Assembly (NCBI GenBank): GCA_947629685.1
Contig: CANREP010000009.1
Location: 1-64,000 of the forward strand
Direction of reading: 5' to 3'
DNA: 64,000 bases
DNA from: an uncultured Phascolarctobacterium sp.
Lineage (GTDB): Bacteria; Bacillota; Negativicutes; Acidaminococcales; Acidaminococcaceae
The position numbers were made by a program, and so were the translations under genes. Below are positions 1 to 64,000 of the stretch, one piece after another. The notes under the pieces were generated by a model, which searched no databases, was not told where the DNA came from, and saw only the letters and a list, made by a program, of their open reading frames with translations. Within the stretch, counting starts at the first letter, position 1; every line of letters begins with the position of its first letter.

Positions 1-29
1 TTTCTTTTGTACTCATAAGAGTAACGCAT
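1..29 (-). CDS. N-terminal fragment of an ORF, possibly IS3-type transposase OrfA
   Basis: ATG at 29 reading off the left edge gives MRYSYEYKRK. A strong ribosome binding site, GGAGGG at 37-42, lies 7 bases upstream, so this is very likely a real start. The short N-terminus resembles, from memory, the beginning of the helix-turn-helix OrfA of IS3-family transposases (MRYSYEF-K pattern). Ten residues cannot settle this. It is read in the same direction as pduO and lies just behind a hairpin that looks like the pduO terminator. No terminal inverted repeat of an insertion sequence could be confirmed. Confidence 0.5.
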
Positions 30-69
30 AAAAATACCCTCCTTACTGGTTTGTCCAGTAAAGAGGGTA
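30..69 (-). terminator. Hairpin with T-tail that also contains the RBS of the edge ORF
   Basis: Arms 35-49 and 55-69 pair over 15 positions with one mismatch around a 5-base loop. On the minus strand the stem is followed by TATTTTT, so it looks like an intrinsic terminator behind pduO. The distal arm contains the GGAGGG ribosome binding site of the edge ORF, so readthrough RNA would fold the site shut. Confidence 0.65.
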
Positions 70-109
70 CATATCATTTACAGGAGGTTTATTTTTTATT
101 GATTGATAA

Positions 110-619
110 TCAAGCTACTTCAGTTTCCACCCTTGCCAGAATAAAGCACAGGTCGGATAAACGGTTTAAGCAGATCAGTACCTGCGGATTAACAGGTTCT
201 GTTTCTGCCAGACGCAGCAGGCAACGCTCTGCCCTTCTCGTAGTAGTGCGGGCAATATCCAGCGCTGCCGCACCGACAGTATCTCCCGGAATAAGGAAAT
301 GTGCCAGCGGCTGCAGCATAGCGTCATATTTATCAATGGTCTCTTCAAATAATTTTACATGTTCTTCTTTAATATAGGGTTCGGGCAAATTCAAGCTGGC
401 AACATCGGCCATAACAGACATCAAAAGCTTCTGCACCTGATAAATGGTTTCCCTGACATCGTCACGCTGTACATTAGCGCGTGCCAAACCCAGAGCGGAA
501 GTAATTTCATCCACCGTCCCGTATGCTTCTACACGTAGGCTCTGTTTAGGAACACGTTCCCCTGTATACAGGCCTGTTGTTCCTTTATCGCCAGTCCTTG
601 TATATACTGCTGCTTTCAT
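110..619 (-). CDS. ATP:cob(I)alamin adenosyltransferase, PduO type
   Basis: This 169-residue protein transfers the 5'-deoxyadenosyl group of ATP to cob(I)alamin, making adenosylcobalamin in the cytoplasm. The N-terminus carries the family signature TRTGDKGTTGLYTGERV, which binds the ATP phosphates. The next motif, YGTVDEITSALGLAR, is also typical, and RTTTRRAERC with NRLSDLCFILAR near the C-terminus completes the PduO-type profile (PF01923). The length is normal for a stand-alone PduO. A ribosome binding site (AAAGGATGG) precedes the ATG. The gene follows ndk with a 33-base gap and may be cotranscribed. No cobalamin-dependent enzyme is next to it, so the user of the cofactor is not visible here. 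Confidence 0.93.
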   Translation of the reverse strand: MKAAVYTRTGDKGTTGLYTGERVPKQSLRVEAYGTVDEITSALGLARANVQRDDVRETIYQVQKLLMSVMADVASLNLPEPYIKEEHVKLFEETIDKYDAMLQPLAHFLIPGDTVGAAALDIARTTTRRAERCLLRLAETEPVNPQVLICLNRLSDLCFILARVETEVA

Positions 620-652
620 TTGACACCATCCTTTCGTAAGAAGAAATGAAAA

Positions 653-1066
653 TTAGTAGATTTCTTCAGCTTTGAAGAAGTTAGCAATTTCACGTGCTGC
701 AGATTCTTCGCTGTCGCTGCCGTGAACAATGTTTTCACCAATGCTCAGAGCATAGTCGCCGCGGATAGAACCCGGTACGGAATCCAGAGGATTGGTAGCG
801 CCCATCAGGCCGCGTACAGCTTTAATAGCATTTTCACCGGAAATTACCATAGCAGCAACAGGGCCGGAGGTAATGAAGTCAACCAGTTCACCGAAGAAAG
901 GTTTGCCTTCATGTTCAGCATAGTGATATTTAGCTTGAGCTTCAGTAATTTTAACAAGTTTCAGTGCGGATACTTTCAGGCCGCGGCGTTCAAAACGAGC
1001 GATGATTTCGCCGATAAGATTTTTTCTAACTCCGTCAGGTTTTACAAGTACGAGTGTTTGTTGCAT
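653..1066 (-). CDS. ndk: Nucleoside diphosphate kinase
   Basis: Ndk passes the terminal phosphate of ATP to other nucleoside diphosphates through a phosphohistidine. The 137-residue protein begins [20 protein letters not shown], with the conserved lysine of the VKPDG motif. The active histidine is H115 in NIVHGSDS, and the [15 protein letters not shown] segment contributes nucleotide contacts. All key residues are present and the length is standard. Ribosome binding site AAGGAGAG precedes the ATG. It lies between the M42 peptidase and pduO on the same strand. Confidence 0.97.
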
Positions 1067-1129
1067 AATTGATCTCTCCTTAATTTGATATAAAAATTTA
1101 TACTAAATCGTTAAAACGATATTAGTCCT

Positions 1130-2203
1130 TTAAGCCTGCAGCAATTTTTTATATTGCTCACTATCCAGCTTTTCTACCATGGCGGTAATCAGCTTTACTG
1201 CTCCCAAGTAATCGTCTATGTGGATTACAGATTGATGGCTATGGATATAACGGGTAGGAATACTGAAAGTAAGCGTCAATACGCCTGCATCATGCAGATG
1301 GATACGTCCGCCGTCCGTAGCGCCGCCTTCAGAAATACTGATCTGGGTAGGAATCCCCAGTTCTTTAGCTGTCTGCATAGCAAAATCGCGCAAAGCAGTA
1401 TTCGGTATCATGCCAGCATCAAAAATAGTAACAGCCACGCCAGTACCAATCTTGGCCGGAGCCACATCATCGCTTACGCCGGGAGTACCGCCGGCAACAC
1501 AAGTATCGATTACTAAGGCAATATCAGGCTTGAGCAGATTAACGCTGGTCTGTGCTCCGCGCAGGCCAACCTCTTCCTGCACCGTCGCTACACCGTAGAC
1601 AGTACTGTTTAAAGCTTTAGCACTGATATTTTCCATGACATCAGCCATTACTGCACAACCGATACGATTATCCCAGGCTTTGCCAAGCAAGGTCTTACCA
1701 TCCCCCATCACTGCCATTTCTGCATAAGGCGTTACGGGACAGCCTTCAAAAACGCCCAGTTGGCGCGCTACTTCTTCATTACTTGCGCCAATATCTATAT
1801 ACATATCTTTTTTGGCAACTACTTTGGTACGTTCTTCCGGGCTCAAAATATGAGGCGGCTTACTGCCGATAACCCCTACCAAATCTCCCTTGCTGCCATG
1901 TACTGTTACGCGTTGGCTGAGCATTACCTGCTCCCACCAGCCGCCAAGGCAGGTAAATTTCAAGAAACCTTCTTTGGTAATATGTTTGACCATAAAACCA
2001 ATTTCATCCATATGGCTGGCCAACATAATCTTAGGAGCATCCGCTGCTGCCTGCTTAGTAAAAACAACGCTGCCCAATTTATCGTAGCTTACTTCTGCCA
2101 TGCCGTCCAGTCTCTGCAGCATCAGCTCTTTCATTCTGCTTTCAAAGCCGGATACCCCGCAGGTTTCGGAAAATCTTTTCAGCCATTCTAATTTTTTATC
2201 CAT
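1130..2203 (-). CDS. M42 family metallopeptidase (glutamyl/deblocking aminopeptidase type)
   Basis: A 357-residue cytoplasmic dinuclear-metal aminopeptidase of the M42 family, which includes Bacillus YsdC and Lactococcus PepA; these form large tetrahedral assemblies. Visible metal and catalytic residues are H in ASHMDEIGFM, D in KAWDNRIG, the glutamate pair in VQEEVGLRG, D in IDTC, and H in the C-terminal RYIHSH. The start codon shares one base with the htpX stop (TAATG), which implies translational coupling. Substrate choice within M42 (Glu/Asp-aminopeptidase versus general deblocking) cannot be read from sequence alone. An endoglucanase annotation, common for this family, would be wrong. 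Confidence 0.92.
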   Translation of the reverse strand: MDKKLEWLKRFSETCGVSGFESRMKELMLQRLDGMAEVSYDKLGSVVFTKQAAADAPKIMLASHMDEIGFMVKHITKEGFLKFTCLGGWWEQVMLSQRVTVHGSKGDLVGVIGSKPPHILSPEERTKVVAKKDMYIDIGASNEEVARQLGVFEGCPVTPYAEMAVMGDGKTLLGKAWDNRIGCAVMADVMENISAKALNSTVYGVATVQEEVGLRGAQTSVNLLKPDIALVIDTCVAGGTPGVSDDVAPAKIGTGVAVTIFDAGMIPNTALRDFAMQTAKELGIPTQISISEGGATDGGRIHLHDAGVLTLTFSIPTRYIHSHQSVIHIDDYLGAVKLITAMVEKLDSEQYKKLLQA

Positions 2204-3060
2204 TACATATTACCTCTTTTTTGATTACGCATTTCCTGTGCCTGTTGACGCAGCAGCATAACACGTTCTTCCGTACTGGGGTGGGTACTGAACATCTTCT
2301 GTACATTGGCCGCCGTAAACGGATTGATGATGAACATATGCGCGGTAGCCTCTGTAGCATCCGGCATCACACCACGTCTGGAATATGCTTCTAATTTTAA
2401 CAGCGCGTCTGCTAAAGCATCAGGATTACCGCAAATCTCGCCGCCGGATTTATCGGCCATATATTCGCGTGATCTGGAAACAGCCATCTGAATCAGCATA
2501 GCAGCAAGCGGCGCCAGCAGCATAACTAAGATTGCCGCAATAGGATTGCGGCTTTCGCCGTCTTCATCACGACCGCCACCCAGGAACATCCCCCATTGAG
2601 CGATAGTAGAAATCGCACCTGCCATGGTGGCAGCAATAGTGCTCACCAGGATATCACGGTTTTTGACGTGGCTAAGTTCATGGGCCAGTACGCCTTCTAT
2701 TTCATCCCTGCTGAGAAGTTCTACCAGAGAACTGTTTACCGCAACTGCCGCATGTTCAGGATCCCTGCCAGTTGCAAAAGCATTAGGGATAGGACTGTCG
2801 ATAATATATACCTTCGGCATGGGTAAATCCGCTTTTTTAGCCAGCTTGGCTACGATACAATACAGTTCAGGCGCTGTACGCTCATCGACCTGCTGCGCTT
2901 TATAATGAGCCAATACCATTTTATCGCTGTTCCAATAAGCAAAAAAGTTCATAGCTATGGATACCAGCAGCATAAAGGTCATACCCTTGATACCGCCGAA
3001 AAAATCACCTATCAACATTAATAAGGCCGTCATCAGAGCCATCAAAAATGCTGTTTTCAT
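2203..3060 (-). CDS. htpX: HtpX-type membrane zinc metalloprotease
   Basis: HtpX is an integral-membrane M48 protease that removes misfolded membrane proteins. The 285-residue protein has two N-terminal hydrophobic segments (about residues 3-40) and the HELSHVKNRD zinc motif near residue 129. Two more hydrophobic stretches (about 140-195) follow, and SREYMADKSGGEIC supplies the third zinc ligand (E). The C-terminal STHPSTEERVMLLR matches the family. It begins 79 bases after the SRPBCC gene, with its own good promoter at 3121-3149 and RBS GAGGAGG. It ends overlapping the M42 peptidase start, linking two proteolytic genes. Confidence 0.95.
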   Translation of the reverse strand: MKTAFLMALMTALLMLIGDFFGGIKGMTFMLLVSIAMNFFAYWNSDKMVLAHYKAQQVDERTAPELYCIVAKLAKKADLPMPKVYIIDSPIPNAFATGRDPEHAAVAVNSSLVELLSRDEIEGVLAHELSHVKNRDILVSTIAATMAGAISTIAQWGMFLGGGRDEDGESRNPIAAILVMLLAPLAAMLIQMAVSRSREYMADKSGGEICGNPDALADALLKLEAYSRRGVMPDATEATAHMFIINPFTAANVQKMFSTHPSTEERVMLLRQQAQEMRNQKRGNM

Positions 3061-3120
3061 TAAAATTTATCCTCCTCAAAAACATGAAATAATATTAAAT
3101 AAAACATTTTCGCTTTTATA

Positions 3121-3149
3121 ATTATAGCAAGCGGGCGGTTATTTTTCAA
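3121..3149 (-). promoter_or_regulatory. Sigma-70-type promoter for htpX
   Basis: On the minus strand TTGAAA (3144-3149), a 17-base spacer and TATAAT (3121-3126). The -35 box overlaps the 3' end of the SRPBCC gene. The start point would fall about 50 bases before htpX. Confidence 0.6.
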
Positions 3150-3573
3150 TTTGCTCTTTTATTGATGTCAACATATTTTCACTGTTTTCACGAACTTTTT
3201 TCTTCAAAATAGGATTCAGCAAGCCGGCAATCATCGGTATGCCAAATTCAAAGTCGACGGAAAGCGTAACCTCACAACCTTCGCCGCAGGGAACAATATT
3301 CCACGCACCTTCCATTTTTTTCAAATCACCCTCAGTCTGGCAGTAGGTAATTTTTAACTCATCAGGATAAAAGCAATCTTTCTCCGTCCACACAATCTTT
3401 CTGCCGTCAACATTGGAAACCCAGTGCGACACAGTATACCCTTCGCCGCGCTCCAAAATCTCCACGCTGACAAGATCCTTCATAAAATCAGGATAGGCAG
3501 TCATATTGCTGATAATCTCATAAATCTTACTACCTTCACCTTTAATGACAGTCTTGGTTTCTACATACGGCAT
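3139..3573 (-). CDS. SRPBCC (START-like) family protein, COQ10/RatA type
   Basis: A 144-residue protein with the pattern of the ligand-binding SRPBCC fold: MPYVETKTVIKGEGSKIYEI at the start, then NMTAYPDFMKDLVSVEILER, and a C-terminal amphipathic helix (LKKKVRENSENMLTSIKEQI). It resembles the polyketide cyclase/COQ10 subgroup (PF03364 or PF10604), which binds hydrophobic ligands such as quinones. In diderm bacteria relatives include RatA and coenzyme-Q-binding proteins. The ligand is unknown. It follows the class-III aminotransferase with an 11-base gap and is probably cotranscribed with it, but no shared pathway is obvious. Confidence 0.75.
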   Translation of the reverse strand: MPYVETKTVIKGEGSKIYEIISNMTAYPDFMKDLVSVEILERGEGYTVSHWVSNVDGRKIVWTEKDCFYPDELKITYCQTEGDLKKMEGAWNIVPCGEGCEVTLSVDFEFGIPMIAGLLNPILKKKVRENSENMLTSIKEQIEK

Positions 3574-3584
3574 GATACCACCCC

Positions 3585-4826
3585 TTATAAATCTTCAATA
3601 GCGGCAGCAGTCATCTTTACCGCTTCTCTAAACTCTTCCAGCACATGGTCTACCACTTCCAACGGCATAATCAACGGCGGCTCAATGCGGATAACTTTCG
3701 GATTATTCAGCGTATAAGCCACAATGATTTTCTTGTCAATCATCAGGCTCATCAACATACCGCCAGCGCCTTCTTTCGTCAGCTCTATACCAAGCATCAT
3801 ACCGCGTCCGCGCACCTCTGCAATGACTTCAGGATATTCCTGCCTGATTTTTTCCAGTCCGGCTTTAAAATATGCGCCTGTTTCACTGCTGCGGCGCAGC
3901 AGATCCTCTTCCTGAATATACTTGATAGCAGCAATGCCGGCAGCGCAGGCCAGCTGATTGCCGCCAAAGGTAGACGTATGCAGGAAAGGAGCTTCGATAA
4001 GTCCTTGCCAAGCACGGGGCGTACCAATGATAGCGCCTATAGGCATTACGCCTCCGCCCAGCGCTTTAGCACAAGCCATCAGGTCAGGAGTAACACCGTC
4101 ATGGTTGACACCAAACCACTCACCAGTGCGTCCAATACCTGTCTGTACCTCATCGGCAATAAGCAGCGCTCCTTTCGCCTCACAAATTTCTTTTACCTGG
4201 CGCAGATACCCGTCCGGCGGTACTATAATACCGCCTTCGCCCTGTACAGGCTCCAAAATTACAGCAGCCGTATCTTCATCCACTGCTCTTCTTATAGCTT
4301 CGATATCACCGTAAGGCACATGTGTAAAACCTTCCAACAAGGGTTTAAAAGGGTCACGGTAAAGGTCGCGTCCTGTAGCTGTCAGCGCCCCCATTGTTTT
4401 ACCGTGAAAAGCATTTTCTGCTGCCACAAACTTGGTACGTTTTGTCGCCAGGCGGGCAACTTTCAGGCAGCCTTCAACTGCTTCTGTGCCGCTGTTGACA
4501 AAAAAACTGTACTGCAGTTCACCCGGAGTTATTTCCGCCAGCTTTTCGGCCAGGTCAGCCATCTGCCTGTTAAACAGTACTTTGCCGCACATGGGCATAG
4601 TATGCAGCGCCTCCTCCACAGCCTTTACAACTGCAGGATTACGGTGTCCGACGGCAAACATACCATAGCCGCCAAGGCAGTCAATAAACTGCTTACCTTC
4701 GCTGTCAGTAATAATCCAGCCTTCGGCGTTATCCTCCACGCTGGCAAGTCCCATAAACCTGAACAATCTTGCCTGGGAAGGGTTAATATATTTCTCATAT
4801 TTAGCAATCGTTTCTTCCACAAACAT
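3585..4826 (-). CDS. Class-III PLP aminotransferase, putrescine/ornithine aminotransferase-like
   Basis: This 413-residue PLP enzyme shows NSGTEAVEGCLKVAR (phosphate binding), FHGKTMGALTATG, EPVQGEGGIIVPP, LIADEVQTGIGRTG (the D binds the pyridine nitrogen) and CAKALGGGVMPIGA, where K is the Schiff-base lysine. TFGGNQLACAAG and RGRGMMLGIEL follow. The overall motif set is closest to putrescine or ornithine aminotransferases (PatA/RocD branch) by memory. Acetylornithine or 4-aminobutyrate aminotransferase activity cannot be excluded. The ATG at 4826 is preferred over an upstream TTG because AGAGG lies 8 bases before it. It follows the deacetylase gene closely. Confidence 0.85.
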   Translation of the reverse strand: MFVEETIAKYEKYINPSQARLFRFMGLASVEDNAEGWIITDSEGKQFIDCLGGYGMFAVGHRNPAVVKAVEEALHTMPMCGKVLFNRQMADLAEKLAEITPGELQYSFFVNSGTEAVEGCLKVARLATKRTKFVAAENAFHGKTMGALTATGRDLYRDPFKPLLEGFTHVPYGDIEAIRRAVDEDTAAVILEPVQGEGGIIVPPDGYLRQVKEICEAKGALLIADEVQTGIGRTGEWFGVNHDGVTPDLMACAKALGGGVMPIGAIIGTPRAWQGLIEAPFLHTSTFGGNQLACAAGIAAIKYIQEEDLLRRSSETGAYFKAGLEKIRQEYPEVIAEVRGRGMMLGIELTKEGAGGMLMSLMIDKKIIVAYTLNNPKVIRIEPPLIMPLEVVDHVLEEFREAVKMTAAAIEDL

Positions 4827-4840
4827 ATCCAAGACCTCTT

Positions 4841-6094
4841 TTAATATAATAATTCTGTAATCGGAACCAAAGAGATTCCTGTATTTTTGATTTCATTGGC
4901 ATACATGCTCCAGGCTTTAGCCGTATTAGGACGGGCATGGCAGATTGCTACAGCACTGCCGTTTTTTTCAGCCATTTCCATCGCTTTATAAATCTGCTTC
5001 CTGATAGCCTGCACATCGCTGCTGTTATCCAGAAAAATATCGTTACGGGCAGTCGGCACACCCATAGCTACAGCTTTATCGCGCGCAACAGATTGAGAAG
5101 AAGTCCTGCTGTCTACAAAAAACAGTCCCTGATTCTTCAGTTCCTGTAATACCGTAGTCATAGTAGCAGCATCAGCAGTAGCTTTCGAGCCCTGATGATT
5201 GTTAACGCCACTAATTCCCTGCAGGCTGTTGATAGCTTTTCTTGTAAGCGAAAGTATCTTTTCTTTGCTCATATCAGTACATATGGTACTACTGCCTTCG
5301 GACATCGCACTGCGGTCCATAGGCTCCATAGGCAGATGCAGCATCGCTACCCGTCCGCTGCTTTTAATCATTTCCAGTACATCGCTGCTGTAGGGTTTAT
5401 AAGGCAGTACTGCAAAATTAAATGGTAAGCCGGTATTCAACAGCGTACGCACGGAAGACATATCATAACCGCAGTCATCGATTATGACAGCCAGCTTGCC
5501 GCTGTACTTCTTGCTTTCTGGCTTTTCCTGTACTTTCTTGACATCCTTATCCTCGCCATGCAGGTTACTGTTATGGAAAAAATATACTGTGTCAGTTACA
5601 AACTGCTTCTTGCCGCTGCCAGCTTTGACTGCAATACCTACTTCAACCTTATAGGCCTGCCAGTCCTTGTATTGGTCTGCTTTGCCGGAAATATTTACCA
5701 GCCCGGCAGCCGCGGCCTTTTCCTGCAGCCATACACCTGCTGACTTAAGGTCGGTACTGGCAGGAACACCTACAGCCAGCTGCCGCTGCGATATCTTCAC
5801 ACTTGTATTTGCTCCGGCCACCTTAACGTAATTTTCTCCATGCTCTCTTTCAATCAGCTGCCAGTTGGTTTTCTTCAGCAGGATATTATCCAGAATGCGC
5901 TGAGCTTCTACAGATTCGTCCAATAAACTTACTTCTTTTTTTTCCTTGCTGTCCTTGTTCTCCATGACATCTTTTTCACTGCGGCCAAAAGCATAGAACA
6001 TACCGGCAGCAACTGCCAGTACAGCCAGCAGAGTTACCAATGCCAGAATCACAACATTATTGCCGGAAGATTTTTTTCTTCTTGTAGACTTCAT
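4841..6094 (-). CDS. Divergent polysaccharide deacetylase (DUF610 family), membrane anchored
   Basis: The 417-residue protein has a basic N-terminus followed by a membrane segment (about residues 14-34, VVILALVTLLAVLAVAAGMF), so its body is outside the cytoplasmic membrane. A low-complexity linker precedes the C-terminal NodB-like domain, which starts near GKLAVIIDDCGYDMSS. LPFNFAVLPYKPYSSD, AMLHLPMEPMDRSAMSEG, GVNNHQGSKATAD and GLFFVDSRTSSQS match PF04748, seen mostly in Gram-negatives next to envC. The substrate is not established for the family; cell-envelope glycan is the usual inference. RBS AAGGAG lies 8 bases before the ATG. It follows xerD by 17 bases. Confidence 0.85.
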   Translation of the reverse strand: MKSTRRKKSSGNNVVILALVTLLAVLAVAAGMFYAFGRSEKDVMENKDSKEKKEVSLLDESVEAQRILDNILLKKTNWQLIEREHGENYVKVAGANTSVKISQRQLAVGVPASTDLKSAGVWLQEKAAAAGLVNISGKADQYKDWQAYKVEVGIAVKAGSGKKQFVTDTVYFFHNSNLHGEDKDVKKVQEKPESKKYSGKLAVIIDDCGYDMSSVRTLLNTGLPFNFAVLPYKPYSSDVLEMIKSSGRVAMLHLPMEPMDRSAMSEGSSTICTDMSKEKILSLTRKAINSLQGISGVNNHQGSKATADAATMTTVLQELKNQGLFFVDSRTSSQSVARDKAVAMGVPTARNDIFLDNSSDVQAIRKQIYKAMEMAEKNGSAVAICHARPNTAKAWSMYANEIKNTGISLVPITELLY

Positions 6095-6111
6095 CAAAAA
6101 ATCTCCTTTCC

Positions 6112-7005
6112 TTAAGCCCGGGGATGCGTTTTATCGTAAACCGCCCGTAGTCTTTTATTAGTCAGATGCGTATAAATCTGTGTCGTCGCTATATCTGCGT
6201 GACCCAAAAGCTCTTGTACCACACGTAAATCCGTTCCATTATCCAAAAGATGGGTAGCAAAAGAATGGCGCAGCATATGAGGAGTAATGTTCTTGTTGAT
6301 CCCGGCACTTTTCCCATAGGACTTGATAATCTCCCAGAACCGCTGCCTGGTCATCGGCCCTCCCCACAAATTGACAAACAGGTTATCAATCTGTTTAACG
6401 CCGTCCTTAACCAGTTGAGGCCGGATTTCCTGCAAATATTTTTCTAGATAGCTTACAGCCGTCCTGCCTAAAGGTATTATCCTCTCTTTAGACCCTTTCC
6501 CGAAAGCAATAATATACTTCATCTGCAGATTTACGTTATTTATCGGTACGTTCAGCAGCTCTGATACGCGCATACCTGTGGCATACAGCACTTCCAGCAT
6601 CGTTTTATCACGAAAGCCTTCTACCGTTGTCGCATCAGGCTCATCAAGCAGGGCTTCTACCTCTTCAACGCTCAGCACCTTGGGAAGATGCACCCCTTTA
6701 TTGGCCGCCTCAATAACATCTGCCGGATTACTGCTAATATATCTTTCTGCGGCCAGAAAACGGTAAAACGCTTTGATTGAAGCTAATTTCCTGGCTATGG
6801 TAGCCGGCGACCTGCCTTCGTTTTTCAGCTGCTTCATATACAGCAGCAGCTGTCTGCGATCAACTGCCGCCAGCTCTTCTTCCGACTGGCACCCAAGATA
6901 CTTCTGCAATAGCCTTAAATCCCGCAGATAAGCAGCCCGGGTATTTTCCGATAATCCCAGTTCTACAGTCAGATATTCCACAAATAATTCCAGATAATTG
7001 AACAT
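6112..7005 (-). CDS. xerD: Tyrosine site-specific recombinase XerD
   Basis: XerD, with XerC, resolves chromosome dimers at dif. The 297-residue protein has an N-terminal SAM-like core-binding domain (LFVEYLTVELGLSENTRAAY) and a C-terminal catalytic domain. All catalytic residues are visible: R in ATGMRVSELL, K in GKGSKERIIPLG, H and R in HMLRHSFATHLL, H in LLGHADIATTQ, and the nucleophilic Y in QIYTHL. Length and order match cellular XerD rather than a phage integrase, and no att-like repeats flank it. It follows hfq but is separated from it by a weak terminator-like hairpin. Confidence 0.92.
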   Translation of the reverse strand: MFNYLELFVEYLTVELGLSENTRAAYLRDLRLLQKYLGCQSEEELAAVDRRQLLLYMKQLKNEGRSPATIARKLASIKAFYRFLAAERYISSNPADVIEAANKGVHLPKVLSVEEVEALLDEPDATTVEGFRDKTMLEVLYATGMRVSELLNVPINNVNLQMKYIIAFGKGSKERIIPLGRTAVSYLEKYLQEIRPQLVKDGVKQIDNLFVNLWGGPMTRQRFWEIIKSYGKSAGINKNITPHMLRHSFATHLLDNGTDLRVVQELLGHADIATTQIYTHLTNKRLRAVYDKTHPRA

Positions 7006-7013
7006 ATAAATGC

Positions 7014-7046
7014 CCCAAAAAAGAAAAACAACGCCTCAGCGCCGTT
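7014..7046 (-). terminator. Weak intrinsic terminator after hfq
   Basis: On the minus strand AACGGCG and CGTTGTT (7 pairs including two G-U) enclose a 6-base loop and are followed by TTTCTTTTTT. It lies between hfq and xerD, so it would reduce rather than abolish readthrough into xerD. Confidence 0.5.
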
Positions 7047-7059
7047 TTCCTTACTTTAC

Positions 7060-7308
7060 TCAGTCTCTTTTTTCCGGCTGCATGATAGTGATATTAGCCG
7101 CAGGAGAAATAGTGGAAATTGCGTGCTTATACACTAATTGCTGTTTGCCTTCATTTTCAATAATAACGGTGAAATTATCAAAGCCTCTTACCAGTCCGCG
7201 TATCTGGAAGCCGTTCATCAGATAGATGATAACGCCCAGATTTTCCTTGCGTACATGATTTAAAAAGCTGTCCTGCAAATTCATTGCTGGTTTTACTGTA
7301 TTATTCAC
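7060..7308 (-). CDS. hfq: RNA chaperone Hfq
   Basis: Hfq forms a hexamer that binds small RNAs and mRNAs. The 82-residue protein contains the Sm1 motif ([21 protein letters not shown]) and the Sm2 motif ([12 protein letters not shown]), including the Y-K-H triad of the proximal RNA-binding face. [13 protein letters not shown] is the N-terminal helix. The C-terminal tail is short, as in other Firmicutes, and lacks the long acidic tail of enterobacteria. The gene sits downstream of miaA, the common miaA-hfq order, but also has its own promoter. RBS GGAGG lies 8 bases before a GTG/ATG-type start region; ATG at 7308 is used. Confidence 0.95.
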
Positions 7309-7355
7309 GTGAATTCCTCCAAACCAGGTTACTGTTCTTTTTAATATTATTTATA

Positions 7356-7384
7356 ATTGTACAACAGTTTAATTATTTAGACAA
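7356..7384 (-). promoter_or_regulatory. Promoter for hfq
   Basis: On the minus strand TTGTCT (7379-7384), a 17-base spacer and TACAAT (7356-7361), in the gap between the miaA stop and hfq. The predicted start is about 40 bases upstream of hfq, allowing hfq to be expressed apart from the mismatch-repair operon. Confidence 0.5.
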
Positions 7385-7414
7385 GATTATCCACCAAAAA
7401 TACATCCTGCTGCG

Positions 7415-8341
7415 CTAATCATCCCAGCGTTTCTTTATTTCAACGTACATTGCATTTACAACAGCCGCATAATCCGGCTCGCTGCCCAGCTCCAACCAGT
7501 TGATGTAGGGCATTTTCCTATACCAGGTAAGCTGGCGTTTGGCAAAATTACGCGTCGCCTGTTTGAGCTTGTCGACAGCGACCTCATAGGGCATTTCTCC
7601 CTGCAGATACCAGACCATCTGCCGATAGCCGATACTCTGCATCGATTGGCAAGAAGCAGGTACCCCTTCATTCAGTAAACGCCGTACTTCTTCTTCCAAT
7701 CCTTGCTGCAGCATAATATCCACACGCTTTTCTATACGACTGTATAAATCTTCACGCGGCATATTTAATCCAAACACAAGCGCATCATAACGCTCTAAAG
7801 ATGTATGGTCACAGGCAACAGTTTCTCCCTGCAGCGCAGATTCAATAGCGCGGATTACCCTGCGGGTATTATTCATATGGATGTTGGCCGCAGCCTTACT
7901 GTCCAGCTGCAGCAGCTTCTCATACAACGCTTCTTTACCCTCAGCCAGCAAAAAATTTTCCAGCTCTGCCCGCAGTGTCTCGTCTTTATCAGCCTTATTG
8001 AAAGAATATCCCTCCAACAAGGCCTTAACATAAAGACCAGTTCCCCCGGCAATAATCGGCAGTCTTCCTCTCGCCGTAATTTCGGTAATCAATTTTTCTG
8101 CCTGCGCTTTGAAATCCACTACATTAAATTCGGCATCAGGCGGCAGAATATCCACCAGATGATGAGGCACTGCCGCCAGTTCTGCTGCCGATGGTTTGGC
8201 TGTCCCGATGTCCATTCCGCGATAGACCAGCATGGAATCGCCGGAAATAATCTCACCCTGCAGCCTTTTGGCAAGTTCTACAGCGCAATGGCTTTTCCCG
8301 ATGGCAGTCGGCCCAAGGATAACAACTATTTTTTCTTTCAT
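7415..8341 (-). CDS. miaA: tRNA dimethylallyltransferase
   Basis: MiaA adds a dimethylallyl group to N6 of A37 in tRNAs reading UNN codons. The 308-residue protein has the P-loop GPTAIGKSHCAVELA and the ISGDSMLVYRGMDIGTAKP motif, whose D and S serve catalysis. AGGTGLYVKALLEGY follows, and QSIGYRQMVWYLQGE with TRNFAKRQLTWYRK lines the tRNA channel. Its product i6A37 is the substrate of MiaB, which is encoded at the head of the same gene run (13607-14941). It starts 10 bases after the RsmJ-like methyltransferase. Confidence 0.96.
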   Translation of the reverse strand: MKEKIVVILGPTAIGKSHCAVELAKRLQGEIISGDSMLVYRGMDIGTAKPSAAELAAVPHHLVDILPPDAEFNVVDFKAQAEKLITEITARGRLPIIAGGTGLYVKALLEGYSFNKADKDETLRAELENFLLAEGKEALYEKLLQLDSKAAANIHMNNTRRVIRAIESALQGETVACDHTSLERYDALVFGLNMPREDLYSRIEKRVDIMLQQGLEEEVRRLLNEGVPASCQSMQSIGYRQMVWYLQGEMPYEVAVDKLKQATRNFAKRQLTWYRKMPYINWLELGSEPDYAAVVNAMYVEIKKRWDD

Positions 8342-8351
8342 CCTGTCAACC

Positions 8352-9128
8352 TCATCTTCTTATAATACCGTATTTCACCTTACTGTAACGTCCCCCGCAA
8401 ATTTCGCTGCAGCCATATTCACGCAATATTCTTTCACCGCGTTCCTTAATTACCACCGTCGGCGCCGCATTCAGGGCCAGCTGCACCGTCTGCAGCGACA
8501 GCGGCTGAGTATAAGCTACCGGCCTCAATGCCTGCATAGCAGAAGAGCCGCTCACGGGAAAACGGAACATAGGGTCAAAATATACCACATCAAACGCATC
8601 TCTGCCGCACTGTTTTAAATATTCGCCGGCAGTCATATGCACCGTCTCTATCCGGCGCAAAGCCTTAGTAAGGTCTTCGTCTTCCGCCGTATAAGTCTGC
8701 AAGCCGTTGCTAACTACGAACCACAAAAGACGTGACGCTTCCAAACCTATTACTTCTCCGTCCGGTCCTGCCAGATAACTGGCTATTGCCGCATCGCTGG
8801 CCAGGCCTAAGGTAGCATCCAGTATCTTGGCTCCCCTGCTGATATTCAGCGCTGCTGCAAAATTATCTTTTTCACCGTTTTTTAAACGCTGTAAACGCAG
8901 CACCGCCATGCTGGGATGGTAAAAAAAAGTTCCTGCGGCATTGACAATCCGCGCACCGGAAGCTGTCGCAACCAAGACGGCATCCAGGTTTCTTTCTTCC
9001 AGCAGCGTGTCCAGCCTGCCATAAAGATTACGCGGAATATATTCAACTTCCAGCTGCCGTGCCCATATTTTTGCCTGCCCGGCCAGTTCCATCTGCCCGC
9101 TGCGCCCGGTTGTTACCGCAAATTCCAT
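8352..9128 (-). CDS. Class I SAM-dependent methyltransferase, RsmJ-like
   Basis: A 258-residue predicted methyltransferase. ILDATLGLASDAAIASYLAG is the SAM-binding glycine motif, EVIGLEASRLL supplies the ribose-binding acidic residue, and VVYFDPMFRFPVSGSSAM is the catalytic DPMF motif. That last motif resembles RsmJ (PF04445), which methylates G1516 of 16S rRNA in E. coli. The N-terminal segment (about residues 1-65) is unlike the rest of the family. The ATG overlaps the mutL stop (TGATG), so translation is coupled to mutL. An rRNA target is an inference; activity on 16S rRNA is not shown. Confidence 0.75.
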   Translation of the reverse strand: MEFAVTTGRSGQMELAGQAKIWARQLEVEYIPRNLYGRLDTLLEERNLDAVLVATASGARIVNAAGTFFYHPSMAVLRLQRLKNGEKDNFAAALNISRGAKILDATLGLASDAAIASYLAGPDGEVIGLEASRLLWFVVSNGLQTYTAEDEDLTKALRRIETVHMTAGEYLKQCGRDAFDVVYFDPMFRFPVSGSSAMQALRPVAYTQPLSLQTVQLALNAAPTVVIKERGERILREYGCSEICGGRYSKVKYGIIRR

Positions 9129-11056
9129 CAAAAGCCCGTCCTTTTAAACATTTTATACAGCTGATCGCTGTCTATCTCTATCATGCACGGCCTGCCATGA
9201 GGACAGGTAAAAGGATGCTCCGTATTACATAAATCAACAATCAGCTGCCGCATCTGCCTCATATTGAGCAGCTGTCCGGCTTTGATAGCAGCTTTGCACG
9301 CCGTCATATGCAGCAGCTCCTGCCGTAAATCACTGGGACTTACATAGCGCATATCTTTCAGCATCCTGCCGATTTCAATAATAAATTCTTCTGCCTCCTC
9401 TACCCTGATATCCGTAGGCAGACTGGATACCCGCAGCGTAGCTTCTCCTCCGGCGCAGGCATCAACTCCCAGACGCAGAAATTCATCATGGAATTTTTCG
9501 ATGAGAGCAATCTGCTCTTCGTCTAAATCTATATAAAGAGGCATCAACAACTGCTGCGCGGGAATATGTTCCTTAGCAGCAACAAGTTTATCATACAAAA
9601 TACGTTCATGGGCCGCATGTTGATCAATCAAATACAACGTATCTTCCGACTGAGCAATGATGAAAGTTTTGTCCACCTGCCCTATGGGCCAGATAACATC
9701 TATACCATTATCTGTATCAGTAAACGCCAGTTCCTCTCTGGTATGTTCCGTCAAAGGTTCTACCGCAGCAAAAGCTTCGCGAGTCTCGCTGATAGTATGT
9801 GCCGGCGTTTCCTGCGGCATACGATAACTACTGCCAGTAAATTGCCTTGTTGTCTGTACCTGCTCTTGCACGGCATTTTCCGCCGCAGCGGCAGTTGTCT
9901 CCGGCGTTTTGAAAATATCGCCTATAGGGCCAACATGTTTAAACACTGGAGCAAATACCTTGGGTTCTTCCTGCCTCGGCACGGTTTCTTCTACTGACTG
10001 GAACGCAATCAGCTCAGAATCCGGCAGCAAGGATACGGACTCAGTTTTTTTAGCGCTCAGCGGACGTGTAAGCGCATCAGTCAGAGCTTTATATACAGCT
10101 TTATAGACACTGCTTTCGTCGCTGAACTTTATCTCACTTTTCTGCGGATGCACATTGACGTCGATGCTGGCCGTATCCACCGTAATATTAAGCACGGCAA
10201 AAGGAAAACCGCTTTTCGGTATCTGCGATTGATACGCATGGTCAATAGCTTTACCTATCATCCTGTTAGTTATCATACGCCCATTAACAAAAAGCGTCTG
10301 CCATTGACGTGTTCCTTTGAGGACAGTCGGTTTGCCGATATAGCCGCTGACTTTGATTTTCTCATCTGCAAAATCCACGGTTAAAAGCTCGTCAGCAACT
10401 TCCTTACCATACAAAGCCCTGATAACAGCAACTAAATCGCCGTCTCCCGGAGTATGGAGGATCTCCTTATCATTGCTGGACAGCTTAAAACAAACATCCG
10501 GCCGGGACAAAGCCATCTTGGTCAAAAGTTCGCTGATGTAACGGCCTTCGGTAGCAACCGTTTTTAAAAATTTACGGCGTGCCGGCACATTGAAGAAAAG
10601 GTTTTCCACTACTACCGTCGTACCGGCGTTACCACCAACCTGCAGGCATTCTGTCTGTTCGCCTCCGTCAATACGGATAGAAGTAGCAAAATCTTCTGTT
10701 TCAGGTCTTGTAATCAAGTTGAAATTAGATACGGACGCAATACTTGGCAGAGCCTCACCCCTGAAGCCCAGAGTATGCAGCTGCATCAAATCTGCGGCCG
10801 TCCTGATTTTACTGGTGGCATGGCGCAGCACTGCCATTTTGGCGTCTGCTTCCGACATTCCGCTGCCGTTATCCGCCACCCTGATATATTCTGTGCCGCC
10901 GGCAAAAATAGTTACCTCTATTTTATCCGCACCGGCATCCAGCGCGTTTTCTACCAATTCCTTGACCACAGAAGCTGGCTTTTCCACAACCTCGCCTGCA
11001 GCAATCTGGTTTGCGGTATTGACATCTAAAAGCTGTATTTTAGTTTCATTCATCAT
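9128..11056 (-). CDS. mutL: DNA mismatch repair protein MutL
   Basis: MutL is the ATPase that couples MutS mismatch recognition to strand incision. The 642-residue protein has the GHKL N-terminal domain: NQIAAGEVVEKPASVVKELV, NALDAGAD, VADNGSGM and HATSKI with LGFRGEALPSIASVS. A linker runs to about residue 440. The C-terminal domain carries DQHAAHERILYD, ACKAAIKAG and FTCPHGRP, the metal-binding nuclease motifs of MutL proteins from bacteria lacking MutH. The last acidic residue of the DQHA motif is D rather than the usual E. The start overlaps the mutS stop (ATGA). Confidence 0.97.
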   Translation of the reverse strand: MMNETKIQLLDVNTANQIAAGEVVEKPASVVKELVENALDAGADKIEVTIFAGGTEYIRVADNGSGMSEADAKMAVLRHATSKIRTAADLMQLHTLGFRGEALPSIASVSNFNLITRPETEDFATSIRIDGGEQTECLQVGGNAGTTVVVENLFFNVPARRKFLKTVATEGRYISELLTKMALSRPDVCFKLSSNDKEILHTPGDGDLVAVIRALYGKEVADELLTVDFADEKIKVSGYIGKPTVLKGTRQWQTLFVNGRMITNRMIGKAIDHAYQSQIPKSGFPFAVLNITVDTASIDVNVHPQKSEIKFSDESSVYKAVYKALTDALTRPLSAKKTESVSLLPDSELIAFQSVEETVPRQEEPKVFAPVFKHVGPIGDIFKTPETTAAAAENAVQEQVQTTRQFTGSSYRMPQETPAHTISETREAFAAVEPLTEHTREELAFTDTDNGIDVIWPIGQVDKTFIIAQSEDTLYLIDQHAAHERILYDKLVAAKEHIPAQQLLMPLYIDLDEEQIALIEKFHDEFLRLGVDACAGGEATLRVSSLPTDIRVEEAEEFIIEIGRMLKDMRYVSPSDLRQELLHMTACKAAIKAGQLLNMRQMRQLIVDLCNTEHPFTCPHGRPCMIEIDSDQLYKMFKRTGF

Positions 11057-13614
11057 CTGCCGCTCTCCTTCCTTGCCTCATCCTGTAATCTATACAAAGC
11101 ATTCATAGCTTCAATCGGCGTCATACTCATAACGTCCAGCTGCAATATCTGCTCTGCCAAACTGCTGGTAAACAGCGAATCCATAGGCTGCGGCCTAACC
11201 TCCGCTGTGGGAGGTACTTTCACCATCTCCTCATTTCTGTCATATCCAGCCAGTATTTCGTTGGCTCTTTCTACGACTTTCTTCGGCAGGCCGGCCAGTC
11301 TTGCTACATGTACGCCATAGCTTTTGTCGGTACCGCCCGGTACGATGCGGCGCAAAAATACTATGTCGTTGCCGCGTTCTTTAACTGCTACAGAATAATT
11401 TTTAACGCCCTCCAGTTCATCTTCCATAGCAATCAACTGGTGATAATGAGTGGCAAATAATGTTTTGGCCTTAATGCGGCTGTGGATATACTCCATAACA
11501 GCTCTGGCAATACTCATCCCATCAAAAGTACTGGTGCCGCGGCCTACCTCGTCCAGGATAATCAGACTGTCTTTAGTCGCGTAGCGCAGTATCTGCGCCA
11601 CTTCATTCATCTCTACCATAAAAGTGCTCTGCCCCGTTGCCAGGTCATCGCTGGCGCCCACTCGCGTAAATATCTTATCAACAGGACAGATGCTGGCCTG
11701 GCGCGCCGGAATAAAGGATCCCATCTGCGTCATCAGCACCAGCAGCGCCACCTGCCGCATATAGGTCGATTTCCCAGCCATATTGGGGCCTGTAATAATA
11801 ATCATCCGCTCGCTGCCGTCCAAGTTAACGTTGTTGGGCACAAAGATTTCTTTTTCCAGCAGTCGTTCCACCACAGGATGCCTGCCGTCGACAATCTTTA
11901 TCGCGCCCTTATTATTTAGCTCCGGCCGCACGTAATTATATTTATAAGCAGCCATTGCCAGCGCTGCCAACACGTCCACTGTGGCCAAAGCTCTGGCAGT
12001 CTGCTGCAGCTCTTCAATCTTGCCGCGGATTGTTTCTCTCAGACAACTGAACAGATAATATTCCAGCTGCTGTATTTTTTCCTTAGCGCTCAAGATTTTA
12101 TTTTCAAAATCTTTCAGTTCAGGAACGATATAACGCTCCGCATTAACAAGCGTCTGCTTTCTGACAAAATAATCCGGCACACTGGCAGATTGTCCTTTCG
12201 ATACTTCGATATAATAACCGAACACCTTATTGAAACCTACCTTGAGGGTCTTGATACCAGTTTCATCTTTAATTTTCTGCTCAAAATTCTGCATCCAGGC
12301 CTTATTATCTCTGGCGATAAGATGCAGCTCGTCCAGTTCGGTATTATACCCGCCCCGTATCATGCCGCCTTCACGCACAGAAAAAGGAGGCTCGTCAACT
12401 ACTGCGCGCTGCAGTTCGGCAGCCAACTCCGTATGCAGATGCATATCTTTATATATTTTTTGCAGGCGGCTGCTGCCACATTTTTCCAGCAAAGCCTTGA
12501 TTTCCGGCAGCACTGCCAGCGAAGTACGCAAAGCCACTAAATCTCTGGCATTGGCACTGCCGACTTCAATGCGGGAAATAATCCTTTCCAGATCAAAAAC
12601 TGTCTTCAGCTTCTCGATAACCGCTTCCCTCAGCTGATTGTTCTCCAGTAATTCCGCCACCGCATCCTGCCGCTGTTTTATCTTTCCGACATCAAGCAGC
12701 GGACTTTCAATCCAGCTGCGCAGCCTGCGGGCCCCCATAGACGTACTGGTAAAATCAAGCACTTCCATCAGTGTTCCCCTTTTAGAGCCGTCGCGCATGT
12801 TTTTAACTAGTTCAAGATTGCGTATCGCAGTGACATCCAACTGCATAAAAGCATCTTTTTCGATTTTATGCAGTCTGTTGATGTGGGTAAGATCCGCCAT
12901 AACCGTAGCGTGAAGATAATCAAGCAGATATTCCACTGTCTTCTGTACCAGAGAGCTTTCGCCGCCGTCTTCAAAATGCTGAGAAAAATAATTTTCCGGG
13001 TCTTCCTCCCAAGAGCTGATAGCGCATTCCGGCAGCTTACTGCGCAGCCATTCACGCAAAGTTTCCCAGCCTTCCGGCTCTTGCCGCAGCACTATTTCAG
13101 CAGGCTGCATTCTAAACAGCTGCTCAATGATATTCAACAACCGTTCTTCACCGCCGGCTGTAAACCAAAGGCATTCCCCCGTAGAAACATCCGCTGCCGC
13201 CAGACAGAGCTGCCTGTCTTCTTCATACAGGAATACCAGATACCTGTTGCGTTTATCTTCCAGTACCTGGTCATTGATAGCGGTACCGGGAGTAATGATT
13301 TTGATAACCTTCCGTTGGACAATCCCCTTGGCCAGTTTGGGGTCTTCCACCTGCTCACAGATAGCTATCCTGTAACCTTTTTTAACCAGTTTGGCTATGT
13401 ACCCGTCAACAGAATGATAAGGAACTCCGCACATCGGCATATTCTCCATCCCGCCTGCACGTTTGGTCAAAGTAATATTCAACTCTCTGGACGCCGTGAC
13501 AGCATCCTCGAAAAACATTTCATAAAAATCTCCTAATCTGAAAAACAGCAGTTCATTTTGATGTTCCTTTTTTACATCAAGATATTGCTGTACCATAGGA
13601 GTGTAATTAGCCAT
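11053..13614 (-). CDS. mutS: DNA mismatch repair protein MutS
   Basis: MutS binds base mismatches and small loops. The 853-residue protein is of MutS1 type. The F-x-E mismatch-wedge motif is seen in FRLGDFYEMFFEDA near residue 30. The connector and lever regions follow, then the ATPase with Walker A GPNMAGKSTYMRQVA, LIILDEVGRGTSTFDG (Walker B and signature) and ATHYHQL. The C-terminal EQILQLDVMSMTPIEAMNAL is the dimer/tetramer segment. Length is standard. It overlaps miaB by 8 bases upstream and mutL by 4 downstream, so all three are translationally linked. Confidence 0.98.
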   Translation of the reverse strand: MANYTPMVQQYLDVKKEHQNELLFFRLGDFYEMFFEDAVTASRELNITLTKRAGGMENMPMCGVPYHSVDGYIAKLVKKGYRIAICEQVEDPKLAKGIVQRKVIKIITPGTAINDQVLEDKRNRYLVFLYEEDRQLCLAAADVSTGECLWFTAGGEERLLNIIEQLFRMQPAEIVLRQEPEGWETLREWLRSKLPECAISSWEEDPENYFSQHFEDGGESSLVQKTVEYLLDYLHATVMADLTHINRLHKIEKDAFMQLDVTAIRNLELVKNMRDGSKRGTLMEVLDFTSTSMGARRLRSWIESPLLDVGKIKQRQDAVAELLENNQLREAVIEKLKTVFDLERIISRIEVGSANARDLVALRTSLAVLPEIKALLEKCGSSRLQKIYKDMHLHTELAAELQRAVVDEPPFSVREGGMIRGGYNTELDELHLIARDNKAWMQNFEQKIKDETGIKTLKVGFNKVFGYYIEVSKGQSASVPDYFVRKQTLVNAERYIVPELKDFENKILSAKEKIQQLEYYLFSCLRETIRGKIEELQQTARALATVDVLAALAMAAYKYNYVRPELNNKGAIKIVDGRHPVVERLLEKEIFVPNNVNLDGSERMIIITGPNMAGKSTYMRQVALLVLMTQMGSFIPARQASICPVDKIFTRVGASDDLATGQSTFMVEMNEVAQILRYATKDSLIILDEVGRGTSTFDGMSIARAVMEYIHSRIKAKTLFATHYHQLIAMEDELEGVKNYSVAVKERGNDIVFLRRIVPGGTDKSYGVHVARLAGLPKKVVERANEILAGYDRNEEMVKVPPTAEVRPQPMDSLFTSSLAEQILQLDVMSMTPIEAMNALYRLQDEARKESGR

Positions 13615-14941
13615 TCTGTACCGCCTTACCTTTCACCAACCATGTCTGCGCAGTCTCTACCTTGACCATTACCTTCTCGCCCGGCTGATATACTTTTCCT
13701 TCCACCGGCCATAATACAATCTTATTAGTACGGGTGCGCCCTGTCCATACGGCAGGATTCCTGCTTGGTCCTTCTGCCAGCACTTCCACTATTTTACCAA
13801 GCATTTCCTCATTACGACGCAGACTGCTGAGATTCTGTACTTCCATTAAACGATTAAGTCTGTCTTTTTTCATCTCCAGCGGCACCTGCGCTTCCATTTT
13901 AGCAGCAGGCGTACCGCTGCGTTTAGAATAGATAAAGGTAAATGCAGCGTCAAACCCAACCTCTTCTACCAAGGCAAGCGTATCTGCAAAATCCTGTTCC
14001 GTTTCACCGGGAAAACCTACAATGATATCCGTAGTAATCGCAGCGTCCGGCACATAGCTGCGAATCATTTTAATAAGCTCCAGATACTTTTCTCTGGTAT
14101 AACCCCTATTCATTTTACGCAGGATCTCGTCGCTGCCTGCCTGAAAAGGAACATGGAAATTTTCACAGACATGTTCACATTCGGCAACAGCTTTGATGAC
14201 CTCTTCATTCATATCACGGGGATGACTGGTCATATAGCGGATTCTTTCCACACCCTCTATTTCATTGACGCGGCGCAAAAGCTTAGCGAAAGCATCCTTT
14301 TCACCGAAATCCTTACCATAGGAATTAACATTTTGTCCCAGCAGGGTAAATTCCTTATACCCTTCTTTAACAGCCTGCTCAATTTCCGCCACAATATTTT
14401 CTGCAGCACGGCTGCGTTCTCTGCCGCGTACATATGGCACAATGCAGTAAGTACAGAAATTATTGCAGCCGTACATAATGGGTATCCATGCAGAAAAAGT
14501 GCTCTGCCGCACCATTTTGCCTTCAAACTCACTCTGATGTATGGTTAAATCAGTATACAGCGCTCCCTGTCTGTCAGCCAGATACTCCGTCAGGATATTT
14601 TTAAAATCGTTGACATAAGCAGTCCCCAGCAGCAAATCTACCTGCGGATGCTTTTTCAGCAGCTTCTCACCATCTTTTTGCGCCATACAGCCTGCTACGC
14701 AGATAACTGCCGCGGGATTTTTAGTTTTCACATTTTTAAGTTCGCCAATCTTACCGGCAATTTTCTTTTCGGCACTTTCGCGCACGCAGCAGGTATTGAC
14801 AATAATCACATCTGCCATATGAAAGTCGTCGGCAGGCACATAACCCAGCTCTTCCAGCTGCCCGGCGTAATGCTCTGTATCACTGGCATTCATCTGGCAA
14901 CCGTAATTAAATATATAGTACGTTTTTTGCTTAGTTTCCAT
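13607..14941 (-). CDS. miaB: tRNA-2-methylthio-N6-dimethylallyladenosine synthase
   Basis: MiaB is a radical-SAM methylthiotransferase that converts i6A37 of tRNA to ms2i6A37. In 444 residues it shows the N-terminal UPF0004 domain with three cluster cysteines (NYGCQMNASD, VNTCCVRES and VAGCMAQKDG). The radical-SAM motif CNNFCTYCIVPYVRG follows, with GQNVNSYGKDF and a C-terminal TRAM domain from about residue 375. It is the first gene of the miaB-mutS-mutL-RsmJ-like-miaA run. RBS GGAGG and a promoter at 15000-15029 precede it. Its substrate is made by MiaA, encoded at the end of the run. Confidence 0.96.
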   Translation of the reverse strand: METKQKTYYIFNYGCQMNASDTEHYAGQLEELGYVPADDFHMADVIIVNTCCVRESAEKKIAGKIGELKNVKTKNPAAVICVAGCMAQKDGEKLLKKHPQVDLLLGTAYVNDFKNILTEYLADRQGALYTDLTIHQSEFEGKMVRQSTFSAWIPIMYGCNNFCTYCIVPYVRGRERSRAAENIVAEIEQAVKEGYKEFTLLGQNVNSYGKDFGEKDAFAKLLRRVNEIEGVERIRYMTSHPRDMNEEVIKAVAECEHVCENFHVPFQAGSDEILRKMNRGYTREKYLELIKMIRSYVPDAAITTDIIVGFPGETEQDFADTLALVEEVGFDAAFTFIYSKRSGTPAAKMEAQVPLEMKKDRLNRLMEVQNLSSLRRNEEMLGKIVEVLAEGPSRNPAVWTGRTRTNKIVLWPVEGKVYQPGEKVMVKVETAQTWLVKGKAVQNG

Positions 14942-14999
14942 ATATCCTCCGTAAAATTCACACTGATAAATCCAAGTAACTTTTTATCCATATTATAAT

Positions 15000-15029
15000 A
15001 TTATACCTAAAAAATAAGCTCTACGACAA
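15000..15029 (-). promoter_or_regulatory. Promoter for miaB and the mismatch-repair run
   Basis: On the minus strand TTGTCG (15024-15029), an 18-base spacer and TATAAT (15000-15005). The predicted start lies about 50 bases upstream of the miaB ATG. Confidence 0.55.
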
Positions 15030-15147
15030 GGGCAGGTTTACGATTAAGGTCATTGTCAGAAAATTTATTTTTTTAATTTTCCTCTGCTTTAACATCCCTA
15101 TTTTTAATGATATACTGTTTATATACTATTATAACGAGGTGCGCACC

Positions 15148-15636
15148 ATGGATAAAAACAGCAAAGAACTCCAGCTTAAATTCCTCAGCGATAAAATCGC
15201 CCGTCTTGAAATGCAGATTAAGGCTCTGGAAGCCAAAAAAGCTCAGTCTCTGGAAGAATATAAAAAAATTCTGAATTCCCTGGAAGACACTTTCAACCCC
15301 ATAGCTGTCTTCACTAATACTTCTCTGAAACTGTATCTTTACAGTGACCACGTCGACGTCTATGATCCGCTGCACGAATCATCTCCCCTGCGTTTTTATA
15401 AAGACGATATCCGAGCCATCGAAATCGTCTTATCCGATAATGAAGACTTTGCCAGCTTCCGTTTCAATCCCCTCGGCTCCCAGCTTCTTTCCGAAGCGGA
15501 ATTTGAATCCAACAAAGATTGCTCCTCCAGCATTACCAAAGAAGAAGGCAAGAAAATCCACCGCCTCTTCCAGGAAAACTGGCCCGACATCGAATTAACT
15601 CTGCGTACAGGTTTAAATCAACGTTATTACTGGTAA
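15148..15636 (+). CDS. Hypothetical protein with N-terminal coiled coil
   Basis: This 162-residue protein is not recognised. Residues about 2-45 (KELQLKFLSDKIARLEMQI and onward) form a likely coiled coil with heptad leucines. The rest is a predominantly polar alpha/beta region without known catalytic motifs. It has no signal peptide or membrane segment. ATG at 15148 is chosen over GTG at 15139 because the GTG lies inside the GAGGTG ribosome binding site. The gene is on the plus strand between two long minus-strand runs and ends at a clean terminator (15650-15675). Codon use looks like its neighbours. Confidence 0.75.
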   Translation: MDKNSKELQLKFLSDKIARLEMQIKALEAKKAQSLEEYKKILNSLEDTFNPIAVFTNTSLKLYLYSDHVDVYDPLHESSPLRFYKDDIRAIEIVLSDNEDFASFRFNPLGSQLLSEAEFESNKDCSSSITKEEGKKIHRLFQENWPDIELTLRTGLNQRYYW

Positions 15637-15649
15637 GAATATGTTTTTA

Positions 15650-15675
15650 GGACAGGACTACGGTTCTGTCCTTTT
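15650..15675 (+). terminator. Intrinsic terminator after the coiled-coil gene
   Basis: GGACAG (15650-15655) pairs with CTGTCC (15666-15671) and is followed by TTTT. It lies 14 bases after the stop codon at 15636. Confidence 0.7.
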
Positions 15676-15818
15676 CATTCACAGCGGTAGTTTTTCAACT
15701 GCAAAATTTACTTTAAAAATTAGTATCAGGTATTGAAATCTGCTTATAACATAGCTAAAATATAAAACAAGAAAATCACTATTTTTCCTTAAAATTTTTA
15801 AGCAAGGAATGAAATACT

Positions 15819-16871
15819 ATGCTGAAAAACAACAAAAAACTTTTATTTATCATCCCGCTGATTTGCATAGCTGCAGGACTGGCTTACTATTTCCTCTAAT
15901 GGTGCAAAACGCCTCTTTATGCCGTAAATGAAGTACGTACAGCCGTCCAACAGCATGACGTAGAAAAATTTGAAAAGCATGTCGATCTGCATTCAGTACT
16001 GGACAAAGCGTTTGAAGATGTTATCGTCGCCGAAAGCAAAATCAATAATGATGCTGTTACCGCCAATCCTTTCGCCCTCGGTATCCTGCATATGCTGAAG
16101 CCTGCTGTCATCGAGCTCATGGTAGAAGAAGCGAGAGCCGCAGTTGCAGGCGACGGCAAGGAAAACAATGCCGATACGCCAGCTAAAAAAGATGCTGTCG
16201 CCGTACCTGCGCCGCGTAAAAATCCTGTCACCGACGCTATGCGCAACAACATCGAAAAGAAAATAAACCTGGACCAGCTCAAAATCTCCGATATCGTCCT
16301 GGAAAGCACTCAGAACAATAACGCTATCGTTGCGCTGCAGCTGCATCATAAGGCTCTGAACAAAGATTTTTCTCTTAAATTCAAAATGACAGTCAATGAG
16401 GCAGGGAACTGGCAGATCAAAGAAATAACTAATCTGGAAGAGTTTCTCATCCAGCTGGACGCAGCACAGAAGACAGCTCAGGCTTCACACGATAAACCTA
16501 CGCTGGAAAAACTGCATAGCTCGCTGGAAATCGTCGATCAAAAACTGAGCATCAAAAACGAAAACGATAAACATATCCTTTCCGCATTGATAACGGTAAA
16601 AAATACTACTGCCAAAAATATCAACCGCATTTATTATGATATCGAGGTCTTTGACGGTAATAACAATATCATTTACTCCTATCCAGAACATTTCAACGGC
16701 ATCCTGCCGCCGGGCAACACACAAATCCTCAATAATTATAAAATACTGAACAAAACACTGCCTGCCGACCAAACTTTAATGTCTCTTGATTTTGACAAGC
16801 TGAACTGGAAAGTACAGCCTACCTATATCAGCTTCGATGACGGTGAAGTTCTGGAATATTCGCGCTATTAG
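15819..16871 (+). pseudogene. DUF2939-like lipoprotein/membrane-anchored protein, interrupted by in-frame TAA
   Basis: ATG at 15819, preceded by AAGGA 10 bases upstream, opens a frame of 351 codons ending at 16871. Codon 27 (15897-15899) is TAA. Upstream of it is a typical N-terminal membrane segment (KKLLFIIPLICIAAGLAYYF). Downstream, in the same frame, WCKTPLYAVNEVRTAVQQHD and VEKFEKHVDLHSVL match the pattern of DUF2939 proteins (tract of Y-x-x-x-x-x-R-x-A-V, D, yVD-F). No ATG, GTG or TTG start is visible shortly after the stop; the next in-frame ATG is at 16092. The C-terminal half (about codons 180-345) is a probable FxLD-type extracellular beta domain. As read, the gene is broken by a single base; a TAT or TAC to TAA change would explain it. 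Confidence 0.75.
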
Positions 16872-16884
16872 ACATAATACACAA

Positions 16885-16918
16885 AAAGCCCTTATACAGA
16901 TAACTGTATAAGGGCTTT
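16885..16918. terminator. Bidirectional terminator between convergent genes
   Basis: A 15-base perfect stem (16885-16899 with 16904-16918) encloses a 4-base loop. It begins AAA on one side and ends TTT on the other, and lies between the DUF2939-like gene and the convergent dehydrogenase gene, so it can serve both. Confidence 0.8.
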
Positions 16919-16940
16919 GTATTTTCTCAAAATTTATCTG

Positions 16941-17996
16941 TCAGCGGCACTCTTGACACAGCTTGTAGTAAAATTTTCTAAACATCTCCGCATTTAAATC
17001 AAGCTTATTTAAAATGGTATATCTGTCCTTGCGTACCTGCGGCGCAAACAGCCATGCCCGTACAAACTGTTCTTCTGTTACGCCGTGCCTGCGAGGATTA
17101 GCAGAAACTCCGTATGCATCAAGGAAATCCAAAAGTATCCTATAATCACGCTGCTGTAAAGCACAAGCTACGATACTGCCCATCGCTACCAAAATACCAT
17201 GAGGTATATTATGGTCGAACAGCTCGTCCATAGCGTGACAGAATAAATGCTCGGAGCCGCTGCAAGGACGCGAATTACCGGCAACATGCATGGATAGTCC
17301 GCTCAATACCAGTGATTCGGCCAGCATCTTGACCCCAGGTACCGTATCTAAGGATTTGGCAGCCGAATACAACAAAGAATTAAAAGCGTTTTCCGAAAGC
17401 AGGTAGGCAAAATCATTGGGGCGATCATCATTTTCCTCACAGCCCAGCTGCCAGTCGTATAAAGCAGTATAATTGCTGACCGTATCGCCTACTCCAGCCT
17501 CCAGCAGGATACGCGGCGTTTTTAAAATAATATCAGTATCAATCAGCAGTCCATCGGGGATTTTAGAAGTAAAAGAATGTTTTCTTTCATTCTGAGCAAA
17601 AAGTACGGACACAGGCGAACAGACTCCGTCATTACTCAGCGCCGTCGGTATGGCAATATAAGCAACATTGGAAACGAAAGCTGCATATTTAGCTGTATCT
17701 AAGGCAGTACCGCCGCCCAGGCCGATAACGAGCCCTATATTTTGCATGGATACTTTTTTGGCCACCTCGACAGCAAAATCAAACGAACTGCGCTTAACCG
17801 TGACAATATCATAGGCCTGCAGCTGCGCCAAGATAACCTTCACTTTCTCATTCAACGTCTGCAGCAGCCCTTCCGTAGTCAGGATAAGCGCTTTTTTGTC
17901 TGCCTGTTTGGGTAAATACATCTTTAGATTCTTACGTAAATCGGCTACCGCATTAGCTTTAACCTGCATGAATAAAGGCAGAGAATAATTGTTCAT
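16941..17996 (-). CDS. Iron/zinc-containing dehydrogenase, glycerol-1-phosphate dehydrogenase-like (AraM/EgsA group)
   Basis: A 351-residue member of the Fe-ADH superfamily. The Rossmann-type region has LVIGLGGGTALDTAKYAA for NAD(P) binding. The metal ligands appear as D in AGVGDTVSNYTALYDW, H in SGSEHLFCHAMDEL and H in HNIPHGILVAMG. The SRPCSGSEH and HG-VAMG patterns fit the sn-glycerol-1-phosphate dehydrogenase/AraM group better than glycerol dehydrogenase GldA. Such enzymes reduce dihydroxyacetone phosphate to glycerol-1-phosphate, the archaeal lipid stereoisomer. Function as a general alcohol or glycerol dehydrogenase remains possible. ATG at 17996 is preferred over 17999 for spacing to GGAGG. 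Confidence 0.75.
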   Translation of the reverse strand: MNNYSLPLFMQVKANAVADLRKNLKMYLPKQADKKALILTTEGLLQTLNEKVKVILAQLQAYDIVTVKRSSFDFAVEVAKKVSMQNIGLVIGLGGGTALDTAKYAAFVSNVAYIAIPTALSNDGVCSPVSVLFAQNERKHSFTSKIPDGLLIDTDIILKTPRILLEAGVGDTVSNYTALYDWQLGCEENDDRPNDFAYLLSENAFNSLLYSAAKSLDTVPGVKMLAESLVLSGLSMHVAGNSRPCSGSEHLFCHAMDELFDHNIPHGILVAMGSIVACALQQRDYRILLDFLDAYGVSANPRRHGVTEEQFVRAWLFAPQVRKDRYTILNKLDLNAEMFRKFYYKLCQECR

Positions 17997-18093
17997 CATG
18001 TCCTCCGTTTGAGCTTCAGTATTTTTCTAATACTATTCTAAACAAAATACCTGTGATGCCTGCACTGATTTAACCAAGATTTAACAAAGCAGC

Positions 18094-18789
18094 CTACTTT
18101 TTCTTTCTGTACCTGCTGTAAACCAAAAATATCAAGCCTACAACGACAATCAATATTGCCAGCCTGTCACTGTTTTGCTTAAAATTTACAATATCATGAC
18201 CGATGACTACTTCCAGTGCCGTCGAAGGAAATTTACCAAGCAAATTGGCGATAATATAATCCCTGATACTTATGGAGCTTACCGCGCCTATGGCAGTAAG
18301 GATGCCGGACGGAAAATACGGCAGCGCCCTGGCGAAAGCCATCCATTCCAAGCCATGTTTGCCGCTGGCCTCGTCGATATGCTTTAAACTGTCGCTTTTG
18401 GCAATAATTTTTTCCGCCGTATTACGGAACAAAAAGCGCATCAGCAGGAAACTGATAACGACACCCGTAGTTTCTGCCAGCCAGGAAATAAGTATACCTA
18501 AAGGCAATCCGAAAATCAGACCATTGGCTGTGGACAGGAAGATAGAGGGAAATATACTGCCCGCATTGATCAGCACATCCAGCAAAAAGCTGATAACAAC
18601 AGCCCACCCGCCAAAAGAGCGCAGATATTCAACCAGTCCTTGTACATCTCCATTTATTGCCAATGTTAAAGTTCTGCTGAAAAACCCTTCTGCAAAATAA
18701 TTTACAGCCGCCGCCAAGATAACAAACAGCGCCAGTACGGCAAGCTTAGTCAGCAGGTCAGGATTTTTCAATATGTCTTGCTTCTCCAA
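18094..18789 (-). CDS. TVP38/TMEM64 (DedA-superfamily) membrane protein
   Basis: A 231-residue multi-pass membrane protein with about six hydrophobic segments, at roughly residues 14-32, 56-75, 85-110, 120-130, 165-190 and 205-225. The FLLMRFLFRNTAEKI and LEWMAFARALPYFPSGILTAIGAVSSI segments match the SNARE-associated/VTT domain (PF09335), with the conserved R and P-F-P of reentrant loops. Family members are proposed lipid scramblases or transporters; the substrate here is unknown. The start is a TTG with AAGGGG 7 bases upstream. It follows recG with a 12-base gap and probably shares its transcript. Confidence 0.88.
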   Translation of the reverse strand: MEKQDILKNPDLLTKLAVLALFVILAAAVNYFAEGFFSRTLTLAINGDVQGLVEYLRSFGGWAVVISFLLDVLINAGSIFPSIFLSTANGLIFGLPLGILISWLAETTGVVISFLLMRFLFRNTAEKIIAKSDSLKHIDEASGKHGLEWMAFARALPYFPSGILTAIGAVSSISIRDYIIANLLGKFPSTALEVVIGHDIVNFKQNSDRLAILIVVVGLIFLVYSRYRKKK

Positions 18790-18801
18790 AATATAACCCC
18801 T

Positions 18802-20859
18802 TTAAGAATTAAAAATCATTTGAAATCTATTATCGAACTGCCTGTCTATCAATTCTCTCAGCAGTTCCCAGTTATTATTCTGCAAAATCAGTCTGAGCGC
18901 AAATTTGCGTGCAGATACAATAATCTCCGTATCACGAATTATATCAGCAATCCGCAAATCAGGCAAACCATGCTGCCGCAACCCGAAAAGCTGACCAGCT
19001 CCGCGCAGCAGCAAATCCTGCTCCGCCAGATAAAAACCGTCGTCACTGTCATGCAGTACCTGCAAACGAGCCAGCGTTTCAGAATTATCAGTGCCAGTTA
19101 AAAGCACGCAATACGATTGTTCACTGCCACGCCCTACTCTGCCGCGCAGCTGATGCAGCTGCGCCAGGCCAAACCGTTCTGCATTTTCTACAACCATCAG
19201 TACTGCATTAGGTACATTGACGCCTACTTCGATAACGGTAGTACTGATCAGCACATCAATTTCTCCAGCTGCAAAAGCTGTCATAACAGCATTTTTATCG
19301 CTGTCCTTTAATTTGCCGTGCAGCAAAGCACATCGTACATCCTGTAAAACGCCCTGACTTAGCTCCCTGAAAACATTTTCTGCGCTGCGTACTCCCAAAT
19401 TTTCTGACTCCTGGATCAGCGGGCACACAACATAGGCTTGACGCCCTTTTTTTACCTGTCTTCGCAGTCCTGCATAAACCTCCAGACGCTTTTCTTCCGT
19501 ATAACAAAGCGTCTGGACTTTTTTACGTCCCGGCGGCCTGCCTTTGATAAGCGACACCTCAAGATCACCGTAAACAGTCAGAGCTAAGGTCCTGGGAATA
19601 GGCGTAGCTGTCATTACCAGCACGTCTGGAGCATCCTGCCCTTTATTAGCCAAAGCAGCTCTTTGTCCTACGCCAAAGCGATGCTGTTCATCCGTGATGA
19701 CCACCGACAACTTTTGAAATACGACATCTTCCTGCAACAAAGCATGTGTCCCAACAACTACATCAATTTCTCCGGCTGCCAATCTATCCAGCAGCGCTTT
19801 TCTTTCTTTCGTCTTTATACTGCCTGTAAGCAGGCCTGTACGGATACCCAACGGTAAGAAATACTCCTTCAGCGTCTGATAATGCTGTGCAGCAAGTATT
19901 TCTGTAGGCGCCATCATACAGCCCTGAAAGCCGTTTTCCGCCGCCTTAGCCAGTGTCAGGGCGCCGATAACAGTCTTGCCGCTGCCGACATCGCCCTGCA
20001 GTATTCGGTGCATAGGCGTGATATCCTGCATATCAAGTGATATTTCCCGCCAGGCGTGCTGCTGCTGCTCCGTAAGTTTAAACGGCAAAGTTGCAATCAA
20101 CTTCTGCAGTATCTGTCCGTCCTGGCCATGTTTGATGCCGGCTTTGGCGCTCTCATTACTCTGCCGGTAATACAGCAGCCCACACTGCAGCAAGAAAAGT
20201 TCTTCAAATACAAACCGGCGCTGCGCCTGCCTGAGGCTGTTCCAGTCACGTGGAAAATGAATATTCTGCAAAGCAGTCAGCCTGTCAGTAAACCCGCATT
20301 CCTTAATAACATAATCAGGCAGACTTTCCGGTAAATCTTTTTCTGCCCGTTTGATAGCTTCTTTAATCCAGTGACGCATATTTTTCTGCGTTAGACCGCC
20401 ACAGAGGCTGTACACAGGCCAAATACCGGTCAGCACATCAGCGCTGTCCGCAGTCTGGTAAAATACTTCTGACACCATCTTGGCGTTGCGCCCCTGCTTA
20501 ATCCTGCCGGTAATCAATATTTTTTCATCTATTTTCAGCTTTTTGGCCATATAGCGCTGATTCATAAAAAAATACAGATCAGCATAGCCTGTTTCATCCC
20601 GTACAGTAACAACGGTAAATTTACGTCCTCGACCCTGAAAACTGTCCCTGATTCTGAAAACAACCGCGGTAAAAATCTGTTTTGAACCATCTGTAGCCAG
20701 CTCGCGGATAGTTCTGAGCCTGGAATAGTCCACATAAGCTTCCTGCCGCGGATAGTAACTCAGAAGATCGCCCAGCGTGTAAATATTCAATTCTGCCAGT
20801 TCTGCCGCCTTTTTGGGGCCTATTCCCTTGAGAGCAGTAACGGACTCTTTCCACCACAT
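18802..20859 (-). CDS. recG: ATP-dependent DNA helicase RecG
   Basis: RecG remodels stalled replication forks and Holliday junctions. The 685-residue protein has an N-terminal wedge/OB region (about residues 50-160, with GIGPKKAAELAELNI before it). The superfamily-2 helicase core follows: GDVGSGKTVIGAL (motif I), APTEILAAQHY, GTHALLQ, ITDEQHRFGV (DEQH box), TATPIPRTL, STTVIEVGVNVPNA and QLRGRVGRGSEQSYC. The C-terminal lock region is present. Length is standard. It starts 111 bases from rpmB, which is divergent. Confidence 0.97.
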   Translation of the reverse strand: MWWKESVTALKGIGPKKAAELAELNIYTLGDLLSYYPRQEAYVDYSRLRTIRELATDGSKQIFTAVVFRIRDSFQGRGRKFTVVTVRDETGYADLYFFMNQRYMAKKLKIDEKILITGRIKQGRNAKMVSEVFYQTADSADVLTGIWPVYSLCGGLTQKNMRHWIKEAIKRAEKDLPESLPDYVIKECGFTDRLTALQNIHFPRDWNSLRQAQRRFVFEELFLLQCGLLYYRQSNESAKAGIKHGQDGQILQKLIATLPFKLTEQQQHAWREISLDMQDITPMHRILQGDVGSGKTVIGALTLAKAAENGFQGCMMAPTEILAAQHYQTLKEYFLPLGIRTGLLTGSIKTKERKALLDRLAAGEIDVVVGTHALLQEDVVFQKLSVVITDEQHRFGVGQRAALANKGQDAPDVLVMTATPIPRTLALTVYGDLEVSLIKGRPPGRKKVQTLCYTEEKRLEVYAGLRRQVKKGRQAYVVCPLIQESENLGVRSAENVFRELSQGVLQDVRCALLHGKLKDSDKNAVMTAFAAGEIDVLISTTVIEVGVNVPNAVLMVVENAERFGLAQLHQLRGRVGRGSEQSYCVLLTGTDNSETLARLQVLHDSDDGFYLAEQDLLLRGAGQLFGLRQHGLPDLRIADIIRDTEIIVSARKFALRLILQNNNWELLRELIDRQFDNRFQMIFNS

Positions 20860-20886
20860 AAATATCTTACCTGCCTTAAAAATTGC

Positions 20887-20915
20887 TTGCTTTTATCGTT
20901 TGTTTGTGATATGAT
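20887..20915 (+). promoter_or_regulatory. Promoter for rpmB
   Basis: TTGCTT (20887-20892), a 17-base spacer and TATGAT (20910-20915) with an extended -10 TG. The start point would be about 50 bases before the rpmB ATG. Confidence 0.6.
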
Positions 20916-20970
20916 ACTTTTGTTAAATTTGATGCAATGTGCCTTAATACGTTCAAGGAGGTGGGAATTC

Positions 20971-21162
20971 ATGGCATCTATTTGCGAAGTTTGCGGTAAA
21001 GGAAAACTCGCTGGCAACAACGTCAGCCACTCCAATAGACACACTAAACGTGCTTGGAAACCTAACATTCAACAAGTAAGAGCAGTTGTAGAAGGTTCTG
21101 TTAAACGTATTAACGTTTGCACCCGCTGCCTGCGTTCCGGTAAAGTTAACCGCGCTATGTAA
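20971..21162 (+). CDS. rpmB: 50S ribosomal protein L28
   Basis: L28 is a small protein of the large ribosomal subunit. The 63-residue product starts MASICEVCGKGKLAGNNVSH and ends CTRCLRSGKVNRAM. Two CxxC pairs (CEVC, CTRC) show the zinc-binding C+ form. The ATG at 20971 follows AAGGAGGTG by 7 bases; the upstream open frame is untranslated leader containing the promoter. The gene stands alone with its own terminator, divergent from recG, as is common in Firmicutes. Confidence 0.97.
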   Translation: MASICEVCGKGKLAGNNVSHSNRHTKRAWKPNIQQVRAVVEGSVKRINVCTRCLRSGKVNRAM

Positions 21163-21174
21163 TGTGAACTTAAA

Positions 21175-21212
21175 AAGAAGCCAAATACCAAAAGGTATTT
21201 GGTTTCTTTTTT
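21175..21212 (+). terminator. Intrinsic terminator after rpmB
   Basis: Arms 21175-21189 and 21194-21208 form a 15-base stem with one G-T pair and a 4-base AAAA loop, followed by TTTT. It sits between rpmB and the convergent zinc-ribbon gene. Confidence 0.8.
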
Positions 21213-21216
21213 ATTT

Positions 21217-21618
21217 CTATTTAACTTTTGTACCACATTCAGGACAGAATTTAACCAGCGAGCTGATTTTGGCATGACATTGAGGGCATAAAATAAAAGC
21301 CCTGTATTCGCGCAGTTTGTTTTCAAACAGCTCATAAAACAAATTAACTTCTTTTGTTTCCTTTTTCCAGTTATAAATCTGCAGTCTTTCCTTCGTAGCG
21401 TCCATAATGATCTGTATAGTCTCGTCATCCAGCTGCTGTACGGCAATCTGCATGATTTTCTTCTTGTTATGGAAATGGATAAGTCTTTTTTCTTCATCGA
21501 TGGAGTCGATAGTAACCCCCATCTCATTGATAGACAGCATGATTATATTCCACGCTACATCAATATCAAGCTCATAAACACGGTTGTCAAAGCAACCACC
21601 CGCACCTTCAATTCTCAT
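21217..21618 (-). CDS. Hypothetical protein with C-terminal zinc ribbon
   Basis: A 133-residue protein of unknown function. Residues about 10-85 look like a small alpha/beta domain (DVAWNIIMLSINEMG, then alternating strands). Residues 110-130 form a CPQC...CPEC zinc ribbon of the rubredoxin-knuckle type. No membrane segment or enzyme motif is seen. ATG follows GGAGGG by about 9 bases. It lies between rpmB and rny and faces rpmB across its terminator. The zinc ribbon suggests nucleic-acid or protein binding, but that is only an inference. Confidence 0.75.
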   Translation of the reverse strand: MRIEGAGGCFDNRVYELDIDVAWNIIMLSINEMGVTIDSIDEEKRLIHFHNKKKIMQIAVQQLDDETIQIIMDATKERLQIYNWKKETKEVNLFYELFENKLREYRAFILCPQCHAKISSLVKFCPECGTKVK

Positions 21619-21738
21619 ACAGGCTACCCTCCAAAATTTACTGCATTTATTATAGCATAATTTTCCCGCCGCTTCACCGGCTGACTGTAACTAATATGTA
21701 AAAAAATCCCGGCAGAACTTTCTGCCGGGATTTTTTTA

Positions 21739-23283
21739 CTATTTAGCGTAGTCAACTGCACGCGTTTCACGGATGATTACCACTTTGATCTGACCGGGAT
21801 ATTCCATCTCAGCTTCAATCTTCTTGGAAATATCACGCGCTAACAAAACAGCGGAAGCATCGTCGATCACATCCGGTTTTACCATGATGCGGATCTCACG
21901 ACCAGCCTGTACGGCATAGCATTTTTCAACACCCTCAAAAGATTCAGAAATCTCTTCCAATCGAGTTAAACGTTTCAAATAACTTTCAAGAGTTTCACGC
22001 CTTGCTCCCGGACGGGCAGCGGAAACAGCATCGGCAGCAGCCACAAGGACAGCTTCCACGCTCTTAGGCTCGACATCGCCATGATGAGCCATGATAGCGT
22101 TGATTACCAGTTCGGATTCACGGAATTTCTTAGCGATTTCCGCACCGATTTCAATATGAGAGCCTTCCACTTCATGGTCGATAGCTTTACCAATATCATG
22201 CAGCAAGCCGGCGCGTTTCGCCAATACGACATCTACACCCAGCTCAGAAGCCATGATACCTGCCAGACTGGCAACCTCTACGGAATGGTTCAATACATTT
22301 TGACCATAGCTGGTACGGTATTTCAGACGGCCCAGCAGCTTGATCAGTTCAGGATGCAAACCGTGCACGCCGACAGTAAAAGTAGCCTGCTCGCCTGCTT
22401 CTTTAATTTTCTGTTCAACTTCCTTCTGTGCCTTCTCCACCATCTCTTCAATACGGGAAGGATGAATTCTGCCATCATTGATCAGTTTTTCCAGCGCAAT
22501 ACGGGCAACTTCGCGGCGTACAGGATCAAAACCGGAAATAATAACGGCTTCCGGCGTATCGTCAATGATAAGGTCAATACCGGTCAAAGTTTCCAAAGTC
22601 CTGATATTCCTGCCTTCACGACCGATGATACGTCCTTTCATCTCGTCATTGGGCAGGCCTACTACAGAAACAGTGGTCTCAGCAACATGATCGGCTGCAC
22701 AACGCTGAATCGCCAGAGAGATAATCTCGCGCGCTTTCTTATCAGCTTCATCTTTAGCCTGCTGCTCCAGATCTTTGATAAGCATAGCAGACTCGTGTTT
22801 CACTTCATCTTCCAGAGAAGTTAAAAGCTCCTGTTTGGCTTCCTCACTGGTCAACCCAGACAGTCTTTCCAGCTCCTCAACCTGCTTCTGGTATAAAGCA
22901 TCAACCTTTTCCTGGGAAGCGTTTAATTTTGCTTCCTTAGAAGCCAGTTTTTCTTCTTTGCGTTCAAAAGAATCAATCTTTTTATCAAGATTTTCTTCTT
23001 TCTGCAGCAAACGTCTTTCCTGGCGCTGTAAATCAGCACGTCTGTCTTTATTCTCACGTTCCATTTCAGAACGCATACGATGAATTTCTTCTTTTGCTTC
23101 CATCATCGCTTCTTTGCGTTTGTTCTCACCGGCCTGCTCCGCTTCCTGAATAATACGCAGAGCTGTCTCTTCAGCCGTAGTAATCTTTCCTTCCGCAACA
23201 TTTTTGCGTACCAGATAGCCTACGGCGCCACCGGCAATACCAACGACAACGGCAGTACCAATTAGTTCTAAAATAATCTTCAC
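21739..23283 (-). CDS. rny: Ribonuclease Y
   Basis: RNase Y is the membrane-tethered endoribonuclease that starts mRNA decay in Firmicutes. It has an N-terminal membrane segment ([20 protein letters not shown]), a long coiled coil (to about residue 200), and a KH domain with [17 protein letters not shown]. The HD phosphohydrolase domain includes [14 protein letters not shown] and [12 protein letters not shown]. Length is about 511-514 residues depending on start. The GTG at 23283 is given as a placeholder: it is part of the AGGAGGTG ribosome binding site, while ATT codons 3' of it have better spacing. An upstream TTG at 23328 has no ribosome binding site. Confidence 0.93.
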
Positions 23284-23419
23284 CTCCTGAATACTTATTC
23301 CTTCATAATTATTTTTGCATACTAACAACAGGCTCTTTTGCGGGCCTGTTCCAAATGTCCTTATTCCATTGAATCCTCTAATCTATATTATTTAGCATTA
23401 CAAAATTCTGAAAAAGGGC

Positions 23420-23451
23420 AAAAAACAAGGCAACAAATACATGTTGCCTTG
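23420..23451 (-). terminator. Terminator hairpin in the recX-rny gap
   Basis: On the minus strand CAAGGCAACA and TGTTGCCTTG (10 perfect pairs) enclose a 6-base loop and are followed by TTTTTTGCCC. It lies downstream of the promoter at 23491-23519 and upstream of rny, so it may end recA-recX transcripts and also attenuate rny. Confidence 0.75.
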
Positions 23452-23490
23452 TCGAAAACAAGAGACAAATTAACACGATTGGATAATTAC

Positions 23491-23519
23491 ATTTTAATTA
23501 AATTTAACAGAAATGTCAA
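23491..23519 (-). promoter_or_regulatory. Consensus promoter upstream of rny
   Basis: On the minus strand TTGACA (23514-23519), a 17-base spacer and TAAAAT (23491-23496), just after the recX stop. Transcription would start near 23484 and run through the hairpin at 23420-23451 before reaching rny. Confidence 0.65.
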
Positions 23520-23540
23520 GATAAGCCTAAATGATGGGCA

Positions 23541-24074
23541 CTACATATCGTCAGTAAAATGTAATTTTTCCAGGATAAAATGTACATATCTTGTTGAAAA
23601 GCCCCGTACACCCAAAAAGCGTACCGCTGAGGCATATATTTTTTTGTCTGCCGGCTGTTGTATTTTTTCTGCATTACGCTGCATAAAAAGTTCACAGGCA
23701 GCTCTGGCGCGTTCAGCTTCCTCTTCTTCACTGAACCGGCTCAAAATTTCGGCAAAATATTGCTCCGGCACATGTTTACGCTGCAGTTCTGCCAGCAGAT
23801 GCCTGCGCCCGTAGTATTTTTTACTCAGCCAGGCTTCATACACTCTTGACGCATAACGTCTTTCATCCAGAAAACCATATTCTGTCATTTTTTTAACAGC
23901 GGCTGCAACAAATTCTTGCGGAGCGCCTTTCTGCAACAACTTGCTTACCATATCGGCAACGCAGTAATCTCTGTAGGCAAGCAGGCTCAACGCATAGTCA
24001 TAAACCTGCATCTCGTCTTCAAATTTCTTCTTTAAAGATTGTTTCCACATTGCCTGCAGTTTCCTCAACAGCAT
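23541..24074 (-). CDS. recX: Regulatory protein RecX
   Basis: RecX binds RecA filaments and limits their activity. The body is made of three-helix RecX repeats: [20 protein letters not shown], then [20 protein letters not shown], then further helical segments to the C-terminus. Up to 177 residues. Three in-frame ATGs are possible, at 24074, 24050 and 24011; the first two lie within the recA end. [10 protein letters not shown] (24011) starts just after the recA stop but has a weak ribosome binding site. The recA-recX order and overlap are typical and imply coexpression under LexA control. Confidence 0.88.
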
Positions 24075-25074
24075 TTTCTGCCGGTTTTGCTATAGTCATG
24101 CTGCGAATCTTGTTTTCAATCTCCTGCGCAACGTCAGGATTTTCTTTCAAAAACTCCTTGACTTTTTCTTTCCCCTGTCCAAGCCGCACATCACCATAAG
24201 AATACCACGCGCCGCTCTTGTTGATTACTTCCAGATCGGCACCCAGATCAACCAGGCAGCCTTCATGGGAAATGCCTTGTCCATACATAATATCGAATTC
24301 AGCCTGTTTGAAAGGCGGAGCAATCTTATTTTTAACAACCTTGACCCTCGTCCTGCTGCCGATCATATCGTTGCCGTTTTTTAAGGTATCAATACGGCGA
24401 ACATCCATACGGATAGTGGAATAAAACTTTAATGCCCTGCCGCCGGTGGTAGTTTCAGGGCTGCCAAACATAACGCCTACTTTTTCGCGTATCTGGTTGA
24501 TGAAGATGGTAGCGCATTTTGATTTAGCAATCAAACCGGTCAGTTTACGCAAAGCCTGACTCATCAATCTTGCCTGCAAGCCTACATGAGAATCGCCCAT
24601 CTCACCCTCGATTTCAGCGCGCGGCACAAGTGCGGCCACAGAGTCAATAACGATAATATCAATGGCGCCGCTGCGTACCAGAGCATCGGCAATCTCCAGC
24701 GCCTGTTCGCCGTTATCAGGCTGGGAAATCAGCAGGTTATCTACATCAACGCCAAGATGACGGGCATATTCCGGGTCAAGAGCATGTTCCGCGTCAATAA
24801 AAGCTGCGTAACCGCCCATTTTCTGTGCTTCTGCAATCATATGCAGCGCTACAGTAGTCTTACCAGAAGATTCAGGACCGTAAATCTCTATGACACGTCC
24901 GCGGGGAATACCGCCTACCCCCAAAGCTATATCAAGAGATAACGCACCTGTAGGTATTACTTCTATATTCATCTTGGCCCTGGCTTCACCAAGACGCATG
25001 ATGGAGCCTTTGCCAAAATCTTTTTCTATCTGACGCATAGCCATATCAAGGGCTTTTAATTTATCGTTGTCCAT
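24019..25074 (-). CDS. recA: Recombinase RecA
   Basis: RecA forms filaments on single-stranded DNA, drives strand exchange and triggers LexA self-cleavage. The 351-residue protein has Walker [10 protein letters not shown] (from residue 66), [20 protein letters not shown], loop 2 region [21 protein letters not shown], and the C-terminal domain to KEEI. ATG follows AGGAGG. Its promoter at 25113-25141 is a near-perfect sigma-70 site with a LexA box inside the spacer. recX follows with overlap. Confidence 0.99.
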
Positions 25075-25112
25075 GAATAAGTCCTCCTGACTTTCAGTTT
25101 TACTTGCTTTAA

Positions 25113-25141
25113 ATTATACAAACAAAAGTTCGCTTTGTCAA
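25113..25141 (-). promoter_or_regulatory. recA promoter with embedded LexA (SOS) box
   Basis: On the minus strand TTGACA (25136-25141), a 17-base spacer and TATAAT (25113-25118). The spacer contains CGAACTTTTGTTTG (25119-25132), which differs by one base from the Gram-positive LexA box CGAAC-N4-GTTCG. LexA bound here would block RNA polymerase, giving SOS control of recA-recX. Confidence 0.8.
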
Positions 25142-25143
25142 GG

Positions 25144-26004
25144 TTACTGTTTTCCTTTTTCCAAAGCTGTAATTTCTTCCTGCGTAAAAGTGTAGGTGGA
25201 ATTACAGAACTGGCAATGCACTTCGGTTACCTCGTCCTGTTCCAGTTCGTGCAGAGCGTCGCTGTTGAGCGAAGCCAGCGCGTCCAATATTCGTTCTCTG
25301 CTGCAACGGCATTTAAAATGTACCGGCACAGATTCTTTGATATCTACCTCAAGCCCTCTTGCTATAATCCTGATGATTTTTTCCGGGTCATAACCTATTT
25401 CCAGCAGCTGCGAAACATAGGGCATCATGTTGATGTTTTCTTCCAGTTGAGCCAGTATCTCATCATCACAGCCAGGCATGGCCTGCACAAAGTAGCCGCC
25501 GGAGGCAATAACGCTGCCCTCCTTATCCACCAGTACTCCTAACGCTACAGAAGCCGGCGTCTGCTCCGATTCATAGAGATATTTTGTCAGATCGCTGGCA
25601 ATCTCACCGTCCTGCAGTTCACAGTAGCCGGTAAATGGCTCTGCATTCTGCAGATAACGGGTAACGATTATATTGCCATTTCCTATAGCTCCGCCGATGT
25701 CCAGCTTTCCATCCTTCAAAGGCAGGAAGACGTCATTATTCTCTACATACCCGCGAACACAGTTTCCCTCTGCATCTGCAACTACTTCTCCTATAGGTCC
25801 GTCGCCCTTGAGACGCAGGGTAATACGTTCATTATCTTTCATAGTAGCCGCCAGCAGCAGCGCCCCGTTCATGGCTCTACCCAAGGCAGCGCTGGCCAGA
25901 TGGGAACATTTATGTCTGCCTGCCAGCTCGTTTACCAGCTTGGTAGTACATAAGGCATAAATACGCACCCCTTCCACCGTAGCCTTCGTCAATATATTCT
26001 GCAT
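25144..26004 (-). CDS. hslO: Hsp33 redox-regulated chaperone HslO
   Basis: Hsp33 is a holdase chaperone switched on by oxidation. The 286-residue protein starts MQNILTKATVEGVRIYALCT. The C-terminal zinc switch is visible as CRC (in HFKCRCSRERIL) and CQFC (in VHCQFCNSTYTF). The ATG at 26004 follows AAGGAG by 7 bases; upstream in-frame codons have no ribosome binding site and are excluded. It is a single gene with its own promoter (26047-26075). Its end almost touches the recA -35 box. Confidence 0.96.
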   Translation of the reverse strand: MQNILTKATVEGVRIYALCTTKLVNELAGRHKCSHLASAALGRAMNGALLLAATMKDNERITLRLKGDGPIGEVVADAEGNCVRGYVENNDVFLPLKDGKLDIGGAIGNGNIIVTRYLQNAEPFTGYCELQDGEIASDLTKYLYESEQTPASVALGVLVDKEGSVIASGGYFVQAMPGCDDEILAQLEENINMMPYVSQLLEIGYDPEKIIRIIARGLEVDIKESVPVHFKCRCSRERILDALASLNSDALHELEQDEVTEVHCQFCNSTYTFTQEEITALEKGKQ

Positions 26005-26046
26005 AATAAAACTCCTTTCCGTCAGTACCTTACAATCATACTTTTC

Positions 26047-26075
26047 ATTATATAGATTATCATCTTTAAATACAA
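26047..26075 (-). promoter_or_regulatory. Promoter for hslO
   Basis: On the minus strand TTGTAT (26070-26075), a 17-base spacer and TATAAT (26047-26052). The predicted start is about 35 bases before the hslO ATG. Confidence 0.6.
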
Positions 26076-26091
26076 GTTTATCTTCAGCAAC

Positions 26092-26121
26092 GTAAAAGGC
26101 CGGAAGCATAGCTTCCGGCCT
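26092..26121 (-). terminator. Intrinsic terminator after ribH
   Basis: An 11-base perfect G+C-rich stem (26097-26107 with 26111-26121) and ATA loop, followed on the minus strand by TTT. It ends the riboflavin operon. Confidence 0.8.
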
Positions 26122-26132
26122 GAAAACACCGT

Positions 26133-26594
26133 TTATATCTCTTTAAAGAGGTTTACCATTTCAATGGCAGTCATTGCCGCATCAACGCCTTTATTACCCG
26201 CTTTGGTACCGGCGCGCTCAACAGCCTGCTGAATATTTTCCGTTGTCAGGATACCGAAAGCAACAGGCAGACCATATTCCAGGCTGACGTGAGCGATGCC
26301 TTTGGACGCTTCGGCACACACATAGTCAAAATGCGGGGTAGCACCGCGGATAACCGCACCCAGACAGATAATAGCATCATATTTACCGCTGCCAGCCAGC
26401 TTTTGGGCAGCTAAAGGAACTTCAAAAGCTCCAGGCACCCACGCTACGGTGATATCATCATCTTCAGCCTCATGTCTTTTCAGACAATCCACTGCCCCGC
26501 TTAAAAGCTTGCTGGTAATAAATTCATTAAAACGGGCTACGACGATAGCCACTTTCATACCTTTGGCAGATAATTTACCTTCTAAAACATTCAT
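26133..26594 (-). CDS. ribH: 6,7-dimethyl-8-ribityllumazine synthase
   Basis: RibH condenses 5-amino-6-ribitylamino-uracil with dihydroxybutanone phosphate. The 153-residue protein has [36 protein letters not shown] and [17 protein letters not shown], with the catalytic histidine in the last. [20 protein letters not shown] completes the family pattern. The ATG at 26594 follows AAGGAGG by 7 bases; upstream in-frame codons overlap ribBA and are excluded. It is the last gene of the ribD-ribE-ribBA-ribH operon. Confidence 0.97.
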
Positions 26595-26607
26595 TCTTAT
26601 ATCCTCC

Positions 26608-27831
26608 TTATTTATGGCAGCAGGAGCAGTGCAGCTCATGGCCCATTTTTTCTTCTTTAACGTCAAGATAATGCTCGTTGTATTTATTTGGTTCAATAAC
26701 CAGCGGCACACGCTCAGTAATAGTGATACCGTAGCCGGATAAGCCGATGCGTTTAGCCGGATTATTGGTAATCAGACGTATACTGGTAAGTCCAAGGTCA
26801 GACAGTATCTGAGCACCGATACCATAATCGCGCAGGTCAGGAGCAAAACCAAGTTTTACATTGGCTTCCACAGTATCCAGTCCCTGATCCTGCAGCGCAT
26901 AAGCTCTGATCTTGTTGGCAAGGCCGATGCCGCGTCCTTCCTGACGCATATAGATAACAGCGCCGCAGCCCTCTTTTTCAATCATGCGCAATGCATTGCC
27001 CAGCTGATCACCGCAGTCGCAGCGCAAACTGCCAAGTGCATCCCCCGTCAGACATTCAGAATGTACGCGTACCAGCACATTCTCTTTACCGGCTATATCA
27101 CCCTTGACGATAGCTACATGGCACAGATTATCGAGGTCATTTTCATAAGCAATGATTCTGAAATTACCGTATTTGCTGGGAAGCGCCGCTTCTGCCGATC
27201 TGTGCACCATTTTTTCATGTGCCTTTCTGTAGGCCACTAAATCTGCCACCGTAATGAAAACCAGCTCATATTTACGGGCAAACTCAATCAAATCAGGAGT
27301 GCGTGCCATATGGCCGTCTTCGTTCATAATCTCACAGCAGATGCCTACCGGCTTTAATCCGGCCAGGCGGCATAAATCAACAGTTGCTTCTGTATGCCCT
27401 GTCCGTACCAATACGCCTCCTTCACGTGCCCGCAGCGGGAAAACATGCCCCGGTCTGCGGAAATCGCCTGGCTGCGCGTTTTCTTCAGCGCATTTTTTCA
27501 TGGTAAAAGCACGCTCATAAGCAGAAATACCTGTAGTGGTCTCTACATGATCTATAGATACGGAAAAAGCAGTCTCGTGGTTGTCTGTGTTTCTGCTGAC
27601 CATGGCTCCCAGCTGCAATTTATCCATGATTGCACCGGCAGCAGGCATACAGATGAGTCCGCGTGCCTCCTTGGCCATAAAGTTAATAGCTTCCGGCGTA
27701 CACAGCTCTGCCGCCATAATCAGGTCGCCTTCATTTTCACGTTCTTCATCATCTGTTACCAGTACCATCTTACCTGCTTTGATAGCAGCAATGGCTTCAT
27801 CAATAGTATTATAGCTGAACTTTTTTTCCAC
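26608..27831 (-). CDS. ribBA: Bifunctional 3,4-dihydroxy-2-butanone-4-phosphate synthase / GTP cyclohydrolase II
   Basis: The 407-residue fusion performs the first steps of both branches of riboflavin synthesis. The N-terminal RibB domain has [16 protein letters not shown] and [13 protein letters not shown]. The C-terminal RibA domain has [20 protein letters not shown] with three zinc cysteines, [17 protein letters not shown] for GTP contact, and [14 protein letters not shown]. Start is GTG at 27831, 5-6 bases after GAGGTGA; the GTG at 27840 is inside that site. Riboflavin enzymes on both sides confirm the pathway. Confidence 0.96.
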
Positions 27832-27843
27832 TTTCTTCACCTC

Positions 27844-28494
27844 TTATATAAATCCGTTTTCCAGTAAGATATTTTTATCCAGCGGCTGTTCAGTCTGCTT
27901 GTAGGCAGCCGTTCCCAACAGCCGTTCCACGTATTTACCGATGATATCCGTTTCCAGATTTACCTTAGCGCCAACATTTTTAAATCCCAGCGTCGTTTCC
28001 TTAGCCGTATGCGGAATAACAGCTACAGAAAAACTGTTATCAGTAACTGCCGTCACTGTAAGGCTGATCCCGTCGATCGCTATACTGCCCTTAGTAAGGA
28101 TATATCGCAGCAAACGCGGTTCTGTAGCAATTTCTACCACATTGGCAATGCCATCCTGTCGACGGCTGATAATAGTTCCCAAACCTTCCACATGCCCGCT
28201 CACGATATGTCCGTCCAAGCCGTCGCATAAACGCAGCGTTCTCTCAAGGTTTACCCTGTCACCTGCCTGCAGGCCGCCGATATTGGTCAGCCGTACTGTT
28301 TCCGGCATCACATCGGCAGTAAAGGCTGTTTCCTGCCTATCTACCACAGTAAGGCAGGCTCCGTTTACCGCAACACTGTCGCCGATTTTCAGATTTTGCA
28401 TAACTTTGACAGCGCTGACAGTCAGGTGATAAGACTCTCCCTGTCTATCAAGCCGCTGTACTGTCCCCAGTTCAGCCACAAGTCCTGTAAACAT
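27844..28494 (-). CDS. ribE: Riboflavin synthase, alpha chain
   Basis: It dismutates two lumazine molecules to riboflavin. The 216-residue protein begins MFTGLVAELGTV, the invariant start of the family, and holds two lumazine-binding repeats: GDSVAVNGACLTV in the first and KGSIAIDGISLTVTAV in the second. The second TGHVDG-like motif is VSGHVEGLGTI. The ATG at 28494 follows GGGAGG by 8 bases. It starts one base after the end of ribD. Confidence 0.96.
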   Translation of the reverse strand: MFTGLVAELGTVQRLDRQGESYHLTVSAVKVMQNLKIGDSVAVNGACLTVVDRQETAFTADVMPETVRLTNIGGLQAGDRVNLERTLRLCDGLDGHIVSGHVEGLGTIISRRQDGIANVVEIATEPRLLRYILTKGSIAIDGISLTVTAVTDNSFSVAVIPHTAKETTLGFKNVGAKVNLETDIIGKYVERLLGTAAYKQTEQPLDKNILLENGFI

Positions 28495-28495
28495 T

Positions 28496-29596
28496 TCAAC
28501 AGCCTCCCTTCTTGACAATGCCTGTAATCATTATATCTTGCCCCAGCAGCTGCCGCTCAATATCTTCCAGCTGCCAACCGGCAGCGACCAGCTTGCAGCC
28601 ATTGCCGCCTATAGGCGATAGAGCATCATGCCCGCCGATAAGTTTGGGCGCGATAAAAGCATAGACCCTGTCAGCAAATCCGCTATCATAAAAAGCCCCG
28701 TGCACCGCACTGCCACCTTCCACCAACAGGCTGGTAATACCAAGTTCACCCAGCTGTTTGACCACAAGCTCTACTGGCAGCTGCCCACCTTGCAGCGGCA
28801 GCCTGATAACTTTTACATGTTTGCGCAGTTCCAGTTCTGCCTGCTTTGCCTGGTCAGCGTCAATCCCGGTAAAAATAATCGTTTCAGCTTCCTCATTAAG
28901 CACTTTCGCCTGTAAAGGAATACGCAGGCCGCCGTCAAGAACAACACGTACAGGATTTCTTCCACTCACCATCCTCGTCGTCAGTTCCGGGTCGTCAGAC
29001 AGCACGGTACCTATACCCACGAGCACTGCATCATGCTGTCTGCGCAGTCTGTGAGCAAAGCGTCTGGCCTCTTCTCCGGTTATCCATTTTGAGTCGCCTT
29101 CGGCAGTAGCTATCTTACCATCCAGCGTCATAGCATATTTTAAAGTTATGAAGGGTCTTTTTTTCGTAATCCAGCAGAAAAATCTTTCATTTAATCTCTG
29201 AGCCTGTTTTTCGCACATTCCACAGGAAACTTCAATTCCCGCCTGCCGTAAGTAGTCCAGCCCTTTACCTGCCACCAACGGATTAGGGTCAAGACAAGCT
29301 GCCACTACCTTCCGTACCCCTGCTTCTGCCAAAGCCTTACAGCAAGGGCCGGTACGTCCATAATGAGAACATGGCTCTAAGGTTACATAAGCCGTAGCGC
29401 CCCTGGCCAACGATCCCGCCGCCAACAACGCATTGACTTCTGCATGTGCTTCGCCTGCTTTATGGTGGTACCCTTCGCCGACAATAATGCCTTCGCCATC
29501 CACCAGCACACAGCCAACCATGGGATTAGGGCTCGTATCGCCTTCAGCCCGTTCAGCCAGCCGCAGAGCGTGCAGCATATATTTTTCTTCATTCAT
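28496..29596 (-). CDS. ribD: Bifunctional riboflavin deaminase/reductase
   Basis: RibD deaminates the GTP cyclohydrolase II product and reduces its ribose side chain. The 366-residue protein has the N-terminal deaminase with zinc motifs AGEAHAEVNALLAAG and LEPCSHYGRTGPCCKAL. The reductase domain shows PFITLKYAMTLDGKIAT, SDDPELTTR and LLVEGGSAVHGAF. ATG at 29596 lies just after GGAGTGA; upstream codons overlap the attenuator and are excluded. It is the first gene of the rib operon, controlled by the FMN riboswitch. Confidence 0.96.
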   Translation of the reverse strand: MNEEKYMLHALRLAERAEGDTSPNPMVGCVLVDGEGIIVGEGYHHKAGEAHAEVNALLAAGSLARGATAYVTLEPCSHYGRTGPCCKALAEAGVRKVVAACLDPNPLVAGKGLDYLRQAGIEVSCGMCEKQAQRLNERFFCWITKKRPFITLKYAMTLDGKIATAEGDSKWITGEEARRFAHRLRRQHDAVLVGIGTVLSDDPELTTRMVSGRNPVRVVLDGGLRIPLQAKVLNEEAETIIFTGIDADQAKQAELELRKHVKVIRLPLQGGQLPVELVVKQLGELGITSLLVEGGSAVHGAFYDSGFADRVYAFIAPKLIGGHDALSPIGGNGCKLVAAGWQLEDIERQLLGQDIMITGIVKKGGC

Positions 29597-29610
29597 AACA
29601 ATCACTCCGA

Positions 29611-29651
29611 AAAATAAAACCGCATCCTTAACCTCTGAGTAAGAATGCGGT
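29611..29651 (-). terminator. Attenuator hairpin of the FMN riboswitch
   Basis: Arms 29619-29630 and 29640-29651 form a 12-base stem with one wobble pair, followed on the minus strand by TTTATTTTT. It sits between the aptamer and ribD, so FMN would end transcription before ribD. Confidence 0.8.
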
Positions 29652-29667
29652 ATAAATACTTCTTTCA

Positions 29668-29772
29668 CCTTTTCTCATCCAGACTATACTGTCGGTACAG
29701 GAATCACACCTGTTCGTGCCCGAAGGCTCGCGGACTATACCGCCGGTAGGGAATCACACCCTGCCCCAAAGG
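29668..29772 (-). ncRNA. FMN riboswitch (RFN element)
   Basis: The minus strand carries the conserved RFN segments in order: GGGGCAGGGTG, CCTACCGGCGGTATAGTCC, GCGAGCC, AGGTGTGATTCCTGTACC, and GACAGTATAGTCTGGATGAG. These are diagnostic of the FMN aptamer. The adjacent hairpin at 29611-29651 is the expression platform. The gap from ribD to rpe (29597-29908) is fully explained by this element and its promoter. Confidence 0.97.
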
Positions 29773-29839
29773 TCAAACATATGCAATTATCAGTTTGCTT
29801 CTTTCTGCATATTGCATTGCTTCCAGAAGCTTCGTCTAT

Positions 29840-29868
29840 ATTATATCTATCTGTAATGATTTTGACAA
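29840..29868 (-). promoter_or_regulatory. Promoter of the riboflavin operon
   Basis: On the minus strand TTGTCA (29863-29868), a 17-base spacer and TATAAT (29840-29845). Transcription would start about 60 bases before the FMN aptamer. Confidence 0.65.
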
Positions 29869-29908
29869 TGTTCTGACAGAAAATTTCACAAAAACTACAT
29901 CCCAGCCT

Positions 29909-30553
29909 TTAACCTCTCAAATTGCGAATAGCCTGCGCAACATCGGCAGCGCCATAGACATATGAGCCTGCTACCAAAATATTTGCTCCGGCAGCAGTTA
30001 CCAGCCTGGCCGTCTTATCATTGATGCCGCCGTCTACCTGGATATCAACTGCCAACCCGCGTTCTTTGATCATTTCTGCCAGGCGCCGTACTTTAGGCAC
30101 CATAGTCTCAATAAAAGACTGTCCGCCAAAACCTGGATTTACAGTCATCAAAAGTACCATATCCACATAAGGCAGTATTTCTTCTACCGTTGCCAGCGGC
30201 GTTGCCGGATTTAAAGCTACCCCGGCCTTCATATTACCGGCTTTAATCTGCTGAATGCAGCGATGCAGATGTTTGGTAGCTTCCACGTGTACGACTATCT
30301 GGTCGGCTCCTGCTTTTTTAAAATCTTCAATGTACTTTTCAGGATTTTCTACCATCAGATGACAATCAAAAAACAGCTCGGTCACCTTTCTTATCTTTTG
30401 TACGACTGGCGCGCCAAAGGTAAGATTAGGCACAAATAAGCCGTCCATAACGTCGATATGTACCCAGTCTGCACCAGCTGCTTCAATTTTCTTAATTTCA
30501 TCTGCCAGAAAAGCAAAATCCGCAGACAAAATAGAAGGCGCTATCTTAATCAT
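29909..30553 (-). CDS. rpe: Ribulose-phosphate 3-epimerase
   Basis: Rpe interconverts ribulose-5-phosphate and xylulose-5-phosphate in the pentose phosphate pathway. The 214-residue TIM barrel starts [20 protein letters not shown] and shows [42 protein letters not shown] and [15 protein letters not shown], which include the metal ligands H, D, H and D. The start overlaps the rsgA stop by 4 bases (ATGA). It is the last gene of the def-to-rpe operon. Confidence 0.97.
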
Positions 30554-31440
30554 AACTTTTTACCCTCTCTTTCCTGAAAAGTCTTTATTTCCTGCAGGAT
30601 ATCAAGATAGGACTGATATCTGCTGCCGGCAATCTGTCCCCGTTCAACCGCTTGTTTTACACCGCAAACCGGCTCATGAGTATGCGTGCAGGGAGAGAAC
30701 CTGCAGCCATCTTCATACGCTGCAAACTCACGAAACCCATGCACCAAAGTCTTGTCATCCAGTTCTTCCAGCAGCAGGTTGCCGAAACCAGGCGTGTCGG
30801 CAATATACCCTTTATCAAAAGGCAGCAGCTGAGAAAAACGAGTAGTATGTTTACCACGGCCGATTTTTTCACTCACACTGCCAGTCTGCAGGCTCACTGC
30901 CGGATCTATAGCATTGATCGTAGAAGACTTGCCAACACCTGAAGGTCCGCCAAAAGCACATATACAACCCTCCAGCCGCTTCCGCAAAGTATCTATCCCT
31001 GTATTTTCACAGGCAGAAATACAATACACCTCATACCCTATAGGCCTGTAAACGCTGCAGATATTATCCAAAAGCACCGCATCTGCCAAATCGCATTTAT
31101 TCAGCGCCAGTATAGCCGGTATCCCGGCAAGCTCGGCCAGCGCCAACAGCTTATCAGCCAACAAGAAACTGAAATCCGGCGTCACACTGGCAAAAGTCAC
31201 TACAAGCAGGTCAAGGTTGGCAATCGTAGGCCGCAGCAGAAAATTTTTACGCGGCAGTACGGTCTTAATCATGCCTTCATCGCCGTCGCCGGCTTCAAAG
31301 CTTACTATATCGCCCGTAACCAGAGAAAAACGGTTTTGTTTCATTTTTCCTTTTACTTTACAGGTATAAACACGTTCTCCCGCGCTTACATAATAGTAAC
31401 CGTTATAATTTTTTAAAACTCTGCCCTGTAATTCACTCAC
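30550..31440 (-). CDS. rsgA: Ribosome small-subunit maturation GTPase RsgA
   Basis: RsgA is a circularly permuted GTPase that checks late 30S assembly. In 296 residues it shows an N-terminal OB domain (residues 1-70), the permuted G motifs ALNKCDLAD (G4), [16 protein letters not shown] (G1) and DTPGFGN (G3), and the C-terminal zinc-binding segment ENGCRF-type ([19 protein letters not shown]). It sits between prkC and rpe with 4-base overlaps on both sides. The prpC-prkC-rsgA-rpe order is conserved in Firmicutes, where PrkC can phosphorylate RsgA. Confidence 0.96.
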
Positions 31441-33392
31441 AAAGTTTTCTCCTCAATAAGTTTATTATCGCAGTACAACTGCACCTTAGCATTATCAGCA
31501 GCACTTATTTTCTGCCGCAGCCTTACGCCGCCCTTCTGAGAGCCATCGTAAATAAGACGTCTGCCCCGGCTGTCGGTAACGTAAATCTGTACATGCTGCT
31601 CCTGCGTTCCCGGAACAACAAAGTCAACATACACGCTGTCTTGTGTATCGCTATCGCCAGAAGCCAAAGTCAGATTTACTTTAGCGCCAGCGGATACATG
31701 GCTTCCCGGTGTCGGGTCGGTACTTAGAATCGTATCTTTATCAGCCTGGCTCTTAGAATAACTGGTGCTGCCGACATGTAAACCTTCTTTTTCCAGCAGC
31801 TGTTTTGCCGTTGCCAGTTTCTGTCCTACTACATTGGGAACGGTTTTCTCGCCTTCGTTGACTACCAGATTTATCTTACTGCCTTTAGGAGCCTTATCCA
31901 TTGCTTTAGGAGATTGCTCCAGGACCAGCCCCACAGTTTTGGTGTCATCATATTTCCTGGTGATTGTGCCGACAACGTAACCTTCATCTCTGAGCAGATT
32001 CTCAGCTTTTGCCAGAGACATGCCGACAATCTCAGGAACGGTCTTTAATTCAGCGCCCTTACTTATCGTAAGATAAATAGTGCTGCCCTGTTTGCGTTTT
32101 TCACCGGCTTTAGGCGACTGCTCCATAACCGTACCGGGTTTTACGGCATTTCCGTATCTTTCTTCCAGCTCCACTTCAAAGCCCTTTTCTTCCAGCGCCG
32201 CCTGCGCTTCTACTACCGTCATATTGAGCACATCTGGAACAGCCAGAACCTCGCGGTTGCGATTGAAAAGAAAGTGGGCAACCACGGACAGCGCCACTAC
32301 TGCAATCGTTACATAAACCAGCGTTTTAGTAAAATTCCATTTCTTCTTAGTTTTCCTTATCCTGCTTACCGGCATTTCGTCAGCCTCCAGATCAGATAGC
32401 TCTTGCCCGCGTTCCTCTTGGTCAGCTATTTCCGGCTCACCAGCAAAACTGCGGACAGGTTTCATTATCAGGGTAGCGCCGTAATCGTCTGTGGCAGACT
32501 CCTTAGCAACATCACTACTGCTGTCAGTTACCACAGCCTGCATGTCCTTCTTATATTCATCGCTGCTGAAAGGATAAAGTTTCATTTTCAGGTCAAGCAA
32601 ATCTCGGCGCAGTTCTTCCGCATTTTGATATCTGTCCTCTGTTTTTTTTGCCAGCGCGCGGTCTATAATCTGCTGCAGCCCTTCCGGCACCTCAGTCATA
32701 AAATCGCTTAAAGCAGGAACAGGCTTTTCTGCGTGCATCATGGCAACAGAAACTGCCGTATTGCCTGTAAAAGGTACCTGTCCCGTAAGCATTTCAAAAA
32801 GCACTACGCCTAACGAATATACGTCGCTGCTGGCGGTAATCTTACCGCCCACCGCCTGTTCCGGCGAAATATAATGTACCGAACCCATCACAGCGGCAGT
32901 ATATACTGTAGTTTGGTTGCTGATCATTTTGGCAATGCCGAAATCAGTTATTTTAGGATTAAGATATTTATCTATCAGTATATTTTGCGGTTTGATGTCA
33001 CAATGGATAATATTCCGGCTATGCGCGTGCTGCAGCGCGTCCGCCAAACGTACGGCAATCTCCAGCACGGCATTGAGCGGCAGCTTATGCTCCTTCAGAT
33101 ATTCTTTAAGCGTTATGCCATCCACATATTCCATGATGATATACTGGACATCGCCCTCGGACACAACGTCATAAATATTGATTATATATGGATGGATAAG
33201 GCGCGCAGCCGATTTAGCTTCTCTGCGGAACTGTTCCAGTAAATCTTTATCAGCCAGAAACTGATCGCGCAGCATCTTGACGGCAACATTCCTGTCCAGC
33301 AAATTATCATGTGCCAGAAAAACTTCCGCCATGCCTCCGCTGCCTACAGGACGGATTATTTCATAACGGTTATTAAGTATCGTTTTATTCAT
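31437..33392 (-). CDS. prkC: Membrane Ser/Thr protein kinase with PASTA domains
   Basis: A eukaryotic-type kinase that senses cell-wall fragments. In 651 residues: kinase domain (residues about 10-270) with GSGGMAEVFLAHD, VAVKML (Lys), HCDIKPQNILID (catalytic Asp) and DFGIAKMI; a juxtamembrane linker; one membrane segment near LVYVTIAVVALSVVAHFLF; then three PASTA repeats beginning VPDVLNM, VPEIVGM and VPNVVGQ. A C-terminal extra domain of about 80 residues follows. ATG at 33392 follows GAGGAGG by 9 bases. It overlaps the prpC end. PrpC is its cognate phosphatase. Confidence 0.95.
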   Translation of the reverse strand: MNKTILNNRYEIIRPVGSGGMAEVFLAHDNLLDRNVAVKMLRDQFLADKDLLEQFRREAKSAARLIHPYIINIYDVVSEGDVQYIIMEYVDGITLKEYLKEHKLPLNAVLEIAVRLADALQHAHSRNIIHCDIKPQNILIDKYLNPKITDFGIAKMISNQTTVYTAAVMGSVHYISPEQAVGGKITASSDVYSLGVVLFEMLTGQVPFTGNTAVSVAMMHAEKPVPALSDFMTEVPEGLQQIIDRALAKKTEDRYQNAEELRRDLLDLKMKLYPFSSDEYKKDMQAVVTDSSSDVAKESATDDYGATLIMKPVRSFAGEPEIADQEERGQELSDLEADEMPVSRIRKTKKKWNFTKTLVYVTIAVVALSVVAHFLFNRNREVLAVPDVLNMTVVEAQAALEEKGFEVELEERYGNAVKPGTVMEQSPKAGEKRKQGSTIYLTISKGAELKTVPEIVGMSLAKAENLLRDEGYVVGTITRKYDDTKTVGLVLEQSPKAMDKAPKGSKINLVVNEGEKTVPNVVGQKLATAKQLLEKEGLHVGSTSYSKSQADKDTILSTDPTPGSHVSAGAKVNLTLASGDSDTQDSVYVDFVVPGTQEQHVQIYVTDSRGRRLIYDGSQKGGVRLRQKISAADNAKVQLYCDNKLIEEKTL

Positions 33393-34137
33393 CACAGCCA
33401 TCCTCCTCAGCAGCACTCAAAGCAATCATAATGAAAGACACATTATCACGCCCGCCATTAGCAAGCACCTTAGCCAGCAGCGTATCAGCTGCGGCAGTAA
33501 GGTCATTCTGCTCCAACACATCAGCAATTTCACTGTCATGCAGCATATCTGACAGACCGTCACTGCATAACAGCAGGATATCGCCTGCTTCCACTGCAAA
33601 ATGGATAATATCCGTCCTAATCTGTTCTTCAACACCTATTGCCTGCAGCAGCATATTTTTCTGCGGATGCGAAAAAGCCTCTTTATCGGTAAGCTTCCCC
33701 TTAGCAACCAGGTCAGCCACATAGGAATGGTCCTGCGTTACCTGACTCAGCGCCCTGTTGCGGAACAAATACAGCCTGCTGTCCCCAACATGTGCCGCAT
33801 AAGCAGTATTATCCCCCGGCAGGTACAAAGCTGTCAGCGTAGTCCCCATTCCTGCATAGGACTGATTACGAGCCGACATAAGACAAATATGTTCATTAGC
33901 CTTGTCAAAAGCATCTGCCAGAATCTTTTCTGCATCTGCATCGTCATGTTCATGGCGCAGCTTATGGGTTGCCAGCTCAAAGGCTTTCAAAGTCGCACGG
34001 CTGGCGATTTCACCTGCTGCATAACCGCCCATACCGTCTGCTACGGCAAACAGGTACGGTTCTCTTATCAGCAGGGAGTCTTCATTATTACTGCGTACCA
34101 TCCCTACATGGGTCCTACTGATTACAGTTATCTTCAT
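33385..34137 (-). CDS. prpC: PP2C-family Ser/Thr protein phosphatase
   Basis: It removes phosphate from PrkC and its targets. The 250-residue protein has the PP2C metal ligands: RSNNEDS, AVADGMGGYAAGE, HVGDSRLYLFR, LLCSDGLSDML and GGRDNVSFIMI. ATG at 34137 (MKITVISRTHVG) lies inside the last 23 bases of rlmN; upstream codons lack family similarity. The phosphatase precedes its kinase and overlaps it by 8 bases, so the two are probably made together. Confidence 0.95.
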   Translation of the reverse strand: MKITVISRTHVGMVRSNNEDSLLIREPYLFAVADGMGGYAAGEIASRATLKAFELATHKLRHEHDDADAEKILADAFDKANEHICLMSARNQSYAGMGTTLTALYLPGDNTAYAAHVGDSRLYLFRNRALSQVTQDHSYVADLVAKGKLTDKEAFSHPQKNMLLQAIGVEEQIRTDIIHFAVEAGDILLLCSDGLSDMLHDSEIADVLEQNDLTAAADTLLAKVLANGGRDNVSFIMIALSAAEEDGCDE

Positions 34138-35197
34138 AAGCTTTCTTCTGCTCCTCCGCAAATTTGGCCCGCAGCTGACCGCAGGCAGCATCTATATCCT
34201 TGCCCATCTCCTTGCGTACTGTTGCATTGATTCTGTTTTTCTGTAATATACGCAGAAAACGTTCTATAACGGCAGCTGACGGACGCGCAAAACCTTTCTC
34301 GACTACAGGGTTAGCCGGGATGAGATTCACCGATGCGTGCTTAAACCGCAGACAGTTACTTAAAAGCTCTGCATCTGCTACGCTGTCATTTCTGTCTTTC
34401 AGTAAAATATATTCGTATGTTACCTGTCTGCCGCTCTTAACAGCATAGTTTTCTGCAGCAGCAATGACATCTAAAAAATTATACCCTTTGTTGACCGGCA
34501 TGAGCTGTGTACGCAGGTCGTTTCTGACCGAATGCAGCGAAATAGCCAGACTGATGGGACGTGCATCCGCCTGCATCCTTACAATTCCCGGGATGATTCC
34601 GCAGGTGGACACAGTCATATTGCGGTAACTCATATGACAGGTATCCTCCCGATGCAGAAAATCTAATGCTCCCATCACATTATCATAATTCAGCATCGGC
34701 TCGCCGCTGCCCATGACCACCACTCTAGATACAACGGCATCGACACTGCGCAATCTGTTATTAAAAAGATACACCTGGGCAATTATTTCAGCCGCCGTCA
34801 AATTCCGCACACAGCCGTGCAGACCGCTGGCGCAAAACGCACAGTGCATATCGCAGCCTACCTGGCTGGAAACACATACGCTGTACCCGTAATCATGGCG
34901 CATCAGCACGGTTTCCACTGAATTACCGTCAGGCAGTTCTAACAAAAGTTTGCTTGTCAACCCGTCAGAAGATGCCTGTTCCCGCAGGATACCGATTTTG
35001 GCAGGCAGAATCGTAAAATTCTCCTCTAAAACGGCCATATCTGCTTTACTGATATTATGCATCTGCGCAAAATCAAAGACAGATTTCTGATACAGCCACT
35101 GAAAAACTTGCTTAGCTCTGAACTTTTTAATGCCGCACTGAGCAAACAGATCCTGCAGCTTTTCACTTGTCAGTCCGAAAATTTCTGTCTTACTCAT
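34115..35197 (-). CDS. rlmN: Dual-specificity 23S rRNA/tRNA C2-adenine methyltransferase RlmN
   Basis: RlmN is a radical-SAM enzyme that methylates A2503 of 23S rRNA and A37 of some tRNAs. The 360-residue protein has the CDMHCAFC cluster motif, GGEP-like GSGEPMLNYDNV, and the S-T-C-G-I segment VSTCGIIPGIV. The second catalytic cysteine is in DAACGQL near the C-terminus. An N-terminal recognition domain (SEKLQDLFAQ, QVFQWLYQK) is present. The start overlaps the rsmB stop by 8 bases. Confidence 0.97.
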   Translation of the reverse strand: MSKTEIFGLTSEKLQDLFAQCGIKKFRAKQVFQWLYQKSVFDFAQMHNISKADMAVLEENFTILPAKIGILREQASSDGLTSKLLLELPDGNSVETVLMRHDYGYSVCVSSQVGCDMHCAFCASGLHGCVRNLTAAEIIAQVYLFNNRLRSVDAVVSRVVVMGSGEPMLNYDNVMGALDFLHREDTCHMSYRNMTVSTCGIIPGIVRMQADARPISLAISLHSVRNDLRTQLMPVNKGYNFLDVIAAAENYAVKSGRQVTYEYILLKDRNDSVADAELLSNCLRFKHASVNLIPANPVVEKGFARPSAAVIERFLRILQKNRINATVRKEMGKDIDAACGQLRAKFAEEQKKAYEDNCNQ

Positions 35198-36554
35198 ACT
35201 TCTCCTGACTTCTGCGCTTTAACGCACAGATATAAAAGCCGTCGATTCCATCATTCTGCGGCAACAACTGCAGTTCATTTACTATCGTTCCGCTTATCGG
35301 ATGGATAAGGCCCGCATACCGCCATTCGCTGTTGGCCTGCAAAAAAGCTGCGATGAGATGATGGTTTTCCGCAGGCTCAATAGTACAGGTACTATACACC
35401 AGAACTCCGTCTTGTTTGACATACCTGGCTGCATTATTTAAAATCTGCAGCTGCAGCGGCGGAAAAATTCTTAAATCTGTCTTTTTCTTGCGCCATCTTG
35501 CTTCTGCACGACGCCGCAGTACGCCTAACCCGGAGCAGGGAGCATCTACCAGCACTCTATCTGCCTTATGTTCAAGTTCGGGCATAAATACGGAAGCATC
35601 CAGCAGACGCGTCGTAATAATGTTGATGCCAAGCCGTTCTGCATTAGCTTCTACCAGCTTGAGCTTATGCTCATGGATATCGCCGGCTAAAATGCTGCCC
35701 TGATTACGCATCAGCTGCGCCATATGAGTAGTCTTTCCCCCCGGCGCACTGCAAAGATCAATGACAGTGTCTCCCGGCCGCGGCGACACAACTCTGCCCA
35801 CCAACATAGAACTTTCATCTTGTACGTAAAATTTATCATGCAGTTTACTCATAATACTGTTCAGGGAAGGTAATTTATCACAAATAATACCGTCTATACT
35901 CCAAGAAGATGCATGTACTTCTGCACCAAATTCCCGCAGCTCACGCATCAGCGTCTCCCGGTCAGTCACCAACGTGTTAACACGCAGGCATACAGGGGCA
36001 GGCATATTATTGAAAGCACACAACTTTTCTGTAGCTTCGCTGTGAAACATTCTAAGCCATCTTTTTATAATCCAGTTCGGATGACAAAACTTTAATGACA
36101 AATAGCCAGCCTCATCCTCTTCTTGATCCGGCAGTTTAATAGTCGGCAGCTTTCGCAGCAAACCGCGCAGTACGCCGTTGACAAACTTGGCAGAGCCTTC
36201 ATTGCTATATCTGCGCGCCAGTTTTACCGCCTCATTACAGGCAGCAGCTGCCGGAATACGATCCAGAAATAAGATCTGAAACGAACTTATCCTCAGGATA
36301 GCAAGCACCATATGCTCTATTTTCCCCAGCGGTCGCGTAAGGCATTGCTGCAGATACCAGTCAATTGTACCGGCAGATTTGACCGTACCATAGACAAGCT
36401 CCGTAAAAAACTTGCGTTCCTGTTCTTCAAAATCATGTCTGCGCAGAAAGTTATTTACGGCGATATTGGTATAGGCTCCCTTCGTCAGTATCTGGCTGAC
36501 AACTTCCGCAGCAGCGGATCTGGCTGTAATAATATCTTCATTTTTCTTTGGCAT
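35190..36554 (-). CDS. rsmB: 16S rRNA m5C967 methyltransferase RsmB (Sun)
   Basis: The protein of about 454 residues has an N-terminal NusB-like RNA-binding domain (residues 10-140) and a C-terminal Rossmann methyltransferase. SAM binding is by DLCSAPGGKTTHMAQL; the two catalytic cysteines are in VDAPCSGLGVLRR and VYSTCTIEPAEN. ATG at 36554 is chosen because GAGG lies 6 bases before it; upstream ATGs overlap that site. It starts within the DUF116 gene and is followed by rlmN, so two rRNA methyltransferases are adjacent. Confidence 0.95.
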   Translation of the reverse strand: MPKKNEDIITARSAAAEVVSQILTKGAYTNIAVNNFLRRHDFEEQERKFFTELVYGTVKSAGTIDWYLQQCLTRPLGKIEHMVLAILRISSFQILFLDRIPAAAACNEAVKLARRYSNEGSAKFVNGVLRGLLRKLPTIKLPDQEEDEAGYLSLKFCHPNWIIKRWLRMFHSEATEKLCAFNNMPAPVCLRVNTLVTDRETLMRELREFGAEVHASSWSIDGIICDKLPSLNSIMSKLHDKFYVQDESSMLVGRVVSPRPGDTVIDLCSAPGGKTTHMAQLMRNQGSILAGDIHEHKLKLVEANAERLGINIITTRLLDASVFMPELEHKADRVLVDAPCSGLGVLRRRAEARWRKKKTDLRIFPPLQLQILNNAARYVKQDGVLVYSTCTIEPAENHHLIAAFLQANSEWRYAGLIHPISGTIVNELQLLPQNDGIDGFYICALKRRSQEKYE

Positions 36555-37326
36555 TGGCATCCTCTTCATCTAAAAAAGCTAAAATAGCCGCTTCTAATTT
36601 TTTTACGTCGACCCTGGTATTAAAACAAGGGCCAAAAGGTCTTTCATTAAGCACGCCCAATACCGGCAACGGGAAAACATCCTGAATCCCGCTGGTAAGG
36701 TCGCGTTCACAGGCAACAGCTACAATGGCTTTGGGCCGTATCTGCATAACCATCTGCCGTGCCAGCGTACCGCCGGTTGCCACCGCCAGGTGACAGCCGT
36801 ATTTATGCGCCAACCCCAGCATAGCACCCACGCTGCATCTGCCGCACTGATGGCAGTTTTCTACGTTTCTGGTAATCTTATAACCGCAAGTATCCAGCTG
36901 GATACAGTGCGGCGTCAGGATCATGATCCTGTCAGCTGGTACCTTTACTTTATGCTGCAAAACAAGATTATTGCTGACCTCGATAAACGACTGCTCAATC
37001 TTAGCGCGCGGAATATTAAACAGCCTGCCCAGCACTACCGCAAAAGGAAACAGAATATTGATAGCCTTCCAGGCGCCAAAATAAAATATCTTGATAATGG
37101 GTATGCCCAGCAGCGCCATCACGATACCGAATACGCCGGTCAGCATCAGCAGTACGATAGCAACACCGATAACACCCATTACTATCGGCAGCAAATAATG
37201 TATCTCCGACAAACCTGGAACAGTTACCTTCCAGACAACATAAATCATCAGCGCCCCTAAAAGAGCGCTGATAGAAGTCAACGACATGAATATACGTTTC
37301 TTAGGTTTAAATACTGATTCTGTCAT
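36538..37326 (-). CDS. DUF116 membrane protein with cysteine-rich domain
   Basis: A 262-residue protein of unknown function (PF01976). N-terminal membrane segments (about residues 15-40, 50-75, 80-100) are followed by a cytoplasmic domain with clustered cysteines: HCIQLDTCGYK, NCHQCGRCSVG, KYGCHLAVATGGT and VAVACERDLTSG. The spacing suggests an Fe-S or zinc site. ATG at 37326 follows GAGGAG by 10 bases; upstream in-frame codons overlap fmt and are excluded. The fmt-DUF116-rsmB order recurs in Firmicutes, but the role is not established. Confidence 0.88.
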   Translation of the reverse strand: MTESVFKPKKRIFMSLTSISALLGALMIYVVWKVTVPGLSEIHYLLPIVMGVIGVAIVLLMLTGVFGIVMALLGIPIIKIFYFGAWKAINILFPFAVVLGRLFNIPRAKIEQSFIEVSNNLVLQHKVKVPADRIMILTPHCIQLDTCGYKITRNVENCHQCGRCSVGAMLGLAHKYGCHLAVATGGTLARQMVMQIRPKAIVAVACERDLTSGIQDVFPLPVLGVLNERPFGPCFNTRVDVKKLEAAILAFLDEEDANAKEK

Positions 37327-37333
37327 CAGAAAA

Positions 37334-38275
37334 CTACTCCTCACCCAAAACGTCTCCTGCATGTACGCCGCGGCCATTGCAGAAAACCTGTGCACTCATA
37401 CGTTTTTTAGACTCTGGCTGTACTTCCAGTACTTCTACCGCACCGCTTCCGCAGGCCACGACAAAGCTTTTTTTACCTACGGATAAAACTGTACCAGCCT
37501 GAGCAGCTGTTTCAGCAGCAACTACCCGCGACGCCCATATTTTCAGATTTTTACCGTCTGGCAGCTTTGTAAAAGCACCCGGAGCTGGATTAAAGCCGCG
37601 AATCAGATTATGCACTGCAACAGCGTCCTTATGCCAGTCTATTTTTTCCATACTGCGCTGCAGCAGCGACGCATAAGTAGCATCGGATGCTTCCTGTTTC
37701 TGCGCCTGCACAGTGCCAGCCGCTATACTGTCAATGGTTTCAAGCAGCAGCTGCGCACCTTTGACTTTCAGTTCATCATGCAGCTCGCCCATGGTCATTT
37801 CTTCGCTGATGGGTACGGCTACTTTGGCTAACATATCGCCTGTATCCATACCAATATCCATCTGCATGATGGTGACGCCGGATTCTTTTTCACCGTTTAA
37901 AACAGCGTAATGAATCGGCGCCGCTCCACGGTATTTCGGCAGCAGCGAGGCATGTACGTTGATGCAGCCGTAACGCGGCAGATCAAGTATCTCTTGTGAA
38001 AGCAGCTGTCCAAATGCAGCTACGACGATCAGCTCCGGCTGCAGCTCACGCAGTACCTGGACAAATTCAGGCGTTTTCACCTTCAGCGGCTGATAAACGG
38101 TATATCCCTTGGAGAGAGCATATTCCTTCACCGGCGTCATCAGCATCTGATGTCCGCGTCCCTTCGGCCTGTCCGGCTGCGTCACTACTCCGATTATTTC
38201 ATGCTTGCCGGATTCCGCCAGCGCCATCAGGCTGCCGACTGCAAAATCCGGCGTTCCCATAAATACAATACGCAT
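37334..38275 (-). CDS. fmt: Methionyl-tRNA formyltransferase
   Basis: Fmt formylates initiator Met-tRNA using 10-formyltetrahydrofolate. The 313-residue protein starts MRIVFMGTPDFAVGSL and has the catalytic region INVHASLLPKYRGAAPIHYA (N, H) and GVTIMQMDIGMDTGDML (D). The C-terminal OB domain begins near residue 205. It is downstream of def, the deformylase that later removes the same formyl group. Confidence 0.97.
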   Translation of the reverse strand: MRIVFMGTPDFAVGSLMALAESGKHEIIGVVTQPDRPKGRGHQMLMTPVKEYALSKGYTVYQPLKVKTPEFVQVLRELQPELIVVAAFGQLLSQEILDLPRYGCINVHASLLPKYRGAAPIHYAVLNGEKESGVTIMQMDIGMDTGDMLAKVAVPISEEMTMGELHDELKVKGAQLLLETIDSIAAGTVQAQKQEASDATYASLLQRSMEKIDWHKDAVAVHNLIRGFNPAPGAFTKLPDGKNLKIWASRVVAAETAAQAGTVLSVGKKSFVVACGSGAVEVLEVQPESKKRMSAQVFCNGRGVHAGDVLGEE

Positions 38276-38293
38276 TCTTTCACCTACACTATC

Positions 38294-38767
38294 TTATTCC
38301 ACAATTTTCTCTTTCTGTTTCGGCATAATGCTTTTGGCCTTATCAATAAACAATACGCCATCAAGATGGTCAAGCTCATGCTGCACCGCTATAGCTAACA
38401 GCCCATCCGTCTGCAGAAGCATCCTCTTGCCGCTGCGGTCGGTAAATTCACATTCCACATATTCGGCTCTTTCCACTTCGCCTTCATAATCCGGCACAGA
38501 AAGGCATCCTTCTCCTCCGATGACGCTGCCTTCTTTCTTCACGATAACAGGATTGATCATTTCAATCAGTCCTTCGCCTACATCAATAACGACGATACGC
38601 TTAGAAACGCCTACCTGCGGAGCAGCCAGTCCCACGCCGTCGGCAGCATACATGGTTTCTGCCATATCTTTCAATAATCTGTGCAATTTTTTATCTATTT
38701 TTTTAACCTCTTCGGCCTGCAGCCGCAAAACAGGATTACCTGCTACAACAATATCTAACTTAGACAA
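38294..38767 (-). CDS. def: Peptide deformylase
   Basis: Def removes the N-formyl group from new proteins. The 157-residue metalloenzyme shows GVGLAAPQVG (motif 1), EGCLSVPD (motif 2, Cys ligand) and QHELDHLDGVLF (motif 3, HExxH). The start is TTG at 38767, 6 bases after GGGAGG. Preceded by a promoter at 38803-38832, it is the first gene of the def-fmt-DUF116-rsmB-rlmN-prpC-prkC-rsgA-rpe operon. Confidence 0.96.
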   Translation of the reverse strand: MSKLDIVVAGNPVLRLQAEEVKKIDKKLHRLLKDMAETMYAADGVGLAAPQVGVSKRIVVIDVGEGLIEMINPVIVKKEGSVIGGEGCLSVPDYEGEVERAEYVECEFTDRSGKRMLLQTDGLLAIAVQHELDHLDGVLFIDKAKSIMPKQKEKIVE

Positions 38768-38802
38768 AATAAGCCTCCCAAAAATTAAATTTCGTAAATT
38801 AT

Positions 38803-38832
38803 ATTATAACATAAAAAGTTATTCTTTATCAA
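38803..38832 (-). promoter_or_regulatory. Promoter for def and the long translation operon
   Basis: On the minus strand TTGATA (38827-38832), an 18-base spacer and TATAAT (38803-38808). The -35 box overlaps the end of priA. No other strong promoter was seen in the following nine genes. Confidence 0.6.
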
Positions 38833-41096
38833 ATAACGCTTAATGGATCCACATCAAAATAAAGATTGCGCAGCTCCTTAAATTCACTGTTTAAAAGTGC
38901 ATCTTTTACCGGCTGCAGATTCTTCGCTTTAACCAGGATATTGAAGCGGTACAAGTCGCGCACCTTGGCCACAAGTGCCGGAAACGGTCCCAGTATCAGG
39001 ACGTCTTCCTCCAATTTACCTTGCAGCTGCAAGCTCTGCAGATAATTGGCTGTCCGTTGCGCCAATGTCAGCGCCGCTTCCTCTTTTTCATCCCATACGG
39101 TCAGTTTCAGCAGCTGGGCAAAAGGCGGATAAAACAATTCTTTTCTGTCCGCTAATTCTCTTGCGGCAAAAGCCTCATAATCCTGACGCGCCGCCAGATG
39201 GATAATCTGATTATCCGCATCATAAGCCTGAAATATAACATGTCCTTGCCTGCTGCCGCGGCCGGCACGTCCTGCCGCCTGTGTCAGCAGCGAAAAGGTG
39301 CGTTCAGAAGCACGAAAATCCGGCAGATTCAGCATACTGTCCGCAGACAATACCCCTACCAACGTCACATTGGGAATATCGTGTCCTTTAGCTACCATCT
39401 GCGTACCGATGAGCACATTATATTCGCCTTTGGCAAATCTGCTGAGGATATCTGCATGAGCAAACTTTGCCACTGTAGAATCCTGGTCCATGCGTAATAC
39501 TCTTACCTCTGGCTGCGCCATGATTTCCTGTTCCGCTTTCTGCGTGCCAGTGCCAAAAAATTTTATCCGCCTGCTGTGACACGACGGACATTCTGTCGGT
39601 ATAGGCATCGTATTGCCGCAATAATGACAACGCATATCTTCGTTGCTGCTGTGATAAACCATCGCTACAGAACAATGAGGACAAACAATAGAAGCACCAC
39701 AGTCGCGGCACATAACAAAAGTTGAAAAACCTCTCCTGTTAAGCAACACGATAGCCTGCTCGCCGTCAGCAGCAGTATTCACCAGCGCCTGTTTCAATTT
39801 GCGTGACAGAACGCTGAAATTACGCTGCTGCAGCTCCTGCCGCATATCGACTATTTCGACCTTGGGTAGTTCGCTGCCGTTAGCACGTTTAGTCAGGCGC
39901 AGATGCGTATATTCGCCTGTGCAGGCTTTCTGATAGGTTTCCACATCCGGCGTCGCGCTGCCTAAAATAAGCACCGCCCCCGTATTCCGGCACCGCTGCA
40001 GCGCTACGTTACGGGCATGATAGTTAGGGCGTTCTTCCTGTTTATAGCTGCTTTCATGTTCTTCATCTATGATGACGAGCCCAAGCTTGGCAAAAGGTGC
40101 AAATACCGCGCTGCGCACGCCTATGAGTACCCTGGCCTGTTCGGTACGCATCTTGTACCATACGTCGCCGCGCTCATTTTGAGAAAGCTTGCTATGCGCT
40201 ACTGCCACTTCATCGCCAAACCAGGTCTGAAATCTTTTTACCAGCTGCGCTGTCAAGGCTATCTCCGGCACCAGAACTAAAACCTGCTTTCCCTGCTGCA
40301 GTACCTGCTGCGCAGCCCGCAGATAAATTTCTGTTTTGCCGCTGCCGGTAATTCCCTGCAGCAAGAAAGTACCTCCGGCAGATTTTTCCAAAGCCGCTCT
40401 GATCTGCGCCAAAGCTACCTCCTGCTCCTCGGTAAGCTGCATCTGCGTTACGCATCGCAATTCGCCAGTATAACTGTTGCGCAATACACGCTTTTTACTT
40501 TCGTCTAACAATCCTTTTTTCAGCAGGGTTCGTACCGTACTGCTGCTCAGCGATCTTTCTGCCGCTTCCTGCAAAGACAACCATGTAGCCGCCTCGGCAA
40601 AAACTTTCAGCGCTTCCAACTGCCGCTGCAGCGCCCTCTTGCCGCTGCCTGCAGCCAACAGCTCACGTCCTGCCGCATTGATTCTGTAGGCTAACACGTT
40701 TTTTGCTTTCAGCCTTTCTTCATATCGGTAATATAGCAATCTGCCGTCGCCATCTTTGACTGCCTGACGCCTGATGCTTGTCTTGCCCGGCACAAAAAGC
40801 CGCATTGCTTCTGCCAGCGAACACATATAATATTCTGCCAGCCATTTGGCCGTAGCCAACATTTCAGCATCAAACCATGGCCTGTCGCCCAGCACTGCTT
40901 CTACAGCTTTTAGCTGCGCAGTATTTTCCGGCATCTCCCGGCGTCTTACTACGAAACCCTCTGTTTTCTGCACGCCAAAAGGGACAACGACCCTCCAGCC
41001 GCTGTCCAGAAAACCCATAGTCTCCGGCACGCTGTAAGTAAACTGTTTAAACAGGCTCTTCACCGGTAAATTTATGGCAACGTCAACACAAAACAT
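38829..41096 (-). CDS. priA: Primosomal helicase PriA
   Basis: PriA reloads the replisome at repaired or stalled forks. The 755-residue protein has an N-terminal 3'-DNA-binding domain, a winged-helix region, and a DEAH helicase core with GITGSGKTEIYLRA and IIDEEHESSYKQ. Eight zinc cysteines appear in CRDCGASIVCPHC and CHYCGNTMPIPTECPSC. TQMVAKGHDIPNVTLVG and QAAGRAGRGSRQG are late helicase motifs. Length is standard. It precedes def with no gap, but def has its own promoter. Confidence 0.97.
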   Translation of the reverse strand: MFCVDVAINLPVKSLFKQFTYSVPETMGFLDSGWRVVVPFGVQKTEGFVVRRREMPENTAQLKAVEAVLGDRPWFDAEMLATAKWLAEYYMCSLAEAMRLFVPGKTSIRRQAVKDGDGRLLYYRYEERLKAKNVLAYRINAAGRELLAAGSGKRALQRQLEALKVFAEAATWLSLQEAAERSLSSSTVRTLLKKGLLDESKKRVLRNSYTGELRCVTQMQLTEEQEVALAQIRAALEKSAGGTFLLQGITGSGKTEIYLRAAQQVLQQGKQVLVLVPEIALTAQLVKRFQTWFGDEVAVAHSKLSQNERGDVWYKMRTEQARVLIGVRSAVFAPFAKLGLVIIDEEHESSYKQEERPNYHARNVALQRCRNTGAVLILGSATPDVETYQKACTGEYTHLRLTKRANGSELPKVEIVDMRQELQQRNFSVLSRKLKQALVNTAADGEQAIVLLNRRGFSTFVMCRDCGASIVCPHCSVAMVYHSSNEDMRCHYCGNTMPIPTECPSCHSRRIKFFGTGTQKAEQEIMAQPEVRVLRMDQDSTVAKFAHADILSRFAKGEYNVLIGTQMVAKGHDIPNVTLVGVLSADSMLNLPDFRASERTFSLLTQAAGRAGRGSRQGHVIFQAYDADNQIIHLAARQDYEAFAARELADRKELFYPPFAQLLKLTVWDEKEEAALTLAQRTANYLQSLQLQGKLEEDVLILGPFPALVAKVRDLYRFNILVKAKNLQPVKDALLNSEFKELRNLYFDVDPLSVI

Positions 41097-41176
41097 GGCT
41101 CCTCCAAAATGCTTATTCTATAAGTTATATTCTCGACTTTTGTCAGAAATCCTGTCAAAACTGTGGAAAATGACAG

Positions 41177-41205
41177 CAAAAAGCCGACACCATGAGGTGT
41201 CGGCT
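41177..41205 (-). terminator. Intrinsic terminator after metK
   Basis: AGCCGACACC (41182-41191) pairs perfectly with GGTGTCGGCT (41196-41205) across a 4-base loop and is followed on the minus strand by TTTTTGC. It ends metK. Confidence 0.85.
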
Positions 41206-41221
41206 AAAAAGCGGTATAATC

Positions 41222-42400
41222 TTAAAGTCCAGCCTGCTCTTTTAAAGCTGCCGCTTTATCAGTGTGTTCCCAAGGCAGGTCTACATCAGTACGGCCAAAA
41301 TGTCCGTAAGCGGCTGTCTGTTTATAAATAGGACGCAGCAAATCCAGTTCTTTGATAATGCCGTTAGGGCTTAAAGAGAAATTCTTTTTCACCAGCTCGG
41401 CAATCTTATCTTCGGCAATTTTTGCCGTACCGAAAGTTTCTACCAACACAGAAACTGGATGCGCCACACCGATGGCATAAGCCAGCTGGATTTCACATTT
41501 ATCAGCCAGACCTGCAGCAACGATATTCTTAGCTACATAACGTGCCGCATAAGCCGCGCTGCGGTCAACCTTAGAGGGGTCTTTGCCGGAGAAAGCTCCC
41601 CCGCCATGGCGAGCCATACCGCCATAGGTATCAACAATAATCTTGCGCCCAGTCAGACCGGAGTCACCCTGCGGTCCGCCGATGACGAATCTGCCGGTCG
41701 GATTGATATAGTATTTGGTAGCCTCATCCAACATCTCTGCCGGCATAACCGGTTTAATAACCTGTTCGATAATATCTTTTCTGATTTGTTCATTAGTAAT
41801 TTCCGGCGCATGTTGAGAAGAAATTACCACGGTATCAATACGTACAGGTTTGCCGTCTTCATATTCTACGGTAACCTGGGTCTTTCCGTCCGGGCGCAGA
41901 TACGGCAAAATACCGTTCTTACGCACTTCCGTCAGCCTTAAAGCCAGTTTGTTGGCCAGATAAGCAGGCATCGGCATATAACTTTCAGTTTCATTAGTCG
42001 CATACCCGAACATCATGCCCTGGTCGCCGGCGCCGGTTTCTTCCTCAGCTGCATTGCCTTCTTTGGCCTCCAGCGCTTTATCTACGCCCATAGCGATATC
42101 GGGAGACTGTTCGTCGATGGATACCAGCACGCCGCAGGTGTTACCATCAAAACCGTATTTGGCGCGGTCATAACCGATATTGATAACGGTATCACGGGCG
42201 ATCTTAGGAATATCTACGTAACATTTAGTAGAAATCTCGCCTACTACATGGATTTGTCCAGTAGTTACCACCGTCTCGCAGGCAACACGGCCTTTGGGGT
42301 CCTTGCTCAAGATAGCATCCAGCACTGCATCAGAAATCTGGTCTGCTATTTTATCAGGATGTCCTTCGGTAACAGACTCAGAAGTAAATAGTTTTCTCAT
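41222..42400 (-). CDS. metK: S-adenosylmethionine synthetase
   Basis: MetK makes SAM from methionine and ATP. The 392-residue protein has [42 protein letters not shown] and [17 protein letters not shown], all conserved. It is a single gene between a SAM-I riboswitch and an intrinsic terminator, so its product directly feeds back on its own transcription. SAM made here serves RlmN, RsmB, MiaB, TrmK and the RsmJ-like enzyme in this window. Confidence 0.98.
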
Positions 42401-42428
42401 AAAATAAGGCTCCTCTCGTTTTCTTTCA

Positions 42429-42457
42429 CAAAAAAGGCGTTCTCATACGAGAACGCC
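42429..42457 (-). terminator. Terminator of the SAM riboswitch
   Basis: On the minus strand GGCGTTCTC and GAGAACGCC form a 9-base stem with a GTAT loop, followed by TTTTTTG. An 8-base alternative pairing of the 5' arm with GAGAATGC (plus-strand 42471-42478) would form the antiterminator. Confidence 0.88.
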
Positions 42458-42475
42458 ACTAATACATACAGCATT

Positions 42476-42578
42476 CTCATCTTGCGATAACTCGCAGGAC
42501 TTAGCACCGTTTACAGCAGTTACTCTGCAATGGTTGCTGCGGTTTCACAGGGCCATTCCCTCCGCCGCTCTTGATGAG
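42476..42578 (-). ncRNA. SAM-I (S-box) riboswitch
   Basis: The minus strand shows CTCATCAAGAGCGGCGGAGG (P1 and start of P2), GGCCCTGTGAAACC, GCAGCAACC and a stem-loop rich 3' half, ending in GATGAG that closes P1 with CTCATC. These are S-box hallmarks. Together with the terminator at 42429-42457 it controls metK by transcription attenuation. Confidence 0.96.
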
Positions 42579-42599
42579 TAATATTTATTTGTCTTGTTT

Positions 42600-42628
42600 A
42601 TTATAATCTACATTATACAACTTAGCAA
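42600..42628 (-). promoter_or_regulatory. Promoter for metK
   Basis: On the minus strand TTGCTA (42623-42628), a 17-base spacer and TATAAT (42600-42605). Transcription would start about 15 bases before the SAM aptamer. A second TATAAT 13 bases upstream is also possible. Confidence 0.55.
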
Positions 42629-42665
42629 TAGCTATATGTAAAATATTACAATTTAAACACAATTA

Positions 42666-43871
42666 TTATTTACTGTTTTTCAGTCTCAGAACAGTATCAA
42701 GCAGTTTTTCTGCAACCTCAGTCTTGGGCATCTGCTCCAAAGAACATACTTCGCCGTCAGGGAAAAGGAATTTGACGATGTTGGTATCTGCATTAAAGCC
42801 TGCTCCCGCTGCTGTTACGTCGTTAGCAACGATCATATCAAGATTCTTCTTTACTACTTTCTCCCGTGCATTCTCCAGCAGATTCTGGGTTTCAGCAGCA
42901 AAGCCTACCAATATCTGATGCTTTTTCCGACTGCCCAATTCTTTGAGGATATCGGGATTTTTATCCATGACTACAGTCAAAGCATCATCTGTTTTCTTTT
43001 TGATTTTTTGATCTGCCACATCATGCGGACGATAATCGGCCACAGCGGCAGCCTTGATTACGATATCCACACCGTCATATGCTTTAAGGCAAGCTTCCAG
43101 CATTTCTTCCGTGGTTTCAACCTTGCAGGCTTTCACATTGGGCGGTATGGACAGTGCTGACGGCCCGGTAACCAGCAATACATCAGCGCCGCGCTCTGCC
43201 GCAGCTTGTGCTATCGCATAACCCATCTTGCCGCTGGAACGGTTACCTACAAAACGCACAGGGTCAATCGGCTCCCTTGTTCCGGCCGCAGTGACCAGCA
43301 CCTTCAGGCCACGCATATCTCCTTCACGTCTGGCAATAAAGTTCTTGATAAAATCAACAATCTGCTGCGGTTCAGGTAATCTTCCGGGTCCGGCAGTTCC
43401 ACAGGCCAGCATACCAACGGCAGGAAGCATCACCGTCACGCCCCTTTGTTCCAGTTTAGCAATATTTTCCTGCGTAGCGGGATTTTCATACATTCCCGTA
43501 TTCATAGCCGGACAGACAACGATCGGCGCCTGAGCTGCCAGAAGCGTCGTAGACAACAGGTCATCAGCAATACCGTAGGTCATCTTGGCAATAATATTAG
43601 CTGTTGCCGGCGCTACAACAAAGACATCAGCCCAGTTGGCAAGCGCAATATGCTCGACATTGAATTCCTGATTGCTTTCCCACATGGATACGGCAACCTT
43701 ATTGCCGCTGATTTCCTTAAATGTAAGCGGTGTCACAAATTTCTGCGCATGTTCCGTCATAACAACGCGGACTTCTGCGCCCTGCTTACGCAGGCGGCTC
43801 ACAAGATCAACCGCCTTATAAACAGCAATACCGCCGGTAACACCTAAAACAATCTTCTTACCTTTCAGCAA
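42666..43871 (-). CDS. coaBC: Bifunctional phosphopantothenoylcysteine decarboxylase / phosphopantothenate-cysteine ligase
   Basis: It performs two consecutive steps of coenzyme A synthesis. The 401-residue protein has the flavin-dependent CoaC domain (LGVTGGIAVYKAVDLV, the catalytic His in NVEHIALANWADV, FVVAPATANIIAKM, CPAMNTGMYENPA) and the CoaB domain from about residue 190 (TAAGTREPIDPVRFVGNRSS and GFAAETQNLLENA). It ends the yicC-remA-gmk-rpoZ-coaBC run, an order known from other Firmicutes. Confidence 0.97.
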   Translation of the reverse strand: MLKGKKIVLGVTGGIAVYKAVDLVSRLRKQGAEVRVVMTEHAQKFVTPLTFKEISGNKVAVSMWESNQEFNVEHIALANWADVFVVAPATANIIAKMTYGIADDLLSTTLLAAQAPIVVCPAMNTGMYENPATQENIAKLEQRGVTVMLPAVGMLACGTAGPGRLPEPQQIVDFIKNFIARREGDMRGLKVLVTAAGTREPIDPVRFVGNRSSGKMGYAIAQAAAERGADVLLVTGPSALSIPPNVKACKVETTEEMLEACLKAYDGVDIVIKAAAVADYRPHDVADQKIKKKTDDALTVVMDKNPDILKELGSRKKHQILVGFAAETQNLLENAREKVVKKNLDMIVANDVTAAGAGFNADTNIVKFLFPDGEVCSLEQMPKTEVAEKLLDTVLRLKNSK

Positions 43872-43890
43872 AATTGCTTCCTCCTGTAAA

Positions 43891-44085
43891 TCAAACGTTC
43901 TTGGTACGCTCGTAAGTAATTACATCTTTGGAAATTTCTTTCAGCGCAGTGCTTACTTCTTTTTCCGCAGCATTTACTCCCGGGACGGTAAGTTCGCGGG
44001 CACGCTTAGCGGCCAAAATTACCAGCGTATATTTACTGTCGACTTTTTCAGCCAAATAATCAATGGACGGGTTAACCATGGACAT
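43891..44085 (-). CDS. rpoZ: RNA polymerase omega subunit
   Basis: Omega assists beta-prime folding. The 64-residue protein contains PSIDYLAEKVDSKYTLVILA and AAKRARELTVPG, the family's helix with the conserved A-A-K-R-A-R. AAGGAG precedes ATG at 44085. It lies between gmk and coaBC, the usual gmk-rpoZ context. Confidence 0.95.
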   Translation of the reverse strand: MSMVNPSIDYLAEKVDSKYTLVILAAKRARELTVPGVNAAEKEVSTALKEISKDVITYERTKNV

Positions 44086-44092
44086 GATTTAT

Positions 44093-44734
44093 TCACTCCT
44101 TATCTGCATTCTTCTTATTTTTGCATATTTTATCAATAATAAAATAGGTTCTGGCAACACGATACCTTTCGGCATCCATAATCGTCAGTATTTTATTGGC
44201 AGCCTTTTCCACAATATCATTGACAATAATATAGTCATATTCTGCCGCATAAGTCAATTCACTGGCAGCAGACGCCATCCTGCGTTTGATAACATCCTCG
44301 CTGTCGGTACCGCGCTTATAGATTCGAGCCGACAGCTCATCTAAAGACGGCGGCACAATAAATACGAACACGCCCTCGGGGAAACGCTGTTTAATCTGCA
44401 GCGCGCCTTGAATATCTATTTCCAGCAATACGTCCTTCCCGGCATTCAGCAGATCCATAACATATTGCCTGGGAGTACCGTAATAATTGCCGTAAACCTC
44501 CGCATATTCCAGCAGTTCGTCAGCAGCAATCATTTCTTTGACCTGCTCAACAGTCTTAAAAAAATAATTAACGCCGTCTACTTCGCCTACGCGCGGCTGA
44601 CGGGTAGTCACCGATACGGAATATCCAAGATCAGGCAACTTGTCGCGCAGCAACTGGCAGATAGTACCCTTACCGGCGCCGGAAGGGCCGGATACAACAA
44701 GCAGGACTCCCTGCGGTTTTACTGTCTTTTCCAT
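44093..44734 (-). CDS. gmk: Guanylate kinase
   Basis: Gmk phosphorylates GMP to GDP. The 213-residue protein has the P-loop VVSGPSGAGKGTICQLL, VTTRQPRVGEVDGVNYFF (GMP binding) and VLLEIDIQGALQIKQRFP. It has an N-terminal extension of about 8 residues and a lysine-rich C-terminal tail. It lies between remA and rpoZ, 7 bases from rpoZ. Confidence 0.97.
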   Translation of the reverse strand: MEKTVKPQGVLLVVSGPSGAGKGTICQLLRDKLPDLGYSVSVTTRQPRVGEVDGVNYFFKTVEQVKEMIAADELLEYAEVYGNYYGTPRQYVMDLLNAGKDVLLEIDIQGALQIKQRFPEGVFVFIVPPSLDELSARIYKRGTDSEDVIKRRMASAASELTYAAEYDYIIVNDIVEKAANKILTIMDAERYRVARTYFIIDKICKNKKNADKE

Positions 44735-44746
44735 TTTCTTCCCTGC

Positions 44747-45007
44747 CTATTCTTCATCTTCGTCATCGCTTTGAACCAATCGATTGGCAACAGTTTCCGG
44801 CTGTACGGCCGAAAGAATGATATGGCCGCTGTCCGTAACAACCACAGCGCGGGTGCGTCTGCCGTAAGTAGCGTCGATCAGCATTCCTTTATCGCGGGCT
44901 TCCTGAATAATACGTTTAATCGGCGCCGATTCCGGGCTGATAATGGAAATAATACGATTAGCCGCTACAATATTGCCAAACCCGATATTTATAAGCTTGA
45001 TATCCAT
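44747..45007 (-). CDS. remA: RemA-like DUF370 DNA-binding regulator
   Basis: RemA of Bacillus is an extracellular-matrix regulator that forms ring-shaped DNA-binding oligomers. The 86-residue protein matches with [59 protein letters not shown]. The yicC-remA-gmk order is conserved. Whether it regulates matrix genes here is unknown; the name reflects family membership. Confidence 0.9.
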
Positions 45008-45025
45008 TAAACCGCTGACCTCCTG

Positions 45026-45925
45026 CTATTCGATATTTTGAATCTGTTCTCTGATTTTTTCTATTTCAGCCTTGATTTCCACAACTATCTGCGCCAAGGT
45101 ATAATCGTTAGCCTTGGAGGCGATAGTGTTTGCTTCGCGGTTAAACTCCTGGATCAAAAAGTCCAGTTTCCGTCCTACCGGCTGGTCAGAAGCAATAATC
45201 TGTTTAAACTGCTTGATATGACTTTTTAGCCTTACGATTTCTTCCGTGATGCTGGCACGGTCGGCAAAAACAGCTACTTCCTGCAGGATGCGTTCCGGCT
45301 CTATAGCGATATTATGTTCCGCCAGCAAACCGTTCAGTCTTTCTGTCAATTTGGCTTGGTATTCCGCTACGACCTGCGGCGAACGCTGTTCGATCAGCGC
45401 CAGTTTTTCAGCGATTAAGTCGGCACGGTAGATAAAATCTCCGTAGATATTGCCTCCTTCTACTGTCCGCATCTTGACCAGATTATCTACCGCCATCGTC
45501 ACGGCTGCTTCTACCTTGGGCCAGACGCTTTCCACGTCAAAGAAGCCTTCCTTGACATTGATGACATCCTGGCAACGCGCCAGATACATGACTTCCGCTG
45601 CAGTATTGATACCTATATCACTGACGCCGATGGAAGAACCGATTTCCTGCAGCGCCTGATGATAAGCGGCTGCCAGTTTTTTATCGACTTTTAAAGTACA
45701 GTTTTCACTGCTGGTATAATCAGCATTTATATATACGTCAATGCGGCCTCGATTTACCGTTTTCAGGATAGTTTTACGGATTTTATCTTCCAGCGGATTC
45801 AAAAAGCGCGGCAATCTTATAGATACTTCATTATAGCGATGATTGACTGTTTTCATTTCCACCGTAATAGAAAAATCGTTATCTTCATATTCACCGCGTC
45901 CGAAGCCGGTCATACTTTTCAGCAC
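45026..45925 (-). CDS. yicC: YicC family endoribonuclease
   Basis: The 299-residue protein starts MLKSMTGFGRGEYEDNDFSI and ends in the conserved DUF1732 region (VGRKLDFLIQEFNREANTI, ASKANDYTLAQIVVEIKAEI). YicC has been shown to be an endoribonuclease in E. coli and Bacillus. RBS GGAGG is followed by ATG. It is the first gene of the yicC-remA-gmk-rpoZ-coaBC run and is divergent from rqcH. Confidence 0.94.
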   Translation of the reverse strand: MLKSMTGFGRGEYEDNDFSITVEMKTVNHRYNEVSIRLPRFLNPLEDKIRKTILKTVNRGRIDVYINADYTSSENCTLKVDKKLAAAYHQALQEIGSSIGVSDIGINTAAEVMYLARCQDVINVKEGFFDVESVWPKVEAAVTMAVDNLVKMRTVEGGNIYGDFIYRADLIAEKLALIEQRSPQVVAEYQAKLTERLNGLLAEHNIAIEPERILQEVAVFADRASITEEIVRLKSHIKQFKQIIASDQPVGRKLDFLIQEFNREANTIASKANDYTLAQIVVEIKAEIEKIREQIQNIE

Positions 45926-46145
45926 AGAACTCCTCCTAACTATTGATCAGGGAATTTTACTATGATTACTAAAATAGTCTTCACTTATCTTGAAAATTTA
46001 TTATAGCATATTTTTCAGCTTTTTTCAGCGTTTTTCCAGCTCAGTGCAAAAATTATTCTCACTCAGAGCAAAAAATCCCCTAACTGCAGCCCACTTTTTA
46101 CGATAGCTTTGTTATAATATATTCATCATCACAAAGGAGTTTATC

Positions 46146-47879
46146 ATGAATTTAGAAGGCTTGACATTAAGATTACTTACCGAATATTTAAATAAAAACC
46201 TGCTGGGCAGTAAAATCTATAAAATCTCTATGCCCACACCACATTCCCTCTTGTTCCTCGTCAAACGTGAGCGCGCCACCGCAGCCGTACTGGCAGATCT
46301 TGGCGGTTGCGGCCCCATTATCTACCTGCCGGATAAACTGCCGGAAAATCCTGATACGCCGCCTGCTTTCTGTATGCTGCTGCGTAAACATCTGGAAGAA
46401 GGACGTATTAACAAGATAACACAAAACGGTCTCGACCGCGTTATCACCTTAGAGGTAGACCTTTTAGGCTCCAGCAGTAAGATAATCACAAAAAAAATAA
46501 TCTTTGAGCTGACCGGCAAAAACAGCAACATCATCCTGCTGCAGGATAATATTATTTTAGACGCGCTACGGCATGTTAATGCTCAGCAAAGCAGCTACCG
46601 CACTATCCTGCCTGGTAAAGAATATATCTCACCGCCGCCTCAGGCAGGCCTCGACCTGCTGCTCAACGAGCCTGCAGCCATTACCGGGCATATCGCTGCC
46701 ATTCCTGCAGCCAATATTTTGAAAGCCCTTATCAGCGGTACGGTCGGCATTGGTAAAAGCACGGCGCTGGCCTTGCTGCAAGCAGCCGATATTCTCCCCC
46801 AGCAGATAGCTTTGTCAAACGCCGAAAAGCATCAGCTGGCTGCTCAAATCTCCCTGCTGCAGCAAAATATGCAGCGGCAGGAAAAAGTCTATGCGGTCAT
46901 CGGCAAAAACAACCAGGTAAAAACCCTTCTCGTCCTCCCGCCGGCAGCACCTGAAGAAGGCACATATATAAAAGAATTTGCCTGTATCAATGACGCTGTA
47001 AAATTTGCCGCTGCTTTAAAACCGATCCAACTGCCTAAGCATGAACATCTGCAAAAAATAACGGCGGCAGAAATCAGCCGGCAAAAGAAAAAACTATCGG
47101 CTCTGCAAAGCGATCTTGACAAAGCGCAAAATGCTGACGAGCAGAAAATTTATGCCGATACCCTTATGGCCAATATCTACCAGCTGAAAAAAGGTCAAAG
47201 CAAGGTCAGACTATATAATATCTATGATAACAGCCCGGTCGAAATAGAACTTGCACCCGAGCTGACTGCAATCGAAAACGCCCAGGCTTATTACAAACGC
47301 TATAATAAATATAAACGTGCCCAGACGGAAATCTGCCAACAAATACAGGCTACAGAAGAACTGCTGCAATATCTCGGCAGCATTGAAGCTTCACTGCTAA
47401 CAGCAGTTACCAAAGCGGAAATCGACGAAATTGCTCAAGAACTGACTGCTGCCGGTCTGCTGCGCAACATCAAGAAGAAAAATAAACTGCCGACCGCCAA
47501 ACCGCAGCCGCTGCAGCTGCGTCTCAATGAAGACAGCGTCGTCTATATCGGCAAAAACAACCGTCAAAACGATTATGTCACCTTCACCCTTGGCAGTCCT
47601 AATGATTTATGGTTCCACACCAAAGATATTCCCGGTTCACACGTTATCCTGAAAACCACGCTCTCCCAGCCCGCAACTGACGATATCGAAACAGCAGTCC
47701 AACTGGCCGCTTACTTCAGCAAAGCACGCAACAACAGCAATATACCTGTGGACTGTACCCAGCGCCGTTTTGTCAAAAAGCCCAGCGGCAGTAAACCTGG
47801 CTTCGTCATCTTTACCCGCCAAAAAACCTATTTTACTACTCCTGACACGGCAAAAATAAACAAGCTGCTGGAAAAATAA
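46146..47879 (+). CDS. rqcH: Ribosome quality-control protein RqcH (NFACT family)
   Basis: RqcH binds obstructed 50S subunits and recruits Ala-tRNA to add alanine tails to stalled chains. The 577-residue protein has NFACT-N (residues 1-175), helical coiled-coil middle (about 250-430), and NFACT-R (DUF814) with DLWFHTKDIPGSHVIL. The residues D97 and R98 (in QNGLDRVITL) match the D97/R98 pair needed for alanine tailing in Bacillus. RBS AAAGGAG precedes ATG. Annotation as fibronectin-binding protein would be misleading. It faces ydcF with a 3-base gap. Confidence 0.94.
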   Translation: MNLEGLTLRLLTEYLNKNLLGSKIYKISMPTPHSLLFLVKRERATAAVLADLGGCGPIIYLPDKLPENPDTPPAFCMLLRKHLEEGRINKITQNGLDRVITLEVDLLGSSSKIITKKIIFELTGKNSNIILLQDNIILDALRHVNAQQSSYRTILPGKEYISPPPQAGLDLLLNEPAAITGHIAAIPAANILKALISGTVGIGKSTALALLQAADILPQQIALSNAEKHQLAAQISLLQQNMQRQEKVYAVIGKNNQVKTLLVLPPAAPEEGTYIKEFACINDAVKFAAALKPIQLPKHEHLQKITAAEISRQKKKLSALQSDLDKAQNADEQKIYADTLMANIYQLKKGQSKVRLYNIYDNSPVEIELAPELTAIENAQAYYKRYNKYKRAQTEICQQIQATEELLQYLGSIEASLLTAVTKAEIDEIAQELTAAGLLRNIKKKNKLPTAKPQPLQLRLNEDSVVYIGKNNRQNDYVTFTLGSPNDLWFHTKDIPGSHVILKTTLSQPATDDIETAVQLAAYFSKARNNSNIPVDCTQRRFVKKPSGSKPGFVIFTRQKTYFTTPDTAKINKLLEK

Positions 47880-47895
47880 TTTTTACAGCAGCTTG
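47861..47895. repeat. Inverted repeat spanning both stops of convergent rqcH and ydcF
   Basis: CAAGCTGCTG (47861-47870) pairs with CAGCAGCTTG (47886-47895), and the loop contains AAAAA and TTTTT that can extend the stem. It includes the last codons of both genes. It could act as a bidirectional transcription end signal. Confidence 0.6.
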
Positions 47896-48641
47896 CTGGC
47901 TAAGATACCGAGATATTCATGTAAAGCAAGATAACTTATTTCTAAAGCATCCTGACGCGGTACAAAACTGAAAATATCAACGACCGATTGATCACTAATC
48001 TGATAATCACAAGGATACGGCAAGAATGTAAAATAGCCGTCGTTGTTTTGTCCGGCAAAATTTGTCAGACTGCGTTTCATATGAAAAGCAGAAGTTACCA
48101 AACATACTTTTTGTACACCAAGTTCACGGCAAATAGACAATGCATGGGCAGCATTTTCTGCCGTATTCCTGGCCTTGTCTTCCACAATGATCATACTGTC
48201 GCTTATCCCCAGATTGAGCAGTACTTTCCTGCTGATATGCGCTTCATTACCTGATTCTGCAAAAACCTGCCCACCCGTAATCATAAGCGGTATCTGCAGC
48301 TTCCTTTGCAGCTGTGCAGCCGTCAGCAGTCTATTTGCCGAAAATCCGCCTAACTCTCCGTCATTGTTAAGCATATTATTGCGTCCAGATGCTCCGCCGC
48401 CCAATACCACGATGATTTCTGCCTGCTCTACCTTACCGGGCTGTATATCCTCCAATGGCCGCATCAGCATACCGGCAACCCAGCCGGTAGATAACAAATA
48501 CATCGCTAAGGTAACAGCAGCCACCAGGCAACGTCCTCGCTGTTTATGGTAATACATATACAAGGATATAAAAAGCAGGGCTGCAATAAATATTCCTGGA
48601 GGCAACAACAACGCTGCAATCAGCTTGTGTACATAGAGCAT
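47883..48641 (-). CDS. YdcF/ElyC-family membrane protein (DUF218)
   Basis: A 252-residue protein with two N-terminal membrane segments (about residues 4-30 and 36-58) and a DUF218 domain. IIVVLGGGASGRNNML, RLLTAAQLQRKLQIPLMITG, EDKARNTAENAAHAL and CLVTSAFHMKRSLTNF are family motifs. ElyC of E. coli is involved in envelope integrity and peptidoglycan synthesis; the exact role here is unknown. AAGGAGG precedes ATG. Confidence 0.88.
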   Translation of the reverse strand: MLYVHKLIAALLLPPGIFIAALLFISLYMYYHKQRGRCLVAAVTLAMYLLSTGWVAGMLMRPLEDIQPGKVEQAEIIVVLGGGASGRNNMLNNDGELGGFSANRLLTAAQLQRKLQIPLMITGGQVFAESGNEAHISRKVLLNLGISDSMIIVEDKARNTAENAAHALSICRELGVQKVCLVTSAFHMKRSLTNFAGQNNDGYFTFLPYPCDYQISDQSVVDIFSFVPRQDALEISYLALHEYLGILASKLL

Positions 48642-48706
48642 AACATACCTCCTTTTTTACCACGATATTAACGTCAATCAATCCATCTGTCAATACAGGC
48701 AGAGAT

Positions 48707-48739
48707 AAAAAACAGCCAGTAAAATACTGGCTGTTTTTT
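48707..48739. terminator. Intrinsic terminator after the nitroreductase gene
   Basis: A 15-base perfect stem (48707-48721 with 48725-48739) and 3-base loop, with A and T runs at its ends. It lies between the nitroreductase stop and the ydcF leader. Confidence 0.8.
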
Positions 48740-48752
48740 ATCTGTTATAAAC

Positions 48753-49562
48753 TTATTGGAAATCAACTTTTAAATGCTGACGTTCAGGCATCCTTTTAAA
48801 TTTATATTTAGGATATCCTAACATCAATGTACCTACTACTTTATGCTTAGGCGGAATATTGATTAAATCGAGCAGCGGCTGATAACCAGCAATACCGCAA
48901 GATTGGATAAAGCCTGCAATCGTCGTCCCCAATCCTATTGTAGGCGCAAACAGCTCCGCATAAGCCCAACATTGCTCTGCATTGCTGACGCCGGTAACAT
49001 TCAGTCTCCTTGCCAGCGCAAAAACCAGCACGGGAGCCTGGCGGGCAATAATATCCTGCCCACGCTCGCGGTAAGCACGCAGCACCGTCATAAAATAACG
49101 CTTGTTTTCAGTACCGGCCGCAACTTCCTCATCCATCCAGTCCGCAACAGCATCGGCAATAGCTTTTATTTTTTCTTTATCTCTTATTACAATATAATAC
49201 ATACCCTGGGAATTCCCTGCAGTAGGCGCATAACGGCAAATATCCAGCAGCCTGGTAATCTCTTCTTCAGACGGGACTGCGTCTTTAAAAACACGTACGC
49301 TTCTGCGCATCCGCAAAAATTCATAAGCGGTATCCGCTGACAGCACAGGCATTGTAACAGGGCGCTGTTTTTCCAGCGGAGTATATTTATTATCAAGAGC
49401 GCCTGCCGGACAAACTGCCACACAATGACCACAGCTCATACAGCCGCGGTCAAAATGACATTCAGGCCCATTTTCTCCCATGGTAAGGATACAAGACGGA
49501 CAGCACTCCACACAAATTCCGCATTTCAAACATTTTTCCTGATCAACCTGCAATAAATCCAC
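48753..49562 (-). CDS. Nitroreductase family protein with N-terminal ferredoxin domain
   Basis: The 269-residue protein joins a 2[4Fe-4S] ferredoxin (CLKCGICVECCPSC and CMSCGHCVAVCPAGAL, residues 11-50) to an FMN-binding nitroreductase domain (FLRMRRSVRVFKD, RYAPTAGNSQGMYYIVI and LGLGTTIAGFIQS-like GLGTTIAGFIQSC). Such fusions pass electrons from the Fe-S clusters to the flavin. The substrate is unknown. Start is GTG at 49562 with AGGTG 6 bases upstream. It is next to a small protein of unknown function. Confidence 0.9.
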   Translation of the reverse strand: MDLLQVDQEKCLKCGICVECCPSCILTMGENGPECHFDRGCMSCGHCVAVCPAGALDNKYTPLEKQRPVTMPVLSADTAYEFLRMRRSVRVFKDAVPSEEEITRLLDICRYAPTAGNSQGMYYIVIRDKEKIKAIADAVADWMDEEVAAGTENKRYFMTVLRAYRERGQDIIARQAPVLVFALARRLNVTGVSNAEQCWAYAELFAPTIGLGTTIAGFIQSCGIAGYQPLLDLINIPPKHKVVGTLMLGYPKYKFKRMPERQHLKVDFQ

Positions 49563-49572
49563 TTAAAACACC

Positions 49573-49965
49573 TCAGTCTTCAAAACAAATAAATTCCAGC
49601 CCGCTGAAATCTGCCATATAGCGGGCATCCTTATAGGCCTTGGAAACCAATTCCTTATCGCCTTTTTCCACGCCATCTGCGTTAGCCAGTCCCAGATAGG
49701 CACACGCTGATTGGGCGTTAAATTTTTTAGCCTGCTCCAACAAAGCTGCCTTATCAGCATCATTGATTTTACCTTTATTAGGATATATATCTGTTGAAGC
49801 TATAATAAACGTCAGCTGCTCGCCGTTCTTAGCCACAATATGCGGCAGGCTATTTCTATCCGGCTGAGCAAAATCAATATCATAACCTTTGTTTTCCAGA
49901 TATTGGATAAGTACCTGCAGTCCGAATTCATGAATCTCCTGTTCATTCATTATTTCTCTGCTCAT
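49573..49965 (-). CDS. Hypothetical protein, small alpha/beta
   Basis: A 130-residue soluble protein that I do not recognise. It starts with helices (HEFGLQVLIQYLENKGYDI), then PHIVAKNGEQLTFIIASTDI, KAALLEQAKKFNAQSACAYL, and YMADFSGLEFICFED. The order helix - strand - strand - helix - strand recalls the PD-(D/E)xK nuclease core, with possible D in YDIDFAQPDR, but the usual ExK is not clear. ATG at 49965 follows GGAG. It precedes the nitroreductase by 10 bases and may be cotranscribed. Confidence 0.72.
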   Translation of the reverse strand: MSREIMNEQEIHEFGLQVLIQYLENKGYDIDFAQPDRNSLPHIVAKNGEQLTFIIASTDIYPNKGKINDADKAALLEQAKKFNAQSACAYLGLANADGVEKGDKELVSKAYKDARYMADFSGLEFICFED

Positions 49966-50035
49966 CATTACACTCCAGTTGCTCGATAATTTTATTTTAA
50001 ACTCATCTGACTAATCAGTCAACCTTTTGCGGCTC

Positions 50036-50080
50036 ACAAAAAGAAACCCATTGGCATAGAAGCATCTATCCTCTGGGCTT
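50036..50080 (-). terminator. Intrinsic terminator after murB
   Basis: On the minus strand AAGCCCA pairs with TGGGTTT around an inner GGATAGA/TCTATGCC stem, followed by CTTTTTG. It ends the TCS-to-murB gene run. Confidence 0.65.
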
Positions 50081-50094
50081 ACGTATTTATTAGT

Positions 50095-51006
50095 TTATTC
50101 CTCTCCTATAACAAGAACTTCAGTTTGCAGCTGCACTCCATGCGCCGCTTGAACACGTTCCTGCACATCCTTGATTAACTGCAACACGTCGGCAGCGGTA
50201 GCGTTGCCAATATTAACAACAAAGCCCGCATGTTTATAGGAAATCTGCGCTCCTCCTACCGTATAGCCCTTTAAGCCAGTCTGCTCAATCAACGTGCCTG
50301 CATAATATCCCGGCGGACGTTTAAACATACTGCCTGCGCTGGGAAGCTCTAAAGGTTGCTTGCTGATACGGCGTTGGCTGAAATCGTCCATTTTAGCCAA
50401 GATTTCCCGCTGCTCAGCTTTCTTCAAAGCTACTGTTACAGAGGTCACGATCAGGCCGCTGTTTTGCAGCGCCGTCTTTCTGTACGCAAACTGCAGCTCT
50501 TCAGCTGACAGCACCGTAACATTACCAGCAGCATCCATCACCCTGACAGACGCTACCACATTCGACATCTCGCCGTCATAAGCACCGGCATTCATGTATA
50601 CTGCACCGCCGATACTGCCAGGAATACCCACTGCAAATTCCATACCAGTAAAAGAATTTTCTGCAGCTTTTCTGGCAGCAAGCGCCAGTGAAACACCGCT
50701 GCCGAAAGTAATCCCGTTTGCCTCAATCCTGATTTCATTCAGCATATTACCCAGCTTAATTACCAGGCCGCGGATTCCTTTGTCACGTACCAACAGATTT
50801 GAACCATTCCCAATCAGCGTTACGGGAATATCGTTAGCAGCGGCTCTTTGGAGCAGGCTGCTGAGTTCAGCCTCATTTTTCGGCATAGCCATCATATCTG
50901 CCGGCCCGCCGATACGGAAAGAAGTATGCCTGCTCATCGGCTCATCCAGCAATAAAGGTCTATCGGTGCAGCCAGCAAAAACATCCTGCAATTTGAGGCC
51001 CTTCAT
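50095..51006 (-). CDS. murB: UDP-N-acetylenolpyruvoylglucosamine reductase
   Basis: MurB makes UDP-N-acetylmuramate for peptidoglycan. The 303-residue flavoprotein has TSFRIGGPADMM, IGNGSNLLVRDKGIRGLVI (FAD binding), GMEFAVGIPGSIGGAVYMNAG, the catalytic serine in PSAGSMFKRPPGYYAG, and the C-terminal acidic residue in EVLVIGEE. It is of the short type IIb. The start overlaps the ylbF stop (TAATG). Confidence 0.96.
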   Translation of the reverse strand: MKGLKLQDVFAGCTDRPLLLDEPMSRHTSFRIGGPADMMAMPKNEAELSSLLQRAAANDIPVTLIGNGSNLLVRDKGIRGLVIKLGNMLNEIRIEANGITFGSGVSLALAARKAAENSFTGMEFAVGIPGSIGGAVYMNAGAYDGEMSNVVASVRVMDAAGNVTVLSAEELQFAYRKTALQNSGLIVTSVTVALKKAEQREILAKMDDFSQRRISKQPLELPSAGSMFKRPPGYYAGTLIEQTGLKGYTVGGAQISYKHAGFVVNIGNATAADVLQLIKDVQERVQAAHGVQLQTEVLVIGEE

Positions 51007-51347
51007 TATTTTTCACCAACAACTTCCTTTACCACATCATTGATAGACTTAGTAATATCAGCCATCATCATCTGAAAACGCATAAATGCATTCAAATATT
51101 CCATTGCCTCGCTTTTCAGCGCCAACAGATTATAAAGATTTTTGATTTTCTCTGTTTTTTCTGCCGGAGCTTCCTGCCCCTGATATTTGGCAATTTCAAC
51201 TTCCTGATTAAGCTGCAGGAATTCATCTACCAGTTTCTTTGTTTCAGGCTCTTTTGCCAGCAAGGCGTTAGCCTCTTTTAATTTTTTGAATTCATGGCTT
51301 TCGCGCATTGCTTTCGCCAATTCATTAGCACAATCATATACGTTCAT
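51006..51347 (-). CDS. YlbF/YmcA family regulator
   Basis: A 113-residue helical protein with MNVYDCANELAKAMRESHEF, KKLVDEFLQLNQEVEIAKYQ and a C-terminal FMRFQMMMADITKSINDVV, typical of PF06133. Bacillus YlbF, YmcA and YaaT form the Y-complex that directs RNase Y; rny is in this window at 21739-23283. Whether a Y-complex exists here cannot be told. ATG at 51347 is chosen because the GTG upstream is part of GAGGTGA. Confidence 0.85.
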   Translation of the reverse strand: MNVYDCANELAKAMRESHEFKKLKEANALLAKEPETKKLVDEFLQLNQEVEIAKYQGQEAPAEKTEKIKNLYNLLALKSEAMEYLNAFMRFQMMMADITKSINDVVKEVVGEK

Positions 51348-51373
51348 TTGTTTCACCTCAGTAAATATAAATA

Positions 51374-52426
51374 TTAACGTAAAGACTCTAAAGGAATATT
51401 AAGATGCGCATAACCTGAGCAATCTCCATACTCAAAATGCCACCATTCCATCTCAATACCGGAGAAGCCGTATTTTCCCATTATCTCCCTTAAAAGGCTG
51501 CGCAGATAACGCTGTTTTTCCGTACCGCCGGCATAAGAAGCATACTGCCGCATAGACGGCTCGTCAAAACCGCTGATCATTTCAACGGGAACACCGCTCT
51601 TAATATCGTACAGGCTCACATCCACAGCTAAGCCAGTATTATGCACGCTTCCCTTTAAATCAGGATCCTCCAGCATAAATTTTTTATTATCAGGCAAAGC
51701 CAGATACGCCAGCTTACTTACGGCCCAGGGACGATAAGCATCCCAAACCATAATGCCGAAGCCCCAGGTACGCAGTTCTTTATTTACCTGTTCCAAAGCG
51801 GCGGCCGCATTGTCCGCCAAATACATATCAGCTGTTGTATACAGCGGAGCGCCAAAACAATTCTCACTGCCTGCATAAACTGGCGACAGCTTGATATCGG
51901 GAACTGTTGCCAGATTCACCAGCCGCGCTTGCTCGCCAGATGCCAGAGCAGACGGCATCGCGGCTTTATCAGCCTCGCTGCGCAATAAATCCCAGTTGTC
52001 GACAGCCGGAAACCTAAACGGCAAAGCGTTTTCACCATTGCCGGTGCCTAAAAAATACCGGCTGTAGCGATGACCGCCTACCTTACAGGTAATCCCATAA
52101 CCTTCTTTGTCCCGCTCAAAACTTACATTCGCTTCCGAACCAGTGATAGGCCCGGCTTCATTCATCAAATATGAGTCAAAATGCTCTTTCTGTAAAGGAA
52201 AGATATTGGCCCTGGCAAAGCAGTTATCCTCACGCAAAGTGCGATACAGCAATTCAAGATTACCGTCTTTTTCCCTAATCAGGATATTCTCGCCATTACC
52301 ATAATAAAATCCCAGGATATATTTTACATCCTTAGGCATGTCAGCAGGTACTCCGGCAGCCGCCAGACCCTGCCAGCAGAAAATCAGGCCGGCACAGACA
52401 CCGGCCAGAAACTTATTCATTTTCAT
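51374..52426 (-). CDS. Exported D-Ala-D-Ala dipeptidase (VanX family) with extra N-terminal domain
   Basis: The 350-residue protein starts with a signal peptide (residues 1-23, GLIFCWQGLAAAG). Residues about 28-185 form a beta-rich domain of unknown type. The C-terminal M15D catalytic domain has R232 (AYRPW), the SxHxxGxAxD motif with zinc ligands H262 and D269, E327 and H330 (EMEWWHF). It would hydrolyse D-Ala-D-Ala outside the cytoplasm, recycling D-alanine from peptidoglycan. The VanX used in vancomycin resistance is cytosolic, so resistance is unlikely. The start shares one base with the amidase stop. Confidence 0.85.
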   Translation of the reverse strand: MKMNKFLAGVCAGLIFCWQGLAAAGVPADMPKDVKYILGFYYGNGENILIREKDGNLELLYRTLREDNCFARANIFPLQKEHFDSYLMNEAGPITGSEANVSFERDKEGYGITCKVGGHRYSRYFLGTGNGENALPFRFPAVDNWDLLRSEADKAAMPSALASGEQARLVNLATVPDIKLSPVYAGSENCFGAPLYTTADMYLADNAAAALEQVNKELRTWGFGIMVWDAYRPWAVSKLAYLALPDNKKFMLEDPDLKGSVHNTGLAVDVSLYDIKSGVPVEMISGFDEPSMRQYASYAGGTEKQRYLRSLLREIMGKYGFSGIEMEWWHFEYGDCSGYAHLNIPLESLR

Positions 52427-53202
52427 TATTGGATCAGCTCCCTGCGCACATCTGCTAACGCATTAAGACGATGCCGCACCCTGTCGATATCAGCAAGATC
52501 AATAGTGTAAGATATAACTTCTTCTCCCATGCCGCCTTCAGCCAAAATTTCACCGCTGGGAGCGATAATCATGGAATGTCCATAAAAAGGAGCTCCCTTA
52601 AACTGTCCGGAACAGTTGACAGCTAAAAGGAAGATATGATTTTCTGCTGCTCGAGCCTGCGCCAATAAACGCCATATATCTCCTCGTGACTCCGGCCATT
52701 CAGCAGGGCAGACTATAATTTTTGCTCCCTGCAGCGCCAGATGTCTAAACAGTTCTGGGAACCTGAGGTCGTAACAGATGGTAGACGCGCAGCGCACATC
52801 ATCCAGCAGAAAACTCATAAAATTATTTCCGGGCGCAAAAAAATCCTCTTCATTAAAAAGGCCGAACAAATGCACCTTATCATAAAGGCTTACTATTTTT
52901 CCGTCCCGATTGACTGCTACGGCTGTATTGTAAATCTTACCATCGTGCAGCATAGGCACAGACCCGGCAATAATATTACATTTATACTGTGCCGCTATCC
53001 GGCATACTTCCTTAATTACGGGACTGTCAGGCGTTTCCGCCTCCTGCTGTAATCTGCTCAGCGAATATCCTGTAGTCCATATTTCAGGCATAACAATCAG
53101 GTCGTGATTGGCAGCGGTTTCTTCCAGAAGCCGCAATCCCTTGGCTACATTTGCCGCTTTGTTTTTCTCCAAAACTAGCATCTGCAGCAGCGCTATTTTC
53201 AT
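52426..53202 (-). CDS. Carbon-nitrogen hydrolase, omega-amidase/Nit2-like
   Basis: The 258-residue nitrilase-superfamily enzyme has the catalytic triad E (VMPEIWTTGYS), K (YDKVHLFG) and C (STICYDLRFPE). The motif set is closest to omega-amidase (YafV/Nit2), which deaminates alpha-keto-glutaramate as a metabolite-repair step. Substrate is inferred only from family. It overlaps the yqeG stop by 4 bases (ATGA) and the dipeptidase start by one. Confidence 0.88.
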   Translation of the reverse strand: MKIALLQMLVLEKNKAANVAKGLRLLEETAANHDLIVMPEIWTTGYSLSRLQQEAETPDSPVIKEVCRIAAQYKCNIIAGSVPMLHDGKIYNTAVAVNRDGKIVSLYDKVHLFGLFNEEDFFAPGNNFMSFLLDDVRCASTICYDLRFPELFRHLALQGAKIIVCPAEWPESRGDIWRLLAQARAAENHIFLLAVNCSGQFKGAPFYGHSMIIAPSGEILAEGGMGEEVISYTIDLADIDRVRHRLNALADVRRELIQ

Positions 53203-53717
53203 AATACGCGCTCCTTAGGCATTTTACCGCTGCTGATAAGACGATTGATTAAAAATTTCTCCAGCTTACGGGTGCAGCGGGTAATGAAATGTTCTTTACC
53301 GCCCAAAGACTGTACCCATACAACAGGCAGACCGGAAATCTTAGCTCCCAGTACGTCAGTCAAAAGCTGATCGCCGACAAACAGTATCTTGCCGCCGCCC
53401 ATACCTTTGACAATACGTTTGTAACTGAGCGGCAGCGGTTTTGCTGCGCGCATAACAGCTCCTAAGCCGGTCTGACGCACGATACCTTTTATACGGTCGC
53501 CGCCGTTATTGGAAATAAGCGCTACATTGATTCCCTGCTGATGCAGCTGACGAATCCAGGTCATTGCCCTGGGTCCTACAAGATTTTTGTCACGCGGCAG
53601 TAAAGTGTTGTCAATATCAACAACAATCTTCATATAACCATTGCGTTTCAGCCATTTCGGAGAAAGATCAAACAAACTTTTTATTCTGTAATCTGGACAT
53701 ACATACTTTAACATCAT
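53199..53717 (-). CDS. YqeG-type HAD phosphatase (HAD-IIIA)
   Basis: A 172-residue protein with MKIVVDIDNTLLPRD (DxDxT nucleophile motif), ALISNNGGDRI (motif II), KPLPLSYKRIVKGM (Lys) and GGKILFVGDQLLTDVLGA (acid pair). Family PF09419; in yeast it is Gep4, a phosphatidylglycerophosphate phosphatase. Bacterial YqeG may have this or another substrate. It overlaps the kinase stop by 4 bases and the amidase start by 4. Confidence 0.88.
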   Translation of the reverse strand: MMLKYVCPDYRIKSLFDLSPKWLKRNGYMKIVVDIDNTLLPRDKNLVGPRAMTWIRQLHQQGINVALISNNGGDRIKGIVRQTGLGAVMRAAKPLPLSYKRIVKGMGGGKILFVGDQLLTDVLGAKISGLPVVWVQSLGGKEHFITRCTRKLEKFLINRLISSGKMPKERVL

Positions 53718-55273
53718 ACTACCTTACCTTTTGGAAATTTTATTTCAAATGTCGTTCCTACACCACATTTGCTGATTACTTCGGCTTTTGCGCCGTGCAT
53801 ACGGATAATTTCTTTAGCGATAGCCAGTCCCAAACCTGTTCCTGGCACATTGCGGCAATGAGATTTATCAACCTTGTAGAATCTTTCCCAGATAAAAGGA
53901 ATATCTTCTTCAGGAATCCCCGGCCCCTCGTCGGTAACCGTCAATAAGACAGAACCATCCTCTAATTTTTTCGCACCTAATGATACAGTACCATTTTCAG
54001 GCGAATATTTCAAGGCATTATCACTTAAAATGAGCACTAATTGTACCATTTGATCGCCGTTGCCTAAAATTCTGATACTTTCATCTGCATGGATATTAAA
54101 TGTTATATTGCGTTTCACGCTCTTTACCATCAGCTTTTCTGCAACATTACGGATAATAGCCGCCAACGGCAGCTCTTCCATATTGCTTTGCGACAGCTCG
54201 TCGCTGGCCTGCAGCCGGCTGATGTCCAGCAATTCTCTGACCATACGTTCCAAACGGATGGTTTCCTCATTTATCAGGCTGCGGTAACGCTGAATAAGTT
54301 CAACATCTGTTACCATGCCGTCAGAAATAGCTTCGTTATAACCGCGGATTATCGTTATTGGTGTACGCAATTCATGGGAAACATTCGCCACAAAGTCCCT
54401 GCGCATTTTTTCCGTTCTTTCCATCTTGGTCACATAAGCGTCCAAATCCTTACCCAGAGAATTTAGCGCATTACCCAGCTCGGCAATCTCATCATCGCCG
54501 GTAATATCGACCCGCTTGGAATAATCGCCCGAAGCCATTGCGGCAGCACTGTTCTTCATGGTGATAAGCGGCTTAATAATAAGCTGCGATAGACGTCTTA
54601 CCAAGAACAGGCTGAAAATCAACGCTATTATCCCCACAATAGCAGTGTAGATATAGACATTACGCAGAAAATTGTCAAAACCGCTTAACGGCTCAGTCAT
54701 CAATATAGCACCGTTGGTCTTGGTTACAGGGTCACGATAGGGCACGCCTACCAAAATCACCTGTTCCTTGTAATACGGATGAAAAATCTGTGATTTGACA
54801 GACTTACCTGCATAGATATCTTTTAAAATCACTTTGACCTTATCGGACAACTTGCCTCTTTTAATCTCCTGGTCAAGCATGGCCGTACCTTCCGCAGTCT
54901 GCAGTCTGTTGCTGTTTTCCCTGGTGCCGCGCAGATTGAAGAAATAGTTCAGTACATCTTCTCCATCGTCTTTCTTTTCATCAACGTAGGATGCAGCCAA
55001 AAGCTCATACTTGTCATTAAAAAGCCAGATGCGCGCTCCCACCAGCCGGTCTACAGCAATAATATAACGATGCAGCGTATCACGGTCATTCATCCTGATA
55101 AAGTACTCGATGGTCTCGGCCATCTCGTTGCCTTTATCAGCCAGCTCATGTTCCTTGATTTTAAAGAAATAGTCAGCAATCAGATAGGAAATACCTGCTG
55201 TAACGCCGACTACGATAACCACGATGATAGCCATAAAGCTATACATCAGCCTGGTACTTAACGATTGCTTCAT
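53714..55273 (-). CDS. Sensor histidine kinase
   Basis: The 519-residue kinase has membrane segments at about residues 12-33 and 208-226, enclosing a 170-residue extracytoplasmic sensor. HAMP follows, then HisKA with H300 in ANVSHELRTPITII, and the HATPase with SDNALKYSPENG (N box), VTDEGPGIPEED (G1) and GTGLGLAIAKEI (G2). It is like the PhoR/ResE/WalK class but has no PAS domain. It is next to the response regulator, 3 bases downstream, and upstream of YqeG, the amidase and the dipeptidase. Confidence 0.93.
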   Translation of the reverse strand: MKQSLSTRLMYSFMAIIVVIVVGVTAGISYLIADYFFKIKEHELADKGNEMAETIEYFIRMNDRDTLHRYIIAVDRLVGARIWLFNDKYELLAASYVDEKKDDGEDVLNYFFNLRGTRENSNRLQTAEGTAMLDQEIKRGKLSDKVKVILKDIYAGKSVKSQIFHPYYKEQVILVGVPYRDPVTKTNGAILMTEPLSGFDNFLRNVYIYTAIVGIIALIFSLFLVRRLSQLIIKPLITMKNSAAAMASGDYSKRVDITGDDEIAELGNALNSLGKDLDAYVTKMERTEKMRRDFVANVSHELRTPITIIRGYNEAISDGMVTDVELIQRYRSLINEETIRLERMVRELLDISRLQASDELSQSNMEELPLAAIIRNVAEKLMVKSVKRNITFNIHADESIRILGNGDQMVQLVLILSDNALKYSPENGTVSLGAKKLEDGSVLLTVTDEGPGIPEEDIPFIWERFYKVDKSHCRNVPGTGLGLAIAKEIIRMHGAKAEVISKCGVGTTFEIKFPKGKVV

Positions 55274-55276
55274 CGC

Positions 55277-55972
55277 TTATTCTTTGACCTCAAACTTATA
55301 ACCTACGCCCCAGATAGTAGTAATATCCCAACTGGAATCAGGTGGAATATTCAATTTCTGTCTGATGCGTTTAATGTGAGTATCTACAGTACGGGTATCG
55401 CCGTAATAGGAATAACCCCAGATAGTTTCCAACAGTTGATTCCTGGAAAAAGCCTTGCCGGGATTAGAAGCCAGACACCACAGCAATTCCATTTCCTTAG
55501 TGGTAAAGGTCATCTTGTGGCCAAACGCAGTTACCTGGTATTCATCCATATCGATTACCAAACCATCATAAGTTATTCTGGAAACGTCTCCCTTTTTCTC
55601 CTTGCTGCCAACGCGTCGTAAAACGGCCTTTACCCTGGCCACAACCTCACGGGAATTAAACGGTTTCGTTATATAGTCGTCCGCGCCTATTTCCAGTCCC
55701 GCAATGCGGTCATCATCTTCGTCCTTAGCCGTTACCATGATGATAGGCAAATCAGACATTTTTCTTACCTGTTTGCAGACCTCGATTCCGTTCAGCACAG
55801 GCATCATTATATCAAGCAGCAGGATATCCGGCTTTTCAGACTGTACCTTCAGGATTGCTGCCGCACCGTCTTCGGCTTCGATTACTTCAAAACCTTCTTT
55901 TTCAAAATAAATACGCAGTATCTCTCTGATCTGCGCTTCGTCGTCAGCAATCAGTATTTTTTGTTTGCTCAT
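55277..55972 (-). CDS. OmpR-family response regulator
   Basis: The 231-residue regulator starts MSKQKILIADDEAQIREILR. The receiver has the acidic pair (DDE), the phosphorylated D in LLLDIMMPVLNGIEV, T in IIMVTAKDED, and K in YITKPFNSREVV. The C-terminal winged helix (TTKEMELLWCLASNPG, YYGDTRTVDTHIKRIRQKL and TIWGVGYKFE) is of OmpR/PhoB type. ATG at 55972 follows AGGAGTGA; upstream codons are not coding. It precedes its kinase. Confidence 0.95.
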   Translation of the reverse strand: MSKQKILIADDEAQIREILRIYFEKEGFEVIEAEDGAAAILKVQSEKPDILLLDIMMPVLNGIEVCKQVRKMSDLPIIMVTAKDEDDDRIAGLEIGADDYITKPFNSREVVARVKAVLRRVGSKEKKGDVSRITYDGLVIDMDEYQVTAFGHKMTFTTKEMELLWCLASNPGKAFSRNQLLETIWGYSYYGDTRTVDTHIKRIRQKLNIPPDSSWDITTIWGVGYKFEVKE

Positions 55973-56074
55973 ATTTTTCACTCCTGACATGTACTGCATT
56001 AGTGTATATATTATAACATAAGTACCTTCGTTTACCGTCATCTTTCACAAAAGATTTTCATTCGCACAAAATTG

Positions 56075-56782
56075 TCAGAAGGTAAAATGTTTCAATAGGA
56101 CTTCTCTTTTCTTCCAGTCGGGAAGATTATTCGTCAAGAAATTTTTAAACCGTCCGTTATGACTTGGCTCATAAAGATGAGCCAGCTCATGGACGATAAT
56201 ATATTCCAGACACTGCGCTGGCATACGTACTAAATTATAATTGATTGTTATTATCTTGCTGCCCGTATTACAGGTTCCCCAGCGCGTCTTCATTCTGCGT
56301 ATGCGCCAGCCAGAAGCTGTCAGACGCAAGCGCTGCTGCCACATTGCAGCCATATCAGCTATTCTTTGTTCCAGCTGCTGCCTGTATAGCTTATCAATAC
56401 GCTTCAACAACTTTGCAGAACAGTTTTCTCCCGTAATACCAGAAAAAATAATTTCATTTTCTCTCAACAAAGTATCTTCTTTGCCCGGCACAATTCTGAC
56501 TGCATATCGCTTGCCCCACAGCCATAGCTGATTAGCAGCATCCTCCTGTACAGAAAAAACCAGCTGTCTTTTAGCCAGGAAAGCTAATTTTTGTTGCAAC
56601 CAACCAGCCCTGCCCAAGACAAAACTCTCAATTTGTGCTACCGGCATCAATAACGGAGCCGAAACTATTGCCTGCAGGCTGTCCTGATCAATACGAAGAT
56701 ACATATTCTTAATTGGTTTGCGCTTGATAATAACTTTCATATCAGCGACATTAAAATATTCCTGTTTCAGCTCACAGTTCAT
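56075..56782 (-). CDS. YgjP-like zinc metallopeptidase domain protein (DUF45)
   Basis: The 235-residue protein ends in a zinc metalloprotease domain: CLEYIIVHELAHLYEPSHNG with HELAH and a third histidine, RWGTCNTGSKIITINYNLV before it, typical of PF01863 (YgjP/WLM). The N-terminal half contains MKVIIKRKPIKNMYLRI, DUF45 beta elements. The substrate is unknown. It overlaps yhaM by 4 bases (ATGA). Confidence 0.88.
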   Translation of the reverse strand: MNCELKQEYFNVADMKVIIKRKPIKNMYLRIDQDSLQAIVSAPLLMPVAQIESFVLGRAGWLQQKLAFLAKRQLVFSVQEDAANQLWLWGKRYAVRIVPGKEDTLLRENEIIFSGITGENCSAKLLKRIDKLYRQQLEQRIADMAAMWQQRLRLTASGWRIRRMKTRWGTCNTGSKIITINYNLVRMPAQCLEYIIVHELAHLYEPSHNGRFKNFLTNNLPDWKKREVLLKHFTF

Positions 56783-57705
56783 AATCTTTCATGCAGTAAG
56801 AAGCGCTGCAACATTTTATTGAACTCCCAGGGATTTTTACCTTCATGGGTATTAAACTGATTCATAATCGAATCTATTTCATCGGCATAATGCACAATAA
56901 AAGCCTCTTTAGTAGCACAAGCCACCGGGGAGCCTTTCTCATTTTCTCCATGATGAGACAATATGATATGCTGCAACTGTTCTACTCTGACCGCAGGGAT
57001 CTTCAGTTTTGCGGCTACTTCCTGCACCATGAGCACTGACATAGAAATATGACCCAACAATCTTCCTTCATTGGTATAAGGAAAACCTATATTAGAAGAA
57101 ATTTCCTTTAACTTACCTATATCATGCAGCAACGCACCTGCAATCACCAAATCCTTGTCCATATCTCCTATCTGCTCAGCCAACGCCAGCGCAATACCGG
57201 CAACATCTACAGAATGCTGCAACAGCCCGCCAATATAAGCATGATGCAGCCGCATCCCTGCCGGGTTAACGACAAAATGTTCATATGTAGCGCCGCTGAA
57301 AATATTTTCCAGCAATGCACGCAGTCCTGGAGTACGCACAGCTTTGATATAATTACTTAATTTCCTTTTATATTCTTCCTCGTTAAAATCTCCCCGCGGC
57401 AGCAAATGCCTGATATCATCTTGCGGCAGCAGGTTATCAATTTTCTGGACAATGACCTGCAAAGACATATCGGAAGCAAACTTATTGATATCCACGCTGC
57501 CTGCCACCATAAAAGCAGTCGGCCCTTCCAGGTCGCGCAGCTTATCTACAAGCCCCGCTTCAAAGCAGATAAAAGGCACTCTGCCACTGTTATCCTCCAA
57601 CAGGCCGCGGGCAAATACTCCTCCGTTAGAAGAATTACCGATTTTCTGCACTCTCACTAATACAGCCTGACATATTTTCAGACCGGCTTTAAAATCATTG
57701 ATCAT
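56779..57705 (-). CDS. yhaM: 3'-5' exoribonuclease YhaM
   Basis: YhaM degrades RNA and single-stranded DNA from the 3' end. The 308-residue protein has an N-terminal OB domain (residues 15-100) and an HD domain with RLHHAYIGGLLQHSVDVAGI, IAGALLHDIGKLKEI, LSHHGENEKGSP and IVHYADEIDSIM. It lies between nif3 and the YgjP-like gene, as one unit with trmK-nif3. Confidence 0.92.
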   Translation of the reverse strand: MINDFKAGLKICQAVLVRVQKIGNSSNGGVFARGLLEDNSGRVPFICFEAGLVDKLRDLEGPTAFMVAGSVDINKFASDMSLQVIVQKIDNLLPQDDIRHLLPRGDFNEEEYKRKLSNYIKAVRTPGLRALLENIFSGATYEHFVVNPAGMRLHHAYIGGLLQHSVDVAGIALALAEQIGDMDKDLVIAGALLHDIGKLKEISSNIGFPYTNEGRLLGHISMSVLMVQEVAAKLKIPAVRVEQLQHIILSHHGENEKGSPVACATKEAFIVHYADEIDSIMNQFNTHEGKNPWEFNKMLQRFLLHERL

Positions 57706-57721
57706 GAGATCTACCTCTTTA

Positions 57722-58501
57722 TTAAATATGTTTTAACAATAAAGTTTCTGACGCCACATTGACAACAACGTTCATATTTCTCTGAGCAAAGCGCTGTGAA
57801 AGACGATCTGCAAGATTATCCATGACTGGCAGCTCAGTTGGTTGATGACCGGCGTCAATAATATTTAAGCCACCGAAAACAGCCTGTTGCGCATCATGGT
57901 ATTTGATATCCCCCGTAACCAGCGTATCAGCGCCACACAACTTGGCTAATGTTATCAAATCGCTGCCCGCACCGCCGCATATCGCTACTCTGTGCACACT
58001 CTTGCGCGCGTCACCTACGACAACATAGTCTGCTCGCAGCGATTGCTTGACCAAAGCTGCAAATTCCTGCACAGAGCAAGCGGTTACAGTTCCTATACGC
58101 CCTAAGCCGCTATCATTATCTAAAACATCTACGCTTTCCAGCCGTAATTTTTTCGCCAGTACATCATTGACGCCATTACTTACACAATCCAGATTGGTAT
58201 GAGCACTATACACAGCAATACCTTTTTCCGCCAGTGTCAGCATCAGTTCCTGCTGCCAGTCACTGTCAGTAACTTTTTTCATCTCCCGGAAAATCAACGG
58301 ATGATGCGTAATAATCATATCTACTTTCTGCGCTATAGCCTGCTGCACAACTTCAGCAGTAATATCCAGAGCAAGCAGCAGCTTTTTGACCGCTTTACCG
58401 CGGCGTCCCAGCATCAGCCCTACATTATCCCATCCCTCAGCTAAAACAGGCGGCGCAATTTCTTCCATAATTTTTACGATATCAGCAACGCTTATACTCA
58501 T
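57722..58501 (-). CDS. Nif3-like dinuclear metal-centre protein (NIF3/YbgI family)
   Basis: The 259-residue protein has LAEGWDNVGLMLG, DMIITHHPLIF (metal His pair), AVYSAHTNLDCVSNGVND, VVTGDIKYHDAQQAVFG (Asp, His) and IDAGHQPTELPVMDNLA, all metal-site motifs of PF01784. Members form hexameric rings; GTP cyclohydrolase I type 2 annotations are unproved. It overlaps trmK by 20 bases, an order conserved in Firmicutes. Confidence 0.92.
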   Translation of the reverse strand: MSISVADIVKIMEEIAPPVLAEGWDNVGLMLGRRGKAVKKLLLALDITAEVVQQAIAQKVDMIITHHPLIFREMKKVTDSDWQQELMLTLAEKGIAVYSAHTNLDCVSNGVNDVLAKKLRLESVDVLDNDSGLGRIGTVTACSVQEFAALVKQSLRADYVVVGDARKSVHRVAICGGAGSDLITLAKLCGADTLVTGDIKYHDAQQAVFGGLNIIDAGHQPTELPVMDNLADRLSQRFAQRNMNVVVNVASETLLLKHI

Positions 58502-59180
58502 CAGATATCTCCTCCAACTGCCGCAGCAGTTCCGTAACCTGCCGATACTTCTCGCTTTCTTTCGCCAGATTGCTCTTTTCCATATTCAACAACATTTTGC
58601 GATAAGACGTAAGCAATTTCTGCAGCTGTTCCGGCAGCAATACATGCTGCTTTGCCATCAGGCAGGGGCCAACTTCATATTCTGCTTCCGAATACTCGCA
58701 ACTATTTCCCCGTACAGCAACAATTATTTCGTATAAATGTCCGCCCTCCTGTACCAGATCTTCTTCTGCCAACCGCCAGCCATGCTCACACAGCCATTTA
58801 CGCAGAGAAGATGCTCCCGCCATAGGCTGCAGTATCAGCATGGCAGCTTGTTGCGCAATCGCCAAATCTGCCGACAGGATATCAGCAATAGTAGAACCTC
58901 CCATACCGGCGATAACGATACAATCCGCTTCATTATCGCGCAGAACTTTCAATCCGCTTCCGCAGCGTACATCCACTTTATCTTTCATTCCGTACATTGC
59001 TACCGTATTTTTTGCTGCCTTACATGGGCCTTGCGCTATATCACCTGCTATGGCAGACTTAATCCTCTGCTTTTGCAGAAGCCAGACAGGTAAATAAGCA
59101 TGATCCGTACCAATATCGGCCAATACGCATCCTGATGGTACCTTACTGCCTATACTAGCCAGCCTTTTACCTATATTCAT
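58482..59180 (-). CDS. trmK: tRNA (adenine22-N1)-methyltransferase TrmK
   Basis: TrmK methylates A22 of tRNA. In 232 residues it has CVLADIGTDHAYLPVWLL (SAM motif), SAIAGDIAQGPCKAAKNT, DCIVIAGMGGSTIADILS and LILQPMAGASSLRKWLCEHG; the D-x-G-T-D and A-G-M-G-G motifs are characteristic. A C-terminal coiled-coil segment follows. It is the first gene of trmK-nif3-yhaM-ygjP. Confidence 0.95.
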   Translation of the reverse strand: MNIGKRLASIGSKVPSGCVLADIGTDHAYLPVWLLQKQRIKSAIAGDIAQGPCKAAKNTVAMYGMKDKVDVRCGSGLKVLRDNEADCIVIAGMGGSTIADILSADLAIAQQAAMLILQPMAGASSLRKWLCEHGWRLAEEDLVQEGGHLYEIIVAVRGNSCEYSEAEYEVGPCLMAKQHVLLPEQLQKLLTSYRKMLLNMEKSNLAKESEKYRQVTELLRQLEEISDEYKRC

Positions 59181-59551
59181 AAATCCTCCTGTAAAACTCT
59201 GATTCTGACATTATATTATAACATATTTTTTTCTAAAGGAAAAAGCTCTCGCTTTATTTGAAAATTGATAATAAGTACTCGTCATACCATAGTAGAAGTT
59301 TTTAATCTTATCTTTACCGGTGTGAGATGTATATTGATAGCTGATAATCCATATCGTCCATTATTTTACTAAAATTATAAGCCACATAATAAATTTAGCT
59401 AAAGTTTTTTTGTAATGGACAGAAATTCTTTATAATGCTATACTAAAGTTACAATAACAATAATACCCCCTTCTAAGAAATTCTATAATTACCAAAGCAT
59501 TAACAGTACTAACTACTACATATGGCATTTGCCGTGGAAAGGAGCGTTTCT
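59181..59551. other. Intergenic AT-rich region between trmK and the PepD-like gene
   Basis: About 370 bases with no gene or clear RNA. A TATAAT near 59212 on the minus strand probably serves trmK, and one near 59433 on the plus strand (TTGTAA upstream at short spacing) may serve the dipeptidase gene. No repeat, tRNA or riboswitch was recognised. Confidence 0.5.
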
Positions 59552-61084
59552 ATGCGTATATTTAAACAATGGTTACTGCTGCTTATGGCAGCTTATTTGC
59601 TGTGCTCTGTTACAACACCTGGTTTTACTGCTGAAACCGACGACGCTGTACAGGATGGTATTCTAAAAAATTTTGAAAAACTTGCATCCATACCCAGACC
59701 TTCCCACCATGAGGAAAAAGTAGGTGCGTTTTTGCTTGAATGGGCACAGTCACAAGGCTTTAAAGCCTGGCAGGATAATGTAGGAAATGTCATCTTTGAT
59801 GTACCTGCAACACCTGGCTATGAGAACGCCCCAGTGGTGGCATTACAGGCACATATGGATATGGTGGCTGTATCTAACAATCCGAACTTTGACCCGATAA
59901 ACACTCCTATCACTATCATCCGTACCAATGACACGTTAAAAGCTGACGGCACCAGTCTGGGTGCAGACGACGGCATTGGGCTTTCTATGCTGATGTATTA
60001 TGCCTGCCACGGTAAACAACATGGCCCAGTACGCTGCATTGTTACAGTCAACGAAGAAGACGGTATGACTGGCATCAATGGGCTTGATGCATCAGTAGTT
60101 ACAAATGTAAACTATCTGATCAATCTTGATGCAGAATCACTTGGCGAAGCCATAGTATCAACTGCAGCTGGCCTAAGGACGCAAGCCGTGCAATCACCGC
60201 TGCGTACGCATCCCACATTAGACACGGCTCTGCTCGTCGAGTTAAGCGGTATGCAGGGCGGACATTCCGGTATTATGATAGGTGCCGGAAAACTAAACGC
60301 AGCCCAAACCACCGGCCAGTTGTTGACGTATCTGAGCGAACAAAATATCCCCTACGAACTCGACTACATAAATTGCGGCACGTCACCCAACGCAATACCC
60401 AACCAAGCAGAAGCACTGCTGGTAGTAAAAAAACAAACTGTGCCGCGTGTAAAAGAATTACTGATTCAACGCACTGCAGAACTGGCAGATGCTTACAGCG
60501 CATCTGATCCTGATGTAACCATAAGCATCAAGCCGACGAAACTACCGCAAACAGTGTTCAAAGGCAATCAGGCTCAAAATATAGTAAACTACGCAGCCCT
60601 GGTATTTGACGGCATTCACACCATGTCGCAAACCGTTGATGGACTGGTAGAGAGTTCTTCCAACCTGGGCGTATTCCGTGCAAACAAAGATGAAATCGTG
60701 GCTTCACTCTTTGCACGCAGCTCTCAGAAAGCATTGCTGGATACTATCGGACTTCAGCAGCTGCGCTTGGCGCAGATGTGCGGTTACAGTGTAACACAGA
60801 AACAGTCCTCAGATCCCTGGCCTGCAGACCCAAATTCTAAACTGCAAGCTCTGATGCGCCAGGTATATTTCGACCAAACAGGCAATGATCTTATACTAAA
60901 ATATTTGCACGCTGGTTTAGAATGCGGAACATTTGCCCGCTTGAATGAAAAACTGGACATGATTGCTATTGGTCCGGAAATCCACGACGTACACTCGGTT
61001 AAAGAAACTTTGTATATAAGCAGTGTGGTTCCTGTTTACCATCTGCTGGACGAAACCCTGACTCGTCTAAGTCAGCAAGACTAA
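59552..61084 (+). CDS. Exported PepD-like aminoacyl-histidine dipeptidase (M20 family)
   Basis: The 510-residue protein starts with MRIFKQWLLLLMAAYLLCS, a signal peptide ending near FTAE. The M20 peptidase body has LASIPRPSHHEEKVGAFL, VVALQAHMDMVAV (metal His), GTSLGADDGIGLSMLM (Asp), TVNEEDGMTGINGLD (Glu pair) and YLINLDAESLGEA. These are PepD (beta-Ala-His dipeptidase/Xaa-His) motifs. ATG at 59552 follows AAAGGAG by 7 bases. PepD is usually cytosolic; a signal peptide means periplasmic or outside digestion. It faces the peptide transporter genes. Confidence 0.88.
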   Translation: MRIFKQWLLLLMAAYLLCSVTTPGFTAETDDAVQDGILKNFEKLASIPRPSHHEEKVGAFLLEWAQSQGFKAWQDNVGNVIFDVPATPGYENAPVVALQAHMDMVAVSNNPNFDPINTPITIIRTNDTLKADGTSLGADDGIGLSMLMYYACHGKQHGPVRCIVTVNEEDGMTGINGLDASVVTNVNYLINLDAESLGEAIVSTAAGLRTQAVQSPLRTHPTLDTALLVELSGMQGGHSGIMIGAGKLNAAQTTGQLLTYLSEQNIPYELDYINCGTSPNAIPNQAEALLVVKKQTVPRVKELLIQRTAELADAYSASDPDVTISIKPTKLPQTVFKGNQAQNIVNYAALVFDGIHTMSQTVDGLVESSSNLGVFRANKDEIVASLFARSSQKALLDTIGLQQLRLAQMCGYSVTQKQSSDPWPADPNSKLQALMRQVYFDQTGNDLILKYLHAGLECGTFARLNEKLDMIAIGPEIHDVHSVKETLYISSVVPVYHLLDETLTRLSQQD

Positions 61085-61099
61085 TATAATTTATACAAA

Positions 61100-61130
61100 A
61101 AAGCGCCCGACTACATATGTCGGGCGCTTT
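61100..61130. terminator. Bidirectional terminator between PepD-like gene and opp operon
   Basis: Stem AAAGCGCCCGAC (61100-61111) and GTCGGGCGCTTT (61119-61130), 12 perfect pairs with a 7-base loop. A- and T-rich flanks allow function in both directions. Confidence 0.85.
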
Positions 61131-61162
61131 ATTTATTATCATCATGAAGATGTAAGCATGTG

Positions 61163-61187
61163 CCAACAAATAAAGTTGGTTTGTTGG
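61163..61187. repeat. Small inverted repeat downstream of oppF
   Basis: CCAACAAA (61163-61170) and TTTGTTGG (61180-61187) pair across a 9-base loop. No T-run follows, so it is not a clear terminator. Confidence 0.35.
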
Positions 61188-61248
61188 TATATCTATATCT
61201 GCAAATCAGCCAAATTAATATTTACAACTATAACCAACACATATTGCA

Positions 61249-62205
61249 TCAGTCATACATATGACATGCAACATAATGACCCGTATCAACCTCTTTGAGC
61301 TGATATTCCGCTTTACATTTCTTGCTAACATAAGGACAGCGCGGTGCAAAACGGCAACCGGGTGCGGGGTTTATTGGCGAGCTCACTTCGCCTTTTGGCA
61401 TGTATCGGATTCGATTACGCCGGCTGAGGTTAGTACTTGGTATCGCTGATAGCAACGCTTTAGTATACGGATGCAGCGGATGCCGAAACAATTCTTCCTT
61501 TCGAGCACATTCTACCGCTTGGCCCATATACATAACCATTATATCGTCGCTGATGTGACGCACTACGCATAAATCATGAGTAATAAACATATATGACAGG
61601 CCACGCTGTTCCTGCAAGTCCATCAGTAAGTTCAGTATCTGTGCCTGCACGGACACATCCAACGCGGATACTGGCTCATCACACACTACAAACTTCGGCT
61701 CAATAACCATTGCACGCGCTAATCCAACCCGCTGTCTCCGCCCGCCATCAAGCTCATGGGGATAACTGTTGGCGTAACTACGCGGCAACCCGCACAATTC
61801 CATAATCAGATGAACACGTTCATCCATCTCCGTCTGACACAAAGAATCTCCATACAGTTCTCGTATAGGCTCGCTTATCAGATTATATAAAGTCATCCTC
61901 GGATCCAGCGCGCTGTATGGATCCTGAAAAATCATCTGCATATTACGATACATATGTTTCATGTCGTCTCTGCTATAATGCAATATATTCTTCCCTTCAA
62001 AGAGGACCTCTCCAGATGTAACAGGCGTAAGCCGTAGTATTGCCCTACCCAATGTAGACTTGCCGCAACCGGATTCCCCTACTACTCCCAAAGTCTTACG
62101 AGCCGGTATCTTAAGATTGATATTCTCTACAGCATGCAGCATACCGCCAGGTGTCTTAAAAAATTTATTTAAGCCAACAGTTTCTACCAATGGTATCGTC
62201 ATCAT
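61249..62205 (-). CDS. oppF: Oligopeptide/dipeptide ABC transporter ATP-binding protein (OppF/DppF)
   Basis: The 318-residue ATPase has GVVGESGCGKSTLGRAIL (Walker A), QMIFQDPYSALDPR (Q loop), PHELDGGRRQRVGLARAM (signature, L-D-G-G-R instead of L-S-G-G-Q), FVVCDEPVSALDVSVQAQ (Walker B) and FITHDLCVV. The C-terminal oligo_HPY region with GCRFAPRCPYVSKKC and a final C may hold an Fe-S cluster as in Dpp relatives. ATG at 62205 overlaps the oppD stop (TGATG). It is the last gene of the operon in the window. Confidence 0.93.
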   Translation of the reverse strand: MMTIPLVETVGLNKFFKTPGGMLHAVENINLKIPARKTLGVVGESGCGKSTLGRAILRLTPVTSGEVLFEGKNILHYSRDDMKHMYRNMQMIFQDPYSALDPRMTLYNLISEPIRELYGDSLCQTEMDERVHLIMELCGLPRSYANSYPHELDGGRRQRVGLARAMVIEPKFVVCDEPVSALDVSVQAQILNLLMDLQEQRGLSYMFITHDLCVVRHISDDIMVMYMGQAVECARKEELFRHPLHPYTKALLSAIPSTNLSRRNRIRYMPKGEVSSPINPAPGCRFAPRCPYVSKKCKAEYQLKEVDTGHYVACHMYD

Positions 62206-63206
62206 CAATCCTCCCGCTCTTTAAATAAGTGGCAAAGTATCCAGTGCCCGTCCTGTTCATACATTTTAGGTGGTTTTCTCCTGCAGATATCCATACAATG
62301 TACACAGCGATCTGCAAACGCACATCCAGGCGACAGTCTGGTAGGATCAGCCATCTGGCCAGGTATAGGTATCAATCGCGCAGCAGTGCTTTCAAGATCA
62401 GGTATGCAATTCAAAAGTCCAACTGTGTATGGATGATTCCGCACACGTGCAAAGACTTGCTCTACTGCCCCCTGCTCTACAACTTTGCCGGCATAAACCA
62501 CCGCTACCCTGTCACAAAATTCGGCTACCACACCAAGATCATGTGTAATAAGTACCACAGAGGTATTGAATTCCTGTTTCAGCCGGCTCATCATATCTAA
62601 AATTTGAGCCTGCATGGTAACATCCAATGCTGTAGTAGGCTCATCTGCAAGCAATAGCTCCGGCTCTGCAATTAATGCCATCGCAATCACTATACGTTGT
62701 TTCATACCGCCGGAAAACTGGTATGGAAATTCCATCTTGCGCGCAGGAGGTATCCCTACCATAGACAGTATGCGATCCACGCGTTCGTTCTTTTCGTATC
62801 TTGACATATAAGGAGCATGGAGGTCAAGCACCTCCATTATCTGGTCTCCTACTGCAACTATAGGATTTAAACTTGTCATTGGATCTTGAAATATCATCGA
62901 GATACGCCTGCCACGGAGTCCAAGCATATATGCCTCAGTTTGTTCCAGCAAATCGTCTCCGCCATACAGTATGCGACCCGCTGTAACCTTGCCAATCTTA
63001 TCTGGCAACAGCCTCAACACGGACAGTGCCATCGTTGTCTTACCCGCACCCGTCTCACCAACCAGCCCCAACTTTTCACCGCGTCTCACCTGCAGGTTAA
63101 AACCATTTAGAGCGAAGATAGTTGCGTCATCCGTGTTGTACTGCACGTGCAGGTCGCTTATATCCAGCAGGATCTCCTCTAAATTCAATTTTATATCCTG
63201 TGCCAT
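62205..63206 (-). CDS. oppD: Oligopeptide/dipeptide ABC transporter ATP-binding protein (OppD/DppD)
   Basis: The 333-residue ATPase has LGLVGETGAGKTTMALSVL (Walker A), SMIFQDPMTSLNPI (Q loop), YQFSGGMKQRIVIAMAL (signature), LLLADEPTTALDVTMQAQ (Walker B) and LITHDLGVVAE. The C-terminus carries GCAFADRCVHCMDIC and a final CHLF cysteine, as in OppD proteins with a 4Fe-4S site. ATG at 63206 follows GAGTGA by 5 bases. It pairs with oppF and follows oppC. Confidence 0.94.
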   Translation of the reverse strand: MAQDIKLNLEEILLDISDLHVQYNTDDATIFALNGFNLQVRRGEKLGLVGETGAGKTTMALSVLRLLPDKIGKVTAGRILYGGDDLLEQTEAYMLGLRGRRISMIFQDPMTSLNPIVAVGDQIMEVLDLHAPYMSRYEKNERVDRILSMVGIPPARKMEFPYQFSGGMKQRIVIAMALIAEPELLLADEPTTALDVTMQAQILDMMSRLKQEFNTSVVLITHDLGVVAEFCDRVAVVYAGKVVEQGAVEQVFARVRNHPYTVGLLNCIPDLESTAARLIPIPGQMADPTRLSPGCAFADRCVHCMDICRRKPPKMYEQDGHWILCHLFKERED

Positions 63207-63217
63207 CAAAATCACTC

Positions 63218-64000
63218 TCAGTTCTTCGTCTTAGGATCAAAAGCATCCCTCAAGCCGTCGCCGATAAAGTTAACCGCCATAACTACCAGGCAGATACAAA
63301 TACCCGGTGCTATTCCCAGGTAAGGGCAATAGCGCAGATTAAGTTTGTTTTCCGAGATGATGGTACCCCACTCCGGAGTCGGCGGTGCCACGCCTAATCC
63401 AAGAAACCCCATCGACGATATACTCAGTATTATCTGCCCTAATGTCAGCGTAGCAGCTACCACTATCGGTCCTATGCCGTTAGGAAGTATGTGTCGAAGT
63501 ATTATCTTGAAAGAACTGCAGCCATAGCAACGAGCTGCGTCTACATATTCCAATCCTCGCAGCGTCAATACCGACGAGCGCACCACACGTGCAAAACGCG
63601 GTATCTGACTGATGGCAAGCGATATTATCAGATTAAACAAACCGTTGCCCAACGCCGTAAGTATAGCCATGGCCATCAACACCGGAGGTATAGCCATAAG
63701 CATATCTATTATGCGCATCAGCACCGTGTCAACCTTGCCGCCAAAATATCCCGCAATCCCACCAATCATACATCCTGCAACAAAGGCTATCGTGATAGTA
63801 GCAATGCCGCCAAACAAAGATATTCTTCCGCCATACATTACACGCGCCAGCAAGTCCCGGCCAAGTTCATCCGTTCCTAACGGATGCTGAGCGCTCGGCG
63901 GATGCAGCTTATTGAACACGTTCTGACGAATCATCTCATCATATGGCATATACAGCGGCGCTAACAATATAGCCAGTATCATCAGCCCTAACACAATCAC
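63218..64000 (-). CDS. oppC: Oligopeptide/dipeptide ABC transporter permease (OppC/DppC), 5' end cut by window
   Basis: The 260 residues seen include the BPD_transp_1 permease domain with about five membrane segments. HPPSAQHPLGTDELGRDLLA is the OppC-specific periplasmic motif, and EYVDAARCYGCSSFKIILRH is the EAA loop that binds the ATPase. It ends RDAFDPKTKN. Frame is open to the window edge; the normal N-terminus with the first membrane segment is probably just outside. oppB and the binding protein should lie beyond. Confidence 0.92.
   Translation of the reverse strand: MIVLGLMILAILLAPLYMPYDEMIRQNVFNKLHPPSAQHPLGTDELGRDLLARVMYGGRISLFGGIATITIAFVAGCMIGGIAGYFGGKVDTVLMRIIDMLMAIPPVLMAMAILTALGNGLFNLIISLAISQIPRFARVVRSSVLTLRGLEYVDAARCYGCSSFKIILRHILPNGIGPIVVAATLTLGQIILSISSMGFLGLGVAPPTPEWGTIISENKLNLRYCPYLGIAPGICICLVVMAVNFIGDGLRDAFDPKTKN

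Follow-up and report, generated by a model that had tools for sequence, protein, structure and literature searches.

How is the synthesis of RNase Y set in an uncultured Phascolarctobacterium of the gut, where the rny gene stands behind a near-consensus promoter and a terminator-like hairpin follows almost at once? RNase Y is known as the initiator of mRNA decay in Bacillus subtilis, and it is probably the main mRNA-degrading enzyme of Phascolarctobacterium and its relatives. In the window, by which we mean the whole 64-kb stretch of DNA that was analysed, from a genome of 1.78 Mb, the minus strand carries recA (25074-24019), recX and rny in that order (Table 1), the second of which we take to be recX from its position and sequence. 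We propose, with a probability of about 70%, that RNase Y synthesis is limited by two devices acting in series, transcription that ends early in a leader devoted to rny and initiation at a near-cognate start codon, a design that resembles that of infC.

Table 1. Features of the rny locus, with positions in the window and the basis of each assignment.
Feature	Position	Strand	Basis and remarks
recX	23541..24074	-	177-codon ORF, overlaps the end of recA; precedes the leader
Promoter TTGACA (23519-23514), 17-nt spacer, TAAAAT (23496-23491)	23491..23519	-	11/12 matches; predicted start near 23484
5'-terminal element UCCAAUCGUGUUAA	23470..23483	-	At the predicted 5' end, shortly after the -10 box
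Intrinsic terminator: hairpin 23451-23426 (up to 23453-23424) plus TTTTTT 23425-23420	23420..23453	-	Folding, own terminator scan, relatives
Remaining leader: conserved stretches and a second hairpin (23350-23327)	23292..23419	-	Alignment, 12 Phascolarctobacterium-type and related loci
Extended Shine-Dalgarno AGGAGGTGA	23280..23288	-	Sequence and start census
Proposed AUU start of rny	23272..23274	-	Start census; alternative AUU at 23277-23275
rny (RNase Y) coding sequence	21739..23274	-	ORF and rny of relatives

The initial annotation had placed a near-consensus promoter just after recX, with RNA starting near 23484, and a 10-pair terminator with six T some 35-60 bases downstream and 140 bases before rny, and both descriptions hold. 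The hairpin, CAAGGCAACA-TGTATT-TGTTGCCTTG, has 10 pairs, or 12 if it is extended into the T-run, and lies 33-58 nt downstream of the predicted start and about 145 nt before rny. A leader RNA of 67 nt folds at -18.5 kcal/mol against a mean of -7.9 for shuffled sequences (z -5.3, with 0/200 shuffles as good), and the terminator scores -16.6 kcal/mol in our own terminator scan; its absence from a first program-made terminator list of the window is probably explained by the stem extension, which consumes part of the T-run. Promoter-like sites with at least 10/12 matches number 16 in 19 kb, counting both strands, and a 12/12 promoter stands directly upstream of recA at 25141-25113. Four places in the window combine a promoter of at least 10/12 with a terminator no more than 260 nt downstream, namely the rny leader, an FMN riboswitch leader, a SAM riboswitch leader and a plus-strand site at 11888-12032 that is antisense within an 853-codon ORF. 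The FMN (29777-29663) and SAM (42580-42474) riboswitches are each followed by a terminator, and as attenuators they share with rny the order of promoter, leader, intrinsic terminator and gene, but the rny leader differs in belonging to no Rfam family and in having only about 30 nt before its hairpin. A search of the window with Rfam 15 at gathering scores found no family in the rny leader, and a search at E up to 1 of L001, L009, L014, L019 and 17 other loci gave no match in any leader read. Further down the leader, UUUUUUGCCCUUUUUCAGAAUU and UUCAAUGGAAUAAGGACAU are kept in Phascolarctobacterium-type loci, and the second hairpin is ACAGGC..GCCUGU.

To place these features in context, 134 rny loci of Negativicutes were fetched and 16 duplicates removed, leaving 118 (43 from Acidaminococcaceae and 75 others), which represent related species rather than independent observations; names such as Sporomusaceae-type, Selenomonadaceae-type and Succiniclasticum-type are labels by likeness to named relatives. 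An upstream promoter of at least 10/12 with a 17-nt spacer is present within 420 nt before the Shine-Dalgarno sequence in 118/118 loci, each leader being anchored on the best promoter in those 420 nt, by which L009, L118 and perhaps others are mis-anchored. The leader terminator is found in 51/118 loci against 6.1 expected from shuffled leaders, and it is concentrated in Acidaminococcaceae, with 40/43 loci against 3.6 expected, compared with 11/75 against 2.5 in the other Negativicutes, most of which lack it. Thirty-three of the 40 terminators are of the window's hairpin type, RGGCRAC...GUUGCCY (34 by a second pattern count, which includes L025, where the match lies in the loop only). The 5' element UCCAAUCGUGUUAA recurs after the -10 box with at most 3 mismatches in 32/43 Acidaminococcaceae loci (33 with the mis-anchored L009) and in 19/75 others, against 0/118 in a control stretch, and its exact form occurs once in the genome.

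The initial annotation had proposed covariation across the rny leaders of Negativicutes as a check. In alignment A1, which comprises 38 of the 43 Acidaminococcaceae leaders (L016, L018, L020, L021 and L118 were dropped), 95.9% of the cells of the stem pair. Two cells are changed on both sides, a result that 0/500 shuffles equalled, but the control slid by -3 has six such cells, so covariation adds little, and sequence conservation is the main evidence for the stem. A model of the leader, R1, has a single match in the genome under study, which is the rny leader. Within the family, 42 of 59 genomes together have 43 matches, 40 of them directly upstream of rny by coordinates; the matches of G075 and G347 are not placed relative to rny, and that of G068 which lies elsewhere is a weak second one. 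R1 derives from sequences of this very family, the window among them, so matches within the family are to be expected and only their scarcity elsewhere is informative. Promoter, intrinsic terminator and rny follow one another on one predicted transcript, which is the layout of an attenuated leader, and comparison gives good support to attenuation by a terminator that rny transcripts would have to pass.

What acts on such a leader could be RNase Y itself. The initial annotation had considered feedback on the enzyme's own leader sensible, and such feedback would mean that RNase Y cleaves or binds the leader. B. subtilis offers a precedent, as RNase Y there autoregulates by cutting its own message, both in the 164-nt 5' UTR and in the early part of the ORF (PMC10303841). 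In both organisms the 5' leader would be the control region, but control in B. subtilis is by mRNA cleavage with no terminator named, and the main text of the same source contains the word "terminator" nowhere (count 0), which suggests that the B. subtilis case does not use attenuation (PMC10303841). We regard feedback on the leader as possible in Phascolarctobacterium, though somewhat doubtful.

A simpler alternative is that the hairpin is the plain terminator of the recA-recX operon, with constitutive read-through serving rny and no regulation at all. The hairpin does lie only about 90 nt past the recX stop codon in the window, a separate terminator before the promoter was not found in 20/43 loci, the window's among them, and the leader terminator is present in 0/12 Selenomonadaceae-type loci, where by eye rny seems not to follow recX. 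The loci that do have a second terminator speak the other way. A separate terminator-like hairpin ends no more than 60 nt before the rny promoter, or inside it, in 19/43 loci (a count without a shuffle background, which leaves out L006, L013, L114 and L118, whose hairpin ends at a greater distance and is possibly part of recX), and 17 of these 19 nevertheless keep the leader terminator, L024 and L026 being the two that fail our definition. The leader hairpin is therefore not merely the terminator of recX and seems to be kept in its own right. The order of promoter and then terminator is also conserved, even though the reverse order would free rny. In the window's genus the hairpin probably ends recA-recX transcripts as well, but that this is its whole role we consider unlikely. 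The rny promoter is overlapped by a terminator-like stem (such as AUCCCCAAAAAG..CUUUUUGGGGAU) in L019, L022, L024, L026, L032 and L125-L129, where the spacer between the -35 and -10 boxes holds the 3' arm of that stem.

It is also conceivable that rny has a promoter of its own after the hairpin, and that the start at 23484 yields only a trans-acting small RNA of about 60-65 nt. Many small RNAs combine an open 5' end with a terminator hairpin, as does the RNA predicted here, whose open 5' end is conserved; in addition, the window contains a weak promoter-like site (9/12) at 23414-23387, downstream of the leader hairpin. But sites of this quality are common, with 53 of at least 9/12 in 19 kb, and in 14/43 Acidaminococcaceae loci the hairpin ends no more than 19 nt before the Shine-Dalgarno sequence, with the U-run inside that gap, so there is no space for a later rny promoter in those loci and rny would have to be reached by read-through. 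A leader that makes only a small RNA is accordingly quite improbable in our judgement. Between the two options that the initial annotation had left standing, attenuation or a short RNA of about 60 bases, the comparison favours attenuation (the terminator in 40/43 loci, the short gap in 14/43, its retention in 17/19 and the linkage of R1 to rny), and the short RNA becomes an expected by-product of it.

What we regard as the strongest anomaly at the rny locus is one that the initial annotation did not mention, and it concerns translation. The start region of rny in the window, AGGAGGUGAAGAUUAUUUUAGAA, contains no usable ATG, GTG or TTG. Throughout the Negativicutes set, 116/118 rows have only AUU, AUC or AUA 4-12 nt after AGGAGG, and 116/118 have one of these codons at positions +7 to +9; the exceptions are L139, with ATG at +4, and L188, with ATG at +13. 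A near-cognate AUH codon at normal distance from a strong Shine-Dalgarno sequence, with no canonical start there, is thus found in 116/118 loci, and on this basis we extend the claim of a near-cognate rny start, with initiation presumably at that AUH codon, to the whole class. The arrangement is much less common in the outgroup of 56 loci, mostly Clostridia, where the start is canonical in 42 (3 of them at +13), near-cognate only in 11 and neither in 3, counted over 4-13 nt rather than the 4-12 nt used for Negativicutes, a wider range in which L188 would count as canonical. Within the genome under study, AGGAGGTG-N4-6-ATH has six sites, of which five have an ATG 15-16 nt in and only that of rny has none. 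A start at the GTG within the Shine-Dalgarno sequence (23283-23281) instead of AUU is very unlikely, for although this GTG is in frame in 74/118 rows, the window included, the other 44 have it in another frame, a stop codon lies in frame between the Shine-Dalgarno sequence and the AUH codon in 19/118 (directly before AUH in L021 and L162), the GTG overlaps the Shine-Dalgarno sequence without having one of its own, and the codon preceding AUH is not conserved. In Clostridia-type loci (L074-L076, L078, L079, L081, L082 and similar) the rny Shine-Dalgarno sequence is AAGGAGGTGCTCCTG, which is self-complementary (AGGAG/CTCCT) and so might fold back directly upstream of the start codon, a GTG or ATG.

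Genes with natural near-cognate starts are few, and the closest known design is that of infC, the gene for IF3. This initiation factor discriminates against start codons of the AUU, AUC and AUA type, and in E. coli it is well known to feed back on infC, whereas such control of rny would be a prediction; in E. coli, pcnB also has a natural near-cognate start that limits its yield and, like rny, concerns RNA decay. As a positive control for near-cognate starts we read infC in 30 loci, of 40 genomes with a match, and 30/30 (L194, from the genome under study, and L201-L229) had AUU or AUA some 8-9 nt downstream of GGAGG. By eye, a hairpin with a U-run stands shortly upstream in most of them, and 4/30 rows, again including this genome, have an in-frame ATG 3 nt after GGAGG. 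The two genes thus share AUU or AUA behind GGAGG and mostly a leader hairpin with a U-run, but they encode different products, and the infC leader of this genome has no R1 match; Rfam at gathering scores likewise gave no match in L194. In Staphylococcus aureus, the start codon of infC is AUA and stands behind an extended Shine-Dalgarno sequence, and reporters with AUU or AUA and an extended Shine-Dalgarno sequence yield about 10% of AUG, with ccpN in rich medium reaching up to 30% (PMC13009471). The cvfC1 and ccpN genes of that species resemble rny in their natural, yield-limiting near-cognate starts and extended Shine-Dalgarno sequences, but they and pcnB encode other proteins, and a leader terminator goes unmentioned for them in the parts of that source that bear on these genes (PMC13009471).

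Taken as a mechanism, our proposal is that RNA polymerase would start near 23484 and that part of it would stop at the hairpin about 60 nt on, releasing a short RNA of about 60-65 nt as a by-product, so that rny mRNA would arise by read-through only. This mRNA would be translated from the AUU 8 nt behind the extended Shine-Dalgarno sequence, which by analogy with infC may limit initiation. Together, termination and the AUU start could keep RNase Y low and adjustable, by a design that appears also at infC in the same genomes. More speculatively, and with the odds against it, rny and infC of Negativicutes might form a gene pair whose translation from AUU, AUC or AUA rises when IF3 is scarce, to which the Acidaminococcaceae rny leader with its UCCAAUCGUG 5' end would add a second input by attenuation, through whatever signal might change read-through. 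If this is true, the capacity for initiating mRNA decay would be coupled to the condition of the machinery that initiates translation, a link between the two processes that can be tested. A class-wide near-cognate start would also bring a global decay enzyme into the small group of genes that naturally start at AUU-type codons, and it suggests that an rny start annotated at the GTG within the Shine-Dalgarno sequence would be wrong. Our search of the open literature, which leaves most subscription journals outside its scope, turned up neither a near-cognate start of rny nor a terminator in its leader.

Pairing between the 5' element and an arm of the terminator looks possible by eye, and we asked whether the element could act as an antiterminator. 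Pair counts give no support, nor do shuffles (mean z 0.26 over 38 leaders, with L016, L020, L021, L124 and L127 skipped) or swaps between 13 genera (P = 0.54, with L009 carrying a wrongly placed 5' end), and low shuffle fractions (0.00-0.05) occur only in a few Succiniclasticum-type rows; none of the three tests thus supports switching by this pairing. A leader-peptide attenuator was rejected, as by eye no Shine-Dalgarno sequence for a short ORF precedes the terminator and the GTG in the element is directly followed by TAA in L015, L019 and others.

Beyond Acidaminococcaceae, rny leaders carry structures of other kinds. A leader terminator is found in 24/55 outgroup loci against 4.4 expected. 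A different hairpin, CCGAG...CUCGG, lies within 300 nt before rny in 32/75 Negativicutes outside Acidaminococcaceae, 11/55 outgroup loci and 0/43 Acidaminococcaceae, compared with 1, 0 and 0 for a reordered pattern and 0, 0 and 0 in the next 300 nt upstream. Most of these hairpins in Negativicutes are followed by UUUACCC instead of a U-run, and we therefore do not claim attenuation class-wide. In Sporomusaceae-type leaders (L027, L035, L037, L039, L049, L057 and 26 more) the conserved AAAGCCGAG..CUCGGCUUUACCC hairpin stands mostly 30-50 nt upstream and is often preceded by a AGGGGAGCAAU stretch; no Rfam match was found among those scanned, and RNAalifold, run on a set of 37 from which L133, L134, L155 and L188 were dropped, returned the CCGAG/CUCGG stem only, with almost no covariation term. 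Desulfosporosinus-type leaders (L058, L061, L065, L070 and L092) are about 210-250 nt long, have a terminator at their end and share long conserved stretches, among them CUUAUAGAUUUC and GACUAACGAG, which looks like an undescribed structured leader.
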